Of a DNA stretch of 41,443 nucleotides, positions 1-41,443 are shown piece by piece. The stretch is taken from positions 1-41,443 of the forward strand of contig SOER01000028.1 of NCBI GenBank assembly GCA_021646405.1. Direction: 5' to 3'. This stretch comes from Candidatus Loosdrechtia aerotolerans. GTDB lineage: Bacteria > Planctomycetota > Brocadiia > Brocadiales > Brocadiaceae. Made by a program: the position numbers and the translations under genes. The notes under the pieces are model-generated. The model saw nothing but the letters and a program-made list of their open reading frames with translations. It was not told the origin of the DNA and did not search any database. Positions within the stretch are counted from its first letter, which is position 1; each line of letters opens with the position of its first letter.

Positions 1-93
1 CATCTATACCGCTCTTTCAGAGCTAAAAAAGGTATTTACCTGTATACCCAGGGCGCGTTGCCCTGGGCTTTCGTATCTAAGCCCTTCGGGCTT
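1..93. repeat. REP-like cluster of three short palindromes
   Basis: Three hairpins lie in a row: GCTCT/AGAGC (11-15, 19-23), CCCAGGGC/GCCCTGGG (47-54, 60-67) and AAGCCC/GGGCTT (79-84, 88-93). GGGCTT at 65-70 can also pair with AAGCCC at 79-84, so the last two hairpins can form an alternative fold. Alternating GC-rich palindromes of this kind are typical of REP/BIME elements mobilised by RAYT (IS200-like) transposases. No transposase is present here, so the mobiliser is inferred. Confidence 0.6.
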
Positions 94-213
94 TGTTTGA
101 AAATAGTAACGGCGTTTTTACCAGAAGCATGAAGATTTACCCACACAAAACTGAGAAGACCCGTATTTCTTACACCATAAAATATTGTGCAAAAACTTAC
201 GGTCAGGTACTTA
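87..213 (+). repeat. Left copy of a 127-bp inverted repeat shared with the right end of the window
   Basis: This stretch is the reverse complement of 41317-41443 with a single difference (GAAGCATGAAG here, GAAGTATGAAG there). Similarity stops sharply at the inner edge, after GGTCAGGTACTTA. The outer edge of the right copy is cut by the end of the window, so the element may be longer. The identical translated reading frames at both ends are a by-product of this repeat and are not evidence for a gene. Confidence 0.85.
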
Positions 214-243
214 AAATCTGCGTAAATCAGCGCAAATCTGCGT
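214..243 (+). repeat. Three 10-bp tandem units
   Basis: Units AAATCTGCGT, AAATCAGCGC and AAATCTGCGT follow directly after the end repeat. The array is short and degenerate, without an obvious role. It is probably part of the repeat-rich filler at this end. Confidence 0.5.
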
Positions 244-326
244 CCTGTTTTTGGTTTTTGAAATTGAGAAATTGTTTTGCATTTCGAATCTCATCATGAA
301 ATATTTTGACTAAATCTTGACAATGT

Positions 327-443
327 ACCTGAAGCCATCCCAAAATCTATCTTCCGTATAGAGTAATCTTCTTTCTTACATGCAAAATAGGATAATTCAA
401 CTACTGAGTGCTTCTCAGTTGAGGTTCTGGGATGGCTTCAGGT
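327..443. repeat. MITE-like 117-bp element with 16-bp perfect inverted termini
   Basis: ACCTGAAGCCATCCCA at 327-342 is the exact reverse complement of 428-443. The interior is AT-rich, non-coding, and holds a small hairpin ACTGAG/CTCAGT (403-408, 414-419). It sits 22 bp beyond the stop codon of the minus-strand regulator gene. It could be a miniature inverted-repeat element or a long 3' structure of that transcript; no target-site duplication is obvious. Confidence 0.55.
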
Positions 444-465
444 CTTTATGGTGTGATATGTTTCG

Positions 466-2169
466 TTACGTATCTTGATACTTTATCTTATAATCGTGAA
501 TTTTCCGGTAAATAGTCCGTCTGCTCATTCCGAGCAGGCGAGCCGCTAACGCTTTATTCCACGATGCTTTTTTCAGGGCCTGAAGAATTGCCTGTGGTTC
601 GTCAACTTTCATATCTTCAAGGAAGGACGTTTTAGCTCCGGCAAATTCTTTAAACGTAGAAGGCAGATGATTTACGGTAATAGTCTTTTGACGGCAGAGA
701 ATAAATGCGTGCTCCAGGGTGTGCTCTAACTCTCTGACATTACCGGGCCATTGATATTCCATAAATATTTTCTGGACATCGGAAGATACTGCGGTAATCT
801 CTCTATTTAATTTCTTATTAAACTTATTGATAAAGTGGTTAACAAGAAGCGGTAAATCTTCTTTTCTTTCTCTCAGATGTGGTAACTGGATTTCCACAAC
901 TTTTAAACGGTAATACAAATCTTCCCGGAATTCACCACGCCTAATCTTTTCCTTCAAATTTTGATTGGTGGCGGCAACAACCCGCACATCTACTCTGATC
1001 GGGGTTGAATCCCCGACCCTCTCAAATTCCCTCTCTTGTAATACCCTCAGGAGCTGAAGCTGCATCCTGGGCGATATGTCGCCGATTTCGTCCAGGAAAA
1101 TCGTTCCGCTATTTGCCTTCTGAAATCTTCCGACCCGATCTTGAACAGCACCGGTAAATGCACCTTTTACATGACCAAAGAGTTCGCTTTCAAGTAAGCT
1201 TTCTGATAAGGCAGAACAATTTACCTTAACAAAAGGTTTATTACTTCGCTCTCCTTTGTGATGTAACGCCTCAGCAACAAGCTCCTTGCCTGTACCACTC
1301 TCTCCCGTTACCAGGACTGTGGTTTGAACATCAGCTAAATTCTCTATAAGAGAATAAATCATTTGCATCTTTTCACTTTTCCCAATTATATTATGAAACT
1401 GCTGACGTTCCCGCATATCCCGTTCGAGGTCTGCTAAATGAGTCTCATCCCTTACGATCAAAACTGCACCGGAGAAAATGCCTTTATTATCCAGAAGCGG
1501 ATAGGTAGTAATATTCACAACCTGATGCGGGTGAAACTTATGCTTACACTCGAGACGGTATATTTCTACAGGCTGTTTTTCCTCGATTGTCTCTTCAAGC
1601 GCTTTCAGGCATTGTCTGTTACAAAAATTCGACAGGGAATTTACCGGTTTGCCAATGGCATCACGTGATAAATTGCAAATACTTTTTGCTGCATCATTAA
1701 TTTCAAGTACTGATAGTTCTTTATCTACCGTAATAATGGCATCCTTGACACTACTGAAGATAGCTTCAAGGTTAGATCGATATTTTTCTTTTTCATCTAC
1801 CAGTGCCTTATGCTGAAGTGCAATTTTCGTGACGCGCAACAACGTTTCCTGCCGCACAGGTTTTGGAATATAGTCAAACGCACCGAGCCTGAGTGCATCA
1901 GAAGCAGTTTCGATATTAGGGCTTCCTGTAACCATAATAATCGGGGAATGGAAGTTCCTTTTTCTTATCTCTCTTAAGAAATCAATCCCGGTATTACTCT
2001 CCAGGATAACATCTGCAAAGATTAAATCGAAATTTGAATCAGAGGCCTTTGTCAATGCTTCGGTATAATCTCTGACAGTAATTACTTCATATCCTTCATC
2101 CTGAAGAAATCTTTCAAAGGTGAACCTAATACTCTCTTCATCGTCGATTACAAGGATTTTGGCTTTCAT
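466..2169 (-). CDS. Sigma-54-dependent response regulator (REC-PAS-AAA+-Fis), copy 1
   Basis: NtrC-family transcription activator that would remodel sigma-54 RNA polymerase using ATP. The receiver domain (about 1-120) has the acidic D9-D10-E11 cluster, phospho-acceptor D53 and K103. A PAS domain follows (about 130-245). The AAA+ domain (about 260-490) has Walker A GESGTGKE (289-296), the sigma-54-contacting loop GAFTGA (336-341) and Walker B ending in LDE (359-361). A Fis-type helix-turn-helix closes the protein (about 525-567). The PAS domain carries four cysteines (C165, C183, C187, C208), all kept in the paralogue at 2921-4624, which has exactly the same length (567 aa). No histidine kinase gene adjoins it. 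The signal it senses is unknown; the cysteines suggest a redox or metal input (inference). Confidence 0.93.
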   Translation of the reverse strand: MKAKILVIDDEESIRFTFERFLQDEGYEVITVRDYTEALTKASDSNFDLIFADVILESNTGIDFLREIRKRNFHSPIIMVTGSPNIETASDALRLGAFDYIPKPVRQETLLRVTKIALQHKALVDEKEKYRSNLEAIFSSVKDAIITVDKELSVLEINDAAKSICNLSRDAIGKPVNSLSNFCNRQCLKALEETIEEKQPVEIYRLECKHKFHPHQVVNITTYPLLDNKGIFSGAVLIVRDETHLADLERDMRERQQFHNIIGKSEKMQMIYSLIENLADVQTTVLVTGESGTGKELVAEALHHKGERSNKPFVKVNCSALSESLLESELFGHVKGAFTGAVQDRVGRFQKANSGTIFLDEIGDISPRMQLQLLRVLQEREFERVGDSTPIRVDVRVVAATNQNLKEKIRRGEFREDLYYRLKVVEIQLPHLRERKEDLPLLVNHFINKFNKKLNREITAVSSDVQKIFMEYQWPGNVRELEHTLEHAFILCRQKTITVNHLPSTFKEFAGAKTSFLEDMKVDEPQAILQALKKASWNKALAARLLGMSRRTIYRKIHDYKIKYQDT

Positions 2170-2920
2170 TGATCCTCCCTAATATAAAACTATCCCCTGT
2201 TATAATAATATGAAAAACTAACGTTATAAGGATTTTAAATCTTGATACATATTTTTGTGCCAGAAGAGCGACAAAAACGAGAACTAAGGTCCGAAAGTCA
2301 AACCTGTTTTATTTCTCCAGTTCTATTTCCGATGTACAAACATAGAAAAACTTGTGCCAATCTGTAGGAAACGAAATAATTTATTTTTGACACAGGCGTA
2401 TTGCTTTTATGAGAATTGACTTCCCGGGAAAATTAAACATTTAAAGTAAGCAACCGATAAGAGATATCAACACTTTAACATATTAAAATGAATGAAACGG
2501 GAAAAACATGGTTTTTAGCTTAAACATTACAATAATTACACACTATTATCTTACATAAGTTATGCTTTTATCGTACTTAATAACTTTGCAAAATTAAAAC
2601 AATTGTTTGAAAAAGTGAAAATTAGACCATCTTTTTAGCATGGGTTGTTTCAAAATAGGCTAGAAATAAACCTGAGTTGACATACAAGGTAACGAAGTTA
2701 ATGATGAGGCACAAAATGTGTCACGTCACAGGCTTGCTCTGTCACAAAATTGTGACATGACACACCGTGCTATAACAATGAAATAATGTGTGTAAAACAA
2801 TAATATACAGAAGTAACATTCTCCATCATATGGTATACTAAAATTTACACAGCTATTTCACACTTACCATCTTACTGCTAAAAACTACTAAGTATTTCAC
2901 AACATTTTCTGTCGAGTGCA
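2170..2920. other. 751-bp AT-rich intergenic region upstream of the first regulator
   Basis: No coding potential is visible. The one structured part is the paired operator-like motif at 2717-2764. A minus-strand TTGGCAC at 2360-2354 resembles a sigma-54 -24 box, but the matching -12 position reads TC instead of GC. GG-N10-GC spacing exists at 2672-2659 (minus), but with poor flanking matches. I do not call a promoter here. Confidence 0.6.
2717..2764. promoter_or_regulatory. Tandem palindromic operator/enhancer-like sites
   Basis: Left site TGTGTCACGTCACA (2717-2730) and right site TGTGACATGACACA (2751-2764) are inverted copies of each other at 13 of 14 positions. Each is itself nearly palindromic (TGTG...CACA). 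Their centres are 34 bp apart, about three helical turns. A further palindrome TGTCACAA-AA-TTGTGACA (2740-2757) fills the gap. The layout is like the paired enhancer sites bound by NtrC-family activators. A near-copy of the arrangement occurs at 26672-26718. It lies about 550 bp upstream of the regulator gene that starts at 2169. Confidence 0.55.
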
Positions 2921-4624
2921 TTAGGAATCTCGCATTTTAATATTGTAATCATGAATTTTTCGGTAAATAGTGCGCCTGCTCATTCCGAGTAAATGCGCAG
3001 CCATAACCTTGTTCCATGAGGTTTTTTTAAGCGCCTGGAGAATTGCCTTCGGCTCATCTATTTTTTTATCTTCAAGAAAAGAAATCCTGGTCTCATAGAA
3101 CTCTTTAAATTCAAGTGGCAGGTGATTCACCGTGATAGTGTCCTGGTGGCACACGACAAAAGCGTGTTCCAAAGTGTGCTCCAGTTCCCTGATATTTCCG
3201 GGCCAGTGATATTCCATAAATAATTTTTGAACATCTGAAGAGATTGCGGTTATTTCTTTACCTAACTTCTTATTGAACTTATTCAAAAAATGTTCTGCCA
3301 GAAGCGGTACATCTTCCATTCTGTCCTTCAGGGACGGTAAGGTTATTTCTACAACCTTCAGACGGTAGTAAAGGTCTTCCCGGAATTCACCACTTTTAAT
3401 TTTTTCCTTTAAATTCTTATTCGTAGCAGCAACAATCCGTACGTTTACTTTAATAGGGGTTGAGTCCCCCACCCTCTCAAATTCCCTTTCTTGTAATACC
3501 CTCAGGAGCTGGAGCTGCATTCTGGGCGATACGTCGCCGATTTCGTCTAGGAAGATCGTCCCGCCATTTGCCTTTTGAAACCGACCAACCCTGTCCTGTA
3601 CAGCACCGGTAAATGCACCTTTTACATGACCAAAAAGTTCACTTTCAAGTAGGCTTTCTGACAAAGCGGAACAATTTACCTTAACAAAAGGTTTATTGTT
3701 CCCTTGCCGCTTGTAATGTAGCGCCTCTGCAACAAGACCTTTACCTGTACCGCTCTCTCCGGTAATGAGTACCGTTGTCTGGACATCAGCCAGGTTTTCT
3801 ATGAGAGAATAAATCGTTTGCATCTTCTCACTCTTTCCAATGATATTATGGAGTTGTTGGCGTTCTATCATGTCTCTCTCTAGATCTGCCAGATGAGTTT
3901 CATCCCTTACGATGAGAACGGCACCAGCAAATATGCTGCTGTTGTACAGAAGTGGATATGAGGTAACATTTACCACCTGGTGTGGTCGAAGTTCATGCTT
4001 ACACTCCAGGCGGTATATTTCCAAAGGCTTTTTTTCCTGAATAGTTTCCCGAAGTGCATTAAGGCACTGCTCACTGCAAAACTTTGGAAGGGAACCGATC
4101 TGTTTTCCAATGTCGTTTCGTGACAAGCTACAAATACTTCTGGCTGCATCGTTAATCTCAAGCACCGAGAGTTCCTTATCAACCGTAATAATAGCATCCT
4201 TAACGCTACTGAATATAGCCTCAAGATTTGATCTATATTTCTCCTTCTCGTCTAATAATGTTTTATATCGTAACGCCTTGTCTGTAACATGGAGCAGCGT
4301 TTCTTGTCGTACGGGCTTAAGAACATAATCAAAGGCACCAAGCCTGAGTGCATCCAGGGATGTCTCAATATTAGGTGCCCCTGTAATCATAACCACAGGA
4401 GTGGTAAGTCTTAACATCCTGACCTTCTTGAGGATATCAATACCGGTTTTACCCTCCAGTATTATATCCGCAAATATCAGATCGAAATCGGCTCTGTTGA
4501 GTGCGTCCAGAGCTTCATCATAGTTCTTGGCCGTTGCAACTTCGAACCCTTCATCAAAAAGAAAACTCTCAAAGGTAAACCGGATATTCTCTTCATCATC
4601 AATTACAAGTATTTTAGCTTTCAT
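2921..4624 (-). CDS. Sigma-54-dependent response regulator (REC-PAS-AAA+-Fis), copy 2
   Basis: Paralogue of the gene at 466-2169, collinear without length change (567 aa), and probably from a tandem duplication. The receiver has D9-D10-E11, D53 and K103. The PAS region keeps C165, C183, C187 and C208. The AAA+ domain has GESGTGKG at 289-296 (glycine where copy 1 has glutamate after the Walker lysine), intact GAFTGA (336-341) and Walker B LDE (359-361). The C-terminal Fis-type HTH is nearly identical in its recognition helix (LLGMSRRTIYRKIHDY), so both copies probably bind the same or overlapping sites. Divergence is concentrated in the receiver domain and parts of the PAS domain, which suggests different input signals with a shared output. 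The 751-bp gap before copy 1 argues against a single short operon. Confidence 0.93.
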   Translation of the reverse strand: MKAKILVIDDEENIRFTFESFLFDEGFEVATAKNYDEALDALNRADFDLIFADIILEGKTGIDILKKVRMLRLTTPVVMITGAPNIETSLDALRLGAFDYVLKPVRQETLLHVTDKALRYKTLLDEKEKYRSNLEAIFSSVKDAIITVDKELSVLEINDAARSICSLSRNDIGKQIGSLPKFCSEQCLNALRETIQEKKPLEIYRLECKHELRPHQVVNVTSYPLLYNSSIFAGAVLIVRDETHLADLERDMIERQQLHNIIGKSEKMQTIYSLIENLADVQTTVLITGESGTGKGLVAEALHYKRQGNNKPFVKVNCSALSESLLESELFGHVKGAFTGAVQDRVGRFQKANGGTIFLDEIGDVSPRMQLQLLRVLQEREFERVGDSTPIKVNVRIVAATNKNLKEKIKSGEFREDLYYRLKVVEITLPSLKDRMEDVPLLAEHFLNKFNKKLGKEITAISSDVQKLFMEYHWPGNIRELEHTLEHAFVVCHQDTITVNHLPLEFKEFYETRISFLEDKKIDEPKAILQALKKTSWNKVMAAHLLGMSRRTIYRKIHDYNIKMRDS

Positions 4625-4927
4625 AACTACTCCCCCCTTTTATCCAAAAGCATAATTGAGGGTGTGTCTAATACCTTCTTTAGTTTTAATATCATATACT
4701 TCATCATTCTCCTTCTCACATAAAATACACTTAAAAAACTTAATACAGAGGCCATAATCGGTAACGAGGTTTTCCAAAGGTTTTACGGGTTTACATTATC
4801 TTTCCTTTGCATATTATACATTATACACTATTTACTTGTTTTTTACACCTTAAAATATCTCTAATTCAAGAGCGTAAGCCGGCTTTAGATCTCAATTGAT
4901 ATTCACGTTGATCCTACTCAAGCACTA
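4625..4927. other. 303-bp intergenic region, nothing recognised
   Basis: An AT-rich gap upstream of the second regulator and downstream of the GT2 gene. I see no gene, no clear hairpin and no sigma-54 box. It probably holds the regulator's promoter, which I cannot place. Confidence 0.5.
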
Positions 4928-5974
4928 TTAACTATTTTTCTTTGTATCTTCTGTTCCCCTGTAACTTTGCTCATCTTTCCATGTTGATCTTATCGTATCC
5001 ATACGGCCCTTACGAAAGCCATAATATATTCCACAAATATAAGCAAACTCTCGCATTACTGGCAGGACTGCCAGTAAACAAAGTATTCTCAGAAATTCAC
5101 GCTCACCATTCCTTATCATCACAATAATGCCAAATGGAATATGCAAAATCGTTATCGTGCTTAATAAAAGAAAGAAGACTGAGCCTGATACTAAACACAC
5201 AGTTCTCCCGTACGGTAGTGCTATCAAAAAAGTCAGAAGTGTTACAAAAAGCATCATAAAGAACAAGGGGCGTAGCCATAACTTTATATTAAATGGGATC
5301 CGCTCTTTACAAGTAAGGCCCATTGCATATCCCCAGTAAAACTTCCTTTTCCAGATACCTTTCCATGTATCAGGATACAGGGTACCAACAATATTATTGG
5401 AATCATAGAGAATCTTGCCTGTACCCTTTAATTTCCACCCCAACTCAGAATCTTCACACCACCACGAATTTTCATTAAAACCGCCTACACAAAACAATAC
5501 ATTCTTGCGAATAGCAGAGTTCACACCGGATAGTTTATTAGGAATAATTGATTTTTTAAATATCCCATTCAGTATTTGATCTAAAATACTTGCTGCGTAA
5601 GCCAGTGGCTTATCTTTATTGCGGGCCTGATATGCCCCCCCTACCGCAATGATACCTTGTTGTTTAAAATGCTGTTCAAACCTTTGTAACCAGTCAGACG
5701 GTACAACGGTATCTGCATCTGTTGTAACAATAATGTCCCCTGTAGCCATTTGCAATCCGGAATTTAAGGCAGCAGCCCTCCCGCCATTCTTCTCCCTTGT
5801 GACAAGAATAATTCCTTTATGTAGAAACCCATGAACAACCCGATTTGTTCCATCAGTTGAGGCATCATCAATTATAATAATCTCCTTACTATCTGGAATT
5901 GCAATAAGGGAGTGGATACAGGAAGTGATAGATTGTTCCTCATTGTAAGCGGGAACAAGGATAGAAAATTTCAT
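4928..5974 (-). CDS. Membrane-anchored family 2 glycosyltransferase
   Basis: The 348-aa protein has an N-terminal GT-A fold of family GT2: ILVPAYNEE at the start, IIIDDASTDGT with D36-D37, and the nucleotide-sugar/metal DxD motif D86-A87-D88. A later WWCEDSELGW segment fits the catalytic-base region. The C-terminal third has two strongly hydrophobic stretches (roughly residues 240-310), so it probably works at the inner face of the cytoplasmic membrane, transferring a sugar to a lipid-linked or growing glycan. The sugar and acceptor cannot be read from sequence. It is the last gene of a minus-strand run with two radical SAM enzymes (gaps of 48 and 63 bp), which suggests co-transcription. Confidence 0.88.
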   Translation of the reverse strand: MKFSILVPAYNEEQSITSCIHSLIAIPDSKEIIIIDDASTDGTNRVVHGFLHKGIILVTREKNGGRAAALNSGLQMATGDIIVTTDADTVVPSDWLQRFEQHFKQQGIIAVGGAYQARNKDKPLAYAASILDQILNGIFKKSIIPNKLSGVNSAIRKNVLFCVGGFNENSWWCEDSELGWKLKGTGKILYDSNNIVGTLYPDTWKGIWKRKFYWGYAMGLTCKERIPFNIKLWLRPLFFMMLFVTLLTFLIALPYGRTVCLVSGSVFFLLLSTITILHIPFGIIVMIRNGEREFLRILCLLAVLPVMREFAYICGIYYGFRKGRMDTIRSTWKDEQSYRGTEDTKKNS

Positions 5975-6022
5975 AAGAAAATACCTTTACCGCAAAGATC
6001 AGGCAGAAAGCAAATCCTCATG

Positions 6023-7453
6023 TTACAGAAGCTTCCTGACCATGGCTTTTAAAGAGTCCAGAGAACCCAGTCGCCGTACATTTTTTAGAATAAAACGAGG
6101 TGTCAGGAAGAATGTAAAATTAGCGCGGCGTGCAGCCTTTTCAAGATCGGTATTACTAAGGTGTGGATAGGTAATATTCGCCTTCTTCGCCACATCAACG
6201 GGTCTATAATCTCCATAAACAAATAATTTATTCTCTTTAGCAACTTGATAAAATTCAGTACCCGGAAATGGATTCGCAATGTTATACATTACCTGGTCTA
6301 CCTTCAGCCGCTTCACCTCTCTGATATTCTTCTTGATTGTAGTCATTGTTTCCAGCGGTGATGCGCCAAGCATGATGTTGATCTTTGCCGATATACCGTA
6401 CCTTTTTACCAGGTTAATAGCTTCTTCATGCTTCTTGACATCAATATCTTTTCTTATGTAATCCAATATCCTTTGGTCGAAGGACTCAACTCCCAAATCA
6501 ATAAACTTACAATGTGCAGATGCCATAGCCCTTACAATCGTCTCATTTAAATGATCCGATCTTGCCGAGCACCCCCATATAATGCCCAGGTTTCTTATTC
6601 CCTCACAAATCTTAACCGTTCGTTCTTCACCCCATACAAATTGGTCATCCTGCACATTTACCGCCCTGTAACCCTGCAATTTGAGTAAGGTAAATTCCTC
6701 GATAACATTTTCAGGCGATCTTTTTCTTACCGGCGGCTTCCTGCCCGCATGGTGTTTATATTCGAGTTCTCTTGAAAAGCTTAGTGAAGACGGAACACAG
6801 TAGGTACACCGGTAGGAACAACCTCTGGAGGTACAAACAGCCGTAAAAGGGCGTCTTCCTAATTTAGGGTTATAGTAGACATTCCTCTCTTCTATAAGGT
6901 GTCTGGCAGGAAATGGTAATATATCCAGATCCTCAATTGGCTTTCTGTTATGAGTATGAATGATTTCGCCATTATCCCTAAAGGACACACTTTTTATATC
7001 AATAATTTTTGACCTGTTTTTGAGGGAGTTTATCAGCTCAAGCATCGAATATTCAGGTTCACCCCTAACAACATACGTATTCTCGTCTGCAATAAACTCT
7101 ATGGGCCTGTCAGACGGTGCAGGACCGAAAAAAATAACCGGAACAGTGTTCCGTATCTTTCGAATATCTTTTAATGCAAGGATATCAGTTTGCCGGGATA
7201 AATTAACAGAATAGAAGCAGTAAATATCGCTCAGGTCATCCCCTAAAAATGTTAAAAAACGTCTCCGGTCCCATTTCTTGATAGTAGTCTCTACATACCG
7301 TATCCGGTAACCTTCCTTTTCCAGTACAGCAGCAGCGCTCAGGATAAAAATATTTGGAACATAATAGAGTAAGTAAGCACAGCCCGAAACACGTTCAGGA
7401 ATCTTTCCATCAATAGGAGGTGGTACGAGAAAGGTAATTTTCATATTGAACAT
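6023..7453 (-). CDS. B12-binding-domain radical SAM enzyme
   Basis: The 476-aa protein has a cobalamin-binding-type N-terminal region (about 1-150) and a radical SAM core. The iron-sulfur motif CxxxCxxC is C212-S-Y-R-C216-T-Y-C219, within a CTSRGC context typical of the B12-dependent class. Members of this class methylate unactivated carbons or rearrange lipids, cofactors or natural products; this one's substrate is unknown. An alternative start at M4 is possible. It sits between another radical SAM gene and a GT2 gene on the same strand, pointing to a shared pathway on a lipid or glycan (inference). Radical SAM enzymes have been proposed for ladderane lipids in anammox bacteria, but no fatty-acid genes are nearby, so I do not assign that role. 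Confidence 0.88.
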   Translation of the reverse strand: MFNMKITFLVPPPIDGKIPERVSGCAYLLYYVPNIFILSAAAVLEKEGYRIRYVETTIKKWDRRRFLTFLGDDLSDIYCFYSVNLSRQTDILALKDIRKIRNTVPVIFFGPAPSDRPIEFIADENTYVVRGEPEYSMLELINSLKNRSKIIDIKSVSFRDNGEIIHTHNRKPIEDLDILPFPARHLIEERNVYYNPKLGRRPFTAVCTSRGCSYRCTYCVPSSLSFSRELEYKHHAGRKPPVRKRSPENVIEEFTLLKLQGYRAVNVQDDQFVWGEERTVKICEGIRNLGIIWGCSARSDHLNETIVRAMASAHCKFIDLGVESFDQRILDYIRKDIDVKKHEEAINLVKRYGISAKINIMLGASPLETMTTIKKNIREVKRLKVDQVMYNIANPFPGTEFYQVAKENKLFVYGDYRPVDVAKKANITYPHLSNTDLEKAARRANFTFFLTPRFILKNVRRLGSLDSLKAMVRKLL

Positions 7454-7516
7454 ACCCGCCGGAATCGTGAGCCAATTCTTTTGCTCTATTTATATTTATG
7501 AAAGTCTGTATCCTAA

Positions 7517-8518
7517 TTAGTTAAAATGTTTCAATCTCAGGGTATCACACTTACCACAGATTTCACCCTGATGTTTACGAAAATAGTGTATGTTCTCACC
7601 GTGCCAGATCTCACTAAGATTCTGTTTTAGTATATTGCCAACCTCATTTCGGGGCAGATCACAGCAGGGAGTAACCTTGCCATCAATAGTAATATATACA
7701 TAATCATACGGTTTAGAACAATACCTGTCGAACCGGTACATTACGGGACGTACTTGCTTATATACCAGCCGGATGAAACCATTACCAAAGGCTCCGTAAT
7801 TACTGTCAACCTGTAACCCGTAGTTTTTTGCTATCACCTCTGCCGCCTGGTAAATTTCCAATTCCTCTTTTAAATCAGGTCTTTTAAAGCCCCCTCTTCC
7901 CAGGGGGTTATTTAACCGCACCAGGTACACACGATCAGCACCTATCTCCCCTGCAAATTTCACTGTTTTCAAACACTGTTGTTTATTATGCATCGTTATC
8001 TGGATCGTAATATGCGGCATCTTCTTCATATCTCTGGACCGAATAAGTGTTTCTATATTCTCCTGCACAATGTTATCCGGAGGATGACCTTCCCCTGCGC
8101 TATTACATTCTTCTATGTTATCCAAAGAGATTGTTAATTTATCTAATGGTATCTTTCTAAAGCTCTCGACGTAGGAAGCCAGTAACGAACCATTGGTCGT
8201 AACACCAACAGCATATCCTTTATGTTTTGTATAGAGAATCATATTGATCAGTTCCGGGTGAAGCAAAGGTTCTCCCCATCCTGTAAGGGTAATGGTATAA
8301 CGGGAAAATTTCGGCAGGGTTAAACGATCAACAATTTGAGTAAAAAGGTGAAACGCAATGTCCTTTTCTGGCAGGCGAAAGAACTCTCTTGGACACATGC
8401 CGCACCGGTAATTACAGCGGTTTGTGACCTCAATCTGGATACGTTCAGGTCGTTGAGGAATGACATAAAAGGTCCTGCCTATAACACCTTTCATGAATGA
8501 TAAGGGATTTGTGGACAT
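7517..8518 (-). CDS. Radical SAM protein with SPASM/twitch-like C-terminus
   Basis: The 333-aa protein has the radical SAM cluster motif C35-N-Y-R-C39-G-M-C42 directly after a strand (IEVTNRC), and a glycine-rich SAM-binding stretch (TLTGWGEPLLH). The C-terminal part has further cysteines typical of an auxiliary-cluster domain: a YCSKPYDYVYI segment, VTPCCDL, and C321-G-K-C324 near the end. Proteins of this build often modify peptides or small carbohydrates, or mature other enzymes. The substrate is unknown. It is upstream of the B12 radical SAM gene (63 bp) and 76 bp downstream of purF. It may be read with the two genes after it. Confidence 0.88.
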   Translation of the reverse strand: MSTNPLSFMKGVIGRTFYVIPQRPERIQIEVTNRCNYRCGMCPREFFRLPEKDIAFHLFTQIVDRLTLPKFSRYTITLTGWGEPLLHPELINMILYTKHKGYAVGVTTNGSLLASYVESFRKIPLDKLTISLDNIEECNSAGEGHPPDNIVQENIETLIRSRDMKKMPHITIQITMHNKQQCLKTVKFAGEIGADRVYLVRLNNPLGRGGFKRPDLKEELEIYQAAEVIAKNYGLQVDSNYGAFGNGFIRLVYKQVRPVMYRFDRYCSKPYDYVYITIDGKVTPCCDLPRNEVGNILKQNLSEIWHGENIHYFRKHQGEICGKCDTLRLKHFN

Positions 8519-8594
8519 TTGATAATTTCCAGCGAAAATTTACGGATTTTTTACGGAATATCACATAATTCTCTTTAGCAAAATTATCGTTCAA

Positions 8595-10010
8595 CTATGT
8601 TGTAACAATCTCCCTGATAAAATCTCTTTCGGCAAGTTTTTTCGTTTCTTCTTCGATAAATGTGGGATATTTACTCGTAAAACAGGCATTACAGAAATTT
8701 TCCGGCACTTGCGTTATACAACTCATCATTCCATCCACACTCAGATAGCTTAGGCTTTCCACATTTAAAAATTTCCGTATTTCTTCTACCGTATGATCTG
8801 CAGCAATAAGCTCACCTTTTTGTTGGAAATCAATTCCATAATAACAGGGGTATCGATGAGGAGGACAACTGATTCTTACGTGGATTTCCTTTGCCCCTGC
8901 CCTCCGCAGTAATCCAAATCGCGATTTTGAGGTTGTTCCCCTTACAATGGAATCGTCAACAACAATAACACGTTTTCCCTCCACCGTTTCTTTCAGGGCA
9001 TTCAACTTGAGCTCTACAATACGATTTCTCCGGTCCCTTTCCGGTAATATAAATGTCCTGCCCACATAATGATTACGAATAAATCCGCGGTCAAAAGGAA
9101 TACCGGAGGCATGGGAGTATCCGATCCCGGCAGAATTCCCCCCTTCAGGAACAGAAATTACAACGTCTGCATCAACAGGGGCCTCCTCCGCAAGTTTCTC
9201 TCCTAGTTTTTTACGAAATACATGAACACTCTCACCATAAATCCTGCTATCTGGCCTGGAAAAATACACCAGTTCAAAGATACAATACGCCGGTTTTACT
9301 AATCTCTGTGGGCAATAATACTCGCTCCGGATTCCATGTTTACTCACATAAACCGCTTCACCTGGATTAATGTCGCGAATAAATTCTGCACCAACCTGGT
9401 CCATAGCACAGGTCTCAGAGGCAATCACATATCCATGATTCAGCCTTCCTAAGGAGAGAGGTTTGAAACCATGAGGGTCCCGTACCCCTATCATTTCTTC
9501 CGGGGTAAGAAAAAGGAGCGCGAATGAGCCATGCAAATGATTCAATACCGCTGATAAGTTCTTTTGCATCATATGCAGCGGCTTAGCCATGAGATGAACT
9601 ATTACCTCGGTATCAGAGGTTGTATGAAATATTGATCCATTCGCTTCAAATTCGTCGCGCAGCCTCTTGGCATTTGTCAATTGTCCGTTGTGTGCAACAG
9701 CAACTTTTCCTTTATAATAATCAACCACAAGCGGCTGGGCATTGTTTATAGTATTCTGACCAATTGTTGAATACCGAACATGGCCTATAGCGCTAGGATT
9801 CTTTAAGGACGTAAGCGTATCAAGTTTTATCGCTTCATTTACCAATCCCATCCCTTTATGAAAGATAATATCTTTTCCGTTCGTTGAGGCAATGCCAGCA
9901 CTTTCTTCTCCACGGTGCTGCAGGGAATACAAACCATAGTAAACCTTCTCAACCGCATCGTCACATCCAAAAACCCCAAACAAACCGCACTGTTCTCTTG
10001 CATCTGACAT
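8595..10010 (-). CDS. purF: Amidophosphoribosyltransferase (glutamine PRPP amidotransferase)
   Basis: First committed enzyme of purine synthesis: PRPP + glutamine to phosphoribosylamine. I place the start at the ATG at 10008-10010, giving MSDAREQCGLFGVFG and 471 aa, the usual length. The reading frame extends 27 codons further upstream, but that leader is not PurF-like. C8 would become the catalytic N-terminal cysteine after removal of a short propeptide. Other matches are the glutaminase-domain SLQHRGEESAGI and the PRPP-binding loop VIVVDDSIVRGTTS. Late cysteines in the CGIDF and CNACFTSKYP segments mark the Bacillus-type enzyme with a 4Fe-4S cluster. It is divergent from thiE. Confidence 0.96.
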   Translation of the reverse strand: MSDAREQCGLFGVFGCDDAVEKVYYGLYSLQHRGEESAGIASTNGKDIIFHKGMGLVNEAIKLDTLTSLKNPSAIGHVRYSTIGQNTINNAQPLVVDYYKGKVAVAHNGQLTNAKRLRDEFEANGSIFHTTSDTEVIVHLMAKPLHMMQKNLSAVLNHLHGSFALLFLTPEEMIGVRDPHGFKPLSLGRLNHGYVIASETCAMDQVGAEFIRDINPGEAVYVSKHGIRSEYYCPQRLVKPAYCIFELVYFSRPDSRIYGESVHVFRKKLGEKLAEEAPVDADVVISVPEGGNSAGIGYSHASGIPFDRGFIRNHYVGRTFILPERDRRNRIVELKLNALKETVEGKRVIVVDDSIVRGTTSKSRFGLLRRAGAKEIHVRISCPPHRYPCYYGIDFQQKGELIAADHTVEEIRKFLNVESLSYLSVDGMMSCITQVPENFCNACFTSKYPTFIEEETKKLAERDFIREIVTT

Positions 10011-10273
10011 TTCTTTACAACCTATCCTTTTTGATAAACACTTGAATATAGTGTTATATTTATTATAAATCCGATATTTAAAACTATACAATACATTTTC
10101 TTAAAACGATTTGAATAAAACTTGCAGCATGAAAAATCTGTTACCACTTATTGTTAATCATAAGACTGATGTATTTTTTGAGTTAAAGATTCGCTGTGGA
10201 TTGTTATAATCATGTGGTAGGATCGAATAAAGGTAATTATATCAAACTTTTAACGAGAGTCAATACAATAATA

Positions 10274-10975
10274 ATGAACCCAAAATTGTTAATACCGGTA
10301 ACGAAGCAAAATCTTCTAAAAAAGTTTTCACAAGCGAGTCTCTATGTTATTTTAAGTTCTGGTATTACAAAAAAACCCTTACTAGAGATACTTGTGGATA
10401 TCGTTCAGGGGGGGGCAGATATTGTACAACTTCGGGAGAAGACGATGTCTGATTCTGAGTTCCTTACCCTTGCGCGGGAGTTCAGAAAGATAACATCGCA
10501 ATCAAAAACCCTTTTTATTGTAAATGATCGGGCAGAGATTGCAAAAAAGGTAGATGCGGATGGATTGCATATCGGACAATCGGATATAGAAATTTCCGTA
10601 GCTTATAAGATTCTTGGCAATCACAAGATCATAGGAGTATCTACCCATACTATCATTCAGGCACGAAAAGCCATGAGGGAAGGCGCAGATTATATTAGCG
10701 CCGGACCCGTTTTTTATACACATACAAAAGATTACGAGCCTCCGGTAGGACTGAAGTATGTCCGGGAGGTAAAAAAAGAGATTGCAATTCCTTTTGTTGC
10801 CCTGGGAGCTATTAATCTTAACAACCTGAATGATGTTCTTAACGCAGGGGCATCATGCGTTGCAATCTGTTCTGCAATTCTCTGCAGTGATGACGTTACA
10901 CAAACTACACGCCTGTTTAAAACAATGATTAATAATTATACCCGGGGGAATACTCCTGGCAGAAAAAGAGGTTGA
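10274..10975 (+). CDS. thiE: Thiamine-phosphate synthase
   Basis: Joins HMP-pyrophosphate and thiazole phosphate to give thiamine phosphate. Motifs of the TIM-barrel family are visible: VQLREK, a FIVNDR strand, DGLHIGQSD (pyrophosphate/metal side), GVSTHT and YISAGPVFYTHTK with the phosphate-binding loop. The frame is open from an ATG at 10196, but the first 26 residues are not conserved-looking. The ATG at 10274 gives 233 aa, close to the family's normal size, with a modest N-terminal extension. No TPP riboswitch is visible in the leader, and no other thi gene is in the window. Confidence 0.93.
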   Translation: MNPKLLIPVTKQNLLKKFSQASLYVILSSGITKKPLLEILVDIVQGGADIVQLREKTMSDSEFLTLAREFRKITSQSKTLFIVNDRAEIAKKVDADGLHIGQSDIEISVAYKILGNHKIIGVSTHTIIQARKAMREGADYISAGPVFYTHTKDYEPPVGLKYVREVKKEIAIPFVALGAINLNNLNDVLNAGASCVAICSAILCSDDVTQTTRLFKTMINNYTRGNTPGRKRG

Positions 10976-11061
10976 TTGCGGTTAAAAATTGACAAGAAAT
11001 ATTTCGGGAGATACAATACCTTATATGTGAAACTCAACAACCATAAAAGAGGAGAAAGGTT

Positions 11062-12126
11062 ATTAAGGAAAAAGATCATCACATCTCACGGAGAGACTTT
11101 TTAAAATATTCCGCTCTGGGCATTGCCGAGGCAGGGTTAGGTCTCGGAGGATTAGAGAATCTGCAAACAGTAATTAGCGCAGATCATCAGCCTGTAATAC
11201 CCGGGAAAAGCAGGATAATTGCCATGAGAAGCAGTGGAATCATGAGCACTGGAAGACCTGATCCCCGGAACATCCAGAGGATGATGAATGAAGGGATGTC
11301 TGCGCTCACCGGTAAAAAGACAGTCGTAGAAGCGTGGCAAACGTTCTTTACCCCCGATGATATTGTAGGTATCAAGGTTAACCCGCTCGGTGGAATAAAA
11401 CTATCTACCCGGCCTGAGGTAGTAAATGCAATCATCCACGGACTAAAAGCTGCAGGGGTAAAAGAGAACAATATTATTATATGGGATCGTTTTAGCTATC
11501 ACCTCATTACCGCCGGTTTTCCCGTCAACCATAAAAGCGACGGAGTCCGCTGCTACGGCACGGAGCCAACACCCGGATATGATAACGCAGTATATTACGA
11601 ATCACTTGACGATGATTACAAATTGCGTCAGGATGACGGCGCGAGGTCACTCTTCAGCAAGATTGTCAGTCAGCACGTTACTGCAATTATTAATGTTCCG
11701 GTCATGAAGGATCACGGGATTGCAGGTGCTACCATTTGTCTCAAAAATTTAGCCTTCGGTGCCGTTAATAATACCCAAAGGTTTCATCCATCACCATACT
11801 TTTGTAATCCCGCTGCTGCAGAAATCTGCGCTCATCCTGTACTGAAAGAGAAAACCCGTTTACACATCGTCGATGCACTGCAAGCCTGTTTTGAAGGTGG
11901 TCCTGCAAATATGAAAACATGGACCATATGGAATGAAGAGCGGCTTTTTCTCGGAACTGATCCGGTAGCAATAGATCGTATAGGACTTGAGATTATAGAT
12001 AAAAAGCGGAAGGAAAACAACTATATGCCCATATCCCAAAAAGCTCAATATATCGCAACTGCAGGAAAAATAGGATTGGGTGCCTGTGATAAGAATAGTA
12101 TCGACCTCATTGAATGTAGCGTATAG
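11062..12126 (+). CDS. Tat-exported DUF362 family protein, apparent ATT start
   Basis: The body matches DUF362: cysteine-poor, with MKDHGIAGATICLKN, a DALQACFEGGP segment and a GTDPVAIDRIGLEII segment. The first ATG (11224) would start after an in-frame stretch that encodes a clear twin-arginine signal, HHISRRDFLKYSALG, followed by a hydrophobic glycine/leucine-rich core. In that frame the stop TAA is at 11044-11046, and no ATG, GTG or TTG lies between it and the twin-arginine motif. ATT at 11062-11064 lies seven bases after a good GAGGAG ribosome-binding site, so I start there (354 aa). The protein is likely folded in the cytoplasm with a cofactor and exported. DUF362 function is poorly known; an iron-sulfur or redox role is often suggested. 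Confidence 0.8.
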   Translation: MKEKDHHISRRDFLKYSALGIAEAGLGLGGLENLQTVISADHQPVIPGKSRIIAMRSSGIMSTGRPDPRNIQRMMNEGMSALTGKKTVVEAWQTFFTPDDIVGIKVNPLGGIKLSTRPEVVNAIIHGLKAAGVKENNIIIWDRFSYHLITAGFPVNHKSDGVRCYGTEPTPGYDNAVYYESLDDDYKLRQDDGARSLFSKIVSQHVTAIINVPVMKDHGIAGATICLKNLAFGAVNNTQRFHPSPYFCNPAAAEICAHPVLKEKTRLHIVDALQACFEGGPANMKTWTIWNEERLFLGTDPVAIDRIGLEIIDKKRKENNYMPISQKAQYIATAGKIGLGACDKNSIDLIECSV

Positions 12127-12210
12127 CATTACATTCTCAATTTACCATCCTTTTTCAAGATCCAGGCCCCTTTTTTCCTCCTTATGCTCTTAATTATACT
12201 ACGGCTTACC

Positions 12211-12729
12211 TCATACAACGGTTACAGAACTAGCCTGTGGCCCTTTTTCACCCATCTCTTCGGCAAACCGTACCTCCATTCCTAACTCAAGGCGTTTAAA
12301 ATCGTGATTTAGTACACTATTCTGATGAAAATAAATCTCCCGGCCATCAAATGTCGTAAGAAAACCGTAACCTTTATCCGGGAAAAGAGTACTTATACGT
12401 GCACGAGGCGGTTCTTCATGATGTTTTACGTCACCGCGCTGCACCCTTGCAAAGTCCTCCAACTCGCGGCGTGCTGCATTAAAGGCATCTCTTATAGCTA
12501 AATAAAGATCTGTATTCGGTTCGCGCTTCACCACGAGTTCCTTACCAGGTACTGTCATATCAACATGTACATTATACAAAGATCTTTTGGGGATTGCCTC
12601 AACCACGACCCTGCAACTTGTAAGTCTTTCGTAAAATTTATCCAATTTTTCAGCATGCTCACGAATATTTGTTTCAATTGCTTCTGTAAGTTCTATATTG
12701 CGAGCAGTAATCTGTAACGGAATTATCAT
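12211..12729 (-). CDS. hpf: HPF/RaiA ribosome-hibernation factor fused to a cold-shock domain
   Basis: Residues 1-105 match the ribosome-associated inhibitor / hibernation-promoting factor fold (sigma-54-modulation family): MIIPLQITARNIELTEAI, a basic helix and a DLYLAIRDAFNAARREL helix. Residues about 109-172 form a cold-shock (OB-fold) domain with RNP1-like KGYGFL (119-124) and RNP2-like IYFHQ (132-136). The start at 12729 has a textbook GGAGGAATAAG site in front; the frame continues upstream but without similarity. The protein should bind 30S subunits and RNA in resting or cold-stressed cells. The usual long-HPF dimerisation domain is absent, replaced by the cold-shock domain. Confidence 0.9.
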   Translation of the reverse strand: MIIPLQITARNIELTEAIETNIREHAEKLDKFYERLTSCRVVVEAIPKRSLYNVHVDMTVPGKELVVKREPNTDLYLAIRDAFNAARRELEDFARVQRGDVKHHEEPPRARISTLFPDKGYGFLTTFDGREIYFHQNSVLNHDFKRLELGMEVRFAEEMGEKGPQASSVTVV

Positions 12730-12863
12730 CTTATTCCTCCACAATCGATTTACGTATCTTATCACCGATACAAGCAAAACATTATAACAGTCAACTGTTT
12801 CTGTGTCAACTCCTGTATCAGCGTAACGCAAATTCTTCCAGAATATCTTTTCAAGGAACTTAA

Positions 12864-12971
12864 CCTGTAAAACCAGAGATACAGGAATTTGCATTAGAGG
12901 ATGCGAATAAGGCGTTAATTGAATTAAAAGAGGGAAAAATTCGCGTGGCAAAGGTCCTGAAAATTGATTAA
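12864..12971 (+). pseudogene. C-terminal remnant of a zinc-type alcohol dehydrogenase
   Basis: About 35 codons read through to a TAA at 12969-12971 and end in EFALEDANKALIELKEGK followed by IRVAKVLKID. This is the characteristic tail of medium-chain zinc alcohol dehydrogenases (short loop, ALxxLKxGKIxGxxVL). The frame is closed by a stop at 12861-12863, and nothing upstream continues the protein, because that space is the leader of the hpf gene on the other strand. It is a decayed fragment from a deletion or rearrangement. Confidence 0.6.
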
Positions 12972-13186
12972 AACGGCCAGCGTGACTTATGACAATAATT
13001 GCATTGTAAAACCTGATAATGAAAGGGACTTAAGACATACAACACCAACAACAATAAAACCAACCGTATATTAGTATTATTAAATTATTTATAAATAATA
13101 ATAAATATTTTAAAAAATCTACCGATTTTAATAATTAAAATAAGGGTAAAGAATTTATTTCTTAAAAAATCAATAGGAGGAAAAAA

Positions 13187-15304
13187 ATGAAAATTACCCT
13201 TAATGTAAAGATACTGATGCTGTTTATCGTTGCAGGTTTATTGCCTTTAATTGTTAGTGGTTTTCTCTACTATCATATTGCCAATAAGTCTCTTCAAGAA
13301 CAAACTTTTCAACATTTGATATCCGTGCGGGATATAAAAAAGAGGCAGTTAGAAGGATACTTTGAAAAAATAAGTGCTCAAATATCTGCATTATCAAGTG
13401 TTCCCACCATTAACGAAGCCGTAAAAGATTTGAAAAGTGCATTCCGTGAATTGGGTCCTGAAAAGGCATACGAACTTTACGTCAAAAAAAATCCTTATAT
13501 AAATGAAAAGAAGACTGCCGAATATCTCAGTGCGCTTGACGGAAGCGGATATAGCAATTTCCATGCAGAGTATCATCCTTTTTTCAAAAATCTGTTAGAG
13601 AAGAGCGGCTTTTACGATATCTTCCTGATTGACGCTGAAACAGGTGATATATTGTATACTGTTTGTAAAGAATCTGACTTTGCTTCAAATCTGCTTGTGG
13701 GGCCATACGCAAATACGAATTTGGCCAGGCTTTTTAAGGAAGTCAACAGTAGTATCGAACCTGGTTTTGTAAAGATGATCGACTTCGAACCGTATGCGCC
13801 ATCTAATTTTGCACCGGCTGCATTTATAGCGGCACCAATAAACGATGGGTTTAATAAATCAGGCGTACTGGCACTTCAGATACCAATCAATCAAATTAAC
13901 CACATTATGACAGAAAGAACAGGACTGGGAGAAACCGGTGAAACATATATTGTGGGTCATGACATGTTTATGCGATCCGATTCCAGATTTTCAGAGAAGA
14001 GAACACTCCTGGTAAATCAGATAAAGACCGAGGCCGTTGCCGATGCCTTGTCAGGCAAAAGTGATTGTAAGGAAACAGTGGATTACCGTGGTAAAATCGT
14101 GTTAAGTTCCTATGCATCTTTGAGTATTGATAATTTAAAATGGGCAATAATAGCCGAGATTGATAAAAATGAGGCATTCGCATCAGCAATTGCACTGAAG
14201 AAGATGAATCTTGTCATTGGTATCGTGGCCGTTGGATTTGTGTCAGGACTTGGTTTTGTAGTGCTCAGGATTACCAGTAAAATATCTGGCCTCTTTAAGA
14301 AACTACTCACCGAGCTAACAGAAAGTTCGTCCCAGATTGCCTCGGCAGCCTGTCAGGTCTCAGAATCAAGTCAAAGCCTGGCGGAAGGTACCAGCGAACA
14401 GGCTACTTCAATTGAGCAGACATCTTCATCTATGGAAGAGATATCTTCAATGGTCAAACAGAACGCAAACAATGCCATGGAAACCGCCGGTTTGGCAAAT
14501 CTCTGCAATACATCAGCAGAGGAAGGTGATCATGCTATGGAGATGCTTAGTTCGGCAATGGGTGAGATCGGCGATACCAGCAAAAGGATTGCAAATATCA
14601 TTAAGGTTATTGATGATATTGCGTTTCAGACCAATTTGTTGGCGTTGAATGCGGCAGTGGAAGCAGCAAGGGCCGGTGAGCATGGCAAGGGGTTTGCCGT
14701 TGTTGCAGAGGAGGTGAGAAATCTTGCCCAGCGAAGTGCAGGTGCAGCAAAGGAGATAGACCAACTTATTGTGGATAGTACTAAAAAGGTTGGAAATGGT
14801 GCCGAACTGACAAAAAAGGCAGGAGTTACACTGAAGGAAATTGTGTCAAATGTGAAAAAGGTAACCAATCTGGTAAATGAGATAGCCATCGCATCACAAG
14901 AACAGTCACAGGGCGTTGAACAGGTTGGCAAGGCTATAAATCAGATGGACCAGGTAGTGCAGCAAAACGCTGCAACTGCAGAGGAAGCTGCGGCTGCCAG
15001 TGAGGAATTATCTGCACAGGCAAATTGTTTGCTAGCACTTGTAGAAAAGATTGCAATAGAGGTTGGGAATAAAAAAGAGACAGGAAAAGACCCTGTCATA
15101 ATTGGCGAAAATCAAACTGAAACAGGCAGAACAATACCTACACGAAAAGAGACTGGTAAGAAGGGATTGAATGGTTTATATCATGAATATATTACTCATG
15201 ATGAAAGATATGGAATTGGTAACGAAAATATACAAAATTCTCAGAAATATGGCGAGAAACAAACATCGAAATCAAATTTAGATGAGATTATTCCAATGAA
15301 ATAA
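13187..15304 (+). CDS. Methyl-accepting chemotaxis protein
   Basis: Transmembrane chemoreceptor of 705 aa. One membrane helix is near the N-terminus (about 8-30), a large extracytoplasmic sensor of Cache type covers about 35-335 ([18 protein letters not shown] and a [16 protein letters not shown] strand), and a second helix covers about 341-361. A long coiled-coil signalling domain follows, with the conserved hairpin tip around 478-520 ([20 protein letters not shown] and [17 protein letters not shown]). The usual HAMP linker after the second helix is not apparent; only about 20 residues separate it from the coiled coil. A 75-residue polar tail ends the protein. The start follows an AGGAGG site. 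No cheA, cheW or methylation genes are near, so it is an orphan receptor. Confidence 0.93.
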
Positions 15305-15355
15305 GGATGTTTTCTTGATAGATTTGGTTTCAATTCTTATGAACGATAACTACAG

Positions 15356-15512
15356 CATCTCAGGAAAGCAGGAAATTCAGGAAAAATGATTCTCTTTCCT
15401 CCAAGGACTTAAAACAAGAAGGTCCTGATCAGTAAAGATAGAGTGTTCTCACATCCTATCAATTTCCTCTTTCCTGTTTCTCCCTTCCTGCCATTCCTGC
15501 TTTCCTGAGATG
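15356..15512. repeat. 157-bp element with 19-bp perfect inverted ends
   Basis: CATCTCAGGAAAGCAGGAA (15356-15374) is exactly complementary to 15494-15512. The interior is purine-rich on the left and pyrimidine-rich on the right, with several extra copies of the short word TTCCTG/CAGGAA and a small AGGAC/GTCCT hairpin. It lies 51 bp after the chemoreceptor stop. It could be a MITE-like insertion or a large 3' structure. The rest of the 491-bp gap (15305-15795) shows no gene. Confidence 0.55.
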
Positions 15513-15795
15513 TTCTCCTCATTTTTTTCTTACCTTCCTTCCTCAGCGATAGTGTTCTGTATAGAATATTCAACAGATAAGACCGAACAGAATATGAAAG
15601 AGTACGTTTTAAAACTGCATTCCGATATGTACATATTTTAAAGATTGATACCTCTTGTATCAGGCTGTATATTGGTATTACAATACTCATCTTAGAAAAG
15701 CATAGAAGGTTTAATGTAGTATATAGTTCTTAAGATACCAGTACATTATCAATGTGATTTATAATTATAGACTGTATTATAAACTATTTTAAAAA

Positions 15796-16509
15796 ATGGA
15801 AATTAAGATAACAAATGCCAACAACAATAAAATTGACAGTGTACTAGCAATGGACACTGTCAATCATAACGCAGCGAGAACCGATGCAATCATTCGGGAA
15901 TATAATCACCTGGCCCCTGAATACGATAGACGCTGGTCCTTTTATATCGCCGAAACCATTCAGGAGACACTGAAACGATTAGATATTAAACCGGATAGTA
16001 AGCTCCTTGATATAGGATGCGGTACAGGTTCATTACTTCAGGCAATTTCACTTCGGTATCCATCAGTCTGTTTAGTCGGAATAGATCTTAGCAGAGAAAT
16101 GTTGAAAGCTGCACATAAAAAACACATAAAGAAAAGCCATCTTATTACAGGACAATCACAGGAATTGCCCTTCCGTTCAAACAGTTTTGATACCGTGGTT
16201 TCCTGTAACGTTTTTCACTATTTACATAAACCTCAAAAGTGCATACGGGAAATTATCCGCATCCTTAAACCAGGTGGAAAAATCATAATTACCGACTGGT
16301 GTGATGACTATATTGCATGTCGTATATGCGATCTTTTTCTGCGTTTGTTGAATCGTGCTCATTTCAAAACATACGGAAAACGCACATGCGAACAGATACT
16401 CCGGAATACCGGATGCATACAGGTACACGTTGACCGATATAAAATTAACTGGTTATGGGGGCTTATGACGGCAAAGGCACAAAAGCCTTCTCAGAATACG
16501 CATGGCTAA
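15796..16509 (+). CDS. Class I SAM-dependent methyltransferase
   Basis: Rossmann-fold methyltransferase of 237 aa. Motif I is LLDIGCGTGSLL (about 74-85), the acidic end of strand 2 is VGIDLSREML, and motif IV/post-IV is FDTVVSCNVFHYL followed by ILKPGGKIIITDW. This pattern is close to the UbiE/Coq5-like methyltransferase_11 group, but the substrate cannot be named. The last eight bases overlap the start of the following P-type ATPase gene, so the two are translationally linked. A shared role with the cation pumps is suggested by this overlap but has no obvious chemistry. Confidence 0.88.
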   Translation: MEIKITNANNNKIDSVLAMDTVNHNAARTDAIIREYNHLAPEYDRRWSFYIAETIQETLKRLDIKPDSKLLDIGCGTGSLLQAISLRYPSVCLVGIDLSREMLKAAHKKHIKKSHLITGQSQELPFRSNSFDTVVSCNVFHYLHKPQKCIREIIRILKPGGKIIITDWCDDYIACRICDLFLRLLNRAHFKTYGKRTCEQILRNTGCIQVHVDRYKINWLWGLMTAKAQKPSQNTHG

Positions 16510-19318
16510 TATACTTTGGCATACAATACCCGTTGATGCAGTAATACAGGAACTCGGTACCAATATCACAAGCGGACTGAGCAACAGTGAAGCCCAAAAA
16601 AGACTTGCAGAATACGGGTATAATCAACTGGAAGAAAAAAGGAAATTTTCTCCCTTTCTGCTTTTCTTAGGGCAATTTAACAGCTTTATTGTATGGGTAT
16701 TAATTGCAGCCGCCGTAGTTTCCGGGATTTTAAAAGAACTGGATGATGCCTTATCTATTATTGCAATCATTATTATCAATGCGATTATTGGGTTCATACA
16801 GGAATATCGTGCAGAAAGATCCCTTGCAGCTTTGCAAAAATTATCAACACCGTTTTCCAAGGTCAAACGCGACGGAGAGGTACATTCCATTCCCTCACGA
16901 GAAATTGTACCCGGCGATGTTATCCTGCTGGAAGCCGGCGACTATATCCCTGCTGACGGCAGGCTCTGTTCTGCTGTTAACCTGAGAACAGAAGAGGCAT
17001 CGCTTACCGGCGAATCAACACCTGTAGGGAAATCAGAAGAGCCGATCTCCAATCCCTCTTTACCTATTGGAGATAGGAAGAATATGGTATTTATGGGCAC
17101 TTCTGTCACGGGTGGTAAGGGTACCAGTGTTGTCGTATCGACAGGGATGGGTACAGAACTAGGAAAGATAGCAGGTCTTATTCAGACAGCAGGGAAGGAA
17201 GAGACCCCTCTTCAACGTAAACTTCAAGCCTTTGGGAAAAAGCTCGTATATTTATGCATGGGAATTGTAACCATCGTCTTTCTTTTAGAACTCTGGAGAA
17301 AAGATCCGCTTTTAGAATCATTTCTCGTTTCAGTAAGCCTTGCAGTCGCTGCTATTCCCGAAGGATTACCAGCTATAGTAACAATCTCTCTGGCGCTTGG
17401 TGTACAGCGTTTGGTAAAACACCATGCATTGATACGAAAACTGCATGCGCTGGAAACCCTCGGATGTACTACGGTCATCTGTTCAGATAAGACTGGTACA
17501 TTAACTCAAAACGAAATGACCCTTAAAAAGATATTTTCCGGTGGTAAAACTTTTGATATCTCAGGTTCAGGCTACACTCCTGAAGGAGAAATAACCCTGC
17601 ACAAAAAACCTGTCTCAGAGATTGACCGGCGAACGGTAAAATTCATCTTAGGAATTGGGACATTGTGCAGTAATGTATCACTAAAACAGGAGAATGCTAC
17701 CTGGAAAGTTATTGGCGACCCAACAGAAGGTGCTATTGTAAGTGCCGCTGTGAAAGCAGGTGTCTCAAAAGAGGCACTGGAAAGAGTAATGCCTCTCATA
17801 TCAGAGATTCCCTTCAGCTCGGAACGAAAGAAGATGTCTACGGTAAGAAATACGCCGCACTCCTTTACTTTGGTCTGTGAAAAAGGTGCACCGGATATTG
17901 TCCTAAAAGATTGTACAAAAATTTACATGAACGGAGAGATCAGGGCCATAACAAAGAAAGATAGCGAAATCATTCTCAAAAAAAACAACCAGATGGCCGG
18001 ATCTGCCCTGCGTGTGCTCGGCGTTGCATGTAAGACTCCCGGTCATAATTATGCTAAAATCGCACCCGACAGCATAGAAAAAGATATGACCTTTATCGGA
18101 TTATTAGCTATGATCGATCCTCCGCGGCCGGAGGTGAAAGATGCAGTTGCCATATGCCATACGGCAGGTATAATGACTGTTATGATTACCGGTGATCACA
18201 GGAATACAGCACAGGCAATCGGCAAGGAACTTGGTTTTTTCCGTGATAATTTTAAAATTATTGAGGGAACAGCATTAGATGAACTCTCTGATGATGAATT
18301 AGAAAAAAGGGTACCCGGAATATCTGTCTATGCACGAGTCTCTCCCGAACATAAACTCAGGATAGTAAAGGCGTGGAAAAAACATGGTGAGGTTGTGGCC
18401 ATGACTGGCGATGGCGTTAATGATGCCCCTGCAGTAAAAGAGGCTCATATCGGTATATCAATGGGTATTACCGGTACCGATGTTACGAAAGCCGCCTCTG
18501 ATATTATTGTGACTGATAACAACTTTGCCTCTATTGTTGCGGCAATAAGAGAAGGAAGAAGCATTTATGATAACATAAGGAAATCTATCCATTACCTGCT
18601 CTCCTGTAATGCAGGTGAAATATTAACCATGCTCTTTGCATCAATTCTCAACCTCCCCCTCCCCTTATTCCCTATTCAAATATTATGGATTAATCTGGCA
18701 ACCGATGGATTACCGGCACTGGCATTGAGTATCGATACGGTAGATCCCAATATCATGCAATCCCGGGCAAGAAGGTCAACTGAGCAGATTGTCGATAAAC
18801 GGCTTGGTAAACTGATCCTTTTTCAGGGTTTTCTTATAGCAGCAAGCACCCTTCTTGCCTATTTATTTATCCTTTATTCTACCAGTACGGTAACGTACGG
18901 TTACTTCAATATCTATTACTGGTTTATCAATGAAGTGATACCTTTTAAGTTAAGCGGCGATCTTTATAAGGCAAGAACCGTTGCTTTCTGCGTCATGGTT
19001 GTATCACAATTGTTCCATTCTTTTAACTGCAGAAGTGCAGAACGTTCATTGTTTTCGATCGGTATCTTTACCAATAAAAAACTCCTCCTGGCAACGGCAC
19101 TTTCATTATCCATACAGATCGCAATTATATACACACCGTATTTCCAGAGCATCTTTAAGGTAGTCCCTTTAACGTTTAATGAGTGGCTCATCATCTTTGG
19201 ATTCTCCTCGTTTCTATTTACCGTTATGGAAGGAATAAAATACGCTAGAAAGCATAGAGGAATAACCTTCTTATTCATGAACCGAAATATCTTCAAGAGG
19301 ACTGCTCATAATGATTGA
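16502..19318 (+). CDS. Ca2+-type (P2A) P-type ATPase, standard architecture
   Basis: Cation pump of 938 aa. The order is an N-terminal cation-ATPase domain, actuator domain with TGES (169-172), M4 motif PEGLP (286-290), phosphorylation motif DKTGTLT with D329, hinge TGDGVNDAP, and a C-terminal six-helix membrane module. M5 has N and E in [10 protein letters not shown], and M6 has N, T and D in [11 protein letters not shown]. These correspond to the SERCA calcium ligands, so Ca2+ export (possibly Mn2+) is the best guess. The M8 glutamate of SERCA is glutamine here, as in other bacterial members. The gene overlaps the methyltransferase by 8 bp and the next ATPase by 8 bp. Confidence 0.95.
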
Positions 19319-22300
19319 TACATCATGGCATACGCTCCAGACTGACGAGGTTATAAGATCCCTTGATACCAATATCAATACCGGACTTACTGAAACAGAG
19401 GTCAAAAACAGAATTAATGAGTATGGATATAATCAACTGGAAGAAAAAAGAAAGTTTTCTCCCATTACGCTTTTCTTAGAGCAATTTAACAGTTTTATTG
19501 TATGGGTATTGATTGGTGCTGCTGCGGTTTCCGGAGCCTTGAGAGAACTGGATGATGCATTAGCTATTATCGCAATTGTCATTATCAATTCGATTATTGG
19601 TTTTATTCAGGAATACCGTGCAGAAAAATCCATTGCAGCCCTGCAAAAAATGTCAGCACCATTCTCAAAAGTACTGCGAAATGGCGAAATGAATTCCATC
19701 CCTTCCCGGAAAATCGTACCAGGTGATATTATTCTCCTGGAAGCAGGTGATAATATCCCCGCAGATGCCCGGTTATATTCTTCCTTTAATCTGATGACCC
19801 AGGAAGCCTCACTTACGGGTGAGTCAACACCCGTAACCAAATCAACAGAACCAGTCCAGGATCCGTCGCTACCGGTCGGCGACAGGGAAAATATGGTATT
19901 TATGGGAACCTCGGTAACCAACGGCAAGGGCACAGCTATTGTCGTATCAACCGGAATGCATACTGAACTGGGAAAGATTGCAGGGCTTATTCAAGAGGCA
20001 GGAAAGGAAGTAACCCCGCTCCAACTGAGACTACAAGCATTTGGGAAAAAAATAGTTTACCTCTGTTTAGGAATCGTAACGGTTGTCTTTCTTTTAGAAA
20101 TTTTGAGAAAGGGGCTGGAAAAAGATCCGCTTCTTGAAGCGTTTCTCATATCAGTCAGCCTTGCTGTTGCAGCAATTCCGGAAGGATTACCCGCCGTAGT
20201 AACGATAGCATTGGCACTGGGCGTACAGCGTATGGTAAAACGGAACGTTCTGATTCGAAAATTACCTGCAGTGGAAACATTAGGCTGTGCCAATGTTATC
20301 TGTACGGATAAAACAGGTACCCTGACACAAAATGAGATGACGGTCAAAAAGATATATACCAATGGCAAAACCTTTGATGTCTCGGGTATTGGTTATGCTC
20401 CGGAAGGGGATTTTTCCTACCAGAGCATGCCTCCCTCAGAAACTGATTCTGAAGCACTGAAAAAAACTCTTGAAGTTGCTGCCCTATGCAATAATGCCCA
20501 TCTTATAAAAGAAGATAACACATGGAAAATTATTGGTGATCCTACAGAAGGAGCCCTTATCAGCGCTGCCGCAAAGGCAGATATTTTTAAGGAAACGATC
20601 GAAAAGGAATTCCCCCTTATCTCAGAAATCCCCTTTGATTCTGAAAGAAAAAAGATGTCAACAGTACGGGGATTACCTTCTGCGTTCCAGGTTTTTGAAA
20701 AAGGGGCACCGGATGTTATTCTTAAAGATTGTACAAAAATCTCTATTAACGGAGAAGTAAGAGATTTAACAGACGGTGACCGAAGGGATATCCTGAATGA
20801 AAACAACAAAATGACAGAGTCCGCCTTACGTGTACTTGGTGTTGCTTTTAAACCAATTGACCATAAACCTGCAAAACCAATATCCGAAACAGTTGAAAAG
20901 GATATGATATTTGCCGGATTATTGGCCATGATTGATCCTCCAAGACCGGAGGTTAAGGAGTCTGTCGCTACTTGTCGGAAGGCGTGTATAATGACCGTTA
21001 TGATTACCGGAGATCACAAGAATACCGCACGTGCAATTGGAGAGGAACTGGGCATTCTAAGGAAAAAATTAAAGGCCATCGACGGTATGGAACTCAATAC
21101 CCTTTCCGATGAAGCCTTAAAGGAAGAAGTAAAAAAGATAGCAGTATATGCGCGGGTTTCTCCGGAACATAAACTCCGAATTGTGCGGGCGTGGAAAAAA
21201 CAAGGTGCTGTTGTCTCTATGACAGGGGACGGAGTAAATGATGCCCCTGCAGTAAAAGAGGCTAACATTGGTATCTCGATGGGTATTACCGGTACCGATG
21301 TTACGAAAGAGGCCTCTGATATGATTATTACCGATGATAATTTTGCATCCATTGTATCAGCCGTTGAAGAGGGAAGAGGCATTTATGATAACATAAAAAA
21401 AACAATCCATTACTTACTTTCCTGTAATGCGGGAGAGATACTTACCATGCTCTTTGCATCAGTCCTTAATCTCCCCCTCCCCTTATTCCCCATACAAATA
21501 CTATGGATGAATATTGCAACTGATGGATTGCCAGCGCTAGCATTGGGTGTCGATACCGTGGATCCTCATATAATGGAAAAACCAGCCAGGAGGTCAACTG
21601 AACGGATCATCGATAAATCACTTGGTAAACTCATCCTGCTGCAAGGCTTTCTTATAACGGTAAGCACCCTTCTGGCGTATATGTTCACTCTATGTGATGT
21701 AGGCAACATACAACCGGGCAATCTCTTTCATTGGTTTACGAATGAGTTAATATCCGGCTGTTTCAGTGGCACGTTCCCCGGCGATCTTGCAAAGGCAAGG
21801 ACAATTGCATTCTCTGTTATGGTTATATCGCAGTTATTTCAATCATTTAATTGTAGAAACGCAACACGTTCACTATTTGAGGTCGGGGTGTTTACCAACA
21901 AAAAACTTATCCTGGCCGCTTTTTTTTCACTTATCCTGCAGATAAGCATTATCTATATCCCCTATACGAATGGTATTTTTAAAGTAGTTACGCTGGAATT
22001 GCAAGACTGGATTGTTATTTTCGGGTTTTCATCTCTTACATTTTTTGTTATGGAGATAATAAAATATTTTATAAGAAGGACTGAGATACCCCGGGGTATC
22101 GAGGCTGTTGAGATAACAAAAACTGCCGTTCGCGAGGTAAGGCCCCTCTACGATATCGTAAAAAAGCCCGTTCATTATCTACTTTCATGCAATTTCGGAG
22201 AGATTCTGGCAACACTCTTTGCATTCATTTTCAGATTTCCTATACCACTGTCCCCTTTACAAATAGTATGGACAAGTACCGTAACAGATATATTACCGGC

Positions 22301-22838
22301 ACTGGCATTGGGTGCAGATACGATAGATCCTTCTACGGTCCATAGGGTAACCGGAAGATCAGAAAAACAATTCCTCACGAAAAGTTTTATTACCTTAATC
22401 CTCGTTCAGGGTTTCCTGATAGCTTTAAGTACCCTTCTGGCTTATTTCTTCATTTTATATGGAGGCAGCGCCATATTTCTCACTCTCTATGATAATTGGT
22501 TTACCGACAGGGTAATACCATATGAATTGCAAGGAGATATCACACATGCAAGAACCATTGCTTTTTCCGTAATGGTAATTGCGCAGCTATTCCATTCATT
22601 TAACTGTAGAAGTGTGTGGTATTCGGTATTTACAATCGGTGTTTTTACCAATAAACTACTTCTCCTGGCAACTATGTTTTCTTTAGCCCTGCACGTTGCT
22701 ATCCTCTACACCTCTTATACCCGGGATATTTTTCATGTGATACCTTTAGGGTTCTACGACTGGATTATTGTCTTTGGATTCTCTTCGCTCACACTTATTG
22801 TTATGGAGATAATAAAATCCCTGACGAGGAGGGAATAG
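19311..22838 (+). CDS. Ca2+-type P-type ATPase with duplicated C-terminal membrane module
   Basis: Residues 1-920 parallel the upstream pump: TGES (169-172), PEGLP (290-294), D333 in [16 protein letters not shown] (638-646), M5 ligands N706 and E709, and M6 ligands N734, T737 and D738. After a linker of about 30 residues (918-946) the whole M5-M10 module occurs again (about 947-1172, offset 255 residues), giving 1175 aa where the family has about 900. In the second module N961, E964, T992 and D993 are kept, but N734's counterpart is S989 and the glycine after the M6 aspartate is isoleucine. The extra module has no ATPase head of its own. The frame is continuous, with family-like substitutions throughout, so this is not an assembly join of two identical copies. 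Confidence 0.93.
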
Positions 22839-22972
22839 ATTTTAGAAAATAAGGCATTTTCTGTGGAATGTTCTTTGTTTAAGGTATATGATGGCAGAAT
22901 AAAAGTACTGATTGCATACCATTGTAGTAAAACCTGGAGCCAGGTTTAGCATACGAAAAGGAGGTCTTCATA

Positions 22973-24472
22973 ATGAAACAAGCACTTACGTATACATTTT
23001 TTCTCATCTCATTGTTTCTACCTGTTACGTCAATACTGGCTGAAGAAGAACAACCAATAACCAAACCGGTTCCTCTCAGCGAAGAGACGCAAGTATGCAT
23101 ATTATGTCACAGAAATTACACCCCGGGGATAGTAGAGGATTGGCTGAACAGCCGTCACGCAAAAATCACCCCTGATGCAGCGCTTGAAAAACCTGAATTG
23201 GAAAGAAGAATTTCAAATGACAGCGTGCCGGAGCCCTTACGCTCGGTAGCTGTTGGTTGTTATGAGTGTCATACCAGAAATCCATCTGCCCACGAAGATA
23301 ATTTTGAGCATTTTGGATTTAACATCAATGTAATTGTTTCCCCCAACGATTGTAAAACCTGTCATCCTGTTGAAGTAAATGAGTACTCTGTAAGCAAAAA
23401 GGCCTATGCACTGGAAAATCTTCAGAAAAATCCCCTCTACCATAGTTTTGTTGAAACGATTATGGGTTTAAAGGAAGTAAAAGGTACTGAGATTACCCAT
23501 TTGCCGGCTTCAGAAAGCTCAAAGGCAGAAGCGTGTTATGCATGTCATGGTACAAGGATTACGGTCGACGGAATGAAAACGATATCTACCGAGACAGGAG
23601 ATATTCTGGTTCCAAACCTCTTAAACTGGCCAAATCACGGAGTAGGAAGGATCAATCCGGACGGAAGCCGGGGATCGTGCACCCCCTGCCATCCCAGGCA
23701 TAGTTTTTCAATTGAAGTAGCAAGAAAACCCTACACCTGTTCTCAATGTCATCTCGAACCGGATGTGCCTGCATTCGAGGTCTACCGGGAGAGCAAACAT
23801 GGGAACATCTTCTTCTCAAGCGGTCATGAATGGAATTGGGACCCCGTTCCCTGGATAATTGGAAAGGATTTTAAGGTTCCTACCTGTGCTACGTGCCATA
23901 ACAGTCTCTTAGTTACCCCTGCCGGTAAAACAGTTGTACAGAGAACCCATGATTTTGGTGCAAGATTATGGGTCCGAATCTTTGGTTTTGTCTACTCCCA
24001 TCCTCAACCAAAAGACGGAAGAACCTATCTCATTAAGAATAAAGACGGATTGGCTCTCCCCACGGCCTTTGATGGTGAGCCAGCCTCTGAGTATCTCATT
24101 GATGAAAATGAACAGGTGCGCCGGAAAACTGAAATGAAAAAGATATGTAAGAACTGCCATAATACCGACTGGGCCGATAAATACTATACGAAGTTTGAGA
24201 CTACCCTCAACGAAACAGATAAGATGGTCTTATCCTCCACAAAATTAATGTTCAAGGCCTGGAAAGAAGGATGGGCGGATATATCAAATCCCTTTGATGA
24301 AATGATTGAGCATAAATGGATGACTCAGTGGTTTTTCTATGCTAATTCTATTCGATTTGCATCGGCCATGTCAGGCCCTGACTATGCAACATTCAAAAAC
24401 GGCTGGTGGGAATTAACAACAAATTTATATGAACTGCAAGACTTGGTCCAGAGCAAAGAAAGCAAGGAATGA
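22973..24472 (+). CDS. Octaheme cytochrome c of the hydroxylamine oxidoreductase family
   Basis: Exported multihaem enzyme of 499 aa: signal peptide 1-23 (cut near SILA/EEE) and exactly eight CxxCH haem sites starting at C42, C96, C127, C188, C236, C256, C305 and C392. Similarity to HAO is clear around LNWPNHGVGRINPDGSRG and HSFSIEVARKPYTCSQCH. The fourth haem (C188) corresponds to the catalytic haem. HAO-like proteins oxidise hydroxylamine or NO, or reduce nitrite, depending on whether a C-terminal tyrosine cross-links the haem. Y471 (GPDY) lies in the region where such a tyrosine would be sought, but I cannot align it here. No membrane anchor is present. A strong AAGGAGG site precedes the ATG. 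It stands 134 bp after the ATPase gene with no electron-carrier gene beside it. Confidence 0.92.
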   Translation: MKQALTYTFFLISLFLPVTSILAEEEQPITKPVPLSEETQVCILCHRNYTPGIVEDWLNSRHAKITPDAALEKPELERRISNDSVPEPLRSVAVGCYECHTRNPSAHEDNFEHFGFNINVIVSPNDCKTCHPVEVNEYSVSKKAYALENLQKNPLYHSFVETIMGLKEVKGTEITHLPASESSKAEACYACHGTRITVDGMKTISTETGDILVPNLLNWPNHGVGRINPDGSRGSCTPCHPRHSFSIEVARKPYTCSQCHLEPDVPAFEVYRESKHGNIFFSSGHEWNWDPVPWIIGKDFKVPTCATCHNSLLVTPAGKTVVQRTHDFGARLWVRIFGFVYSHPQPKDGRTYLIKNKDGLALPTAFDGEPASEYLIDENEQVRRKTEMKKICKNCHNTDWADKYYTKFETTLNETDKMVLSSTKLMFKAWKEGWADISNPFDEMIEHKWMTQWFFYANSIRFASAMSGPDYATFKNGWWELTTNLYELQDLVQSKESKE

Positions 24473-25104
24473 AGGATAGATAAAAATGCAGGTATTCAGA
24501 ACGGTTCTCAGGGAATACCTTAAAATACAATCCTTTTAAATCCCCGGTATTTCTAATAATTTTTCTGTCCCCCCCTATGTTTTGGCATGTATTTTTCTGG
24601 TGAATATATGCAGAAAGATAGCAGTATACCGGTACGGTTTATCTGGGTATAGAGGAGGTTACGTCCCGTTTGGAATACAATCTTGTTATAGTAATTAAAA
24701 AATAAAGCCGAATACCATGAACCAGAATTAATTTCATTGGCACGGATGAACTCGTCTGTCCGTGCCACCCTGTCTCAGTGATGACTGGTTTCACCACGTA
24801 AATACTATAACCTCATCATAATTCACACGCAGTAATTGCACGGATCCCATTCAAAGAACCAACTATACTATGTTTTAAACTAACACACAATTTAAAGAAT
24901 TCGTATCAGTTTATGAAAAATACCCCGATTTATGCAACAATTTTTCCAATTTCGCAGGGCCTATCTCCTTCTTAAAAATCTCTTTCTTTTTGGACTGCTG
25001 AACGCAAAACCAAAACATCTGCCGGTTTTTATTCCTTATTACTTTTTCGTCTTAAAGAACGATTTCCTATAATCTTGAGTTTTTTACCGTAAGACTTTTT
25101 GTGT
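24473..25104. other. 632-bp intergenic region with one hairpin
   Basis: This gap separates the plus-strand HAO-like gene from the minus-strand flippase. The clearest structure is TGGCACGGA/TCCGTGCCA (24738-24746, 24759-24767), a 9-bp stem with a 12-base loop. It lacks a following T-run, so it is not a classic terminator. No coding potential is convincing. Confidence 0.5.
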
Positions 25105-26403
25105 TTAATCCACATTTTGAAATGTTACAACACCGCTACTGATTTGTTTAAAAGTATAAATAGAAAGAAATCCTAAATTACTCATATTTATTATGAACAT
25201 TATGATGGCTGGAGCAATAACACCAAGAAGAGGTATGAGAATATAACACCCAAAAATCATCGCGAGTAAGCTTACAATATCAACCATGGCTATTATATAT
25301 GGTTTATTGATAGAGTGTAATGCAACCTGGATAGTTGTGATAATAATAAGTACTGTATAACCTAACAAAAACCAATTGAAAACAGGAACTGAACCAAGAT
25401 ATCGCGGGCCAAAAAAGAAATGTATAAGAGAATGAGAGAAAAACAGGAAGGGAATAATAAATATTCCAAGGCCGAATGAGACTTTTAAAGAGCCTTTTAT
25501 ATATCTCTTGAATTCTGTTATTTCTCTGAATCTTGAAACTTTCGGCAACAGTACAGAATATAACGAATAAATAACTATTGGGAAGATATAGGCAAGATTC
25601 AGCGCTAATCCGTAAATACCCGTTGCTTCATAACCGAGTGTCCTTGAGATCATAAATATACCAACATAAGGAAGTGTTAAATTACAAATATTACTAATAA
25701 ACATCCATTTACTATAAGAGAAAAGCTGACGGAAGAGATTTTTTATGGGTTTTTTTTCTGAGAAAAGTTCGTAATGAGTTTTTTGAAATCCAAGTGTTAT
25801 GCCTAACAGTGGCATAAAAGCAAAAATTGCAACAGCAGTGAAAGCGCTCATTTTCAAATAGAAAGTTAAAAGGACTACCACGCATAGCTTACTGAAGTCA
25901 ACGAAAAGCTGTAAGATGACAGATTTCCTGAATAATTGGTATGCATGTAAAACTGATTTGAAATTGTTTAGTATTGAAATAATTAAACCACCAAACGCTG
26001 CTAATTTTAAAAGCGAAGTTAAGTTCGATTGGTGAAATATTTTTGTAGATAACGCATCAGCCGTACTGAACAATACTGCTGCAATAAGTGAACTTATGAT
26101 GATCCTCGCAAGAAATATTGTTCTGAATACATAATTAGCCTCAGCCTTTTTCTTCATAACCAGGTAAGATGATGTAAACTTTATCATGGTAGTGTCCATG
26201 CCAAGACTTGATAAACGCGAGGTTATGAGTATGACCGATATCGCCATATTGAAAAGTCCAAAATCATTAACAGTCAGTTCCCTGGAGACTATTAACACTG
26301 CTAAGAATCCCATTCCAGCTCCAAAGATATTTCCAATAAAGACCAGGGAAAGATGTTGTATGAGTTGAGATTTTACAATATCTATTATGTTTGATATGTT
26401 CAT
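25105..26403 (-). CDS. Wzx-like polysaccharide flippase
   Basis: Integral membrane protein of 432 aa, with about twelve hydrophobic helices and little else, in the MOP/MATE-like polysaccharide export group. Family-like features are the N-terminal GNIFGAGMGFLAVLIVSREL with a DFGLFNMAISV follow-on, and a YEATGIYGLALNLAYIF segment half-way. It should flip lipid-linked glycan units across the cytoplasmic membrane. A GG-N10-GC sigma-54-type promoter candidate lies 60-77 bp upstream (26463-26480), and a paired enhancer-like site lies about 270-315 bp upstream. It belongs with the glycosyltransferases downstream on the other strand. Confidence 0.87.
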   Translation of the reverse strand: MNISNIIDIVKSQLIQHLSLVFIGNIFGAGMGFLAVLIVSRELTVNDFGLFNMAISVILITSRLSSLGMDTTMIKFTSSYLVMKKKAEANYVFRTIFLARIIISSLIAAVLFSTADALSTKIFHQSNLTSLLKLAAFGGLIISILNNFKSVLHAYQLFRKSVILQLFVDFSKLCVVVLLTFYLKMSAFTAVAIFAFMPLLGITLGFQKTHYELFSEKKPIKNLFRQLFSYSKWMFISNICNLTLPYVGIFMISRTLGYEATGIYGLALNLAYIFPIVIYSLYSVLLPKVSRFREITEFKRYIKGSLKVSFGLGIFIIPFLFFSHSLIHFFFGPRYLGSVPVFNWFLLGYTVLIIITTIQVALHSINKPYIIAMVDIVSLLAMIFGCYILIPLLGVIAPAIIMFIINMSNLGFLSIYTFKQISSGVVTFQNVD

Positions 26404-26462
26404 TAAATACGTGTGAATAAAAACTTTTACGACCGTTTTTGGGTAGTTACACCAGGGTAATG

Positions 26463-26480
26463 CAGCAAAGGATTTACCGT
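26463..26480 (-). promoter_or_regulatory. Candidate sigma-54 promoter for the flippase gene
   Basis: On the minus strand ACGGTAAATCCTTTGCTGC has the invariant GG-N10-GC spacing (GG at 26478-26477, GC at 26466-26465) and a perfect -12 box TTGCT. The -24 box is weak (CGGTAA against TGGCAC). Transcription would begin near 26453, about 50 bp before the flippase ATG. The nearby enhancer-like pair supports the call. Without it the match alone would be weak. Confidence 0.35.
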
Positions 26481-26671
26481 TCTAACTTTACTTTTAAAAC
26501 AGTCAAAATTTAATTTCCTATTCCACAGCAAAGAAGCCTATCAATATTTCTTCTCGTGCTCCTTGGTGACAAATCCATCCACTTATCTGCCTTACAGAAC
26601 AAGATCTTTTTACTATCGATAAAGAATTAATATTCTTTTTATTTATGAATATTCCCATTATATAACCTCCG

Positions 26672-26718
26672 TGTGCCATGTCACACTTCGCAGCGCTACA
26701 TGAATGTGACATGCCACA
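26672..26718. promoter_or_regulatory. Second copy of the tandem palindromic operator/enhancer-like sites
   Basis: TGTGCCATGTCACA (26672-26685) and TGTGACATGCCACA (26705-26718) are inverted copies of each other at 13 of 14 positions, with centres 33 bp apart. The arms match those at 2717-2764 closely: consensus TGTGnCAyGTCACA when oriented alike. Two independent occurrences with the same arm sequence and about three-turn spacing make a regulator-binding pair likely. It lies about 270 bp upstream of the flippase start and 150 bp upstream of the IS630 remnant. Confidence 0.55.
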
Positions 26719-26865
26719 TATACATGAGAGAGTTACTCTATTATCATGAGCGATAAGAATAGCTCGGAAAATAATTTTCCTTTAATCTCCTTTAAGAACA
26801 TGAATTGAGAGGCTCTAGTATTCCGCATAATTTATTATAATCAACTTATCGAGAGGATAGAATGA

Positions 26866-27312
26866 ATGAAAGGCAAACGAATAGTTGTCAGGGATGCAGA
26901 ACAAATAAAAGTCTTGGTAAATAAAGAAAGAAATACTTTAATAAGGACGAAATTAGTATTTTTGAACTTCTTGGCAAATTTCCACAGAGAACTTGATAAA
27001 ATTTGTGAGATATTTGGGATCGCAGAATCTACAGGATATCTCTGGGTAAGACAATGGAATGAAGAAGGATACGAGGGAATAAAAAGCAAAGGGAAGAGAA
27101 CGGGCAGACCGTCTTTTCTTCCTGAAGACAATATGAAGAAACTGAATGAACTCCTCAAAGAAAAGCCCTACTGGACGACAAAAGAAGTCAGAGAACTTAT
27201 TGCATCGAAGTTCGAGGTAACGTATTCAGAAGACCAGGTGGTAAGGATTTTAAGAGACAAATTGAAAATATGCTTTTCAAAACCTCATTCCTTATACTAT
27301 AAAACCAAATGA
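26866..27312 (+). mobile_element. IS630-family transposase N-terminal (HTH) part, remnant
   Basis: The 148-aa frame encodes the DNA-binding half of an IS630-type transposase: a first helix-turn-helix with ICEIFGIAESTGYLWVRQWNEEG, a GRPSFLPEDN linker, and a second winged helix with KEKPYWTTKEVRELIASKF and YSEDQVVRILRDK. The catalytic DDE half is absent, and none of its motifs appears in the following 570 bp. It is therefore either an isolated orfA that has lost its partner or a decayed insertion sequence. A GAGAGGA site precedes two overlapping ATGs (26862 and 26866); the second gives this frame. It sits inside the glycan region, next to broken genes. Confidence 0.75.
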
Positions 27313-27885
27313 ACAACTTTTAATTTATTCCCTCCCCCCCTTAATCCCCATAAGCGTTAACTTAATAAATATCTCATGAAAATTCCTATACGACTGAATC
27401 AGGTTGGGGTTTCAAAGATAAAACCCATAGGCTTTTTACCCACATCTTTAAAATACCGTAAAACAGAGTACAGGTCGCTCCTCTGGACTCTCTTTTGTGC
27501 TGTGATTTTCTTTAATTTATTTTTATTCTTTGTGTCTCCGTGTCTTTGTGTGAGGAAGATACCTCAGCCTGATACATATCGCGCTCATCCTTACTCATAT
27601 CTTTCCGTTCTCCCCGTAAGGGAGAGATAATAATAGACAGGCAGCAGTTGTGGATGTGTTCGGTTTCATCCCTGGGATACTCCAGGTTCTTTTCTATGGA
27701 ATTATGCGGTTACTTTTACAAAAGGTATTTTTCCCCTGCATGTTTCTTTCATTAAATATCACAAATCATTTTTCGAAAACAAATTTGAATAGTGCCTGAT
27801 ATCACTTGGCATATATTTTCCTATACATAACAGGTGAAAAGCTCTTTGGTTTTCATCGGTAAATATACTAACCAACCGCGTATGA
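27313..27885. other. 573-bp intergenic region, mostly featureless
   Basis: Pyrimidine-rich tracts and a small hairpin TCTCCC/GGGAGA (27609-27614, 27620-27625) are present. An open frame at 27376-27630 has a composition unlike a protein (TTTGTGTCTCCGTGTCTTTG-type filler) and no start signal. No DDE transposase fragment and no IS end could be identified. Confidence 0.5.
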
Positions 27886-28677
27886 ATGTACAGGAAGTAC
27901 ATTCTTTTTAGAATGGAGTTTTCAGTAAAGTTGAACAAAAATCCTTTAGTCTCGGTCATAATTCCATCATATAACTGCAGTCAATTCCTTCCACAATGCC
28001 TTAATGCTATTAAATCATCAGACTATTCTCCATATGAGATCATTGTTGTTGATGATGCATCAACCGACGATAGTCCGAAAATAGCCTGTGGAGCAGGAGT
28101 AAACGTTATCCATATGGATAAGCAATCAGGCCCCGGAGCAGCACGAAATGCCGGTGCGCAGCATGCAAACGGAGAGATTTATTTCTTTGTTGATTCAGAT
28201 GTAGTTATCAACAAAAATTCAATACGTTGTATGGTATCGAAATTCACAGAGCACCCTGAGGTCGGGGCAATGTTTGGCTCATACGATAAACAACCGTCAG
28301 CCCCTAATTTCCTTTCACAATATAAAAACCTCTTTCATCACTTTATTCACCAAACTTCATACAATGAGGCAAATATATTTTGGGCGGGGTGTGGTGCAGT
28401 CAGAAAGGAAGTATTTCGTGAGGTAGGAGGATTTAATACCGTACAGTATACGAAACCATCCATTGAAGACGTAGAATTAGGACTTAGGATAAGTAGGATA
28501 AGCAAGCAAGGCTACAGGATCTTACTGATAAAAGAGCTCCAGGTAAAACACCTGAAGAGATGGGGGGTTTATTCACTCCTCTACACAGATATCTTCTGCC
28601 GTGCTATTCCCTGGACAAATTTAATCCTGACATCGCAGAAAATGCCAAAAGGACTAAACCTTAAGAAAAGTCTTTAA
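27886..28677 (+). pseudogene. Family 2 glycosyltransferase, catalytic part of a frameshifted gene
   Basis: A GT2 catalytic domain of 263 aa (or 254 from the ATG at 27913): LVSVIIPSYNCSQFLPQC, IIVVDDASTDDSP, GPGAARNAGAQHANGE, metal-binding FFVDSD, and the acceptor-side WAGCGAVRKEVFREVGGF with IEDVELGLR. The frame stops at 28675-28677 right after LNLKKSL. The expected membrane tail continues immediately in the next frame from 28665. A single -1 shift near AAGAAAAGTCTTTAA would fuse the two. Without the tail, activity might persist as a soluble domain, but the normal family member is one polypeptide. Confidence 0.75.
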
Positions 28678-29405
28678 TAAGTTCACTTTGCGTTGGGCTT
28701 CTTGCCGGGCTGGCTGTATTCTTCTTGCTCGAATACAAGCTCTTCTCTCATGTTCCCCCGGGATCTTTTTATTATTATATCAAATTCTCAGGTGTTATTA
28801 TTTTTCTCATCGTCAATTTTGTTATTTTTTATCTGCGTATACTTCAACTCTTGGAGAAAGGACGACATTTAAAATTCTTATTGCCAATACTGTTTTGTGT
28901 TGTTTCGGGATTTACATTCACCATAACAACCTTCTTCTTTTTTAATCAAAAACTCTTCATCTGTATTCCTAATACAATTGTATATTATTATGTAAAACAC
29001 ATACTTCTGATACTGTTTCTTGTTTCTCATTTTATGTATTTCTATTTTAAAATTCCTCCTGTCAAAACGAGGAGCTGGGGGTGGAATGTAATGGTGCGAA
29101 TATTTTTTATCATTGCTGCAAGCATTATCGTTACCTTATCAGGAATAACACTACGCAGTAACTTTCATTATAACCTCCTGCCTTCTGCGGCAGCCCTGTA
29201 TTTTACCTTTATCCTCATCACGATGAATATTTTACTGCTGAACAGCCAGCTTTATCGTTTCTTTTACACCTTAAAAGGCTTTAGATTCTTATTATTGGCA
29301 ATCTTTTCCCATTTCCTTTATTACTTCTACAGTGGTGGAACCTTTGTGATTTGTTGGCTAATCCACTCCGCCAAAAGATTTCGTATGGTAAGATTAATGA
29401 GTTAA
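28665..29405 (+). pseudogene. Membrane tail of the frameshifted glycosyltransferase
   Basis: This reading frame is open from 28665 and encodes KSLISSLCVGLLAGLAVFF and then about six membrane helices, ending with FLLLAIFSHFLYYFYSGGTF. That ending is the signature tail of a group of membrane GT2 proteins (a LHxLYYLYSG-like segment). It has no good ribosome-binding site; the first start-like codon is TTG at 28725. The 13-bp overlap with the catalytic frame and the matching domain order show these are two halves of one gene split by a frameshift. A sequencing error at the A-rich stretch is the alternative. Confidence 0.7.
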
Positions 29406-29454
29406 AAATTTCGTTTCTTTCCTACTCCCTGTTCATACCTCTGCATGATCGATT

Positions 29455-30006
29455 ATGTCAAATCATAAACAGAAAAAAGCAATTATCTTTGGAGCCGGAC
29501 CGGCGGGTTTAACATCAGCATATGAACTGCTTGATAAAACAGACATAGTACCTATTGTGTATGAGATGACAAACGATATTGGGGGTATTTCAAAGACGGT
29601 AAAATATAAGGGAAACCGGATAGATATTGGCGGGCACCGTTTTTTTTCAAAATCCAGGAGGATTATGGACTGGTGGTGTAATATACTCCCCTTACAGGGA
29701 GCCCCGGCAAAAGATGACAGGATTTTAAAACGGGTTATTCCTGTTTCACATGAAGTAAAACGAAAAATAATAAAAAATGGTAACATCTGGACAGAACCCC
29801 CTCCCGATCCGGAAAAGGAACATAAAGTGTTGCTGCACAGGAACCGGTTGTCGAGAATTTTTTATTTACGAAAATTTTATGATTACCCGATTTCCTTAAA
29901 ATTACAAACGATAAAAAATCTCGGTCTTAGAAAAACCCTGAAAATAGGATACAGTTTCTGCAATACCAATAAAGGATCTAATCGCCCGAATACAACCTTC
30001 ACCTGA
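29455..30006 (+). pseudogene. FAD-dependent oxidoreductase (UDP-galactopyranose mutase-like), N-terminal part
   Basis: Begins with a dinucleotide-binding fold: [18 protein letters not shown], then [13 protein letters not shown] and [12 protein letters not shown], as in amine-oxidase/UDP-galactopyranose-mutase-like proteins found in glycan clusters. Family similarity runs to LKIGYSFC (about 29961), after which the frame encodes unrelated [14 protein letters not shown] and stops. The rest of the protein appears in another frame from about 29954 onward ([12 protein letters not shown]). The middle of the protein, on the order of 100-150 residues by my recollection of the family, is missing. This is an out-of-frame internal deletion, so the gene is dead. 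Confidence 0.8.
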
Positions 30007-30016
30007 TAAAGAAATC

Positions 30017-30616
30017 ATGGACATTGCCTTAAACCTTGTATACAGAGATTTTATAACTGCGGGGATTTTAACACAGGAACTAAAAGTCAAAAACACAACA
30101 AAATTCAAAACAGTAAACAACATCATCCCTGACAACTGGATATATGTTCAGGAAAAAGACGTAAAGCTCGGAAGAATTCAGGTGTTCAACAATTGGAGTC
30201 CGTATATGGTTGCTCAAGAGAATGATATTTGGTTAGGATTAGAATACTTTTGTAATGAAGGAGATGAATTATGGAGTATGCCAGATAAAAACTTTCTCCA
30301 ATTCTGTATTCAGGAACTGGAAAAGCTTAATTTCATTCATTCAAATAATGTGAAAGACGGCTGTGTTATACGGGTACCAAAGGCCTATCCATCATATATA
30401 GGCAGTTATAATTGCCTGTACAAGCTTATTGAATACGTAAAGACAATCGATAATCTGTATCTTATCGGCAGAAACGGCATGCATCGTTACAACAATCAGG
30501 ATCATTCAATGATGTCTGCAATAGTTGCAGTTGAAAACATCATTCATGGTATAAGGAATAAGGATAATGTATGGAACATTAATATTGAAGAAGAGTACCA
30601 TGAGAAAACAACATGA
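30017..30616 (+). pseudogene. FAD-dependent oxidoreductase, C-terminal part of the deleted gene
   Basis: Continues the protein begun at 29455. The homologous frame actually opens near 29954 ([19 protein letters not shown]) before the first ATG at 30017. Family features are IPDNWIYVQEKDVKLGR, QVFNNWSPYMV, WLGLEYFCNEGDELW, a VIRVPKAYPSY segment, and the terminal FAD-contacting LIGRNGMHRYNNQDHSM. It is well conserved up to the break, so the deletion is probably recent. It overlaps nothing and ends 60 bp before the GT-C gene. Confidence 0.8.
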
Positions 30617-30676
30617 AACATTTTTTTACAAAAATAAAATTATCGCATCACTTCATGAGGAGGGTTATATAAGAAA

Positions 30677-32344
30677 ATGTTCAGCGTCTTTATAAAAAAA
30701 CAGAATGGCCCTGTATACCAAACATGGAATGAGAGGCTCTGTTTAATCTCCATCATATTCCTCATGTCCATACTACTTTTGCGAGGGGTTCATAATCCAA
30801 CAATCAGCGGTTTTGCAGATGCTGAAAGGCATTTAATGGACGGAGTATTTATTCTTGATTTCCTGCGTGAAATGCCAATAGACAATATCTATAATTTTAC
30901 CGCTGAATATTATGCCAAATATCCTGCCATAAGCATTGGCTACCATCCGCCGTTCTTCCCGTTTATTGAGGCATTATGTAATGCCCTCTTCGGTATTAAT
31001 ATTTGGAGCAGCCGCCTGGCAATAGTACTTTTCGCAATCGTTGGCATCGTTGCATGGTTTAAACTCGTACAGCGTATGTTTAATACACAAACTGCATTTT
31101 GGTACTCTGTGCTCCTGGTAACTACGCCGTATGTAGTTCAATGGGGTTGGTATACGATGGCTGAGATCCCGGCATTATCCATGACTATGCTTACCGCGTA
31201 TATTTTTTATCGTTACACAGAAACCGAAAAACCCGTTTTTCTCTATGCAACAGCAATTGCCTTTAGCCTCACAGTATGGACAAAACAAACAACAATTTTT
31301 ATCATACCCTGGTTTATACTCTATCTTATTGTACGAAGACAATTCATAAACGTTATCAAGCGTAAAGAAACATGGATATCCGGTGTACTTACTGCGATCC
31401 TCATTGCTCCCCTCGCGATAATTACCTTCTGGCTTGGTAATCAAAATATAGACCAATCCATCGGACACGCAGAATATTCCAAGTTGTCATGGGAAAATCT
31501 GAGAATTTACCTTTCCATACTTGTCAAGTTCCATATATCATGGCCTCTTATTGTTCTCTGCTGCGGTGGTTTTGGATGGGCACTATGGAGACGTGACAAA
31601 CGAAGTTTGTATTTTGTCCTTTTAATTATCTGTGTATATGTTTTTTTTACCTTTTTAAATGTTAAGACAAAACGATACACAATATTCTGGATACCGGCAT
31701 TTTGCCTGTTTGCTGCCCTACCGGTACTCTATCTTCAAAGATATAAACCGTATTATATCGTGGGTATACTTGTTTTAACGGCCACGGTAATTTATCAAAT
31801 AATTTCCGTTTATACAACACCGCTCTTCTATATTACGGGTTATGATGAAGCCGTTCAATATGTGTTACAAAAAAATCAAATGCCGGTTGTCTTTTTCGAT
31901 GGTCGTCATAAAAATTACTTCATTTACCTCATGCGGTCCCTGAATGATAAAAAACCGATGTATATACTCAGGGGAGATAAGCTTCTCACCTCTTCGTCAA
32001 TTACCCCTGGACATTGGCTGAAGGTTCATGCTCATTCACGCGAAGACATAGAAAAGATTTTTGATGAATATGGTATCGTATATATTGTCGTTGAGCGTGA
32101 GGACTGGACAGGGATTAAAATCCATCAGGAGCTGCGGTCCTTCCTGGATTCAGGTCCATTTAAACTGGTAAAAGAGATCCCCGTCAAGACAAACCGATGG
32201 CAGCCGCAGACATTAAAGATTTACGAATATGTAAATGCAAAACCGGGGTCCGCTCATACCTTAAAGCTGCGTTTGCCAAGTGTTGGACAAACATTAAATG
32301 TGCCCATCCGGCACATTCATAATGCCGAAGAGAATGATCAATAA
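30677..32344 (+). CDS. GT-C (GT39/ArnT-like) membrane glycosyltransferase
   Basis: Polytopic protein of 555 aa: one N-terminal helix, an acidic-loop segment GFADAERHLMDGVF (the D/E pair expected for the GT-C catalytic loop), YHPPFFPFIEA, then about nine more helices, and a soluble C-terminal domain from about 390. Such enzymes transfer a sugar from a polyprenyl-phosphate donor on the outer face of the cytoplasmic membrane to lipid or protein. Donor and acceptor are unknown. The prenyl-phosphate-sugar donor could be made by the DPM1-like GT2 at 36536-37300 (inference). It is the only intact gene downstream of the two broken ones in this plus-strand glycan run. Confidence 0.85.
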   Translation: MFSVFIKKQNGPVYQTWNERLCLISIIFLMSILLLRGVHNPTISGFADAERHLMDGVFILDFLREMPIDNIYNFTAEYYAKYPAISIGYHPPFFPFIEALCNALFGINIWSSRLAIVLFAIVGIVAWFKLVQRMFNTQTAFWYSVLLVTTPYVVQWGWYTMAEIPALSMTMLTAYIFYRYTETEKPVFLYATAIAFSLTVWTKQTTIFIIPWFILYLIVRRQFINVIKRKETWISGVLTAILIAPLAIITFWLGNQNIDQSIGHAEYSKLSWENLRIYLSILVKFHISWPLIVLCCGGFGWALWRRDKRSLYFVLLIICVYVFFTFLNVKTKRYTIFWIPAFCLFAALPVLYLQRYKPYYIVGILVLTATVIYQIISVYTTPLFYITGYDEAVQYVLQKNQMPVVFFDGRHKNYFIYLMRSLNDKKPMYILRGDKLLTSSSITPGHWLKVHAHSREDIEKIFDEYGIVYIVVEREDWTGIKIHQELRSFLDSGPFKLVKEIPVKTNRWQPQTLKIYEYVNAKPGSAHTLKLRLPSVGQTLNVPIRHIHNAEENDQ

Positions 32345-32549
32345 AAAAATCCCCTGGAGACGTTGTTTTATACCCGTGTTCAGAGCATTCATGTCAGCCT
32401 CCGGAACTTTCGGTCTGACACTCAAGAGGTTTTCAGGTAAAGAGGTTCTTAAAAATATTCATGCAGGTGATGAGATAATTCAGGGCGTGGAAGAGGAGAA
32501 AGAAAAGACAAAAGATCCCTCCCCCTTCATCCCATATGCATCAAGCTGA
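32334..32549 (+). CDS. Possible small basic protein overlapping the GT-C stop codon
   Basis: An ATG at 32334 lies across the end of the GT-C gene (AATGATCAATAA) with a GAAGAGA stretch in front, as expected for translational coupling. It would encode 71 residues, basic at the start (MINKKIPWRRCFIPVF) and acidic-then-basic at the end. I recognise no domain. Codon composition is not persuasive and the 3' part runs into repeat DNA. Treat as a weak candidate. Confidence 0.22.
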   Translation: MINKKIPWRRCFIPVFRAFMSASGTFGLTLKRFSGKEVLKNIHAGDEIIQGVEEEKEKTKDPSPFIPYASS

Positions 32550-32554
32550 GCCTT

Positions 32555-32584
32555 AGTAGAGACGCAAAATCTTGCGTCTCTACT
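32555..32584. repeat. 13-bp-stem palindrome of the GTAGAGACGC family
   Basis: AGTAGAGACGCAA (32555-32567) pairs perfectly with TTGCGTCTCTACT (32572-32584) around a 4-base loop. Palindromes with this word are scattered in many bacterial genomes as short dispersed repeats. With no T-run on the plus side, a terminator role is uncertain. Confidence 0.6.
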
Positions 32585-32598
32585 TGGCCTGCCACAGG

Positions 32599-32651
32599 CT
32601 TGTTCCCAAACTCTGTTTGGGAACAAGAGGAGAAGAGAGTTTGGGAACAAG
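32599..32651. repeat. GTTTGGGAACAAG palindrome plus an extra arm
   Basis: CTTGTTCCCAAAC (32599-32611) and GTTTGGGAACAAG (32615-32627) form a 13-bp perfect stem with a 3-base loop. A third copy of the right arm follows at 32639-32651. It looks like a dispersed palindromic repeat that has begun to duplicate. Confidence 0.6.
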
Positions 32652-32678
32652 TAGACAAGTAGACAAGTAGACAAGTAG
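32647..32678 (+). repeat. Four tandem ACAAGTAG units
   Basis: Perfect 8-bp units at 32647, 32655, 32663 and 32671. The first overlaps the end of the GTTTGGGAACAAG arm, so the array seems to have expanded by slippage at the edge of that repeat. The number of copies could vary between strains. Confidence 0.75.
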
Positions 32679-32882
32679 AGTAAGGCATTACCTGCAAAAA
32701 TATCTTCCAACGATTGGAGATATGTTCTGTTTTATCCTTTAGATACTATAGGAGAGTAGTTCTTAGATACAAAAAGTTTTTAGCTTGATGCATATGCCCT
32801 TCATCCCCCTCCGGAGCTTATCCTTATCCCCATGTTTTTCATCCCTGCAAGGGATGCGGCCGCACGGTTAGGTGCTTGTATT

Positions 32883-33635
32883 CTAATGAGAAAACGCACC
32901 ATGTTGAGAAGGCATATTTTTCCCCGCTTCGTACTTTTTAAACTCGTTAAATGCCATTTCAGCCTCGGCATTCATTCCTTTTAATAGATAAGCAACACCT
33001 AAGTAATTGTGCGCTGCTCCCAGCCCGGGATCCAGTTCGAGGGCATGTTTGTGAGCTTCGATAGCCTCCTCTAATCTTCTCTGTTTACAATAGGTAAGGC
33101 CCAGTTCATTATATGCTGAAGCAAATTCAGGCTTCAGGGATATTGCCTTCATCTGCATCTCGACCGCGTCCTCATATTGTTCATTCATGCGGTAAACGAC
33201 ACCTAAACTGAAGTATGTCATTGGTTCATTAGGTCTTATGTCTAACTGTTTCCTGTATACTTCTGCTGCCTTATGAAACTTACCCTGGGTATAATAAGCT
33301 TTTCCGAGCTTATCGTATACGCTGAACATCATAGGATCAAGCGTCAGTACCTTCTCCCATGCTGCAATCGCTTCGTCAAATCCTCCCTTTTTGATACGTT
33401 CCAATCCAAATTGATAATATTCCTCTGCAGTCATATTCTCCGGGAGTTTAATCTCTTTTTTGTCCTCCTGAACAGTATCTGACCCTACGGTATCTGAATA
33501 TTCTCCTGTAACAACGTCCTCACCTGTGTGTATAACTCCAGATGTTTCTTTTTTATCACATCCTCCCAGGAAAGCCAAAAATGATACTGCACTAGTAATG
33601 GTTATTACAGATAAGTTTCTTCCAATCACACCCAT
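32883..33635 (-). CDS. TPR-repeat lipoprotein
   Basis: The ATG at 33635 gives 250 aa and is preceded by GGAGAATACG; the frame extends 20 codons further but without a signal. The start gives MGVIGRNLSVIT, a hydrophobic core and lipobox LGGC with C26, so the mature protein is probably lipid-anchored in the cell envelope. About five tetratricopeptide repeats follow (for example YYQFGLERIKKGGFDEAIAA, VYDKLGKAYYTQGKFHKAAE, YNELGLTYCKQRRLEEAIEA). TPR proteins are scaffolds; the partner is unknown. It is the last gene of the probable operon that begins at 37300. Confidence 0.85.
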   Translation of the reverse strand: MGVIGRNLSVITITSAVSFLAFLGGCDKKETSGVIHTGEDVVTGEYSDTVGSDTVQEDKKEIKLPENMTAEEYYQFGLERIKKGGFDEAIAAWEKVLTLDPMMFSVYDKLGKAYYTQGKFHKAAEVYRKQLDIRPNEPMTYFSLGVVYRMNEQYEDAVEMQMKAISLKPEFASAYNELGLTYCKQRRLEEAIEAHKHALELDPGLGAAHNYLGVAYLLKGMNAEAEMAFNEFKKYEAGKNMPSQHGAFSH

Positions 33636-33691
33636 CGTATTCTCCAAATAAAAACCCATACTACCAAGTACACACGGATTATCTGAATTAT

Positions 33692-34675
33692 TCAAGATAA
33701 CCTTTGAGCCATGAACGACGCAATTTCCTTAAATATTGTTTTATTTTCAATAGGAATCTCATCTATTGTTTTATAAGCTTGTTGTACAAGCTGTTCTGCA
33801 TAATTTTGAGCATATTGAATTGCATTATATTTCTTATAGATATCCAGTACAAACTGTATATCATTATCTGTTGTCTCGTCCCGAAGTTTTACCATAATAT
33901 TAGAGAGGGACCTTTTATCCTCTGCCGAAGCTACCTCTAAGGCATAGGAATAGAGAAAACTCGCTTTCCCTTCCTTCACATCAGAACCAATCACCCCTCC
34001 GCGCCCTTTACCATGAGTTAAGTCTATGAGGTCATCACGAATTTGGAATGCGGGCCCCATTGTCTTGCCAAGCATCCATATCTTATCAACAACATTCTCA
34101 GAAACACCGGATATAACGGCCCCGCCAACCATACCACATGCGAGATAGTATCCCGTCTTCAGTTCAACCATTCTCATATATTTATCAACTGAGAAGTCCT
34201 CCGCTGCCCTCGCACCGATATCCATCGCTTGCCCTTCAACGGTCCTTGCATATGTTAAGGTAAATACCTCTAATAACTTTATCTTTTTCTCTAATGCTAT
34301 AGAGCTTGTCAGTATACTTTTATACGCACATGCAAGGAGATAATCTCCTGCATTAATCGCATTGGCTATACCATATTTTACCCATACAGTAGGCTGATCA
34401 CGCCTTACGGTATCGCCATCCTCAATGTCATCGTGCATAAGAAACATATTGTGCATTACTTCTATGGCAAGGGCAAAAGGTATCGCATCTTTTGGATCCC
34501 CACCCAGGGCCTCACAGGTAATCAAACAGAGTGCGGGCCTCACCCTTTTTCCTCCTGTATTCATATGGTGCCATATCGGCTCACTCAAATAATCCTTTTT
34601 GTCAGGAGGAATAAGTTCCTCTAACAATCGATCTATTTTTGCACCATAGGTCTTTATTGACTCGTCAATAGACAT
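33692..34675 (-). CDS. Polyprenyl (geranylgeranyl/farnesyl-type) diphosphate synthase
   Basis: Chain-elongating prenyltransferase adding IPP to allylic diphosphates. The start at 34675 gives 327 aa beginning MSIDESIKTYGAKID; an upstream in-frame ATG (34765) would add 30 hydrophobic, non-family residues. Motifs: GGKRVRPAL (41-49), first aspartate-rich motif DDIED (82-86) followed by DTVRRDQPTVW, and second motif DDLID (214-218) with GKGRGGVIGSDVKEGK. Product length cannot be read with confidence. With the IspH-UbiA fusion 3 kb away it could supply the quinone side chain or carrier lipid. It lies between efp and the TPR lipoprotein gene on the same strand. Confidence 0.93.
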   Translation of the reverse strand: MSIDESIKTYGAKIDRLLEELIPPDKKDYLSEPIWHHMNTGGKRVRPALCLITCEALGGDPKDAIPFALAIEVMHNMFLMHDDIEDGDTVRRDQPTVWVKYGIANAINAGDYLLACAYKSILTSSIALEKKIKLLEVFTLTYARTVEGQAMDIGARAAEDFSVDKYMRMVELKTGYYLACGMVGGAVISGVSENVVDKIWMLGKTMGPAFQIRDDLIDLTHGKGRGGVIGSDVKEGKASFLYSYALEVASAEDKRSLSNIMVKLRDETTDNDIQFVLDIYKKYNAIQYAQNYAEQLVQQAYKTIDEIPIENKTIFKEIASFMAQRLS

Positions 34676-34817
34676 CTCTGTGATCCTTTTCTCTATGATA
34701 TATGGACTGATAAGTAAAAGACAAAAGTAAGGTAAAATATGTACAGCAAAACAACTACGATACAAAAATCAGCACGATAACACAATCTTGTATTGTAACA
34801 GGTATAAGGAACCGGTA

Positions 34818-35381
34818 CTATTCCCGGCTGATAAATTCACCAGTTCTTGTATCTATCTTGATCCTTTCACCATTATTTATAAACAACGGTACCTTAACAA
34901 TAAGGCCGGTCTCCAGTTTTGCAGGTTTATAAACATTTACAACCGTATCACCTTTCATACCCGGGTCTGTCTCAACAATCTTTAGAGTAACGGATGTTGG
35001 CAACTCGATTGAAATAGCCTTCCCCTCATAAAAGGCAATCCTTACCTGGCTATTTAAGGTCATATAAGGAATAGTGTCCTCGACCGCCTCTTTAGGCAAT
35101 AATACCTGCTCATAATTTTCTGTATCCATAAAACAAAAATTATCACCGTCTCTATAGAGGTATTCCATTACCCGATAGTCCAGGAATACGTCTTCAAGCT
35201 TATCGGTAGATCGAAACCGTTTCTGGATGACGTTTCCCTGTTTCAGGCTTTTTAGCTTTGCCTGTACCATACCCCGCCAGTTTCCTGGTGTTACGTGCTG
35301 GTAATCAACTACCAGGTATAATTCATTATCCAGTTTAATAACCGTCCCTTTTTTAATTTCCGTGGCACTTACCAAACTCAT
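34818..35381 (-). CDS. efp: Translation elongation factor P
   Basis: Relieves ribosome stalling at proline runs. Length 187 aa and all three beta-barrel domains are normal (KLKSLKQGNVIQKRFRSTDK, VETDPGMKGDTVVNVYKPA, KVPLFINNGERIKIDTRTGE). The tip of the domain I loop reads TPGNWRGM: the position that is a modified lysine (K34) in E. coli, or arginine (R32) in the EarP-type loop, is asparagine (N34) here, with R36 two residues later. The annotated ATG is only two bases from GGAG; TTG two codons on (35375) has better spacing and would give MVSATEIKKG. It lies 18 bp after hemW, so probably in one transcript. Confidence 0.95.
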   Translation of the reverse strand: MSLVSATEIKKGTVIKLDNELYLVVDYQHVTPGNWRGMVQAKLKSLKQGNVIQKRFRSTDKLEDVFLDYRVMEYLYRDGDNFCFMDTENYEQVLLPKEAVEDTIPYMTLNSQVRIAFYEGKAISIELPTSVTLKIVETDPGMKGDTVVNVYKPAKLETGLIVKVPLFINNGERIKIDTRTGEFISRE

Positions 35382-35399
35382 AGCTCCTTACGTAAAAAT

Positions 35400-36539
35400 T
35401 TATAAAAATTCTGTCATTACCGTATCCGCAACAAACAATCCTTTTTCCGTAAGTGTTAATCTTTCATCGTAGTGTATCAACCCATCTTTTGTTAACTTAC
35501 GTATCGTATCCCCGAATTGATCCTCAATCTTATATCCAAACCGCTCATAAAAATCGGTATTTGATATACCCTGGCGTAGTCTTAAAGACATAATAATCGT
35601 CTCAGATGCATATTGACCGGGAGTTAGTTGTTCCCGAAAGGATGTTGTATTTTTATTTTCATCCACCTTACTCATATATACAAATACATCTTTCTCATTC
35701 GAAGTCCTTACACCGTTGACAAAAGAATAAGCCCCTACCCCTACACCAATATACTCCGCGTTTTTCCAATATATGCAATTATGAAGGCATTCATATCCGG
35801 TTTTTGCAAAGTTTGAGATCTCATAGTGATTATATCCATTCAATCTCAAGTAGTTTATGCTTGTTTTATACATCGCTAATTCAATATATTCATCAAGTTT
35901 CCTGACAACCCTGCTCTTTAAATCCCTGGTAAGCGCCGTTCCCTCCTCGTAAGTAAGCGCATACGTTGATATATGTTCCGGGTTTAGTTCAACTGCGATC
36001 TCTAAATCTCTTTTCCAGTCATCAGGAGACTGATTCGGACATCCGAATATAAGATCGATGTTAATATTTTTGAAACCTGCATCCCTCAATAAATGAAAGG
36101 TATTCCTGGCATCGTTTCCTGAATGAATACGTCCGAGAAATTGTAACTGCTTATCCTGGAATGACTGTACTCCCAGGCTTATGCGGTTCACCAAAGATTC
36201 CTTAAACAATCCGATCTTATTCATTGTTAATGAGCCGGGATTGGCTTCAACCGTATACTCCTTTATTTCAGAAGCCAGGACAGAGCGGCAAATACTGTCC
36301 AGCAGCTTTTCTAATTGATTTTCACTTAATAAACTGGGCGTCCCACCTCCTATATACACTGTATGAAATAGAAAACGCGATTTTAACATCCTTAGCTCTT
36401 TATCGATACCATCGAGATACTGATCAATCATTTTTTGGTTTGATACTATCGAATTGAAATCGCAATAACAACACTTTTTTGCACAAAACGGGATGTGTAC
36501 ATAAAGGGCCGTGGGAGATGTATTTCTTTTCAATATCAT
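35400..36539 (-). CDS. hemW: HemW-type radical SAM haem chaperone
   Basis: The 379-aa protein has LYVHIPFCAKKCCYCDF, with the radical SAM cysteines C19, C23 and C26 and the neighbouring cysteine C24. Further matches are VYIGGGTPS, VEANPGSL, NRISLGVQSFQDKQL, NINIDLIFGCPNQS and the C-terminal EETIIMSLRLRQGI-like winged domain. HemW binds haem and inserts it into respiratory proteins. It is related to, but not the same as, oxygen-independent coproporphyrinogen oxidase HemN. An organism rich in multihaem cytochromes would use it. Its ATG overlaps the stop of the upstream GT2 gene by four bases (ATGA type). Confidence 0.92.
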   Translation of the reverse strand: MILKRNTSPTALYVHIPFCAKKCCYCDFNSIVSNQKMIDQYLDGIDKELRMLKSRFLFHTVYIGGGTPSLLSENQLEKLLDSICRSVLASEIKEYTVEANPGSLTMNKIGLFKESLVNRISLGVQSFQDKQLQFLGRIHSGNDARNTFHLLRDAGFKNINIDLIFGCPNQSPDDWKRDLEIAVELNPEHISTYALTYEEGTALTRDLKSRVVRKLDEYIELAMYKTSINYLRLNGYNHYEISNFAKTGYECLHNCIYWKNAEYIGVGVGAYSFVNGVRTSNEKDVFVYMSKVDENKNTTSFREQLTPGQYASETIIMSLRLRQGISNTDFYERFGYKIEDQFGDTIRKLTKDGLIHYDERLTLTEKGLFVADTVMTEFL

Positions 36540-37300
36540 GATGTAATTTTAAAACAGGTCTTGCTCTTCGTTTTCCGCTGTACCGTCCTTATCTGTTGGG
36601 TATAGGCAAGCTCTCTCTTTATGATATCTTTATAATAGCGGAGCCTTATATCAGGATCCTCCAGAATACCCCTGAATTGTTTTGCAGGGTCTTTATAGAT
36701 AAGCTTAACAGGTATCTCTTTTACCCGCAAGCCGGCCTTCCATGCCTGCAGCCACAGTTGCAATGGCATACCATATCCATATTCTGTCAAACGCAGTAAC
36801 TTTAAGCCCTCAACCTTATATGACTTAAAACCACAGAATGCATCTGTTATATGAAAATGGGTTATACGATTTACTATACGGGTAATCTCCTGATTAATGA
36901 AATATCGGTCAGGCGGAACTTCCTGTCCTATTCTTAATGGGAAAAAATACCGGGATCCTGATAAAATGTCACAATCAGCGAATGGTATCTCGTTCAGGAA
37001 TAGCAATATTTCTTCAGGTTCATGCTGTCCATCACCATCAATAGTTATTATATATTCATATCCGTTCATTACAGCAAATCCAAATGCATCCATAATCGTC
37101 TTCCCGTATCCAAGGTTCCTTGTATGGGTGATTAGCCGGACACCTTCAATATGTTTTAACTCTTTATGAAAAGACCTGTCTGTAGAACCATCGTCTATGA
37201 CTACTATATCAGGAGAAAAATGTTTAACCTTTTTAACAAGGGTATACACATCTACTTCATTGAATATCGGTATAGCTACAAGAACCTTATTTTTATCCAT
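36536..37300 (-). CDS. Polyprenyl-phosphate glycosyltransferase (DPM1-like GT2)
   Basis: A soluble GT2 domain of 254 aa: VLVAIPIFNEVD, VVIDDGSTD, RNLGYGKTIMDAFGFA and the metal-binding DGD (88-90) in TIDGDGQHEPEEI. It lacks the C-terminal membrane helices of the larger GT2 types. This pattern is typical of dolichol-phosphate-mannose-synthase-like enzymes that charge a polyprenyl phosphate with a sugar. It could make the donor for the GT-C enzyme at 30677. It is first in a minus-strand series with hemW (4-bp overlap), efp, polyprenyl synthase and TPR lipoprotein. Confidence 0.88.
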   Translation of the reverse strand: MDKNKVLVAIPIFNEVDVYTLVKKVKHFSPDIVVIDDGSTDRSFHKELKHIEGVRLITHTRNLGYGKTIMDAFGFAVMNGYEYIITIDGDGQHEPEEILLFLNEIPFADCDILSGSRYFFPLRIGQEVPPDRYFINQEITRIVNRITHFHITDAFCGFKSYKVEGLKLLRLTEYGYGMPLQLWLQAWKAGLRVKEIPVKLIYKDPAKQFRGILEDPDIRLRYYKDIIKRELAYTQQIRTVQRKTKSKTCFKITS

Positions 37301-37684
37301 AATAGGGAACTAAGAAAAAGCATATGATATTAAGATACAGATATAATTTATATTTTTGTGATTCTGTAATTAACTATTATAGGAAAATGGTTAATTATAT
37401 GGCAAGTGAAAACCTGCAGGGAATGGGTATATTGAGTACGATTAAAATATTGACATACCATATGATAACTGATACAATTGTGCCCATCTTTGGTAGGCCT
37501 GTAAACCCTTCTAGTAAGACAGGTTAATATTGAGACACACCATAGAGTAAAGAAGATATATCATGATCCTTGCATTATCTAAAATCGTTTTTTATCCTTT
37601 TGGGTTATCTCACATCATACTGTTAAAGCAGGCTTTTCGGAGTAAGGTAAATCTTTTTATCATTTTATTATCAGAGGAAAGAAC
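37301..37684. other. 384-bp divergent intergenic region
   Basis: Lies between the minus-strand operon and ispH-ubiA, so it should hold both promoters. An open frame at 37324-37527 has no ribosome-binding site and an AT-driven composition, and I do not accept it. No hairpin or known riboswitch is seen. The RBS for the ispH-ubiA gene is AGAGGAAAG at its 3' edge. Confidence 0.5.
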
Positions 37685-39427
37685 TTGAAGGTAAAGGTCG
37701 CTAAAACTGCCGGGTTTTGTATGGGTGTTCGGCGGGCAATGGATATCCTTTTAGACGCTGCAAATGAAAAGAACGGCGATGGTAATGTTTATACAGACGG
37801 ACCTTTAATTCACAATCCACAGGTACTTGAGTATTTGGAAAAGCGGGGAATTCAGGTCGTTAAAGGACAAACAAATCTTTCGAAAAGTACTGTTATCATC
37901 AGGGCACACGGAGTAACACCGGACCGAAGAAAAGAGATGGAGGATATGGGGGCAAAGGTTTGTGACGCTACCTGCCCTCATGTTATGAGGGTCCAATCCA
38001 TAATCAAGAAATACGCTGCCCAGGGATACTCAACAATAATTGTTGGTGACAAAGGACACGCCGAAGTTATCGGGCTGCTTGGTTATGCTGAAGGGAAGGG
38101 ACATGTAGTACAGGAGTTGGAAGAGATAGAAGAACTCCCGCCAATGGATAAGGTCTGTATTGTTGCTCAAACAACCCAGGACAGACGTATGTTTAAAGAA
38201 GCGATAGAAAGGATTAAGAATCGCTATCCAAACTCAGAATCCTTTGAGACGATCTGTAGTTCCACGTATAAACGTCAGGATGAGGTTATCAGTCTTTCCA
38301 AATCTGTAGATGCCATGATTGTTGTGGGGGGAAGAGGAAGCGCCAATACGACACGGCTCGTTAAGATATGTGAATCCCAGGGAACTCCAACTATCCATGT
38401 AGAGACGGATGCCGAACTCAATCTCGACTTACTAAAAGATTACGATACCATTGGGGTAACCGCAGGTGCCTCAACACCTCACTGGATGATTAAAAGGGTA
38501 GTTGAAAAGGTACACTCGTACAAAGTCAACACATGTGAAAAATTTTTATTTACTCTAAAGAATATCATCAGCTTTTTTGTCGGAAGCTGTGTTTATGTGG
38601 GCTTCGGGGCTGCAAGTTTAAGTTATGCGAGTTCTGCACTGCTCGGTATTCAACCAAGGTTAAGTTTTGGTTTCATAGCAGCACTCTTTATATTTTCCAT
38701 GCAGGTCCTGAACCATTTTTCCAACAAAGATGCTGTAGCACTGAATGAACCTGCACGGGCAAAGTTGTACGAAAAGAAACAAACCCTTTTTGTTGGCCTC
38801 GGAATAGCCGGAGCGGTCGCATCATTCATTCTGGGCTTCATTATTAGTAAATCTATCTTCTTCTGTATCTTCTTAGCCAGTCTTTTCGGTATTTTCTACC
38901 GGTTAGAAATAATACCAAAAAGTCTATCCCGTATTATCCGGTATAGAAGTCTTGAGCAAATACCCGGTTCAAAAGAGATCTTTTATGGAATTGCATGGGC
39001 TGTCAGCACAGCATTTATACCATTCCTTGATACCAACAGATCCTTTATGCCGTCACTCTCCGTCGCCCTGGCATTTACCTTTAGTGTTGCGTTTATCAGG
39101 GCGGTAGTTCTTGATATCAGAGACATACAGGGAGACCGCATCTTAGGAAAAGAGACAATACCCATTGCAATTGGAAAACACCGAACGAAGCTCATTCTCA
39201 CTATTATCACAGCATTAGTCGCTATTCTCCTGACTGTAAGTCCATTCCTGGGGTGGACAACTACGCTGGGATACTACTTGTTACCCTGTGTTGCTTACGC
39301 TTACGCTTATCAGTACCTGTTTTATAAGGGAATTATATCTGAAGGACTAATACTCGAAACAATTGCCGATTTTAATTTTATCTTAGCCGGTATTATTGCG
39401 TTTATATGGAAATCCACCTGCTTCTAA
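37685..39427 (+). CDS. ispH: IspH-UbiA fusion: HMBPP reductase joined to a membrane prenyltransferase
   Basis: Residues 1-280 are a complete 4-hydroxy-3-methylbut-2-enyl diphosphate reductase, the last step of the MEP pathway: 4Fe-4S cysteines C12 (GFCMGVRRA), C97 (DATCPH) and C191 (ETICSST), and substrate residues H43, H75, H125, E127 and T164. From about 290 a UbiA-type prenyltransferase follows, with several membrane helices, a first motif N343-HFSNK-D349 and second motif DIRDIQGDR (477-485). UbiA enzymes put a prenyl chain on an aromatic ring or similar acceptor. The frame is continuous without an internal stop. The start is TTG at 37685 after AGAGGAAAGAAC. The UbiA acceptor is unknown. 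An upstream diphosphate pool and downstream use would sit in one membrane-bound protein. Confidence 0.92.
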   Translation: MKVKVAKTAGFCMGVRRAMDILLDAANEKNGDGNVYTDGPLIHNPQVLEYLEKRGIQVVKGQTNLSKSTVIIRAHGVTPDRRKEMEDMGAKVCDATCPHVMRVQSIIKKYAAQGYSTIIVGDKGHAEVIGLLGYAEGKGHVVQELEEIEELPPMDKVCIVAQTTQDRRMFKEAIERIKNRYPNSESFETICSSTYKRQDEVISLSKSVDAMIVVGGRGSANTTRLVKICESQGTPTIHVETDAELNLDLLKDYDTIGVTAGASTPHWMIKRVVEKVHSYKVNTCEKFLFTLKNIISFFVGSCVYVGFGAASLSYASSALLGIQPRLSFGFIAALFIFSMQVLNHFSNKDAVALNEPARAKLYEKKQTLFVGLGIAGAVASFILGFIISKSIFFCIFLASLFGIFYRLEIIPKSLSRIIRYRSLEQIPGSKEIFYGIAWAVSTAFIPFLDTNRSFMPSLSVALAFTFSVAFIRAVVLDIRDIQGDRILGKETIPIAIGKHRTKLILTIITALVAILLTVSPFLGWTTTLGYYLLPCVAYAYAYQYLFYKGIISEGLILETIADFNFILAGIIAFIWKSTCF

Positions 39428-39459
39428 ATGAATTTTATTATTAATGTTTACTATAAGTT

Positions 39460-40155
39460 ATGGAAGAAAAAAAATTAGGTATATTTGCACAGTTTAAAAG
39501 AAATGTCAGGAAAAGGATGTTGACAGGATTATTATTAATCCTGCCAATATATGTAACCTTTTTCGTTGTCAAATTTCTCTTTGGTTTTGTAGGAGGCTTA
39601 CTTTCACCTATTATAAAGAAGATATTCCTGTTTCACGGCATCTCTCCCAAAACTCATTTTGATGAATTTGTTATTACGTTTCTTGGAATTATCCTCACTT
39701 TTATGACGTTATATTTTATTGGTATTTTTGCTGCCAACTTTGTGGGTAAGGCGATCATTAACTATTTTGAAAGCCTTCTTACAAAAACCCCTATTGTTAG
39801 AAATATCTATTCATCAGTAAAACAGATAATCCATTCAATAAGCCTGCCGGGAAAACAAGCTTTTAAACGTGTCGTTCTTGTAGACTTCCCGAAAGAAGGT
39901 ACAAAATCTATTGGATTTATTACGAGCACTACAGAGTATAACGGCGAAAAGAAGATGGTCAGTATATTTATTCCGACTACACCAAATCCAACGACAGGGT
40001 TTTTAATACTGGCCCCTGAAGATACTGTTACTGATACCAATCTCACTGTAGAAGAGGCGTTTAAAATACTCTTTTCCGGTGGTGTGTTAACACCCCGTGA
40101 TATCGTAGCCTCGTTCAGGGCATCAAAAAATAGTCCCGAAACACACAACGCTTAG
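39460..40155 (+). CDS. DUF502 membrane protein
   Basis: The 231-aa protein has two membrane helices: about 19-52 (MLTGLLLILPIYVTFFVVKF) and about 68-92 (FVITFLGIILTFMTLYFIG). A conserved soluble part follows: LLTKTPIVRNIYSSVKQI, VVLVDFPKEGTKSIGFIT and VFIPTTPNPTTGF-like IFIPTTPNPTTGFLIL. This matches the DUF502 family, whose role is unknown. It follows the IspH-UbiA gene by 32 bp on the same strand, so may be co-transcribed. Confidence 0.88.
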   Translation: MEEKKLGIFAQFKRNVRKRMLTGLLLILPIYVTFFVVKFLFGFVGGLLSPIIKKIFLFHGISPKTHFDEFVITFLGIILTFMTLYFIGIFAANFVGKAIINYFESLLTKTPIVRNIYSSVKQIIHSISLPGKQAFKRVVLVDFPKEGTKSIGFITSTTEYNGEKKMVSIFIPTTPNPTTGFLILAPEDTVTDTNLTVEEAFKILFSGGVLTPRDIVASFRASKNSPETHNA

Positions 40156-40215
40156 TTTCCTGCTGAGAAAGTATTGTCCTTCATCTCATGAAATTGATAT
40201 AATGTAGCTTGTAGA

Positions 40216-40313
40216 GGGAGTGCATGTCGGCTGGTGTCGGCGACGGACTTCAAATCCGGTCTGTCCTGCTTTTTAGCAGGATAGGTGGGTTCGATTCCCA
40301 CACGCTCCCGCCA
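40216..40313 (+). tRNA. selC: tRNA-Sec (selenocysteine, anticodon TCA)
   Basis: A 98-base gene with the odd shape of selenocysteine tRNA. A long acceptor stem pairs GGGAGTG (40216-40222) with CGCTCCC (40303-40309), then G73 and an encoded CCA. The 6-bp D stem is GTCGGC/GTCGGC (40226-40231, 40236-40241, with G-U pairs). The loop CTTCAAA has anticodon TCA at 40250-40252. The long variable arm is TCCTGC/GCAGGA (40264-40269, 40276-40281). The T arm is GTGGG TTCGATT CCCAC. The eighth acceptor pair is C-A, an imperfect position. It implies that the organism makes selenoproteins, though none is recognisable in this window. Confidence 0.95.
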
Positions 40314-40359
40314 AAACATCCTTACATATCAAGCGCTTATGACTTTTGACCTCCCTAAA

Positions 40360-40468
40360 AAACCGTCACTAAACCGTCACCAAAAGAGTATTTTACTCGT
40401 TGTAAAAATCATGGGATAAAACACCTCAACGTTTCTTATCGAAATCAAAAGATTTTACTTACAACGAG
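40360..40468. repeat. Short direct and inverted repeats after selC, possible attachment region
   Basis: Two 11-bp units AAACCGTCACT and AAACCGTCACC are directly adjacent (40360-40381). CTCGTTGTAA (40396-40405) is the inverse of TTACAACGAG (40459-40468). Such repeats just beyond a tRNA 3' end are what recombinase arm sites or insertion scars look like, but no integrase gene is present and no copy of the tRNA end is repeated in the window. The attachment-site reading is inference only. Confidence 0.3.
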
Positions 40469-40592
40469 CTTAAGGAACTTTTAGAAGGAAAGATTAACTT
40501 TAAATCTTGCTTATATAACTGACGTAAGTATGCTATGAAATCTTTTCTTTTCTTGTGTTTTGGTTCAGCGTAAATTGGACAAACTCAAAACT

Positions 40593-40637
40593 AAAAAAAC
40601 TCATAATTTTGCCGAAGGCAAAATTATGAGTTTTTTT
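40593..40637. terminator. Perfect 21-bp hairpin, bidirectional terminator-like
   Basis: A7-CTCATAATTTTGCC (40593-40613) pairs without mismatch with GGCAAAATTATGAG-T7 (40617-40637) around a GAA loop. The A-run before and T-run after the stem suit intrinsic termination in either direction. It sits immediately upstream of the helicase fragment and may equally be the end of a small palindromic element. Confidence 0.6.
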
Positions 40638-40660
40638 AGGCATGGAGGAATCTCCGGATA

Positions 40661-41292
40661 TCCACTAAAACTGCCGCTTTTGTGCTGCCGATTTTGCAGC
40701 GACTGATGCAAGGGCCGCGCGGTTGTGTCCGCGCCTTGATTATCGCACCCACACGCGAATTGGCTGAGCAAATACACGAAGCTATTGGTGGGCTGAGCCA
40801 ACAAACGGGGTTGCGCAGCGTAACTGTTTATGGTGGCGTGAATATAAGACCGCAAGTTCAAAAATTGCGCGGGAAAGCCGAAATTGCCGTAGCTTGCCCT
40901 GGTCGGTTACTCGATCACATCCGCCAGGGCACAATTAATATGTCACATCTGGAAGTGCTTGTGTTAGACGAAGCAGACCGGATGTTTGACATGGGTTTTT
41001 TACCCGATATCCGGAAGATTTTAAAGCACTTGCCGGCACAACGGCAGACACTGTTTTTCTCAGCCACTATGCCCAATGACATCTGGCATTTGGCACATGA
41101 CATCTTGCGTAATCCGGCCACGGTGCAAATAAACCATACTATGCCGGTTACAACAATATCGCATACATTGTATCCGGTTGAGCAGCATCTTAAAACCTCC
41201 CTGCTCATAGCGCTCTTGCATCACATGAATATGGAGTCAGTACTCGTTTTTACCCGCACAAAACACCGCGCCAAACAAGTTGCTCAACAATT
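40661..41292 (+). pseudogene. DEAD-box RNA helicase (RhlE-like), truncated at both ends
   Basis: The frame encodes motifs Ia to III and beyond: TKTAAFVLPILQRL (remnant of motif I, the GSG of the ATP loop is gone), APTRELAEQI, CPGRLLDHI (normally TPGRL), VLDEADRMFDMGF, FFSATMP, then VFTRTKHRAKQVAQQ. Only about 210 of some 400 residues remain. The left end stops at the broken motif I, next to the 21-bp hairpin. The right end dissolves about 25 bp before the end-repeat. The GC-richer codons (GCG, CGC, TTG use) differ from the neighbouring genes, so a foreign origin is likely. Confidence 0.85.
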
Positions 41293-41316
41293 CTGTCTGT
41301 ACTATCTGTTTGATGG

Positions 41317-41443
41317 TAAGTACCTGACCGTAAGTTTTTGCACAATATTTTATGGTGTAAGAAATACGGGTCTTCTCAGTTTTGTGTGGGTAAATCTTCA
41401 TACTTCTGGTAAAAACGCCGTTACTATTTTCAAACAAAGCCCG
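41317..41443 (-). repeat. Right copy of the 127-bp inverted repeat
   Basis: The reverse complement of 87-213 with one mismatch. It follows directly on the truncated helicase gene and runs to the last base, so its outer limit is unknown. The helicase break beside it suggests that the repeat marks an insertion or recombination junction. Confidence 0.85.

Follow-up and report, generated by a model that had tools for sequence, protein, structure and literature searches.

The window, a stretch of 41,443 nucleotides from Candidatus Loosdrechtia aerotolerans, encodes a P2A-type ATPase of 1175 aa (pump B; 19311..22838, + strand) that contains two M5-M10 membrane modules, as seen in the sequence and in the Pfam and NCBIfam matches. 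The second, head-less module is kept by purifying selection, less strictly than the first, and the pattern of substitutions indicates that its transport and coupling residues are eroded and its anchor half is retained. The explanation that we consider best, at roughly even odds (about 0.5), is that the second module acts in cis as a pseudo-transport module, kept for its anchor helices, and would stabilise or regulate pump B.

The two membrane modules of pump B

Up to residue 918, pump B is an ordinary P2A-type pump. The head (residues 1-694; 19311..21392, + strand) consists of the A, N, and P domains and M1-M4, and it was recognised by the catalytic motifs DKTGT, TGES, and GDGVND (GDGxND in general form), the M4 motif PEGLP at residues 290-294, Pfam matches (PF00122, PF13246, PF00702, and PF00690), and its position in a tree of pump heads. 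In the first M5-M10 module (residues 695-918; 21393..22064, + strand), the ion ligand positions N706, E709, N734, T737, and D738 are intact, and the last three of these (the M6 N..TD ligands) were invariant among 39 aligned pumps. Pump B scored 851 bits against the NCBIfam model of PMR1-type calcium pumps (TIGR01522) relative to a cut-off of 798 bits, a total that sums three stretches and is raised by the extra module; the neighbouring single-module pump (pump A) scored 726 bits. The best PDB sequence match of pump B was LMCA1 (E=2e-190), and its closest solved relatives were LMCA1 and SPCA1. With P2A pumps of the PMR1/SPCA type and with LMCA1 (lmo0841), pump B shares all of the head motifs and domains and the first module, and its ligand positions in M4 and M6 are likewise intact. 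It differs from them by the addition of a linker and a second M5-M10 module: whereas those pumps have ten helices and end after M10, six further helices were predicted in pump B, for a total of 16. The core of pump B is a member of the P2A family (PMR1/SPCA/LMCA1 type), and its architecture is a variant. Judged from the sequence, the cation pumped is most likely Ca2+.

The first module is followed by a linker of 31 residues (residues 919-949; 22065..22157, + strand) that can be aligned with the Jettenia-type linker described below, RRTEVPMGVAAAEVAKIAVDEVKSLYAT, and the C-terminal end of which resembles the S5 stalk of ordinary pumps. The second module (residues 950-1175; 22158..22835, + strand) has S989 in place of N734 and I994 in place of G739, and it has lost the motif of the M6-M7 loop (L67). 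A first-pass annotation of this DNA had claimed that residues 692-917 (21384-22061) recur at residues 947-1172 (22149-22826), and this was confirmed; the constant offset of 255 that it gave applies over most of the repeat, with a deviation of a few residues in the L78 loop. In a global alignment, the two modules were identical at 121 of 220 positions (55%), and the module of pump A was 69% identical to the first module of pump B and 55% to the second. The Pfam family Cation_ATPase_C (PF00689) matched pump B twice (total E=2.4e-94), and the second module alone gave a value of 6e-43. The double match to PF00689 and the 55% identity rule out a chance resemblance of the two modules. We also considered separate translation of the second module and rejected it, as no ribosome-binding site is evident at the ATG of M914, and a methionine in the Jettenia-type linker was found on inspection to be missing from the window linker.

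An AlphaFold2 model of residues 921-1175 gave a confident M5-M10 bundle (pTM 0.81), a fold that was driven by the alignment, which contained ordinary modules. A Foldseek comparison of this model with SPCA, SERCA, and LMCA1 gave TM-scores of 0.70-0.78. In the full-length model (pTM 0.57), the six further helices were in register with M5-M10, and their placement was not confident. In any ten-helix pump topology the linker would begin and finish on the cytoplasmic side, and sixteen helices would therefore be topologically legal.

Distribution and history of the double module

The double-module build, at 1167-1175 aa, was found in four genomes of two anammox genera: the window genome and, among the 33 same-family genomes searched, three genomes of a second genus with pumps of 1167 aa (Ca. 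Jettenia ecosi J2, L037/L118, and the loci L117 and L119; here called Jettenia-type). One of these three assemblies is a single contig of 3.82 Mb. The head, the linker, both modules, and a multihaem cytochrome downstream are shared between the Jettenia-type loci and that of pump B, the linkers being homologous and the window linker aligning with RRTEVPMGVAAAEVAKIAVDEVKSLYA. The Jettenia-type pumps differ in that the M6 Asp of the second module is replaced by Asn and that no pump A is found alongside. When 392 Planctomycetota genomes were searched with a 100-residue stretch spanning the junction, full-length matches came from these four only; all other matches in that set covered one half or the other. 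Outside Planctomycetota, the coverage was the best 80 relatives of the second module among species-level genomes, in which Ca. Jettenia ecosi was the sole one with the double build. The first-pass annotation had advised looking for the build in other Brocadiales, and it does recur there, with the recurrence limited to one other genus. The domain search of the phylum covered the best matches listed, from which a very divergent second module elsewhere could escape.

Other Planctomycetota also have longer pumps (about 1140-1343 aa), and these appear to carry other extensions (a solute-binding protein domain or long C- or N-terminal stretches), and no module duplication was seen in them. C-terminally extended P2A pumps (1321-1343 aa) were found at L147:2901-6866 (G018), at L148 (G016, two genes), and at L149:5244-9275 (G022, of the same genus as the window). 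The extension of the G018 pump matches an extracellular solute-binding domain (SBP_bac_1, E=1.7e-32), after an apparent extra membrane helix, and the C-termini of the L148 and L149 pumps are similar to it. Such a fusion of pump and binding protein may be just as unusual as the double-module pump. The window's own genome encodes a P-type pump of 1068 aa with an N-terminal PTS_EIIA_2 domain (E=6.6e-28) on contig C11 (L155:3609-6812, - strand). On contig C22 (L122:5607-7530), it has a third P2A pump gene that is broken by an internal, out-of-frame deletion; its head stops in the P domain, the remainder is present only from L89/M9 on, and the surrounding genes are similar to those around an intact pump of G016 (L120).

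In the head tree, pump B and the three Jettenia-type pumps form one clade (97/96), and the G022 single-module pump (917 aa; L121) is sister to pump A (100/99). The first-pass annotation had named homologues in close relatives that end at residue 920 as an argument against the double build; the G022 pump is orthologous to pump A and not to pump B, and so the argument as worded does not apply to it. Pump A, which groups with this single pump and not with the second module, was rejected as the source of the second module. In a module tree calculated without the L78 loop, the first modules form one clade (99/91) and the second modules another (100/99). In the first module tree, which included L78, the stem of the second modules was long (0.51) and both modules of the double pumps were grouped (85/83); this grouping was gone without L78, and a single clade for both modules was not rejected by the AU test (p=0.55). 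In the Jettenia-type pumps, the L78 loop of the first module agrees with that of the second at 15 of 30 positions, versus 7 of 30 with the first module of the window. Gene conversion is perhaps behind this likeness, and it may account for the nesting in the first module tree.

Because the heads, the first modules, and the second modules are each monophyletic, one fusion or duplication preceded the divergence of the two genera, barring a transfer of the gene from one to the other. The source of the second module could be either the first module of pump B itself or another tandem pump. The annotation's view of the duplication as old agrees with these trees: each module has its own clade and synonymous sites are near saturation, and a fresh duplication was rejected on both grounds. 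Microhomology of 8 bases was looked for at the junction and was absent.

Pump A (16502..19318, + strand; 938 aa) is an ordinary single-module P2A pump, the end of which overlaps the start of pump B by 8 bases, and its own start is overlapped by a gene for a SAM-dependent methyltransferase (15796..16509, + strand). Directly downstream of pump B is a gene for a multihaem cytochrome c with eight CxxCH motifs (22973..24472, + strand). The pump-cytochrome locus is itself old, since the same cytochrome follows the pump not only in the window but also in the three Jettenia-type genomes (3' of the double pump, about 68% identity) and in G022 (3' of the single pump, 72%). This cytochrome, conserved directly 3' of the pump in both genera, is weakly similar to hydrazine dehydrogenase. 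Elsewhere in the window, the neighbouring ORFs 27886-28677 and 28725-29405 match one ORF of 486 aa in L119, and are probably a glycosyltransferase gene split by a frameshift; 29455-30006 and 30017-30616 are apparent halves of one gene resembling FAD-dependent oxidoreductases/amine oxidases, possibly also frameshifted; and 466-2169 and 2921-4624 (- strand) encode tandem NtrC-type response regulators that are very similar and both 567 aa long.

Selection, residue loss, and alternative explanations

The loss of residues from the second module was evaluated at the 77 module positions that show at least 90% conservation among ordinary pumps; S5/M5, M6, and the M6-M7 loop account for 37 of these and M7-M10 for the other 40. 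It was found that 8 of the 37 positions were lost in all four second modules, whereas the number for M7-M10 was 0 of 40 (Fisher p=0.002); the contrast was weaker when a change in any one of the second modules sufficed for a position to be counted (14/37 versus 6/40, p=0.04). The eight lost positions include the M6 Asn, the Gly after the M6 Asp, and three positions of L67, which is the loop that contacts the P domain in P-type ATPases. The L67 changes affect the counterparts of I754, M755, and E764 in all four genomes, and so these conserved L67 residues of a transport module are absent from the second module. In SERCA, TM1-TM6 are mobile and transducing, and TM7-TM10 form a rigid anchor (PMC7313052).

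Between the window and the Jettenia type, dN/dS (Nei-Gojobori) was about 0.21 for the second module versus 0.11-0.13 for the first. The differences in the second module numbered 110 at 507 non-synonymous sites versus 91 at 153 synonymous sites (pN 0.217, pS 0.595; one-sided p=7e-18), and in a crude neutral simulation the reading frame was kept open in 0 of 2000 replicates. Within the Jettenia-type genus, dN/dS was 0.32-0.46 for the second module and 0.22-0.28 for the first. These estimates are based on 17-24 differences per pair, and of the three pairs of second modules one did not fall significantly below neutrality (p=0.1). The expectation in the first-pass annotation that the second module is under selection was therefore supported by the comparison of dN/dS that it had proposed.

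The dN/dS of the second module, about 1.5-2 times that of the first, is compatible with weak constraint. The strongest rival explanation is that the module is a tolerated by-product: a tandem pump copy that lost its head through an in-frame deletion and was then joined to pump B, harmless and without a specific function, with constraint on its insertability only. The overlapping tandem of pumps A and B is in keeping with such an event, as are the deletion between head and M9 in the contig C22 gene of the same genome, the raised dN/dS, and the decay of transport residues. However, the module has been kept in two genera at a near-saturating synonymous distance and at the cross-genus dN/dS given above, no conserved M7-M10 position has been lost in all four copies, and loss of the roughly 255 C-terminal codons would be easy. 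The selection data make this explanation less likely, and we regard it as improbable, though worth keeping in mind.

The retention of the M7-M10 positions would also fit a device for dimerisation, or a pseudo-dimer, in which the second module takes the place of the M5-M10 of a partner pump and drives or blocks B-B or B-A assembly; in the window, pumps A and B overlap and are probably co-translated. P2A pumps are, however, generally taken to work as monomers, and the double pump of the three Jettenia-type genomes has no pump A beside it, so that we view this possibility with considerable doubt.

The annotation had also raised a second ion path. This would require the second M5-M6 to bind a cation still, through the M5 Asn/Glu and the M6 Thr/Asp, and to provide an extra route, a leak gate, or a regulatory ion site in cis, with one head serving two membrane halves. 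Its list of residues (N961, E964, T992, and D993 retained, S989 and I994 substituted) was correct for the window, and N961, E964, and T992 are common to all four second modules; D993, however, is kept in the window genome only and is Asn in all three double-module relatives. In all four genomes the M6 Asn is replaced by Ser and the following Gly by Ile. In LMCA1, the equivalent M6 residues are calcium-coordinating side chains, with the Asn being primary (PMC11977196), and this Asn/Asp pair of conserved calcium ligands is not found intact in the second module. There is in addition no M4 PEGLP half-site and no P domain as a driver, and conserved L67 positions have been lost. Because it lacks the A, N, and P domains and M1-M4, and because its ion site is degraded, the second module is in all likelihood not a pump, and a second ion path seems very unlikely. 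Finally, an assembly or sequencing artefact that joined two genes in error near 22080, for which only the division of the window assembly into 61 contigs might speak, is excluded because the same build with a homologous linker is present in three independently assembled genomes, one of them in a single contig.

A possible pseudo-transport module in cis

The erosion pattern, with M7-M10 spared, favours a structural or regulatory role, as far as can be judged from residues. In the cis-acting explanation that we prefer, a P2A pump in the common ancestor of the window's genus and the Jettenia-type genus would have gained a second M5-M10 module, through either a tandem duplication within the gene or the fusion of a tandem pump copy lacking its head. 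Without A, P, and N domains and M1-M4, this module would not be energised and would not transport. It would instead pack in the membrane beside the working pump, mainly via M7-M10, and may stabilise the pump or tune its turnover or ion affinity. The restriction of the double build to four known genomes, with a same-genus relative that does not have it, counts against this explanation, as do the raised dN/dS of the second module and its uncertain placement in the full-length model.

Accessory transmembrane partners are known to stabilise or tune P2 pumps, such as the beta subunit and FXYD proteins of the Na,K-ATPase, neuroplastin with PMCA (PMC6127144), and phospholamban and sarcolipin with SERCA. 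These accessory subunits are unrelated one-helix proteins, whereas in pump B the partner would come from the pump itself, as a degenerate copy of its transport half that is fused to it. To our knowledge, the M5-M10 half of P2A pumps works only when coupled to its own head. In SERCA2b, an eleventh transmembrane helix (TM11) regulates the pump in cis (PMC7313052). Both SERCA2b and pump B are P2A pumps that are extended in cis by membrane helices at the C-terminus, and in SERCA2b the extension is known to be regulatory; that of SERCA2b is one unrelated helix with a luminal tail, whereas that of pump B is six paralogous helices with a predicted cytoplasmic C-terminus. The second module might act by analogy with TM11 and with the accessory subunits of other P2 pumps. 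The remark in the first-pass annotation that no P2A pump of this build is known to have been described agrees with our literature searches, in which open-access full texts on P-type ATPases with a duplicated, fused, or extra membrane module, on FUPA families, and on anammox pumps yielded no description of such a pump.

As a conserved copy in cis that lacks a head, the second module would amount to a naturally occurring pseudo-transport domain, and the double pump offers a test of the contribution of M7-M10 alone, which is hard to separate in ordinary pumps. It would also be an unusual means by which a pump brings along an accessory subunit of its own. The restriction of the double build to two genera and the constant adjoining of the same multihaem cytochrome suggest, speculatively, a link to anammox membrane physiology.
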